Positions 1-24,268 of a stretch of 24,268 nucleotides of DNA are shown piece after piece. A program made the translations under genes and the position numbers. The stretch is from IMG/VR virus record IMGVR_UViG_3300025073_000165, positions 1 through 24,268 of that record, one strand, 5' to 3'. The DNA comes from a virus. A model generated the notes under the pieces. That model made no database searches. It worked only from the letters and a program-made list of their open reading frames with translations, and was not told the origin of the DNA. The stretch's first letter is position 1, and every line of letters begins with the position of its first letter.

Positions 1-2909
1 GCAGGGTAGTTCGTCGTATTCCCCCACCCGCTTTGGAAGATGATATGTGGATCGGTGCCGTAGAGTGTTTCCGCCGTGCGCACCTGCTCCATCACCATGT
101 TCTGCCAGTCGGTGGAGTCGGTCTGGTCCTCGTTGCTGACTTCTAGGATGACGGCCCGGTTGCCGACGGTCTGCACCAGGCGATTGATATAGGCTTTCTG
201 CGCGTTGGTGATGTTCACGTCTGCAAGGCTATGAGCTTCTTCACAGGCCTCGTTCGCATTCGTATCGCACGAGATCCCGTTGATGTTGTTCCCGCTGTAG
301 AACGGATGGGAGAACCCTGCATTCCACGAGGTCGGCAGGCCGTACATGAGATGCCCGCCGCTGAACATGGTGATGATGGGCGTGATGCCTCGAGCGAGTG
401 CCGCGTCAATCCGCTGGCTCACACGGTCGAAGAAGGACTGATTGAGGTCAGCCAGGTCGTACACGCCGACGACAATGTTGGTTCCCGTCGAGGTATCGGT
501 GCGCGTGGTGCCCGTCCACTGCCAGGGGAGCTGTGTAAAGGGCAGGTGGAGGTAATCACTGGCGGCACATGTTGCATCGGAGCACCAGTTGGTTTGCTCC
601 AGCGTCCAGTACCGGACCCAGTTGCCTCCCTCTGCGACCACATCATCCAGCATGGTCACATAGTCGGCTACAATCGGGCCTGCCCGAAACTCGGTGGCTG
701 ATCCGTTGGAGGCGGTCGTTTGGGTGTTCATCATCAGGCCCACACGGCCGGTCTGGTAGGTAGCATCGGTCGCACTGAGCAAATTGACCCAGGTCGCCCC
801 GCTGTCCGTTGAGCGGTCCAGGTATATCGTGTCGCCAATGGCTCGGCAGCGGACGATGTTCCCCGTGGCCCATGTGATCGCATTCTCTGACGTGAGCACC
901 GTGGAGACATCGTTCGCGACCCGTTCAATGCGGGAGGTCTGCCCGCCCCCGTTCAGAATGGCCGCACAGGCGTAGCCGTTGGACGCCCCGCCAGGGTCGG
1001 ACATCCGCACATAGGGGCGCATGTAACTGAATCCCGCGCCGGTCCACGTCCCTAAGGTGACTTGGGCGAACTGATCGCCAAAGAGCAATTCGTTTCGCGA
1101 CTCGACCCCGTTCCCTGGGTCCACGCTCTCATACACCACGCCGGAATTTTTCGTGAGTGCGACCGTGTTGGTATAGCCTCCCGTCCAAGAGGTGCCGATG
1201 TCCGATGCGGTGCCGTCGAAGGTGTCAATGATCGTCGTGGAGGTGATGAGATTATTCAGGTCTGACCGAACAATGTCCTGTAAACCACAATACGAGGCCG
1301 TGCAGTTATTCCCACCGCTGATCCCCACGCGATAGATCGCCGTGGAGCCGTCCAACGTCAGCCAGCGGGGGTTACTTGAGAGCTTGCGGAGATAGGTGCC
1401 GGTGGGTGTGGCCCCCGGTGCCGCAGGCGTCACGCTATTGCAACGGTACTCAATCGGGTCCTCAGCGGCCACGGCATCACGCGCATGGGCACAAGCCCAG
1501 TTCGTCGTCGCGGGCCAGTTGAAGGAGAGCGCCCCACCTAGCACTTGCTCCAGCGTACGGATGATTTGGCTATTCCAGAACGTCCCGTCGCCGTTCGTGC
1601 CGCCGAAGGCGATGCGGAAGTCCGTTGGGGTGCCGGTGTAGGTGATCGTCCCGCCGGTGGCCGTGGTCGTAAAGTTGGTCACGGTTGGCAGGGTCGTCGC
1701 GGCGTTCGTGGTCACATCGACAATGGACGAGAATGTACCGACGTTATTGGAGGTATCTTGCGCGGCCACCCGCAGCCGATAGAGCGTATTGGCCGCAAGG
1801 CCGGTCCAGGTGAAGTTATTCTGTCCGGCTGGTCTCGTGCCGACCGTCCCAAAGTTCGTACAGGCGGCCCCCGTGCAGCCCTGAATCGTGTACTGCTGCA
1901 AGTCCGATTCAGTGTTGGCCGTCCAGGTGTAGGAGATGGAGCCCGCCGTCTTGGAAGGCGACGAGAGCCCTGCGACTTGAGCGGGAGGCGTCGTATCAGA
2001 GGGAGGCGGTGCGCCAGAGCAGCCTACGCGGGTCGTATCAACCCGCACGTTGTCATACCACATATCTCCGAGGCCGTCTTGGCGATAGAATCTAAATCGA
2101 AACCATCGCGCATCTGACGGCATACGGTCTGATGGTGTGGCCCCGAGAAATTCCCGATTGGTGTAGGACGCGAGCAACATAGACGGTCCGCCGAGGGTCA
2201 TGTCTTGCGCGTAGAGAAGATATTGCCCGTTCGCAACTCCTGGATCGTTCAGTCGGTAATTGGCCTCATAGCAGACCCATCGACCCTTGGGCTGGCTATA
2301 GCCTTGTACGTTGTGCCACATGTTCTCAGTGTCATATGGCACAGGCTGAAAACCGCCAGACGCAGGCCCTCTCGCGTCTTTGATGCCTTGTGCAGAAAGC
2401 GTCAGTTGCGTGCCGCCATAGAAATAATGGAAGACCCAGCCATTTTCTTGCCCGGTCGAAAGGGACTTCATGTACATGTACAGTCCCTTTGTGGCTACCG
2501 ACCTGACGAGGAGCGGGTCAGATTCATCACCTCCCGTCTTAAAGTTTCCGTCGAATCGGTGATACCAGGTGATCCAAATGTCTTTCCGTAGCGATCCATC
2601 AAACCCGAGAAAATCATAGGAGCACGAGCCTCCCCCTTGAGGAGGGTTGGCATACTGTGACCCCGTATAGCGTTGCCGGATTGAAAACGGCCCAGAAAAT
2701 ACTTGCGCGGTACTGACCGCTTGTTCATTCGTAGTGACTGCAAATGGCGACGGAGAGCTGTAACTGCATCCGTATCTCGATTGCAACGCCGATACGGTCG
2801 CTGCTTCGTCCCCATAGTTGTCAAACGTGTCACTAAACAACGTTACAGCATGGACAGGGCCAGCCATGACCCCTATCATCAGCACGGCACAGAGTAGTCG
2901 TAACAGCAT
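1..2909 (-). CDS. Large secreted multidomain protein, FN3 plus glycoside-hydrolase-like C-terminus (3' end cut off)
   Basis: An uninterrupted minus-strand frame of about 969 codons runs from an ATG at 2909 off the left edge; a GAGGA Shine-Dalgarno site sits 5 bases upstream. Residues 1-21 look like a Sec signal peptide ending in VHA. Residues about 22-300 form a beta-rich region resembling jelly-roll polysaccharide-binding or lyase folds. Residues about 303-403 read as a fibronectin type III domain (begins DTTPPAQVAGL). Residues about 556-743 resemble a concanavalin/laminin-G sandwich. From about 746 the sequence looks like a TIM-barrel glycoside hydrolase, with a SNED motif whose E927 would fit the acid/base Glu after strand 4 of clan GH-A. 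Domain calls are by eye. It is last in the late region, so a tail-associated or host-surface glycan-degrading protein is inferred. A signal peptide on such a protein is unusual for a virion component. Confidence 0.85.
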   Translation of the reverse strand, partial: MLLRLLCAVLMIGVMAGPVHAVTLFSDTFDNYGDEAATVSALQSRYGCSYSSPSPFAVTTNEQAVSTAQVFSGPFSIRQRYTGSQYANPPQGGGSCSYDFLGFDGSLRKDIWITWYHRFDGNFKTGGDESDPLLVRSVATKGLYMYMKSLSTGQENGWVFHYFYGGTQLTLSAQGIKDARGPASGGFQPVPYDTENMWHNVQGYSQPKGRWVCYEANYRLNDPGVANGQYLLYAQDMTLGGPSMLLASYTNREFLGATPSDRMPSDARWFRFRFYRQDGLGDMWYDNVRVDTTRVGCSGAPPPSDTTPPAQVAGLSSPSKTAGSISYTWTANTESDLQQYTIQGCTGAACTNFGTVGTRPAGQNNFTWTGLAANTLYRLRVAAQDTSNNVGTFSSIVDVTTNAATTLPTVTNFTTTATGGTITYTGTPTDFRIAFGGTNGDGTFWNSQIIRTLEQVLGGALSFNWPATTNWACAHARDAVAAEDPIEYRCNSVTPAAPGATPTGTYLRKLSSNPRWLTLDGSTAIYRVGISGGNNCTASYCGLQDIVRSDLNNLITSTTIIDTFDGTASDIGTSWTGGYTNTVALTKNSGVVYESVDPGNGVESRNELLFGDQFAQVTLGTWTGAGFSYMRPYVRMSDPGGASNGYACAAILNGGGQTSRIERVANDVSTVLTSENAITWATGNIVRCRAIGDTIYLDRSTDSGATWVNLLSATDATYQTGRVGLMMNTQTTASNGSATEFRAGPIVADYVTMLDDVVAEGGNWVRYWTLEQTNWCSDATCAASDYLHLPFTQLPWQWTGTTRTDTSTGTNIVVGVYDLADLNQSFFDRVSQRIDAALARGITPIITMFSGGHLMYGLPTSWNAGFSHPFYSGNNINGISCDTNANEACEEAHSLADVNITNAQKAYINRLVQTVGNRAVILEVSNEDQTDSTDWQNMVMEQVRTAETLYGTDPHIIFQSGWGNTTNYP

Positions 2910-2961
2910 TAGTTCCTCGCTGATCGTGTGGCGGCAGGATCGCCGCTGGATGATTGATCGT

Positions 2962-4542
2962 TCATACTCTTACGGCCCTGGGGCGTGCGCCTCCAATGAA
3001 CCAGGGGCCGCGATCTGGGTTTTGGCTGCGTCCATAGAGCGCCACACCCGTAATATCGACCAGATCAGTACAGGGATCGCCATTGGCGACTACGGCTGTC
3101 CGATTGCGCGGCTTAAAACTCGCCGTGGTAAAAGCCGTGTCAGACGGGGCGGTTAGTTGCGGATCGAGCGCCCCAGCGGCCACATTCGACGCGACCGTCG
3201 CAATCGTTGTCGCGGCACTTGGCGGATAATCGGTGGCATGAGTCGTCGGCCAATTCGCCGTATTGACATATCCTAACGCCGCGCCCGCTGCGCCGAATCG
3301 TGGATACCAGACATTGTGTGATTCGTCGAGAGCTGCGGCGGCAGATTTCTTATCAATCGCGCCCGCTTCCCCATACACCCCAACGCAATTTCTAATGACC
3401 ATCTGCGCTTGATAGGTCATCGTTACTCCGATAACGGCAAAGAGATGACTCCCATAATCTAGGCAGTTCCTAGCCGAAAGTGTCCCGTTCGCTGAGAGCG
3501 ACATGAAGCGATGCCCACAAAAATATCCGAGTGAGCATTCCGCGAAGGTCTCTCCTGTTCCTCCAGTTTCAATGGCGTGCAGCGCATGATGCTTCAAGAC
3601 GCATCGCTTCACCCACCATCGTGAGGTGCTCCGATTGTCAATCCCTACCCCCCTACCTGAATTGCTCCCGCTATCTCGATTGGCAAGCGTGAAATAGCCA
3701 TCTTCAAGACTATGGTACTGCCAGGTCGTATTCACACCAGCGTACACTTGCCCAATGCGGATGGTTTTCGTTGAAGGATTCGACGTACTGTAGATATAGA
3801 GCGTGCTGTAGCCGATGGAATCGTTGTCGCCCCACCCCATGACATTCACGGAGGTCAATGCCCCAACGGTCCCCATTTGCATCCCAACATTAGCCGAGTC
3901 GCAGACAAAGGCTCCGTCGATGGTGGCGCAAAACGGTTGCAGGAGCGACGGGTTTGAGAGGTCGGATCGACGTAAGTACCATTCATTTGCCACACTCGAT
4001 GCCGTCCATGTGTAGTTCGTATCAATCGTGCGCCCGCAATCAATCTCACAGCCGTTCAACATCCATCGACGCGGCGCAGTAGTGGTGCCATTGCTCGCCA
4101 GATCCATTGCCGCGATATTTGAACCCCCGGTCATCGCCGTCACGCATACCGAGGCCCCTGCCGTTTCATCGACCACGGTATTCGTGGCAATAAATGTAAT
4201 CTTCGATGCCGCCACTGTGGAAATGGTCAGTTGCTTGGAATTGAGTGGCGACCCATAGATTTGCACAACGTCTCCAGGCGCAAACGTGAACGTCGTCAGA
4301 TTTGTTCCCACGCTATTCAATGATCGATCGGACGCCTGAAAGGATAAGTCAGTCTTAAATCGCGTCGCCCGTGAGCTAAACACTTCACGGTAGGGGCCTG
4401 AACCTGCAACAAACTGCACCACATCGACCCCACCGCCAGAGATCCCATTCCGAAGATGCTCTAGCGACTGATACGCATCCGCCGCCGAAGTGCCGTTATT
4501 CGATCCAGTCGTAAGCCGATTGTCTACATATCGTGTCGTCAT
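2962..4542 (-). CDS. Spike-like protein, probable parallel beta-helix
   Basis: A 526-residue frame starting at ATG 4542, preceded by AGGAG at proper spacing. It has no signal peptide. The sequence is rich in G, S, T, N and short hydrophobic beta strands, with repeated segments of the kind seen in right-handed parallel beta-helices (for example GVGIDNRSTSRWWVKRCVLK, then HALHAIETGG, then VIRNCVGVYGE). The N-terminus YVDNRLTTGSNNGTSAADAY resembles the start of many pectate-lyase-like cell-surface or phage tail-spike proteins. No catalytic residues can be assigned by eye. It lies between the large secreted protein and two short secreted beta proteins, which suggests a shared receptor-binding or glycan-binding role. 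A virion spike or a secreted lyase-like enzyme are both possible; the function is inference. Confidence 0.85.
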   Translation of the reverse strand: MTTRYVDNRLTTGSNNGTSAADAYQSLEHLRNGISGGGVDVVQFVAGSGPYREVFSSRATRFKTDLSFQASDRSLNSVGTNLTTFTFAPGDVVQIYGSPLNSKQLTISTVAASKITFIATNTVVDETAGASVCVTAMTGGSNIAAMDLASNGTTTAPRRWMLNGCEIDCGRTIDTNYTWTASSVANEWYLRRSDLSNPSLLQPFCATIDGAFVCDSANVGMQMGTVGALTSVNVMGWGDNDSIGYSTLYIYSTSNPSTKTIRIGQVYAGVNTTWQYHSLEDGYFTLANRDSGSNSGRGVGIDNRSTSRWWVKRCVLKHHALHAIETGGTGETFAECSLGYFCGHRFMSLSANGTLSARNCLDYGSHLFAVIGVTMTYQAQMVIRNCVGVYGEAGAIDKKSAAAALDESHNVWYPRFGAAGAALGYVNTANWPTTHATDYPPSAATTIATVASNVAAGALDPQLTAPSDTAFTTASFKPRNRTAVVANGDPCTDLVDITGVALYGRSQNPDRGPWFIGGARPRAVRV

Positions 4543-4560
4543 GTCGCTCCTATCACTCGC

Positions 4561-4941
4561 TTATTTATAACTCGCTGAACAGTCCACATCTGCGGTGGTG
4601 GTGAAGTCGAAGTAGAGTCCTGTCGCAAATTCCTGATCCAGAGTGATCGTGACAGGCGGGAAGTAGGCGGCGACGAAGGTGATCTGCTGCATGACGGTTC
4701 CCGCTCCAGCGGCCACGGCATCACGAATCGCCACGGTTCCGGCTGTCGCTGCCGCATCCGATGCGCACGTCACGGTATGGACCATGCCTGCGCCGGTCTT
4801 GATGAGGGCGTCTGCGGTCTTATCCCCACTGGATTTATATCCAGGTCCTCCCGCGTCGGACGCCACATACCCCGATCCAGCAGTAGCCCATGACGGACAG
4901 CCCAGCAACACGAGTACAATCGCCCATTTAATAGCTAACAT
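4561..4941 (-). CDS. Short secreted beta-rich virion-like protein
   Basis: The chosen start is the ATG at 4941 (126 residues), preceded by AGGAG seven bases upstream. A longer in-frame start exists but would run deep into the upstream gene. The N-terminus MLAIKWAIVLVLLGC is a signal peptide, cleaved either after ATA (signal peptidase I) or at the LLGC cysteine (possible lipoprotein). The mature part contains ALIKTGAGMVHTV and ends LYFDFTTTADVDCSASY. This pattern is common in small phage head- or tail-associated beta-sandwich proteins. The gene overlaps the end of 4928-5443 by 14 bases, so the two are probably translationally coupled, and they look like distant relatives. Exact function unknown. 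Confidence 0.8.
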   Translation of the reverse strand: MLAIKWAIVLVLLGCPSWATAGSGYVASDAGGPGYKSSGDKTADALIKTGAGMVHTVTCASDAAATAGTVAIRDAVAAGAGTVMQQITFVAAYFPPVTITLDQEFATGLYFDFTTTADVDCSASYK

Positions 4942-5443
4942 AGACAGCTCCTGTGGCTGAGGTTCCCGAGGTGGCGGTGGTAACAACGTAGTAGTAGGAG
5001 AACGGTACGTCGGTTTTGCAGAACGATTGATCGCGGGTGGTCCCAGAATTAACGAGGGTGCAGACGACAGCTCCGTTTGCCGCATCGTTATCGACATCGC
5101 CGTAAACGGTTTGGGTTTGCAGGACTGAACCTGTCCCAACCACTTGCCCGTAGAAGGTCTTCATGCCAGTCGGCACAGCAAAGGCCGCGGTGGTCCCGTT
5201 GGCAGTGGCTGATGCCCCCATTGTCACGGTGATTTGACGGACCACGCCTCCGCTGGTTTGGATCAAGTTGTTCGCTTGGTCTTCGCCGGAGATCAGGACC
5301 ATGAGGTTGACCTTGAGATTCCCGTTCTCATCAAACAGAAACCCGCCGCTCCCAACCCCGAATTGTGCCAGCGCATCCATGGCCAGTCCGATGCAGAGCA
5401 CAAAGACTAACGTGTACGCTGACCCTCGCAGAAATGATTTCAT
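4928..5443 (-). CDS. Short secreted beta-rich virion-like protein
   Basis: The start is ATG 5443, with AGGAG eight bases upstream, giving 171 residues. The N-terminus MKSFLRGSAYTLVFVLCIGL followed by AMDALA is a textbook Sec signal peptide: positive n-region, about 14 hydrophobic residues, ALA cleavage site. The mature part includes NNLIQTSGGVVRQITVTMG and ends in GAVYVSY, the same architecture as the next protein (4561-4941): a small all-beta domain with an 'LI-TGAG-V'-type segment. Such domains occur in phage virion proteins, but usually without an export signal. The neighbouring pair with signals suggests a secreted or surface-displayed module encoded in the late operon. Function not known. 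Confidence 0.82.
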   Translation of the reverse strand: MKSFLRGSAYTLVFVLCIGLAMDALAQFGVGSGGFLFDENGNLKVNLMVLISGEDQANNLIQTSGGVVRQITVTMGASATANGTTAAFAVPTGMKTFYGQVVGTGSVLQTQTVYGDVDNDAANGAVVCTLVNSGTTRDQSFCKTDVPFSYYYVVTTATSGTSATGAVYVSY

Positions 5444-5453
5444 GGGGTGACTC

Positions 5454-6290
5454 CTATCCGGCATAGCGCACCTTGGCGTCGATCCGGTTCTGTGAATTGG
5501 CCACGCTGATCGCCGCGCACACGGCATCGCATTGAGGCGGCAGATAGATGTCCGCCCCACCGAGATTGCTGAGGATGTTGTTGTCGGGTAAGGCTTCGCT
5601 GGAGAGGAACATCCGGCCCAGGACCCCGATATTGCCGGTCCCGGCCGAGACGCTGCCGGCCGTGGTCTGCTTCACGAGAATGGCGTACCCAGAGGGCACC
5701 GTGGCGCCATGCCGGTTGATGATGGCCGTGGCCGACGTCACAGGCACCCAGTCAACCGGAGGCTCGAACCAGATCAGTTGTTCCCCGGTCGACGTAAAGA
5801 GCGGCGCCACGTAGGGGTTGCTGATCGTGCCCCAGTTGCTTGAGAAACCGGTGCCGGCTGTGGCGATGGAGTAATGCAGGGAGAAGGCGGGCGAGCCGCC
5901 CGAGGCTGCCGTTCCCACCACAATGGAGGCGATATTGAACGGGACCGAACACGAAATCACAAAGCCGTCGTCGTTGGTGCTGGTTGTCCCCAAGAGGAAA
6001 TCGTCGGTTCCGGCGTCCTGCCAGTCGGTCGTGTCGTCGGCAAAGACGGTGCCGGCCGCATAGGCGGAATCGTCCCAGTGCCCGGCTTGCCAGAGCGACA
6101 CGGGGAGCCGTCCCCCAATGCCCGCCACCGCCGAACTCCCGGAACGGTTCTGCAGGTTAAATTCTCCGATGACGAAGCGGGATCCTTGGCTGTTTGCAGG
6201 ACGAGTGAGCAACGCGAGGGCATCGCTCTGACTGGTCAGGAACTTCGTCGCAAAGCTCCGGCTGATGGATTCGTAGAGATAGCTTCTCAT
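5454..6290 (-). CDS. Virion-region protein of unknown function
   Basis: The start is ATG 6290 (MRSYLYESIS; 278 residues), preceded by AAAGGAG six bases upstream. An in-frame ATG five codons earlier has no better ribosome site. There is no signal peptide and no membrane segment. The sequence is rich in G, S, T, V and aromatic residues and looks all-beta after a short helical N-terminus (SRSFATKFLTSQSDALALL). It contains SLWQAGHWDDSAYAAGTVFA and DWQDAGTDDFLLG segments, suggestive of a structural or decoration protein. It sits among the genes downstream of the major capsid gene and eleven bases upstream of the first secreted beta protein. No specific family recognised. Confidence 0.8.
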   Translation of the reverse strand: MRSYLYESISRSFATKFLTSQSDALALLTRPANSQGSRFVIGEFNLQNRSGSSAVAGIGGRLPVSLWQAGHWDDSAYAAGTVFADDTTDWQDAGTDDFLLGTTSTNDDGFVISCSVPFNIASIVVGTAASGGSPAFSLHYSIATAGTGFSSNWGTISNPYVAPLFTSTGEQLIWFEPPVDWVPVTSATAIINRHGATVPSGYAILVKQTTAGSVSAGTGNIGVLGRMFLSSEALPDNNILSNLGGADIYLPPQCDAVCAAISVANSQNRIDAKVRYAG

Positions 6291-6303
6291 CGGCACTCCT
6301 TTC

Positions 6304-6322
6304 ACTGACTATCGAGATAGTT
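6304..6322 (-). repeat. Intergenic quasi-palindrome, copy 1
   Basis: In the minus direction this reads AACTATCTCGATAGTCAGT. The core ACTATC-TC-GATAGT is a perfect 6-bp inverted repeat. It begins inside the TAA stop codon of 6321-7055 and ends just before the ribosome site of the gene starting at 6290. It matches related sites at 10860-10878 and 23421-23439. Confidence 0.5.
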
Positions 6323-7055
6323 ACCGTCGCGCCCCGCGTCGGCTGGCGGTCTCTTTCGGAACGCCCCGCGCTACCCGCTCTTTCGCCATTTCCTGCTCCA
6401 CGTCGGTCAAGTCCGCGTCTTTCGGCCCGGCTACGGTATCCGCGGCATGATCGGTGAACGCATGGAAATCAGGGGTCGGATGCCAGCGCATCGAGGGCTG
6501 GCCCCGCTCGTCTTTCACTTCGAAATCCGGCGTGAGATACCCCGAGGCTGGATTGCCCGGCTGTGCCCAGCGAGCCCCTTCCGGCAACTGAAAGGCTGCG
6601 GATTCGACCGAACCGGGTGCGGCCATCATTTGATCCTGCCCGTACCCATCGCTGTGATGGTTGACCTGCGCCCCTTGCTTGAGTGAATCGGCCACCGGTC
6701 CCAGCACTTGCTCGATGGACAAGAGGAGCCGTGCTGCAATCTCGTTGGGCATGTTGGTAATCGCCTGACTCAGCCGATCCTTCACGGATCCCCCGGCTAA
6801 AAGCGGCGTCATGCCCTGCTGCACCGCGGCCGGTTTCGGGAGGTTCTTCGTCCGATCCAGCCAGGCCGCCACGTCGGCTTGTGTCCCTGGATCCAGAGCC
6901 GCGACTTGCGAGAGATCTGTCACCACGACGGCATCCTTACCTTTGCCAAACTGCCATTGCCCATTGGGTAACTCATAGAGTTCTGTCGTAGCCCCACCTT
7001 GGCCATACAGACTCACCACGCGCTTGACAAGAAAATCGCCCGCTAACCGTTGCAT
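6321..7055 (-). CDS. Hypothetical late-region protein
   Basis: The start is ATG 7055 (MQRLAGDFLVKRVVSLYGQ; 244 residues), with AAAGGA six to seven bases upstream. The apparent longer frame would overlap the preceding gene and has unnatural arginine-rich composition. The N-terminal ~60 residues are beta-like (LYELPNGQWQFGKGKDAVVV). The centre is helical (NMPNEIAARLLLSIEQVLGP). The C-terminal ~100 residues are polar, with several proline-histidine stretches and a KERVARGVPKETASRRG tail. No catalytic motif or family recognised. Its position two genes after the major capsid gene suggests a minor virion or assembly protein, which is inference. Confidence 0.8.
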   Translation of the reverse strand: MQRLAGDFLVKRVVSLYGQGGATTELYELPNGQWQFGKGKDAVVVTDLSQVAALDPGTQADVAAWLDRTKNLPKPAAVQQGMTPLLAGGSVKDRLSQAITNMPNEIAARLLLSIEQVLGPVADSLKQGAQVNHHSDGYGQDQMMAAPGSVESAAFQLPEGARWAQPGNPASGYLTPDFEVKDERGQPSMRWHPTPDFHAFTDHAADTVAGPKDADLTDVEQEMAKERVARGVPKETASRRGARR

Positions 7056-7074
7056 ATCGTTCCTTTCTGTGTGT

Positions 7075-7100
7075 GCGGGAGGATGCTGCCACCCTCCCGC
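7075..7100 (-). other. Intergenic hairpin without U-tract
   Basis: Inverted repeat GCGGGAGG / CCTCCCGC with a 10-base loop, in the gap between the beta-helix-like gene (7121-8071) and the gene starting at 7055. No T-run follows on either strand, so a plain intrinsic terminator is unlikely. It may be an mRNA processing or stability element. Confidence 0.4.
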
Positions 7101-7120
7101 GAGTGTCCTCACTCCACCGA

Positions 7121-8071
7121 CTAGGTAATGACGGTGATGAGTGTTTCGCCGGTCCCGCCGCCGATCGTGGCGGTATGGTTCGCCACCAGTTCGGCATGTG
7201 ATGTGGTCCCGAAGCCGTCGACCAACAAGGTGACCAGGACGCCCTTCCGGCAATCCTTGAACAACACACCCGCAATAACGGTGGTGCCGGATCCGGTAAA
7301 GCAGGCCGTCATGGCCGTGCCGCCGCAGGTCGCCAGATCCCGGTCGACAATCAGGCCGTCAATGTCTGCCAGATTGACCGCCGAGGCCCAGGTGCCCGCG
7401 TCCACATGGTAGTGGTTCAGTCGGAATAGCCCGTTGAGGTTGGCGCCGGTGAGCGTGACAGCCGGCCCTTGCGCTCCATCGGACCACGCGACATTGTTCT
7501 GGAAGAGGAAATTGTCGATCGCGGCCGATCCGACAAACCCTGATGTGCCGATATTCACGGCAGGGGTCGCCAGATCGATGTAGCACCCGTCAATGGTGAG
7601 TCCGTCTGCCGCCCCGGTAAAGGTCGCAAACTCCTCGGTCGTGACCGGTACACAGGTCAGTCCATTGAACGAGACGTCCGCACCGGTGATGTTAAAGGCC
7701 TCATCCCCGGCCGGATTGACGATGATGGAGCTTGGCTTTCTCACGGTCCGCCCAACCCAGGCTTCCGCGCCCCACAGCGACACCCCGCTCTTGGCGAGTG
7801 CCACGGAGGCGGTTGGGGTATGAGTGCCAGGCAAGCACACGATCGCATCCCCGCGTCCGTCCACACAGTCCGCATAGGCCAGATTGATCGTGTCGTAGAC
7901 GAAGGCGTTATTCTCCCGCGCCCATTGCTGGGCACTGGCCACCGTATAGCCCGAGACATAGGCCGTCGTCGGCGCCACGTAATGGACCTTGCCAGGGATC
8001 AGGGCCGCTCGGCCGATGTACTTATCGTTGCGGAACCGGTTCCACACATTTTTGTCACGAATCGTCAACAT
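7121..8071 (-). CDS. Probable beta-helix structural or tail-spike protein
   Basis: A 316-residue frame from ATG 8071, preceded by AAAGGAG. An N-terminal segment NVWNRFRNDKYIGRAALIPG leads into a domain with an ordered-event pattern (AQQWARENNAFVYDTINLAY, VCLPGTHTPTASVALAKSGV). The rest has beta-helix-like rungs (VSFNGLTCVPV, LTIDGCYIDLA, NFLFQNNVAWSDG, LFKDCRKGVLV). Such a series of short 'xIxGCxI'-type strands is typical of right-handed beta-helix folds in phage spikes and pectate-lyase-like proteins. There is no signal peptide. It lies two genes downstream of the major capsid gene, so a virion spike or decoration role is plausible. The fold is inferred from sequence pattern only. Confidence 0.82.
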   Translation of the reverse strand: MLTIRDKNVWNRFRNDKYIGRAALIPGKVHYVAPTTAYVSGYTVASAQQWARENNAFVYDTINLAYADCVDGRGDAIVCLPGTHTPTASVALAKSGVSLWGAEAWVGRTVRKPSSIIVNPAGDEAFNITGADVSFNGLTCVPVTTEEFATFTGAADGLTIDGCYIDLATPAVNIGTSGFVGSAAIDNFLFQNNVAWSDGAQGPAVTLTGANLNGLFRLNHYHVDAGTWASAVNLADIDGLIVDRDLATCGGTAMTACFTGSGTTVIAGVLFKDCRKGVLVTLLVDGFGTTSHAELVANHTATIGGGTGETLITVIT

Positions 8072-8092
8072 GGCACGCTCCTTTCGTTACGC

Positions 8093-8118
8093 GAGTAAGG
8101 GAGCCATCTCCCTCACTC
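8093..8118 (-). other. Strong intergenic hairpin
   Basis: In the minus direction an 11-bp stem (one G-U pair) of GAGTGAGGGAG and CTCCCTTACTC closes a 4-base loop. It lies between the stop of 8146-8790 and the ribosome site of the gene starting at 8071. No T-run follows, so it is more likely an RNA stability or processing element, or a weak terminator, than a full intrinsic terminator. Confidence 0.45.
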
Positions 8119-8145
8119 TTCTGCGTCAACGAGATTCAGATTGAC

Positions 8146-8790
8146 TTATGTTCCCAAGTACCCAGCGGTCAGGTTCAGGTACTCCTCGGGCTTCGGCACC
8201 CCCAGCACAAAGGCGAGGGCGGACGAGCCCGCGGTACACGCGGTCGCCACATCCACGTCAATGCTGTTGCCTGGCTTACAGAGCACCGGCCCGGTGGCCA
8301 TCAGGCTCTTGTAGACCACGGCGCCGATCGCCTGGGCGGTCGTCGCATTGGGCGCGGTCACGGTTCCATAGGTGCCATCGAGGTTCGAGGCAATGATGGT
8401 CCCGAGTCCGTTGATCGCGGGGTACAGATCGAAGTCCACCTTCGCGGGTGTGGTCGTGCCGGCTACCCCGAAGGTAAAGCCGATGGTATCGACCAGGAAC
8501 CAGTCGAAGATGTTGAACTGGCCTTCTGAACCAGTCCCGCTGAAGTCCATGACGCCCGCAATGTCCGGCTGCAGCCAGCGTCGGCTTTCATAGCCGTACA
8601 AGGATCCCGCCAACCGCGGGAGCGGGTTCGCCAGTAAGCCACGTCCCAAGGCTTCCGCCATGGACGGCGCAAACTGCACGCCCTTGTGAATGTCCAGCGC
8701 GAGCGGCAAATCCTCCTCATGCTGGATCATCTTGCCGAACTGGGTCCGCTTGGCCCAGTTCCAGAGTCGATTGAAGTTATACAGTCTCAT
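8146..8790 (-). CDS. Hypothetical virion protein downstream of the capsid gene
   Basis: 214 residues from ATG 8790, with GGAGGAAA seven bases upstream. The N-terminus (MRLYNFNRLWNWAKRTQFGK) is basic and aromatic. The rest looks like a mixed beta protein with FNIFDWFLVDTIGFTFG in the middle and a C-terminal beta segment (AFVLGVPKPEEYLNLTAGYLG). There is no signal peptide, zinc site or coiled coil. Its location directly after the major capsid gene, with an intergenic palindrome between them, suggests a head or head-to-tail component. No homologous family recognised. Confidence 0.8.
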   Translation of the reverse strand: MRLYNFNRLWNWAKRTQFGKMIQHEEDLPLALDIHKGVQFAPSMAEALGRGLLANPLPRLAGSLYGYESRRWLQPDIAGVMDFSGTGSEGQFNIFDWFLVDTIGFTFGVAGTTTPAKVDFDLYPAINGLGTIIASNLDGTYGTVTAPNATTAQAIGAVVYKSLMATGPVLCKPGNSIDVDVATACTAGSSALAFVLGVPKPEEYLNLTAGYLGT

Positions 8791-8826
8791 TGTCGTTTCC
8801 TCCGTCAGTGAATGATGGTCTGCCTT

Positions 8827-8840
8827 ACTGTCCGGTCAGT
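8827..8840. repeat. Intergenic quasi-palindrome, divergent copy
   Basis: ACTGTCCGGTCAGT lies between the stop of the major capsid gene and the ribosome site of the next gene. It resembles the reverse complement of the element at 10860-10878 (13 of 17 positions including flanks) and has an imperfect dyad. Weaker than the other copies. Confidence 0.3.
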
Positions 8841-8845
8841 GAGGA

Positions 8846-9802
8846 CTAGGACGAGGTAAAGTAGACGCTCCGCGCTTCGCCATCGTTCGCTGAATCGCCC
8901 CAGGTGTTGGCAAACCCGAGGATGCCGTACCAGGCCACCGACCGCTGCCGGCCGAAGTCGCCAGGGATACCGGCCAGGAGTTCCGGGGCTTCGACTTCGG
9001 CCAAGGCCAGAATGTCGTCACCAAAGAACACCGCTTCTCCCACGGCGCTGCCCGTTCCGCGCTCGGTCAACACGTTGTCGTGGTCGACCTCGATGAACCG
9101 GCACTTTTCCACTTCGCCAATTTCGGCGTTGTAGAACACGTCGCCGGGGCGGAGGTACTGCCGCCAGGCATGAAACTCGGGATCGTCCTTGACGCCCCGA
9201 CAGGCCTTGGTGGAGGCCAAGACCATGTAGACCTGGCCTTGGTAGGGATCGACATGCAGGGTTTTCCGCATGTAGTCCCGGATCATCTTGATGTGCGCCA
9301 CGGTCATGTTGTTCGTCCCCGTCACCGAGGTCGAACCGCCGTCCGTGGTGAAGGTGCCGCCGATCCCACTGGTGGGGCCGAATCGGACCTGTCCGTTCTT
9401 GATCGCCGTACCGGCCACGGTATCGATCGTGAGCTTCATCTGCTTCTTGAGTGACTTCTGAATCGCGTTCTCAATGTCGAACTTGTTCAGAAGTTGCACC
9501 TGGCGGGTGTAGCCCACCCCACGGCCGAACTCAGTGACCGTGATCGACCGCGTGGACATGGCCATCGGATCGATCGGCACCTTGCCAGCCTGGGACAGCA
9601 CCGCCGACGTCGGCTCCGCAATGTTGCGGATCCGCTGAATCGTGACGGTATCGCCCATATGGGAGCCAAACCCCGGTTCCGGTCTGGCGAACTGCACCAC
9701 CAGCGTTTCCGCAATGCTGGCAAAGCGCAGTTCGCTACTCAGCGCATGGTTGCGCGAGACGCCTGACGTAATATCGGGAGTCCACTGAAAATTTCCTGCC
9801 AT
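8846..9802 (-). CDS. Major capsid protein, N4-gp56-like
   Basis: 318 residues from ATG 9802 with AGAGGAG nine bases upstream. It builds the icosahedral head shell. The sequence has the features of the N4-gp56 type of HK97-fold capsid proteins: an N-terminal arm, then GDTVTIQRIRN, then the conserved VTEFGRGVGYTRQ segment. These are followed by long helix DIENAIQKSLKKQMKLTIDT, an MIRDYMRKTLHVDPYQGQVY segment, and a C-terminal VEVDHDNVLTERG/VFFGDDILALAE region. The length is close to the usual 300-400. The scaffold-like gene lies just upstream and the portal beyond it, the normal head-gene order. There is no sign of a separate protease domain in it. The family assignment is by recognition of motif and order, not by database search. 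Confidence 0.88.
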   Translation of the reverse strand: MAGNFQWTPDITSGVSRNHALSSELRFASIAETLVVQFARPEPGFGSHMGDTVTIQRIRNIAEPTSAVLSQAGKVPIDPMAMSTRSITVTEFGRGVGYTRQVQLLNKFDIENAIQKSLKKQMKLTIDTVAGTAIKNGQVRFGPTSGIGGTFTTDGGSTSVTGTNNMTVAHIKMIRDYMRKTLHVDPYQGQVYMVLASTKACRGVKDDPEFHAWRQYLRPGDVFYNAEIGEVEKCRFIEVDHDNVLTERGTGSAVGEAVFFGDDILALAEVEAPELLAGIPGDFGRQRSVAWYGILGFANTWGDSANDGEARSVYFTSS

Positions 9803-9852
9803 GATTCATGCTCCTCTGCCAGACCGGACGAGTCGCGGGATCGTCTCTGGGC

Positions 9853-10827
9853 CTACCGCTCCGACTGCCGCAACATCACATTGGTATTGCGGCCCTGAAT
9901 GCGCTTGAGCTTCGCCAAATCGGCCAACATCGACCCAGGCCCTTCGGCGAGGTCGTCGTCGTCCTGCTCGCGTTGGCGTCCCCGTGCGCCGCGTGACCCT
10001 TCCTCAATCGTGCCGTCCATCGCTTCCCGATGCCGGCGCTTCTCGTCCTTAAAGTTCTGGCTGTTGCGTGTCGTTTTGATGATGCGCTCCTTCACGAGGT
10101 TGACCAGTTGCGGAATCTGATCCTCGGGCTTGACCCGCTTGAACCAGCTCGGATCGGTCTGCGTTTTCATAATCGAGAGGGCTTGCACGAGTTCAAAGGC
10201 GTCCGGGTCCAGTCCGTTTTCTTCCAGACAGGCCAGGGTTTGCTCTTTCGCATCGGCATAGGCCTTTTCTCGGTTCCGCGTATCGTCAAAGACCTCACTT
10301 GAAGTCCGACGACTGATCTCCTCGGCGGTCTGCGCCTGATCGGCTATGACCTTTTCAAACATCTTTTCGTAGACCTTCACCGAGTAGTCCGGGTCGTTGC
10401 GGTCGAGCTTCTTAATCTCGTCCACCACTTCCCGCGCTCGTGTCTTGGCTCGATCGAGTTGCTCATTCGTCCGCGTATTGACGGATTCACGGGTTTCGTG
10501 TTGCCCTTCAATCTTGGCGATGCGCTCCTGCATCGAGGACAGTTCACGGGCCTGCTTCTCGTTGTCGGCCTTCAGTCGGTCTTTCTCCGACTTGAGTTCG
10601 TCGTAGGCCTGGGCCTGCTTCGAACGTCTGCCTCTTGGCTGGTTGTCGAGGTCGTCCGTGTCCTGCGAACCATCCTCGTCAACTATGTCCTGCTCGAACT
10701 CTTCCCCCTCATCGACGGCAGCGGACCCGCCCCCAGGCGAATCATGCCCTTCGATGGTCAAGCGATGGGCAGCATGAATGTGGACGCATTCAGCGGCGTG
10801 CCCGATGTTCAGTAACCACTTCAACAT
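9853..10827 (-). CDS. Probable head scaffolding protein
   Basis: 324 residues from ATG 10827 with GAGGAG eight bases upstream. An acidic N-terminal third (EEFEQDIVDEDGSQDTDDLD) is followed by a very long charged coiled-coil region at about residues 70-160 (AQAYDELKSEKDRLKADNEK). A helical middle and a basic, glutamine-rich C-terminus (LKRIQGRNTNVMLRQSER) complete it. This acidic, coiled, basic-tail design, and the position directly upstream of the major capsid gene, match phage scaffolding proteins that template procapsid assembly and leave before or during packaging. No protease motif is seen. Assignment rests on composition and gene order. Confidence 0.78.
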   Translation of the reverse strand: MLKWLLNIGHAAECVHIHAAHRLTIEGHDSPGGGSAAVDEGEEFEQDIVDEDGSQDTDDLDNQPRGRRSKQAQAYDELKSEKDRLKADNEKQARELSSMQERIAKIEGQHETRESVNTRTNEQLDRAKTRAREVVDEIKKLDRNDPDYSVKVYEKMFEKVIADQAQTAEEISRRTSSEVFDDTRNREKAYADAKEQTLACLEENGLDPDAFELVQALSIMKTQTDPSWFKRVKPEDQIPQLVNLVKERIIKTTRNSQNFKDEKRRHREAMDGTIEEGSRGARGRQREQDDDDLAEGPGSMLADLAKLKRIQGRNTNVMLRQSER

Positions 10828-10856
10828 GCTCGAATCTCCTCAGCGCCACGGAAGCG

Positions 10857-10878
10857 GCTGACTATCTGGACAGTCAGC
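10857..10878 (-). repeat. Intergenic quasi-palindrome and hairpin, copy 2
   Basis: On the plus strand positions 10860-10878 read GACTATCTGGACAGTCAGC. Read in the minus direction, GCTGACT and AGTCAGC form a 7-bp stem, extendable with a G-U pair. It lies between the small gene ending at 10897 and the scaffold gene start at 10827. It is 16 of 19 identical to the element at 23421-23439. Confidence 0.5.
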
Positions 10879-10896
10879 AATCCGCGGGTAACAGAA

Positions 10897-11067
10897 TTAG
10901 CAATCGCCCTTCATCCCCGGCTTCTTGGTGAAGAAGCCACTCTTGATGCCGTGCTTCTCCAGTCGCTTCACCCCAGGATCCTTGCCTTGGTTGGTGTGCA
11001 TCGGCGCTTTCGGCATCGGATTGGCCGATTGATTCATGCCCATGTCCTGATACTTCCCATTGGCCAT
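10897..11067 (-). CDS. Small basic protein, unknown function
   Basis: 56 residues from ATG 11067 (MANGKYQDMGMNQSANPMPK). A G-rich ribosome site (AAGGGGG) lies six bases upstream and an AGGAG lies further up. An ATG eleven codons earlier is less likely because it precedes these sites. The protein is basic, with several Met, Lys and Gly residues and a KHGIKSGFFTKKPGMKGDC tail; there is no recognisable domain. Small Lys/Met-rich proteins between portal and scaffold occur in other podovirus-like genomes, but no homologue can be named. Coding is supported by the ribosome site and fit between neighbours. Confidence 0.65.
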   Translation of the reverse strand: MANGKYQDMGMNQSANPMPKAPMHTNQGKDPGVKRLEKHGIKSGFFTKKPGMKGDC

Positions 11068-11104
11068 TGAGGCCCCCTTTCTCCTGCCGACTCTCGGCAA
11101 GCTG

Positions 11105-11398
11105 CTAAAGATTCATCGCCTGGCGCGTGACGGCCTGCGCGGCGCGGCGGATCGGCACCAGCTCGGCAATCCTGCCGATCTTCACGCCCATCTCCGTCAT
11201 CACTTCGACCAAGCCGATCGCCTTGGCTCGGACATGCAGCGCCGTCGCATCCTCCATCTCCGGATCGAGCAAGGCGCCCACGTATTCACTCAGTCGGCTT
11301 TCGAATGTGTTGATAATGGCCTGCCGTGTGCCGTCGTGGCTCAGTCCCTCTAAGAGGTTGAGCCCGTCTTTCTTGTCCTGGACGTCCTGCTGGGTCAT
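11105..11398 (-). CDS. Small helical protein between portal and scaffold
   Basis: 97 residues from ATG 11398, overlapping the portal stop by four bases (ATGA), so it is probably translationally coupled to the portal. It looks all-helical: ARQ-type helix TRQAIINTFESRLSEYVGAL, then DATALHVRAKAIGLVEVMTE, then IRRAAQAVTRQAMNL. There is no Cys or zinc motif and no membrane segment. It may be a head-assembly or portal-associated factor on position alone; no family recognised. Confidence 0.75.
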   Translation of the reverse strand: MTQQDVQDKKDGLNLLEGLSHDGTRQAIINTFESRLSEYVGALLDPEMEDATALHVRAKAIGLVEVMTEMGVKIGRIAELVPIRRAAQAVTRQAMNL

Positions 11399-13257
11399 GC
11401 GGCTCCTTGTGTGTCGGTTGGGCCTGGGCCAGCCGCCATCGGTTTACCGGTTTCCGGATCTCTCCCGGCTCCCTGTGCGGCGAGCTCGGCCGCCCTGGCT
11501 TGCTCTTGCTGAAGTTCGAAGGCCATTTCTTCCTCAGTCTTAATGACTTCCGGCGCATCCATGGCGTCCCCGATCTTGCGAATCATCTTGTCGTCCTTGG
11601 CGAACGGATGGAATCGGGGGCTGTCCGTCAGCTTGGCCATGTTCACCAGACGATCGACCAGGGCCGACTTCTGGAACAGGATCGACACCCCCCGGATTTC
11701 AATGTCCGTTTCCTGTTTCACCGCTTCGACGCGCTGCTCGGGGGAGAGCATGGCGATTTGCCCTAAGATCGCTTCGTGTTTGCGACCGAGAACCTGCAAA
11801 TAGCTGGGCGAATCCCACGGATCCCAGTAGGTCGTGAGCACATCCTGTGTCATCTCTAGGAGTTGTTCACCGCCGTACTCCACATCATGGCCAATGCCTT
11901 CGAACACCCCCAAGGCTTGCTGGGTCTTGATTTCCACCTCGCCCTTGGTAATGTCCTTGCGCTCGCCCATCTCGCCCTTGAGGAGTTCCGTGACAAACAC
12001 CCCGTTTTGAAACAGGTTCCCGGTCAAGCCCATCATTTGCTCGACGGCCCCGAGGAAATCGGCCGCATCCTGCTTGATTGCGGTATAAGCCGGTCCGTTC
12101 GCGTTCATCTTCTTCGACTTCGTACAGCCGGGGTAGAGCTCCTTGTCAGCCGGGTTGACCAGCTTCGATTCGTCCACTTCCCAGGCCCCATTCAAGACGA
12201 AGCTCAACCGATCGGCGGTCATGGAGAGGATGTTGTTGCGGAATTTCCACATCTTCAGCATGCCGTCGATGAGGGAATAGCCGTGGAAGTTCCGCAGGTG
12301 CGGGAGCGGAGCAAACTGATGAATCGGCCAGCGGATCTTGGGGAAATTCGTTGCTACCGGTCTCTTAATCACCGTGCGATTGGCCACCGTCATGCGGACG
12401 TTCGGCAACACCATCTCCCCGTTATGGTCGAGGACGGAGCCCCAAAACTCACGGACAAAGACCTGGGGGCGGAATTTATGCGAGTAATCGACCAACCCAC
12501 GCCGCTTGCGTTCGTTGCGGCGGTCCCAGGTGCCTTCGTCCCCTCGATCCTTCAGGCAGTCCCGGACGTTCTCGTAACGGCCATCCTCTTCGCCTTGCAA
12601 TAGGACGTGGTAATCGATCCAGTCTTGATGAATGCAGTAGAGGCCCGATTGCGGTTCTCTCGACATGGCATCGGCATCGCGCCGTAATTGCCAGGGGAGG
12701 ATTTTGACGAAGCGCAGGCCTTCAGAGCCGTCCGGATTGGTCTGCCATACCGCCTTGACGCCTAAGCTCGTCCCGATCGCAAAGCCCATCTCCGTCATGT
12801 CCGGAAAGAACTGCGTCATCTTGGTGCGCTTGGACCAGAACCGAAGGGTATCTTTCCAGAAGTTCACCTTCGCCATAATGAACGGATCGTCTTTTTGATC
12901 CGTGGTCACGTCGAACCAGTTGGGCTGATCCACGACGGCCTTGCGGACAAGCATTTTGGCTTGTATGACGGTCTGGAAGGGTTCGTTGGTCGTGATCTTG
13001 GCTTGCCAGTCCTCTTTCAAGGCCAGCTCTTTCATCTTGTTTTCGTGCGCGTCCCAGAGCTGTTCATCGAACTTCATGCGCTCATCGTCGGTGCGCTCGG
13101 TGTGCTTGACGCATTCCTCGACGTACTCGACCAAATGCCCGTCTTGCAGGCCTGACGCCTGATCGTCAAACAGGGCCGCAAAGTCCTCGTCCGGCAAGTC
13201 TCGCAATTCTGCGATTCCGGCTTGGAGTTCGGCGTCCGTGATGCCAAAGGCTGGCAC
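11395..13257 (-). CDS. Portal protein
   Basis: 620 residues, starting with GTG at 13257 (reads PAFGITDAELQ after the initiator); AAAGGA lies nine bases upstream and the previous small gene's TAA immediately precedes the start. The protein forms the dodecameric channel through which TerL pumps DNA into the head. Support: size typical of podovirus portals, location between terminase and scaffold/capsid, and portal-like mixed alpha/beta content. It includes a WQAKITTNEPFQTVIQAKML region, an RPVATNFPKIRWPIHQFAPL segment and a long helical C-terminal part with GVFEGIGHDVEYGGEQLLEM. A Q/A/P-rich tail closes it. Homology is judged by overall pattern and order, so a search would be needed to name the family. 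Confidence 0.82.
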   Translation of the reverse strand: MPAFGITDAELQAGIAELRDLPDEDFAALFDDQASGLQDGHLVEYVEECVKHTERTDDERMKFDEQLWDAHENKMKELALKEDWQAKITTNEPFQTVIQAKMLVRKAVVDQPNWFDVTTDQKDDPFIMAKVNFWKDTLRFWSKRTKMTQFFPDMTEMGFAIGTSLGVKAVWQTNPDGSEGLRFVKILPWQLRRDADAMSREPQSGLYCIHQDWIDYHVLLQGEEDGRYENVRDCLKDRGDEGTWDRRNERKRRGLVDYSHKFRPQVFVREFWGSVLDHNGEMVLPNVRMTVANRTVIKRPVATNFPKIRWPIHQFAPLPHLRNFHGYSLIDGMLKMWKFRNNILSMTADRLSFVLNGAWEVDESKLVNPADKELYPGCTKSKKMNANGPAYTAIKQDAADFLGAVEQMMGLTGNLFQNGVFVTELLKGEMGERKDITKGEVEIKTQQALGVFEGIGHDVEYGGEQLLEMTQDVLTTYWDPWDSPSYLQVLGRKHEAILGQIAMLSPEQRVEAVKQETDIEIRGVSILFQKSALVDRLVNMAKLTDSPRFHPFAKDDKMIRKIGDAMDAPEVIKTEEEMAFELQQEQARAAELAAQGAGRDPETGKPMAAGPGPTDTQGAA

Positions 13258-13383
13258 TTAGACGAGTCCTTTCTTCAGGAACCGTTTCCCGGCTGCCATG
13301 GATTGCGCTTTACGAATAGATTTCTTGCGAGCGGCGGTCATGCGCGCCGTGCTGCCAGAGGCGAATTGTTTTTTAGCGGTCAC
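13258..13383 (-). CDS. Very small, highly basic protein
   Basis: 41 residues starting with GTG at 13383. The start overlaps the TGA of 13380-13628 as GTGA, and the stop TAA directly abuts the portal start, so it sits in a tight coupled chain. A GGAGG lies about twelve bases upstream, somewhat far. The translation (TAKKQFASGSTARMTAARKK, then SIRKAQSMAAGKRFLKKGLV) is extremely rich in Lys, Arg and Ala. Short basic proteins next to portal genes are common in phages and may bind DNA or act in assembly; the role is not known. Confidence 0.6.
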   Translation of the reverse strand: MTAKKQFASGSTARMTAARKKSIRKAQSMAAGKRFLKKGLV

Positions 13384-13628
13384 TGGTGGTACAAGCCTCC
13401 CCGCAGATCGCGTTCGAGTTGATCGGCCTGCATGGATGGGCCGAGCTTGGTGAGATCAATGTCACTGATGCAGCCGGTCACCGGGGGATCGTCGCTCTGA
13501 GCGAGGTAATGAATCTTCCCGCAGTTCCCGCACTTGAGGACGTCGCGCTTTTCGCCCATGGCGCGGACTTCTCGAAAGCCCTGCACCCATTTGTGCCGTC
13601 CGAGTTCTGAGGTTCTGAGATTCGCCAT
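13380..13628 (-). CDS. Small protein with a CxxC site
   Basis: 82 residues from ATG 13628. There is no clear Shine-Dalgarno site, but the start lies six bases after the stop of the preceding gene, so coupling or re-initiation is likely. A single Cys pair KCGNCGKIHY at about residues 32-41 and a further Cys at about 53 suggest a half zinc-ribbon; H and C residues could complete a metal site. The C-terminus (DLTKLGPSMQADQLERDLRG) is helical. Role unknown. It lies just upstream of the tiny basic gene and the portal. Confidence 0.65.
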   Translation of the reverse strand: MANLRTSELGRHKWVQGFREVRAMGEKRDVLKCGNCGKIHYLAQSDDPPVTGCISDIDLTKLGPSMQADQLERDLRGGLYHQ

Positions 13629-13634
13629 CGTGTC

Positions 13635-14168
13635 TTACGCCCAATGCCAGGTGCCGGGAACGTGCTGCTCGGAATACGTGGCGATAATCTCGCCCTCGCG
13701 GACTCCTGGGGCCTGGCCCAAGCGAATGCGCGTGGCGCCATCAGGTTGCACACCAACGAGCGTACAGGCGACCATCTGACGGCACTCGCCGCCCATCTCG
13801 CGGATATAGACACCGCCGCGGCCTACCTGATTGAGGAACGCATTTACCGGTTCAGGAGTGGCATCGGGTTCTGGAACGGGTTCGGGAAGAGTCTCATCGA
13901 TCGTCTCGACCACAGGAGGCGGGAGGGGGTCAGGATCATCGGGAGCAATGGGTTCGGGAAGGGTCTCATCGATCGTCTCGACCACAGGAGGCGGGAGGGG
14001 GTCAGGATCATCGGGAGCAATGGGTTCGGGAGCGGGAGCATCCGCATCAACCGTGGGAGCCGCCTCGATGGGAGCATCCGGAGATTCGACGTTCTCCGCG
14101 TCTACCGGTGAGGCTTCGGGTAGGTTTTGGTCAACGGCTGGGATCTGTTCGCCTTGTTCGTCACTCAT
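13635..14168 (-). CDS. Acidic proline-rich repeat protein with globular C-terminus
   Basis: 177 residues from ATG 14168 with GGAGG seven bases upstream. Residues 1-105 are disordered-looking and strongly acidic, rich in P, E, D, A. They include a 24-residue unit (PEPIAPDDPDPLPPPVVETI, then DETL) present twice in tandem. From about residue 107 a compact domain begins (NAFLNQVGRGGVYIREMGGE; VGVQPDGATRIRLGQAPGV) with two Cys. First gene after the terminator at 14181-14227, hence probably the first gene of the head sub-operon. Such flexible acidic linkers can be scaffold-like or hub-binding, but the function is unknown. Confidence 0.75.
   Translation of the reverse strand: MSDEQGEQIPAVDQNLPEASPVDAENVESPDAPIEAAPTVDADAPAPEPIAPDDPDPLPPPVVETIDETLPEPIAPDDPDPLPPPVVETIDETLPEPVPEPDATPEPVNAFLNQVGRGGVYIREMGGECRQMVACTLVGVQPDGATRIRLGQAPGVREGEIIATYSEQHVPGTWHWA
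13878..14031 (-). repeat. 72-bp tandem duplication, about two copies
   Basis: A 72-bp unit occurs twice in a row, with TCATCGATCGTCTCGACCAC beginning at 13894 and again at 13966. The copies differ at only one base over the stretch compared. It encodes the duplicated 24-residue proline/acidic repeat of 13635-14168 and keeps frame, so it can expand or contract by slippage. Confidence 0.9.
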
Positions 14169-14180
14169 GGAAACCTCCAG

Positions 14181-14227
14181 AAAAACAAAAACGGCATTGC
14201 CCCCTCCGAAGAGAGAACAATGCCGTT
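14181..14227 (-). terminator. Intrinsic terminator with UUCG tetraloop
   Basis: In the minus direction, 14227 to 14190 folds into a complete 17-bp hairpin (three G-U pairs) closed by a TTCG tetraloop. The outer arms are AACGGCATTG and CAATGCCGTT. It is followed at 14189-14181 by TTTGTTTTT. It lies after the stop of 14269-14436 and two bases before the ribosome site of 13635-14168. It would terminate leftward transcripts unless read through or anti-terminated. Confidence 0.85.
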
Positions 14228-14268
14228 CCGATAGTTGCGGATCAGGCTAGATATGCTGGATTAGTAGC

Positions 14269-14436
14269 TCATGGCCTGATTTCCTCTTGTGTACTTTTGA
14301 GAATCTTCAACGATCCTACGCGCTCCATACTGACGTTAAATTCAAAAGTCAAGACGACTTTGCCGTGTACGACCGGCAAGGCGCTGAGTTCCTTCTGTAT
14401 GCGCTCCTGCATCGTGCGCGGAATGGTCAGGGTCAC
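14269..14436 (-). CDS. Small hypothetical protein
   Basis: 55 residues starting with GTG at 14436, overlapping the TGA of 14433-14672 as GTGA, which supports translational coupling. The product reads VTLTIPRTMQERIQKELSAL, then a beta-like KVVLTFEFNV and a polar tail. No recognised domain. The stop at 14269 lies about 40 bases upstream of the terminator at 14181-14227, so this is the last gene of the upstream transcript segment. Confidence 0.6.
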   Translation of the reverse strand: MTLTIPRTMQERIQKELSALPVVHGKVVLTFEFNVSMERVGSLKILKSTQEEIRP

Positions 14437-14672
14437 GATTCCCCCTGCCGATCCTCGTCACTGGCCCCATCTTCCAGAATGAAATGCTCCATGTCTCCAG
14501 GCAGTAAGGCTACATCGTCGTCAATCCTGATGCCTGGAATGGGGATCTCCACATGCGGCACATTGGCGACAAATTGCAGCGTGCCGTTCTTCCCATCGGT
14601 GTTACTGGGCACATAGACAATCGCCTCGGGCGGATAGTCCATGAGTCGGTGAATGAGTTGTTGGACGGTCAT
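14433..14672 (-). CDS. Hypothetical protein with acidic C-terminus
   Basis: 79 residues from ATG 14672, with AGGA six bases upstream. The N-terminal half (MTVQQLIHRLMDYPPEAIVY) has the pattern of a short helix-strand domain seen in many small phage or plasmid hypothetical proteins that begin 'MTVxxLIxxLxxxPxdaxV'. The remainder is acidic (IPGIRIDDDVALLPGDMEHF). The role is unknown. It is coupled by GTGA to the next gene and sits between the lipoprotein gene and the terminator. Confidence 0.75.
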   Translation of the reverse strand: MTVQQLIHRLMDYPPEAIVYVPSNTDGKNGTLQFVANVPHVEIPIPGIRIDDDVALLPGDMEHFILEDGASDEDRQGES

Positions 14673-14679
14673 CTGCGTC

Positions 14680-15165
14680 CTATGGCGTCAGATAGCTCAA
14701 CGAGAAATAGACGTCCGACCCGTTCCCGAGAATGCTATTCCCACTCATGCCAGTTGCGGCCGCAGTCAGGCTGTAGAGCGACATGCTGGTGGTGCCATTG
14801 GGTCCAAGCAGCCCCACCACATTGACAACCGACAGCGCCAATCCATTCACGTAGACTGGGGCAATCGCATACGCAAAGGGGTCCAGGTCAATCGGGTAGG
14901 GAAATCCGGTAATGATGTACGGCGAGCCGGTCCCGATGGTGGCAATGCTCATGCGACAAAAGACGGTCACCAGCTTCCCAATCTTGGTATAGGTGCCCAC
15001 TTGATTGGTGTAGGTCGAGGTCCCGCCCACCGTAGGCGTCCAGGTTCCTACCGGAGAATCTTCTGAGGTAATGAAGGACGCGGCGGGCATAGCCGGGGGG
15101 ACCGTGCCGCAGGCCGTGACCAGGGCCAGCACCAGGGCCAGAGTGAACTTCTTGAGCAACAGCAT
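14680..15165 (-). CDS. Lipoprotein with a tail-fibre-like domain
   Basis: 161 residues from ATG 15165, with GGAGG eight bases upstream. Residues 1-18 (MLLLKKFTLALVLALVTA) followed by Cys-19 are a clear lipoprotein signal, lipobox LVTAC, so the mature protein would be lipid-anchored in the cell envelope. The mature part contains SPVGTWTPTVGGTSTYTNQV and GTYTKIGKLVTVFCRMSI. This 'GxWTPxxGG.TYT..G.YTKIG..V' motif is very common in phage tail-fibre and host-specificity domains. A fibre-like fold joined to a lipoprotein signal is unusual: it could be a host-surface decoy or exclusion factor rather than a virion protein. The neighbouring HNH gene follows directly upstream. Confidence 0.82.
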   Translation of the reverse strand: MLLLKKFTLALVLALVTACGTVPPAMPAASFITSEDSPVGTWTPTVGGTSTYTNQVGTYTKIGKLVTVFCRMSIATIGTGSPYIITGFPYPIDLDPFAYAIAPVYVNGLALSVVNVVGLLGPNGTTSMSLYSLTAAATGMSGNSILGNGSDVYFSLSYLTP

Positions 15166-15197
15166 CTTAGGACCTCCGTGGTTTGAGATTGCTATGG

Positions 15198-15671
15198 TCA
15201 TTCGACATGCTTCCATGTCCTTCTCCTGATAATGGCCCATACGGCAAAATCTGATACCCCGTATATTCGTGCCAATTCAGTTTGCGGAACGGTAAGAGAG
15301 AGTTGACGAATCGCCTTTACGTCATCCTCCTTTAATTTCGAGTCAGGATGACTTTCTCCTCGACAATGACGCTGCCTCGACTTGGAATACATATCGTTGA
15401 GATTGTCTTGATGAGTGCCGAGAAAGAGATGAGACGTTCTCAAGCATTTAGGGTTATCGCAACGATGACAGACCTCTTGCCCGTCAGGGATTCGGCCATG
15501 CGTCATTTCCCAAACGATGCGTGAGACATGACCTTTCTTCATAACGGGCCGTCGATGCTCAGGCTTCTTTGCCCCGCTCATTGCTCCAGTCCATTCCCTA
15601 CATTCTCCATTCGGCTGAATGCGGACAGCGATGCGCTCTTCAAGGGACATGAATCCCCAAGCGTAACCCAT
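15198..15671 (-). CDS. HNH homing-type endonuclease
   Basis: 157 residues. The start at ATG 15671 is chosen because GGGGAGG lies eight bases upstream and the previous gene's TAA abuts it; an internal ATG eight codons in has a weaker site. The central domain is an HNH_3-type nuclease: HVSRIVWEMTHGRIPDGQEV then CHRCDNPKCLRTSHLFLGT and HQDNL, with the usual H...N...H order and Cys pairs for metal. A C-terminal domain (SKLKEDDVKAIRQLSLTVPQ; ELARIYGVSDFAVWAIIRR) looks like a helix-turn-helix, as in phage free-standing homing enzymes. It would nick or cut DNA at a specific site to spread its own gene. It interrupts an otherwise coupled gene chain, consistent with insertion. Confidence 0.88.
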   Translation of the reverse strand: MGYAWGFMSLEERIAVRIQPNGECREWTGAMSGAKKPEHRRPVMKKGHVSRIVWEMTHGRIPDGQEVCHRCDNPKCLRTSHLFLGTHQDNLNDMYSKSRQRHCRGESHPDSKLKEDDVKAIRQLSLTVPQTELARIYGVSDFAVWAIIRRRTWKHVE

Positions 15672-16091
15672 TTAACGACCTCCCCTAGGTTGATTAAATC
15701 TGTTATCGGCCACCCAGAGTAGCGATCCTTTATGAAGTAGGGTAGTCACCAGTCGCCGTTGCTTCGGCACGCCGGACGTAAAGAGCTCCACATAGAACAA
15801 GCCGTCATCCCCGAGATAGAACACCCACGAGACGCCGGCAGGCGTGACCATCTCCACATACTCGAACGTGGCTTGATTGAGCGGGGCATCCCGCAAGCTC
15901 CACACTCCGGCATCGCTCACGACTAACTGTTTCGAGAGGAGGCGGTTCGGAGAGTAGAACGTGGGGCTCTCATAGACCGTATCCAGCACCTTCGCGTTCG
16001 GCGGATTCGGTTCACAGGCCAGGATGGGGGTTTCATCTTGAGCATAGATCACCCATTTCGTCCCGTTCGGGCTGTTGGCGGATAGGCTCAT
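15672..16091 (-). CDS. Hypothetical protein, beta-rich
   Basis: 139 residues from ATG 16091, with GAGG nine bases upstream and an ATGA overlap with the preceding gene. The sequence alternates short strands and turns (GTKWVIYAQDETPILACEP; GVSWVFYLGDDGLFYVELF) with aromatic residues and looks all-beta. There is one Cys and no export signal. No known family. It lies directly upstream of the HNH gene. Confidence 0.72.
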   Translation of the reverse strand: MSLSANSPNGTKWVIYAQDETPILACEPNPPNAKVLDTVYESPTFYSPNRLLSKQLVVSDAGVWSLRDAPLNQATFEYVEMVTPAGVSWVFYLGDDGLFYVELFTSGVPKQRRLVTTLLHKGSLLWVADNRFNQPRGGR

Positions 16092-16270
16092 TCGATAAAC
16101 CTCACTCGTTCAATGACGCCAAACTCACTGTAGACAGGCATGAGAACCCCACACCATGGACATTGCCGCTTCCGGCCATGGTGCCACCGATACCACGGCC
16201 AATTCCTTTGACAGGCCAGCCGCCGCCCTCTCCCAGGCAACCGCCACTTGCCGCGGCCAGGGAAGCTCAT
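16088..16270 (-). CDS. Small arginine/tryptophan-rich protein with CxxC
   Basis: 60 residues from ATG 16270, chosen because it overlaps the previous stop as ATGA and is preceded by GAAGGG. The product is basic and aromatic (MSFPGRGKWRLPGRGRRLAC, then QRNWPWYRWHHGRKRQCPWC) with a CPWC pair and another Cys upstream, suggesting a small metal-binding domain. The C-terminal stretch is GVIERVRFIE. Function unknown. Coupling to both neighbours supports it being real despite its odd composition. Confidence 0.62.
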   Translation of the reverse strand: MSFPGRGKWRLPGRGRRLACQRNWPWYRWHHGRKRQCPWCGVLMPVYSEFGVIERVRFIE

Positions 16271-16470
16271 ACCTGTTTCCCTTCCATCTCTACGCCCTCT
16301 TGGACAATCGTCACCCACTGGCCAGGCGCCACGGCGAGCATTAGGAGCCAGGTACCAGATCCCTTCGGTCGTGATTCTAGGACCAAGGCTCCGTTGTTTT
16401 CGATCAGGCAGACATCTGCTTTCACCTTGATCGAGGCACCACTGAGAAAGACAATGGTAAACTCCCTCAC
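16267..16470 (-). CDS. Small beta-rich hypothetical protein
   Basis: 67 residues starting with GTG at 16470, overlapping the preceding TGA as GTGA and the following gene as ATGA. The translation (REFTIVFLSGASIKVKADV; LMLAVAPGQWVTIVQEGVE) looks like a short barrel of five or six strands. There is no metal site. Role unknown; retained because of chain coupling and a natural amino-acid composition. Confidence 0.68.
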   Translation of the reverse strand: MREFTIVFLSGASIKVKADVCLIENNGALVLESRPKGSGTWLLMLAVAPGQWVTIVQEGVEMEGKQV

Positions 16471-16784
16471 AGATTCACCAACTCCTGCGCGTGCCGGAGC
16501 TGCTTCTTCAGGTTCTCCAGCGCGGCAATCTTGGAATCGATCTCCTCAATCACTCCGTTAATGCCGGAGCCTCGCGGGGTGCTCTCTCTCACAATGGCTC
16601 GGCCTTCGGCTTGTCCGGCCTTCTTCGCCGCTCTCGTCGCTCGCGTACTGGCCAGCCATTTTTCTTTCGCTTCTGGTGACGTAAACCTCGGCATACATCC
16701 TCCACAGTTGATACACTTGAGAAAGGTCCCTACCTCACCGTCCCACGACTCCAGCAAAAGCCCATCACAGCGGACACAGTTCAC
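16467..16784 (-). CDS. Zinc-ribbon protein with a coiled-coil tail
   Basis: 105 residues starting with GTG at 16784 and overlapping the JAMM gene stop as GTGA. The N-terminus has two CxxC knuckles about 17 residues apart (NCVRCDGLL and FLKCINCGGCMPRF), a zinc ribbon. The middle is basic and alanine-rich (ASTRATRAAKKAGQAEGRAI). The C-terminal 35 residues form a probable coiled coil (INGVIEEIDSKIAALENLKK). A DNA- or protein-binding adapter is likely; the partner could be the adjacent metallopeptidase. No family recognised. Confidence 0.72.
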   Translation of the reverse strand: MNCVRCDGLLLESWDGEVGTFLKCINCGGCMPRFTSPEAKEKWLASTRATRAAKKAGQAEGRAIVRESTPRGSGINGVIEEIDSKIAALENLKKQLRHAQELVNL

Positions 16785-17158
16785 CCGATCGACTCCCAGA
16801 TCCGCTCATAGACATGCGCGGCCTTCTTAAAGGCGCGAATCGTGCGATGCGGCCGACTGACCACAATCATCACGAGGTCATGGTTCGTCTTTTCTAGGGC
16901 ATCCATCAACCGGCAATCCTTTACCGACAAGACGGCTTCGCCCTTGGGATGGGAATGCACCAGGGCCCACGGCTTCCCATCGTGGACCATGCAGGCCTTC
17001 ATGTAGTCCTCGGGGGCAATCTCAAAGCTGGTGATCGGCTCAGTCGAGACGTTCAGCGTTCGGACGAAGGTTTCCCCGAACAGCAAGCCGCACATTTCGT
17101 AGGGCTCCGATTGCTCCGCGGCCTGGTAGAGCTGGTCAATCAAGGTGGCATGGATCAT
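16781..17158 (-). CDS. JAMM/MPN+ family metallopeptidase
   Basis: 125 residues from ATG 17158, overlapping the previous stop as ATGA. It carries a full JAMM (JAB1/MPN+) zinc motif: E21 in PYEMCGLLFG, then H68 and H70 in VHSHP, S78 and D81 in LSVKDC. Bacterial and phage members of this family are zinc-dependent isopeptidases or peptidases; in some phages a JAB domain sits with an NlpC/P60 domain in a tail protein, but here it is a stand-alone domain of minimal length. It lies between terminase and portal, followed by a zinc-ribbon/coiled-coil protein. It could be a processing protease for virion or host proteins; the substrate is unknown. Confidence 0.85.
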   Translation of the reverse strand: MIHATLIDQLYQAAEQSEPYEMCGLLFGETFVRTLNVSTEPITSFEIAPEDYMKACMVHDGKPWALVHSHPKGEAVLSVKDCRLMDALEKTNHDLVMIVVSRPHRTIRAFKKAAHVYERIWESIG

Positions 17159-17490
17159 GGGAGGAATCCCCAGTGTTCAGCTAGCTTCACCACCCACGAG
17201 ACGAACACGATCCAGAGATGCAGGCACCCGGCGAGAGTCGCCGCCACCGCAGGAATCACCCACACGAGATGCTTCCAGGCCTTCCAGGGCAATGGAGACT
17301 CGGCATACAGAAAGCGGCCTGGCTGGGTCAATCGTGCCGTCGTCTGCACCCTCCGCGCTCCGCAGATCGCACAGAGCGGGACGCACACATCACAACAGAG
17401 TCGGCTCCTCGTTGAATCCAGCCTGGCATTCGGGCAGAAGTGGCGTGGGTCAGTCAATGGCGTAGCTCCTTGCTCTCGCTCGTCCATCAC
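17155..17490 (-). CDS. Cys-rich protein with one or two membrane segments
   Basis: 111 residues, start either GTG 17490 or ATG 17487 (adjacent codons); only a weak ribosome site is seen. It overlaps the end of 17450-17644 by 41 bases and couples by ATGA to the JAMM gene. Residues 18-45 hold a Cys cluster (CPNARLDSTRSRLCCDVCVP; LCAICGARR), suggesting a zinc site. Residues about 74-102 are hydrophobic (LVWVIPAVAATLAGCLHLWI; VFVSWVVKL), consistent with one long or two short membrane helices. A small membrane protein with a cytoplasmic metal knuckle is the best reading. Role unknown. Confidence 0.6.
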   Translation of the reverse strand: MMDEREQGATPLTDPRHFCPNARLDSTRSRLCCDVCVPLCAICGARRVQTTARLTQPGRFLYAESPLPWKAWKHLVWVIPAVAATLAGCLHLWIVFVSWVVKLAEHWGFLP

Positions 17491-17644
17491 GTTCCGGCAG
17501 CCCTGGCAACTCCAAGGCCCCGCTTCGACACTGGTGATCGGTCCCGCTCGGCTTCATCACGCCACAGAGGGCGCACAGGTCAAAGCCGCCGTGCGGGGTC
17601 AACGGCTCCAAGGCGTACCGCACGGCTTGCTCTAGGTCGTCCAT
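17450..17644 (-). CDS. Small protein with a zinc-finger-like motif
   Basis: 64 residues from ATG 17644; AGAGG lies five bases upstream and the previous stop (TAG) abuts the start. The Cys/His pattern CALCGVMKPSGTDHQC at about residues 24-39 has C-x2-C-x8-H-x2-C spacing and could bind one zinc. The N-terminus MDDLEQAVRYALEPLTPHGG is helical. The C-terminal part is Arg-rich. Function unknown. It extends 41 bases into the next gene, an overlap longer than elsewhere in this chain. Confidence 0.62.
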   Translation of the reverse strand: MDDLEQAVRYALEPLTPHGGFDLCALCGVMKPSGTDHQCRSGALELPGLPERDGRARARSYAID

Positions 17645-18043
17645 CTATCCTCTTCCAGCCGGTCCTGGGAACGTGGGCACACTCCCTGCCGGAGCCACCA
17701 CAATGTTCGACTTCGCACCGTCCCGTTGCAGCATGGAGGTAATTGACTGCTTGGCCGCGAAGTCAATCCCGATGGTCGCCAGGCGCAAGGCAAGCGGGGG
17801 TTGTGCCGGGGTGTTTGTGAAGTGTCGCCCTTCCTTATCGAGCGCCACGATTAAGAAGAACTCCGGCTCGAAGTCTGGGGGGCAGGCAAAGGCCACCGTG
17901 AGGGTCTTGCTCGCGGGGTTTTCCTCGGTCTGCTTGTCGGCGTCCTGTAGCATGATGGGGCCTCCTCGTTGTCGTAGTCGTTGTACATACGCATGGAAAT
18001 TCTTGCGTTTCTGCTTCGTCGCTAGGCGGATCTTAAAGGCCAT
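17645..18043 (-). CDS. Hypothetical protein, basic N-terminus
   Basis: 132 residues from ATG 18043 with GGAG seven bases upstream. A second in-frame ATG at 17953 has a stronger GAGGAGG site and gives a 102-residue form starting MLQDADKQTEENPASKTLTV, so two products or the shorter one alone are possible. The first 30 residues are very basic (MAFKIRLATKQKRKNFHAYV). The rest is beta-like (TVAFACPPDFEPEFFLIVAL) with an alanine- and proline-rich C-terminus. No recognised domain. Confidence 0.68.
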   Translation of the reverse strand: MAFKIRLATKQKRKNFHAYVQRLRQRGGPIMLQDADKQTEENPASKTLTVAFACPPDFEPEFFLIVALDKEGRHFTNTPAQPPLALRLATIGIDFAAKQSITSMLQRDGAKSNIVVAPAGSVPTFPGPAGRG

Positions 18044-18046
18044 GGG

Positions 18047-18376
18047 TTACTCCGGTTTCTTCGGGATCTTGATAAGCCGCCGTAGATCCTCTAGGTGATA
18101 CTTCGTTGCCTTCAACTCGCCCTCGATCGCGCCAGCCGTGGGAGTGGGAATGCCCAACTCCAACAGGCCTTGTAAGAGCTGCGTGGCCATCTCGCGGGTA
18201 ATGACTAGGGTGGGAGTGATCCGTGTGAATTTGGGAACCGAATCGAACGACAATTCACCATCGCTCCGAACAGTTGCCGCGGCGAGAATGCCTGGTCCTT
18301 CCATCGTCACGGCAATCTGTACAGCATGTCCGAAATCTGTCGCCGCCACGTACACCTTTGCATTTACATCATTCAT
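18047..18376 (-). CDS. Hypothetical protein
   Basis: 109 residues from ATG 18376 with GGAGAA upstream and an ATGA overlap with the previous gene. The N-terminal half is beta (KVYVAATDFGHAVQIAVTME). The second half is helical (ITREMATQLLQGLLELGIPT) with a basic tail (LEDLRRLIKIPKKPE). There are no Cys, no export signal and no known motif. The position in the early part of the packaging operon suggests an accessory role only. Confidence 0.72.
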   Translation of the reverse strand: MNDVNAKVYVAATDFGHAVQIAVTMEGPGILAAATVRSDGELSFDSVPKFTRITPTLVITREMATQLLQGLLELGIPTPTAGAIEGELKATKYHLEDLRRLIKIPKKPE

Positions 18377-18735
18377 GCGGTTCTCCGTTGTCTCGCGGCC
18401 TGCCGCCGTCGTTCGTGCCGGTTGCGGGGTTCCATCGCTTCGGCCTTTGGAACGTCCATCATCGGCATCGGCACACTGAAATAGATTTGCTCGGGTGTCA
18501 GGACTTCACAAGCCACCATCAACCGGCCCATCTTCTCGGTCACCATGAACTTCATCCAGCCCTCTCGCGTGAACATCGAACGATTCATGGTCTCCGCTTG
18601 CTCGGCCATGTCGATCGTTCTCCTGGCCCATCGTGGGAACTGATCGACTGAATCACTGGCGTTCAGTCGGTCAGACGGCACCAGCAAGCGAGGGCGGAGG
18701 CGAGACTCAGACAGCATAGCTCTTAGCCCTTTCAT
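18373..18735 (-). CDS. Hypothetical protein downstream of the HNH gene
   Basis: 120 residues if started at ATG 18735, which overlaps the HNH stop as ATGA. An in-frame ATG at 18717 (114 residues, MLSESRLRPRLLVPSD) has an AAAGGG site nine bases upstream and may be the ancestral start before the HNH gene arrived. The sequence is helical and Met/Arg-rich (ARRTIDMAEQAETMNRSMFT; MVACEVLTPEQIYFSVPMP) and ends in a strongly basic tail (RNRHERRRQAARQRR). This tail suggests nucleic acid contact. No family recognised. Confidence 0.7.
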   Translation of the reverse strand: MKGLRAMLSESRLRPRLLVPSDRLNASDSVDQFPRWARRTIDMAEQAETMNRSMFTREGWMKFMVTEKMGRLMVACEVLTPEQIYFSVPMPMMDVPKAEAMEPRNRHERRRQAARQRRTA

Positions 18736-19316
18736 AGAAACAGCACCGGCTGATAGCTCGGTGCTTCTCTCGTGTTCTTCCGTGAGTTGCAGGATTGACA
18801 GGCTGGAACAATATTCGCCTTATCATGTAGCCCTCCTTTGGCAAGAGGAATGACATGATCCTGAGTCAACGGCTTCTTTTTCTGGCAGTACACACACCGA
18901 TAACCGTATGCCGCCTTCATCGCTCCCCACTCTTTTCCCGTGAATACGTTCGCTCGGCATCCAGCTTTCAATGCTCGGCGTTTCGCGTTATGGACGGCAC
19001 GGTAATCTCTGTGTGTCTCACGATACTCACGGCTATTCATCTTTACTTGTTCAGGATGTTGAACGCGCCAGGTTCGACCGATCGCCTTCACCTTGTCAGG
19101 ATTCTGCTTGTAGTATTCACGCTGCCAAGCTGTTTTTCGTTCACGATTGGCCAAGTAATATGCTCGATCTGACGCCTTCCTCTTTGCTTTATTCTTGAGA
19201 TAGTACGCATGCTTCACGGAGGCAACATGCTCTTTATTCTTCTCAGCGAGCACCTTTCGCCTCTCCTTGTTCTTTAGGTACCAGGCGTGCGCTTGTTCTT
19301 TCGTTTGGGCCATCAT
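18732..19316 (-). CDS. HNH endonuclease with an N-terminal YxxN-type repeat region
   Basis: 194 residues from ATG 19316 (or the next codon, also ATG), with GAGG six bases upstream. Residues 1-105 are a charged helical region of repeated units of about 13-15 residues (WYLKNKERRKV, YYLKNKAKRKAS, YYLANRERKTA, YYKQNPDKVKA), a known DNA-binding-like extension of phage HNH enzymes. The C-terminal domain has YGYRCVYCQKKKPLTQDHVI, then PLAKGGLHDKANIVPACQSC and NSRKN: CxxC pairs, DH and N residues of a canonical zinc-stabilised HNH nuclease. It probably acts as a free-standing homing endonuclease, sitting between terL and the next gene, a frequent landing place. Confidence 0.88.
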   Translation of the reverse strand: MMAQTKEQAHAWYLKNKERRKVLAEKNKEHVASVKHAYYLKNKAKRKASDRAYYLANRERKTAWQREYYKQNPDKVKAIGRTWRVQHPEQVKMNSREYRETHRDYRAVHNAKRRALKAGCRANVFTGKEWGAMKAAYGYRCVYCQKKKPLTQDHVIPLAKGGLHDKANIVPACQSCNSRKNTREAPSYQPVLFL

Positions 19317-19322
19317 TCAACC

Positions 19323-21506
19323 TCAGACAGCGTATGACTTCGCTCGCTTTGTGGCTTCCGTTTTATTGAATTTTGGAACTGGCATAGGTTTTCTAACGAA
19401 AATCCTTGCGAGTCCGTGTCCGAGAGCTTCACCAACTGATGTAAGAGGATGAAAGCGGCGAGCCTCCGTCTTGGAGATCACCCCGCTCTGATCCTTCCGA
19501 AAGGCATAGCCACCGGCCAAGGCTTCGTGAATCCAGGGCTTGGCTTCCCCAGGCGTGGGCGCAGGGTTCACCGTCAACCGGCCCGTTTGTGACAACAGCC
19601 CCTTGATCGCGTTGAGCCGGATAAAGAAGTCTGGTTCACCAGGCTCGGCTGATCCTTGCAGCTTGTCGGCAATGATCTGATCCAGGCGATGCTCTGAGGC
19701 TTCGCTGATTTTACTCAAGGGAGGATGGTTCGTAATGTCGCGCCAGTCCGTGCAGCCGCGATAATCCGCCGCCAAGACGGTTGAGACCTTCCGATCTATC
19801 AGGTCCTCGATACCGCCGTTCTGTTCACCTAAGAGGCAATCCAGCATGACGATCCGACCACTTGAGAGGATTTGCCCAATGAGGCAGCACGGATACAGCC
19901 CTTGGAACCAGAACCGGAAGCTCGGCAACCCTGGCACCGGCTCAAGGGCTTGTCTGGCTTGATGGAACTGGGCAGAGTATTCGGGCGTGATCGACACGCC
20001 AGGATCTTCGACGGCATACAATACATCCATGGCTTGGCTCCAGGTATCCACTTGATCGTCATACTCACTGTTCGGGAAGGTCGCGCACTCGTTGATAAAC
20101 CCCTCGACCCACGGCGCAATGGACGGATGGGGCAGATAGCAGTTCCCCGCTGACGGGATGTGAGCATAGGCCGCCGCTCTCGCCTGCTTGTCGCCGGTCA
20201 CGCCATGAGGCTGCACCCCTGCAATCTCTTTCTTGAGCACGGACATGATCGCAGGCCCGTTCGCCTTGTCCTCGACCACTTTGGTACTCGGACGCTTGTG
20301 CGTGCGATTGAAGGCCCGAAAGCTCTCAAGCGTCTGCGTGAAGTCCATTTGGGCACGAATCTGATCCTTGAGAAAGCAATCCGGCCCCTTGAGGCCCCAT
20401 TGCTCCCCGACCACGTAGCTGCTCGTGGCCAGGTCCTTAAACGCCATGTCCCACGATTGCACTTCCTTATCGAAGGCGTAGGGCAAGGGAACCGGCTTGA
20501 TTTCGGCATACTCCCCGCTGGGCAGCTTCACGCGCACGGGAGGCAAGGTCTCTTCCTGGCCTGGGTAGCACCAATACTTCCACCAATGCCGCTTGAGAAT
20601 GCCGCCCTCTGCCGGAGCCGGACGTTGCTGCAACTGCGCCGCTGCCCCAAACTCCTTGAGGTCCTTCTTGAGCTGGGCTATCTCAGCCTTCCCGTATCGA
20701 TCCTTCCAGAGCGGTTCCCCTTCGACCGTGCGGGGGTCCTTGTCCCAATGGAAGACACAGCCAATCACGATGCACTTCCCGCCCTCGTATTCAGCCGGTA
20801 GGTTGAGATGATGCCAGCCGCCTTGATCGAGGAGATGCCCGGATAGATCGTGTTCATGGACCCGCTGCATGACGACAATGCGCCGTCGCTTCTTCGGATC
20901 GTTGATGCGGGTGCTCATGACGTTCGACCACCAATCAATGGCCCCTTCGCGCATCACATCGGATTCACGCTGCTCGACGTTGTGCGGATCGTCCACTACG
21001 AGAATGTCTCCACCTTCGCCGGTATTGGAGCCGCCCACACTCGTGGCCATCCGGTAGCCGGTCTTGTCGTTCTCAAACTTGATCTTCTGATTCTGGTCGC
21101 TGGTCAGGTCATAGACGTTGCCCCACCGCTCCCGATACCACGGGCTCTCGACCAACCGGCGCATCTTCACGCTGTCACGGATCGAGAGGGACTGAGCGTA
21201 GGAGGAGTAGAGCCACTTCAGGGACGGCTCCAAGGTCCAGACGTAGGCCGGAAACATCACAGCCACTTGGATGCTCTTGCAATGTCTCGGAGGCATGTTG
21301 ATAAGGAGGTCATGCGTCTCACACTTCCAGACGGCTTCCAAATGCTCGGCCATCACATCGAGGTGCCAGTTCCCGATGAACGGGGTAGACGGCTCAATCA
21401 CTTGCCAGGCGAGTTCGGTAAACCGCTTGAGCCCGTACCGGCGCACATCCTCACGGTCTATCTCGGCTACGGTCAGGCTGAGAATGTCCAGGCCATCAGG
21501 AAGCAT
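19323..21506 (-). CDS. terL: Terminase large subunit with extra C-terminal domain
   Basis: 727 residues from ATG 21506, overlapping the terS stop by eleven bases. It is the packaging motor ATPase and headful or site-specific nuclease, docking on the portal. Walker A is MPPRHCKS (71-78; the usual MPPRHGKS has Gly where Cys-76 is). Walker B is ILVVDDPH (168-175) and a coupling segment MQRVHEHDL spans 213-221. The nuclease domain contains D353 (SWDMAFKD), E412 (VVEDKANG) and D483/D484 (YDDQVD). From about residue 527 an extra 200 residues follow. They resemble the RNase H-like nuclease of other terminases (LYPCCLIGQILSSGRIVMLD; ALAGGYAFRKD; SVGEALGHGL), but without obvious acidic catalytic residues. 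Usual length is 420-560, so this is long. Confidence 0.9.
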   Translation of the reverse strand: MLPDGLDILSLTVAEIDREDVRRYGLKRFTELAWQVIEPSTPFIGNWHLDVMAEHLEAVWKCETHDLLINMPPRHCKSIQVAVMFPAYVWTLEPSLKWLYSSYAQSLSIRDSVKMRRLVESPWYRERWGNVYDLTSDQNQKIKFENDKTGYRMATSVGGSNTGEGGDILVVDDPHNVEQRESDVMREGAIDWWSNVMSTRINDPKKRRRIVVMQRVHEHDLSGHLLDQGGWHHLNLPAEYEGGKCIVIGCVFHWDKDPRTVEGEPLWKDRYGKAEIAQLKKDLKEFGAAAQLQQRPAPAEGGILKRHWWKYWCYPGQEETLPPVRVKLPSGEYAEIKPVPLPYAFDKEVQSWDMAFKDLATSSYVVGEQWGLKGPDCFLKDQIRAQMDFTQTLESFRAFNRTHKRPSTKVVEDKANGPAIMSVLKKEIAGVQPHGVTGDKQARAAAYAHIPSAGNCYLPHPSIAPWVEGFINECATFPNSEYDDQVDTWSQAMDVLYAVEDPGVSITPEYSAQFHQARQALEPVPGLPSFRFWFQGLYPCCLIGQILSSGRIVMLDCLLGEQNGGIEDLIDRKVSTVLAADYRGCTDWRDITNHPPLSKISEASEHRLDQIIADKLQGSAEPGEPDFFIRLNAIKGLLSQTGRLTVNPAPTPGEAKPWIHEALAGGYAFRKDQSGVISKTEARRFHPLTSVGEALGHGLARIFVRKPMPVPKFNKTEATKRAKSYAV

Positions 21507-22122
21507 GATCGATAGCCCTCACCTGCATTTTGGACAGCAGGGCCTTCGCCTGCTCCCATTCTTCAGGGGTCAGGTTCTTGGGATCGAATCGCGGGGTTAC
21601 ATCCTTCGGACCTGGGAGCGGTTGCTTGCTAGAGGGGAATGCCCCATGAAACTTGAGGAGCATATTGACGTAGGGCGCACGATCCGCCATCCGAAACCGT
21701 TTCACATAGCCGGTATGCTCGGCCTTGTCTCCCACCTTCGTGAAGGTCTCTTCAACCTCAAAGCCTGCCACCATGAGGGCTTGCACCTTCGACAATTCCG
21801 CCACCGGCTTGCAGTTGTTGTGTTCGTCAAAGAGCTTGCGGGGATCTCCGAAGGCCATCGCCGTGCAGAGGCGTAATGATTGCTCTAGCGTGGCAATGCC
21901 GCGATTCGTGCGGGTCACGGATTCAGGCAGACTCTTCGCCGCTTCAGCCTTAACAGCCTCCTGGCGAATCTGAACAAGGTGTTTGACCTTGCCTAACAAA
22001 CGTGATCCTTGCTCACTGGCGGTCTTGGGGCTGTATCCGGCCCGAATCGCCGCCTGAGTTGCATTGAAGTCTTTGGCGTACTCAATGACGAAGAGTTCTT
22101 GCTTCGGGGTCAATTCCTTCAC
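21496..22122 (-). CDS. terS: Terminase small subunit
   Basis: 208 residues starting with GTG at 22122; GAGGG lies about eight bases upstream and the start overlaps the previous TGA as GTGA. A longer in-frame ATG reads Arg-rich out-of-frame-like sequence and is rejected. The N-terminus LTPKQELFVIEYAKDFNATQ then AAIRAGYSPKTASEQGSRLL is the classic Terminase_2 helix-turn-helix that binds the pac or cos site. The remainder is helical (TRTNRGIATLEQSLRLCTAM) with a C-terminal EEWEQAKALLSKMQ helix. It forms the ring that recognises viral DNA and stimulates TerL, whose gene follows directly. Confidence 0.9.
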   Translation of the reverse strand: MKELTPKQELFVIEYAKDFNATQAAIRAGYSPKTASEQGSRLLGKVKHLVQIRQEAVKAEAAKSLPESVTRTNRGIATLEQSLRLCTAMAFGDPRKLFDEHNNCKPVAELSKVQALMVAGFEVEETFTKVGDKAEHTGYVKRFRMADRAPYVNMLLKFHGAFPSSKQPLPGPKDVTPRFDPKNLTPEEWEQAKALLSKMQVRAIDHAS

Positions 22123-22481
22123 TTCAACGCCCTCGCCGCTTCTTCGACCATCCGGGCAAACACGTGATCGATGTGCAAGCCCAGCCGTCCGAAGGTCGCC
22201 GCTAACTGATGGGGGTTCTGACAATTCGCGCACGAGGCGATGTGATCGGCATTGAGAAAGCCGTTCTTCACATCTTCACGCGATTGGTAGGCCTTCAGGC
22301 GTTCGTCATGGGGATCAGTGATGTGAAACAGCCAGCTACAGCCAGCCGCTTTCTGAAGGGAGGTCGAAGCGAGCACCAAGCCCACCGCTGCCATGAATTG
22401 AGGAGACCGCCGCTCGACCGCGTAGAGACTGTTGAGGGTGCTGACAGCCTGAAGGATCTCTGTGATCTCTGGCTCAGTCAT
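22119..22481 (-). CDS. Hypothetical protein, first gene of the leftward operon
   Basis: 120 residues from ATG 22481. An upstream in-frame ATG (22529) would precede the promoter and is rejected. No Shine-Dalgarno site is seen, and the -10 hexamer ends seven bases before the ATG, so the message may be leaderless. The protein is helical (MTEPEITEILQAVSTLNSLY; AAVGLVLASTSLQKAAGCSW), with a possible metal site of HITDPHDE, HIASCANCQNPHQ and a CxxC. It ends HIDHVFARMVEEAARALK and couples by GTGA to terS. An early terminase-associated or regulatory protein is possible; function unknown. Confidence 0.72.
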   Translation of the reverse strand: MTEPEITEILQAVSTLNSLYAVERRSPQFMAAVGLVLASTSLQKAAGCSWLFHITDPHDERLKAYQSREDVKNGFLNADHIASCANCQNPHQLAATFGRLGLHIDHVFARMVEEAARALK

Positions 22482-22488
22482 CGCGGGG

Positions 22489-22517
22489 AGAATAAATGAT
22501 TCAGAATTATTTCTCAA
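22489..22517 (-). promoter_or_regulatory. Leftward sigma70-like promoter
   Basis: In the minus direction: -35 TTGAGA (22517-22512), 17-bp spacer, -10 TATTCT (22494-22489). The expected start lies at about 22482, at the first base of the gene that begins at 22481. It would drive the whole late leftward region. Confidence 0.6.
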
Positions 22518-22538
22518 GGGGCTTGACATGAATCAGAA
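22496..22538 (+). repeat. Direct repeat shared by both promoters, candidate operator
   Basis: ATGATTCAGAA (22496-22506) and ATGAATCAGAA (22528-22538) match at 10 of 11 bases, 32 bases apart (about three helical turns). The first lies in the leftward promoter spacer, the second in the rightward promoter spacer. This is a plausible paired operator for a repressor. Confidence 0.45.
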
Positions 22539-22552
22539 ATTGGGGCTACGAT
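22523..22552 (+). promoter_or_regulatory. Rightward sigma70-like promoter
   Basis: TTGACA (22523-22528, perfect -35), 18-bp spacer, TACGAT (22547-22552, -10). The expected start lies at about 22559, inside the 11-bp tandem repeat. It would transcribe the operon beginning at 22604. Confidence 0.65.
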
Positions 22553-22573
22553 TAGGCGACGGTTAGGCGACGG
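22552..22573 (+). repeat. Perfect 11-bp tandem direct repeat
   Basis: TTAGGCGACGG occurs twice without a gap (22552-22562, 22563-22573), right at the predicted start of the rightward transcript. One helical turn per unit is the usual spacing for cooperative binding of a ribbon-helix-helix repressor, such as the one encoded at 22604-22762. Confidence 0.75.
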
Positions 22574-22603
22574 TGCGGTTACACATTCAACAGGGAGGTT
22601 CGT

Positions 22604-22762
22604 ATGGTGCTCTTGAATCCAGTCTCCATCAGGTTTTCAGCTAAGCAGCAGGCTTGGCTCCAAGAGGAGGCGCAACGACAAGACCATGATCGCGTGGCCG
22701 TGGTCGTGCGTGGGTTAGTGGACAAGGCCATGATTGCCTCAGCGAAGAAAGGCAAGCGATGA
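22604..22762 (+). CDS. Small ribbon-helix-helix-like DNA-binding protein
   Basis: 52 residues from ATG 22604, with GGGAGG five bases upstream. The pattern is that of a CopG/Arc-type ribbon-helix-helix domain: a beta strand VSIRFS, then helix AKQQAWLQEEAQRQ, turn DHDRV, then helix AVVVRGLVDKAM. This would make a dimer that binds direct or inverted repeats as a repressor. It is first in the rightward operon and lies next to the tandem 11-bp repeat, which suits autoregulation. It overlaps the GIY-YIG gene by ATGA. The domain call is from residue pattern; it has no clear partner toxin next to it. Confidence 0.7.
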   Translation: MVLLNPVSIRFSAKQQAWLQEEAQRQDHDRVAVVVRGLVDKAMIASAKKGKR

Positions 22763-23217
22763 AGAAGCACGCGCAGACCATCTACGGCTTGACCGATGAG
22801 CACGGACTGATCCGGTACGTCGGGCAAACGTGCAATCTGCGAAGTCGCTTCCAGGATCATGCCAAACGGCGCGATCTCCCGTTCTCAGTCTCCGGTATGG
22901 CGATCCTCACAGTCACCAAGGATCAAGCGGAGGCCAATGAGGCAGAGAAAGCATGGGTTGCGTTCTTCGGACAAGACAACCTCTGCAACAACACTGAAGG
23001 AGGCATGGCAGGCGTGCGAGTCACCACCATGACCGGCCCTGAGCTGAAAGCCTGGAGAGCGGAGCGCGGATTATCTCAAGAAGCCTTGGCGCGACTGCTC
23101 AACGTGGCCAACAACACCGTGCATCGCTGGGAAACGGGAGCCAGGGCTGTCCATCCGTTTATGCCCGAGATGCTCAGAGGCATCGAGAAACGCAACCCTG
23201 AACTACGGAAACGCTAA
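22759..23217 (+). CDS. GIY-YIG nuclease fused to an Xre-type helix-turn-helix
   Basis: 152 residues from ATG 22759, translationally coupled (ATGA) to the RHH gene. Residues 1-85 are a GIY-YIG domain: IYG (Y9) and RYVGQT (Y20), R30 and H34 in NLRSRFQDH, a Glu (E61 or E63) in EANEAEKAW, and N77 in LCNNTEGG. All the expected catalytic positions are present. Residues about 90-140 form a second domain, MTGPELKAWRAERGLSQEAL then ARLLNVANNTVHRWETGARA, a clear Xre/Cro-family helix-turn-helix like that of MqsA-type antitoxins. Such a fusion would let the nuclease bind a specific operator or site. It may be a homing endonuclease, a regulator or a defence enzyme; the biological role is open. Confidence 0.85.
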   Translation: MKKHAQTIYGLTDEHGLIRYVGQTCNLRSRFQDHAKRRDLPFSVSGMAILTVTKDQAEANEAEKAWVAFFGQDNLCNNTEGGMAGVRVTTMTGPELKAWRAERGLSQEALARLLNVANNTVHRWETGARAVHPFMPEMLRGIEKRNPELRKR

Positions 23218-23242
23218 CCACTCATTCAAGGAGGTTCATATC

Positions 23243-23422
23243 ATGCGGAACGTGTCACTCAAGGTCGAAGGCAGCAAGCTCATCATCACCTGTGACCTGG
23301 AAGCCGATCAGGTCCCCTCAAGCACTGGCAAGACGTTGATTGTCGCCTCCACCGAAGGCAATCAGTCGGTCCCAGGGCATCCGGCCTACAAGCTGGGCCT
23401 GAATCTGTACACCAAGCACTAA
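23243..23422 (+). CDS. Small conserved phage-type hypothetical protein
   Basis: 59 residues from ATG 23243, with AAGGAGG eight bases upstream. The product (MRNVSLKVEGSKLIITCDLE; STGKTLIVASTEGNQSVPG; YKLGLNLYTKH) has the pattern of a small beta protein widely seen in phage and plasmid genomes, with 'SKxGKTLVVASTxGN' and 'GLNxYxK' segments. To my knowledge the function of that group is not established. It lies in the rightward operon after the GIY-YIG gene and is followed by an intergenic palindrome that begins in its stop codon. Confidence 0.78.
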   Translation: MRNVSLKVEGSKLIITCDLEADQVPSSTGKTLIVASTEGNQSVPGHPAYKLGLNLYTKH

Positions 23423-23439
23423 CTATCTGGAAAGTCAGT
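23421..23439 (+). repeat. Intergenic quasi-palindrome, copy 3
   Basis: AACTATCTGGAAAGTCAGT starts inside the TAA stop of 23243-23422. It matches the elements at 6304-6322 (17 of 19) and 10860-10878 (16 of 19), although it lies in the opposite transcription unit. Confidence 0.5.
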
Positions 23440-23476
23440 CAGCCACCAACAACCACACGCGAAGGGAGAGCACACC

Positions 23477-23887
23477 ATGGGAACCAGACCGAACCAGAAA
23501 ACCCGCATCGAAGTCTTTGCCGAGAACGTCTCAGGGAGTAACCCCACCTTGAGAGACGACGATGGAGCCGATTACCTCGTGGGAGAAATCAGCTACCACA
23601 AGGGAGGCGTCAACTACTTCACCGGCAACACGATCAAGCGGGGCTATCGCATTGCTGTGAATCTGCGGACGCGGGGCAACGGGTTCGAGTCCTTCGTCAT
23701 CGGAGACAACCTGGGCAAAGGCGAGTTCCTCATACCAGCCCACGCCTTCAGCGCCAAGGCCCTCGACACCCTCTCAAGGGATACGGCCATCCTCGCCAAG
23801 TTGCACACCATCAAGGCGGAAGTCCTGAGTCTCTATCGGGCTCGGCAAGCCGCGAAGCAGGAAGCCAAGCAACTCCAAGCGGTTTAG
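23477..23887 (+). CDS. Hypothetical early-region protein
   Basis: 136 residues from ATG 23477, with AGGGAG upstream. It has an N-terminal beta region (KTRIEVFAENVSGSNPTLRD; YLVGEISYHKGGVNYFTGNT), a GYRIAVNLRTRGNGFESFVI segment and a helical, alanine- and glutamine-rich C-terminus (SLYRARQAAKQEAKQLQAV). There is no Cys, no membrane segment and no recognised catalytic motif. It could be a nucleic-acid-binding or inhibitor-type early protein; no family can be named. Confidence 0.75.
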   Translation: MGTRPNQKTRIEVFAENVSGSNPTLRDDDGADYLVGEISYHKGGVNYFTGNTIKRGYRIAVNLRTRGNGFESFVIGDNLGKGEFLIPAHAFSAKALDTLSRDTAILAKLHTIKAEVLSLYRARQAAKQEAKQLQAV

Positions 23888-23962
23888 CCCTGCGGTTCGC
23901 CCCTCGCTCATCGGGGGGCACTCTGGAAGGCTTCACCATCACCACAACAAAAGGAGGTTCCT

Positions 23963-24121
23963 ATGTATCTCACCAAGCAAGACGCCAAGCACATCGACGA
24001 AGCCGCCGATCTGATGACGGTCTTACTGCAACAGACGGAGAGCATCATCGAGCGGGAATTCCTCACCGACACGCGCAACCGGCTCATTACCCTCTCACTC
24101 ATGCCAGTACAGGGAGAATAA
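23963..24121 (+). CDS. Small helical protein
   Basis: 52 residues from ATG 23963 with AAGGAGG six bases upstream. The whole product is probably a helical hairpin: MYLTKQDAKHIDEAADLMTV, then LLQQTESIIEREFLTDTRNR, then LITLSLMPVQGE. There is no Cys and no known domain. The SD context AGGAGGTTCnTATG is shared with the RHH and 23243 genes of this operon, and the stop lies two bases before the next start. Unknown function. Confidence 0.65.
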   Translation: MYLTKQDAKHIDEAADLMTVLLQQTESIIEREFLTDTRNRLITLSLMPVQGE

Positions 24122-24123
24122 CC

Positions 24124-24268
24124 ATGGCCGGACACCTGAAAGTGACCCTGATTCATCGCACCTTTCACTTCGGCTGGTGCAATCACACCGAGACCGATAC
24201 GGTTTGCGGGACCTGCGGGGCGATCGTCCCAGGCGAGAGCTGCATTCATTGCGATCGGACCAAAGCCA
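24124..24268 (+). CDS. Zinc-ribbon protein (3' end cut off)
   Basis: Starts at ATG 24124 with AGGGAG seven bases upstream and runs off the right edge after 48 codons. The visible part contains a beta N-terminus (MAGHLKVTLIHRTFHFGWC) and two CxxC pairs, VCGTCGAIVPG and SCIHCDRTK, spaced as a rubredoxin-like zinc knuckle. A small DNA- or RNA-binding or adaptor protein is possible; it cannot be assigned further. Confidence 0.7.
   Translation, partial: MAGHLKVTLIHRTFHFGWCNHTETDTVCGTCGAIVPGESCIHCDRTKA

Follow-up and report, generated by a model that had tools for sequence, protein, structure and literature searches.

Since tailed phages are put together inside the cytoplasm, and their fibres and spikes ordinarily lack a signal peptide, signals on tail-type genes are unexpected. 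Why, then, should a run of genes at the end of a phage late operon, beside those for the virion, encode proteins that begin with Sec signals? The locus that raises this question belongs to a linear virus record of 24.3 kb from an uncultured podovirus, the whole of which is called the window here. Its main genes lie on the (-) strand, and the late genes follow the order small and large terminase, a JAB-type protein, portal, scaffold, major capsid protein, four conserved genes and, finally, the four genes that we call the block.

The major capsid protein (8846-9802 (-); phrog_1357, E 1.3e-15) is the marker of the family; relatives with 86-95% identity occur in uncultured virus contigs, and the capsid proteins of E. 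coli and Vibrio podoviruses are about 27-28% identical. Gene order around the capsid is collinear between the window and six relatives in the 86-95% range. The conserved genes 3' of the capsid (8146-8790, 7121-8071, 6321-7055 and 5454-6290, all (-)) end with s5454, a virion-module gene without a signal that precedes the block; its homologues in the capsid relatives are 49-78% identical, and in L005, where we looked for one and found none, the block directly follows the homologue of 6321. One relative, G003, has a 127-base terminal repeat and is therefore probably a complete 64-kb genome. Another, G002, sits within a Nitrospira MAG, but naming Nitrospira as the host is unjustified, since mis-binning is possible and the capsid gene occurs in just one of 175 genomes of that MAG's family. 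Long ORFs of 3480 and 3813 aa in relatives (L015 1-10442 (-) and L017 5840-17365 (-)) were considered as an N4-like virion RNA polymerase, a reading rejected because the first of them matches DarB-like antirestriction, DNA methyltransferase and SNF2 helicase profiles instead; the giant ORF may encode an anti-restriction protein that this podovirus family injects from the virion. Elsewhere in the window, an HNH endonuclease gene (18732-19316 (-); phrog_8660, E 9.8e-21) lies between the terminase and JAB genes, and 13635-14168 (-) encodes a protein rich in proline in which a PIAPDDPDPLPPPVVETIDETLPE stretch is repeated; inspection by eye adds a second HNH-like gene (15198-15671 (-)) and, on the strand opposite the late genes, a GIY-YIG-like N-terminus joined to an HTH motif (22759-23217 (+)).

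Three of the four block genes combine a ribosome-binding site with the n-, h- and c-regions of a Sec signal and an AxA-like cleavage site. The first, sp1 (4928-5443 (-), 171 aa), has its predicted signal at 5443-5366 and reads MKSFLRGSAYTLVFVLCIGLAMDALA^QFGVGSGG, so that the mature protein would begin QFGVGSGG. The reading frame of sp2 (4561-4941 (-), 126 aa; signal 4941-4879; MLAIKWAIVLVLLGCPSWATA^GSGYV) overlaps the sp1 stop by 14 nt. The third is a multidomain protein of at least 969 aa that is cut by the window edge (3-2909 (-); signal 2909-2847; MLLRLLCAVLMIGVMAGPVHA^VTLFSD). Each ATG stands behind a Shine-Dalgarno sequence (AGGAG, AGGAG and GAGGA, respectively), and the scores of 6.9, 6.1 and 6.5 all exceed the threshold of a rule-based scorer of signal peptides, which detects 12 of 12 classic signals from E. 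coli and places 3.7% of antisense ORFs above threshold; when the residues of these same N-termini were shuffled, 0.2-0.25% of trials scored as high. The signal peptides that the original prediction had placed on these three genes were thus recovered, at the same coordinates. In sp2 the signal peptidase I site ATA^GSG is accompanied by a possible lipobox, LLG^C, and the scorer does not separate cleavage by signal peptidase I from cleavage by II; in the former case the mature protein has two cysteines. The remaining gene, 2962-4542 (-), encodes a spike-like protein of 526 aa, with a beta-helix-like N-terminus by eye, that starts straight with mature-type sequence, gives no Sec/SPI call and contains an odd number of cysteines (11). 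It is probably not exported along with the rest of the block, and the suggestion that it acts outside the cell together with the exported proteins gained no support.

Chance can be excluded as the source of the window's signals because the same block is signal-rich in six relatives. Taking the block as the genes 3' of the s5454 homologue, up to the lysozyme and holin genes where a contig reaches that far, nearly all of its members there carry signals. With automatic gene calls, made blind, 18 of 22 block genes had a signal as against 4 of 167 other genes (Fisher p = 8e-18), and with curated starts every block gene has one, 2962-4542 being the sole exception. Alanine occupies position -1 in 20 of 22 signals. 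The block boundaries were drawn after the pattern had been seen, and contigs examined later (L029, ctLwi270 and L035) serve as its tests: L029 backs the pattern only in part, because its first block gene, which is beta-helix-like with a TM segment and an AAA-type site, scores below threshold, while the signals predicted in ctLwi270 and L035 support it. Control phages (PTXU04, N4, T7, lambda, P-SSP7, 219E41 and Bas95) gave 0-4 calls each, and the strongest of these fall on genes already known to work in lysis or at the membrane, among them Rz, Bor and Lom of lambda and the muramidase of N4. In the window, L003, L004, L006 and L007 the mature part of the first block product begins Q-x-x-x-GSGG or a variant of it.

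If these proteins are exported, their cysteines might be expected to reflect it, as exported bacterial proteins oxidised by DsbA favour even cysteine numbers (PMC7678975). Of the 17 block proteins that are complete, bear a signal and have any cysteine, 16 show an even count (range 2 to 22), compared with 61 of 119 elsewhere in the same phages, and cysteine content is 1.94% as against 1.00% (p = 4e-11), these counts including homologous proteins that are not independent samples. Such doubled, even-numbered cysteine is what oxidation outside the cytoplasm would lead one to expect, and it forms a line of evidence independent of the signal peptides that, like them, reaches across the relatives. 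The C-terminal 144 aa of sp1 are 47% identical to L005_1, with one pair (C-x13-C) conserved and a second present or absent as a pair, and the large spikes L004_4 and L006_4 differ at most cysteine positions, with even totals in both. Parity is weaker in the second lineage described below (four even, two odd), giving 20 of 23 even for both lineages combined.

This second lineage is represented by ctLwi270 (Podoviridae sp., MW202554.1, here L033; circular, 44.3 kb), which has a relative of s5454 (32% identity) and a capsid unrelated to that of the window, and by its relative L035 (s5454 identity 38%). Signals in ctLwi270 are found on an 846-aa protein, a 195-aa protein, a LamG lectin, a GH28 spike, the product of the gene after s5454 and a PF07484 tail collar protein. 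The collar protein (L033 17249-18274; PF07484, E 1.7e-23) is assigned a tail domain by Pfam and PHROG, and its gene follows the phage stabilization gene, the normal position for a tail fibre; the premise of the original prediction, that tail fibres and spikes carry no signal, is therefore contradicted in a relative. Among the annotated genes of ctLwi270 we recognised no candidate for receptor binding that lacks a signal. Its capsid relatives, ctEqG8 and Jasmine, yield no signal or one marginal call, and the tail fiber gene of ctEqG8, likewise placed after the phage stabilization gene, has none. With signals on the collar, GH28 and LamG proteins of ctLwi270 and essentially none in its capsid relatives, the block has the look of a module for adsorption or for action on glycans whose products take the Sec route. 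The L035 gene that follows s5454 (12140-12634) encodes a signal-bearing relative of sp1 (N-terminal motif 59% over 27 aa, E 1.6e-6), and the 1021-aa fibre of L035 has no signal, so that its virion may adsorb without export. As for the GenBank annotation of MW202554.1, the start of the endopolygalacturonase (GH28; L033 5946-7544) is placed too far 3', hiding the signal peptide, and the 195-aa signal-bearing gene (L033 4571-5158) is absent.

The domains predicted in the block and its relatives (fn3, beta-helix, LamG and GH28) point to glycan-related functions. The 3-2909 product matches fn3 in Pfam (E 4.9e-5, just under the cut-off) and the fn3 of chitinase A1 in a PDB search (E 0.015); by eye it has a jelly-roll-like N-terminus and a clan-A-like glycoside hydrolase region with LEVSNED, and in this edge-cut protein neither Pfam, which gave fn3 only, nor PDB returned a curated glycoside hydrolase family. 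No significant Pfam, PHROG or PDB match or phage relative was found for 2962-4542, searches of viral contigs and annotated phages returned no sequence relatives of sp1, 2962-4542 or 3-2909, and PHROG and Pfam gave no tail domain or tail PHROG for the window's block proteins. In the relatives, L005_3 is a right-handed beta-helix (E 4.8e-10) and L004_2 matches phrog_553, a minor tail protein (E 1.8e-10), which is weak as tail-domain evidence. Different exported spikes share a C-terminal domain (L004 12288-12824, L013 15858-16379 and L006 15686-16027; present in L004_4, L004_5 and L006_4) that has no significant PHROG match and belongs to no known family; it is possibly a docking or trimerisation domain. 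AlphaFold models, built from 2 sequences for sp1 and from 7 for s5454, were all-beta with a mean pLDDT of 49 for both and were discarded; a fold search with the sp1 model gave no PDB match below 1e-3, and its viral matches rest on a low-confidence model.

We propose that the small adaptor-like proteins, beta-helix spikes, and lectin-like and glycoside-hydrolase-like proteins of this podovirus family would enter the host Sec pathway and be cut by signal peptidase, forming disulfide bonds and folding outside the cytoplasm, and that the mature proteins would act there or after lysis. From the signals, the even and enriched cysteines and the conservation in two capsid lineages, all of them features of the sequences, we infer that export by itself is very probable, which upholds the exported products of the original prediction; that the proteins are exported, oxidised and active outside the cytoplasm is a fuller claim that we consider likely. 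As candidate roles, the envelope or capsule degradation, adhesion and superinfection block of the original prediction look alike at the level of sequence. More tentatively, and with slightly less than an even chance of being right, the mature proteins would at lysis meet virions assembled in the cytoplasm and attach to these to serve as spikes that bind receptors. Docking is proposed because one exported protein is a tail collar in the tail-fibre position and ctLwi270 has no recognised signal-less candidate to bind receptors. A search of the open-access literature found no precedent for phage tail proteins passing through Sec.

The docking step is where the main competing explanation departs, for it accepts export and holds that the proteins never join the virion, acting free or bound to surfaces, for example as depolymerases clearing a way for the progeny through capsule or biofilm, or as receptor-masking proteins that keep progeny from adhering to debris or keep superinfecting phages out. 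We regard this as a real possibility, if a somewhat doubtful one. Domains suited to binding and cutting glycans agree with it, as does the exported sp1-type protein of L035 beside a signal-less fibre. The window itself also holds, upstream of the portal, a putative lipoprotein of 161 aa (14680-15165 (-); MLLLKKFTLALVLALVTA^C; start behind GGAGGA) with an SPII lipobox scoring 8.7 at residue 18, a tail-fibre-like motif by eye (GTWTPTVGG..VGTYTKIGKLVTV) and a match to phrog_17970 (E 8.5e-4), for which the search gave no phage relative; it is a candidate receptor-masking or superinfection-exclusion protein, lipoproteins being known superinfection-exclusion factors (PMC11437467). In ctLwi270, however, the recognised fibre and spike candidates all bear signals, which would leave its virion without an obvious receptor-binding protein, and the collar fibre stands where a tail fibre normally does.

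Two further explanations would dispense with a function for export. The hydrophobic N-termini could be uncleaved virion anchors, or segments inserted into the membrane for DNA injection; BLAST aligns L004_1 and L006_1 over nothing but the signal and QLIQGG, as would be seen in the virion-anchoring N-termini of fibres. But the alanine at -1 speaks for cleavage, the abundance and even number of the cysteines indicate a compartment that oxidises, and the signals sit on unrelated proteins within one block, and we judge this reading improbable. Alternatively, secreted host enzymes may have been copied with their signals, of no use to the phage; secreted bacterial proteins are commonly of the GH28, LamG or beta-helix kind. 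Such neutral carry-over is hardly credible given that signals are retained on almost all block genes in six relatives, that the gene after s5454 carries one in two capsid lineages, and that a tail collar protein is among the bearers.

Compared with known systems, the proposed exported module resembles the podovirus tail spikes and PF07484 collar fibres of the P22/T7 type in late-operon position, modular and variable sequence, beta-helix and collar domains and phrog tail matches, but those proteins are signal-less and assembled in the cytoplasm, whereas the block proteins have Sec signals and even cysteine counts. The podoviruses of the Xuquatrovirus PTXU04, HelliStehle Bas95 and Vibrio phage 219E41 type, with capsid proteins about 27-28% identical to the window's, differ from the window family in that the stretches of them examined hold no adhesin block rich in signals; the tail fibres of Bas95 are short (PMC11990801). 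Like the block proteins, Lom and Bor of lambda and the superinfection-exclusion lipoproteins are phage products with Sec signals; however, exported genes of that kind are one or two small morons, while the window family has several consecutive late genes, including spikes of 500-950 aa, beside the virion genes. Although ctLwi270 resembles the window in its s5454 homologue, the exported protein right after it and the signals on spike, lectin and collar, it differs in its unrelated capsid and in having its spike block between the portal and capsid genes.

Whether the exported block proteins end up on the virion or serve as a secreted public good is the question that this study raises. The wider idea, that there are tailed phages that finish their adsorption apparatus outside the cytoplasm, with receptor-binding spikes and fibres that leave through Sec, are oxidised once in the periplasm and join the virion at lysis, is one that we advance with reservation, since we would not put it at an even chance. 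If it is true, cysteine-rich phage spikes would be explained, and the recognition and expression of tail-protein genes would change, as cytoplasmic expression might misfold their products; these podoviruses would then bring some of their infection machinery to maturity in an oxidising compartment and not in the cytoplasm.
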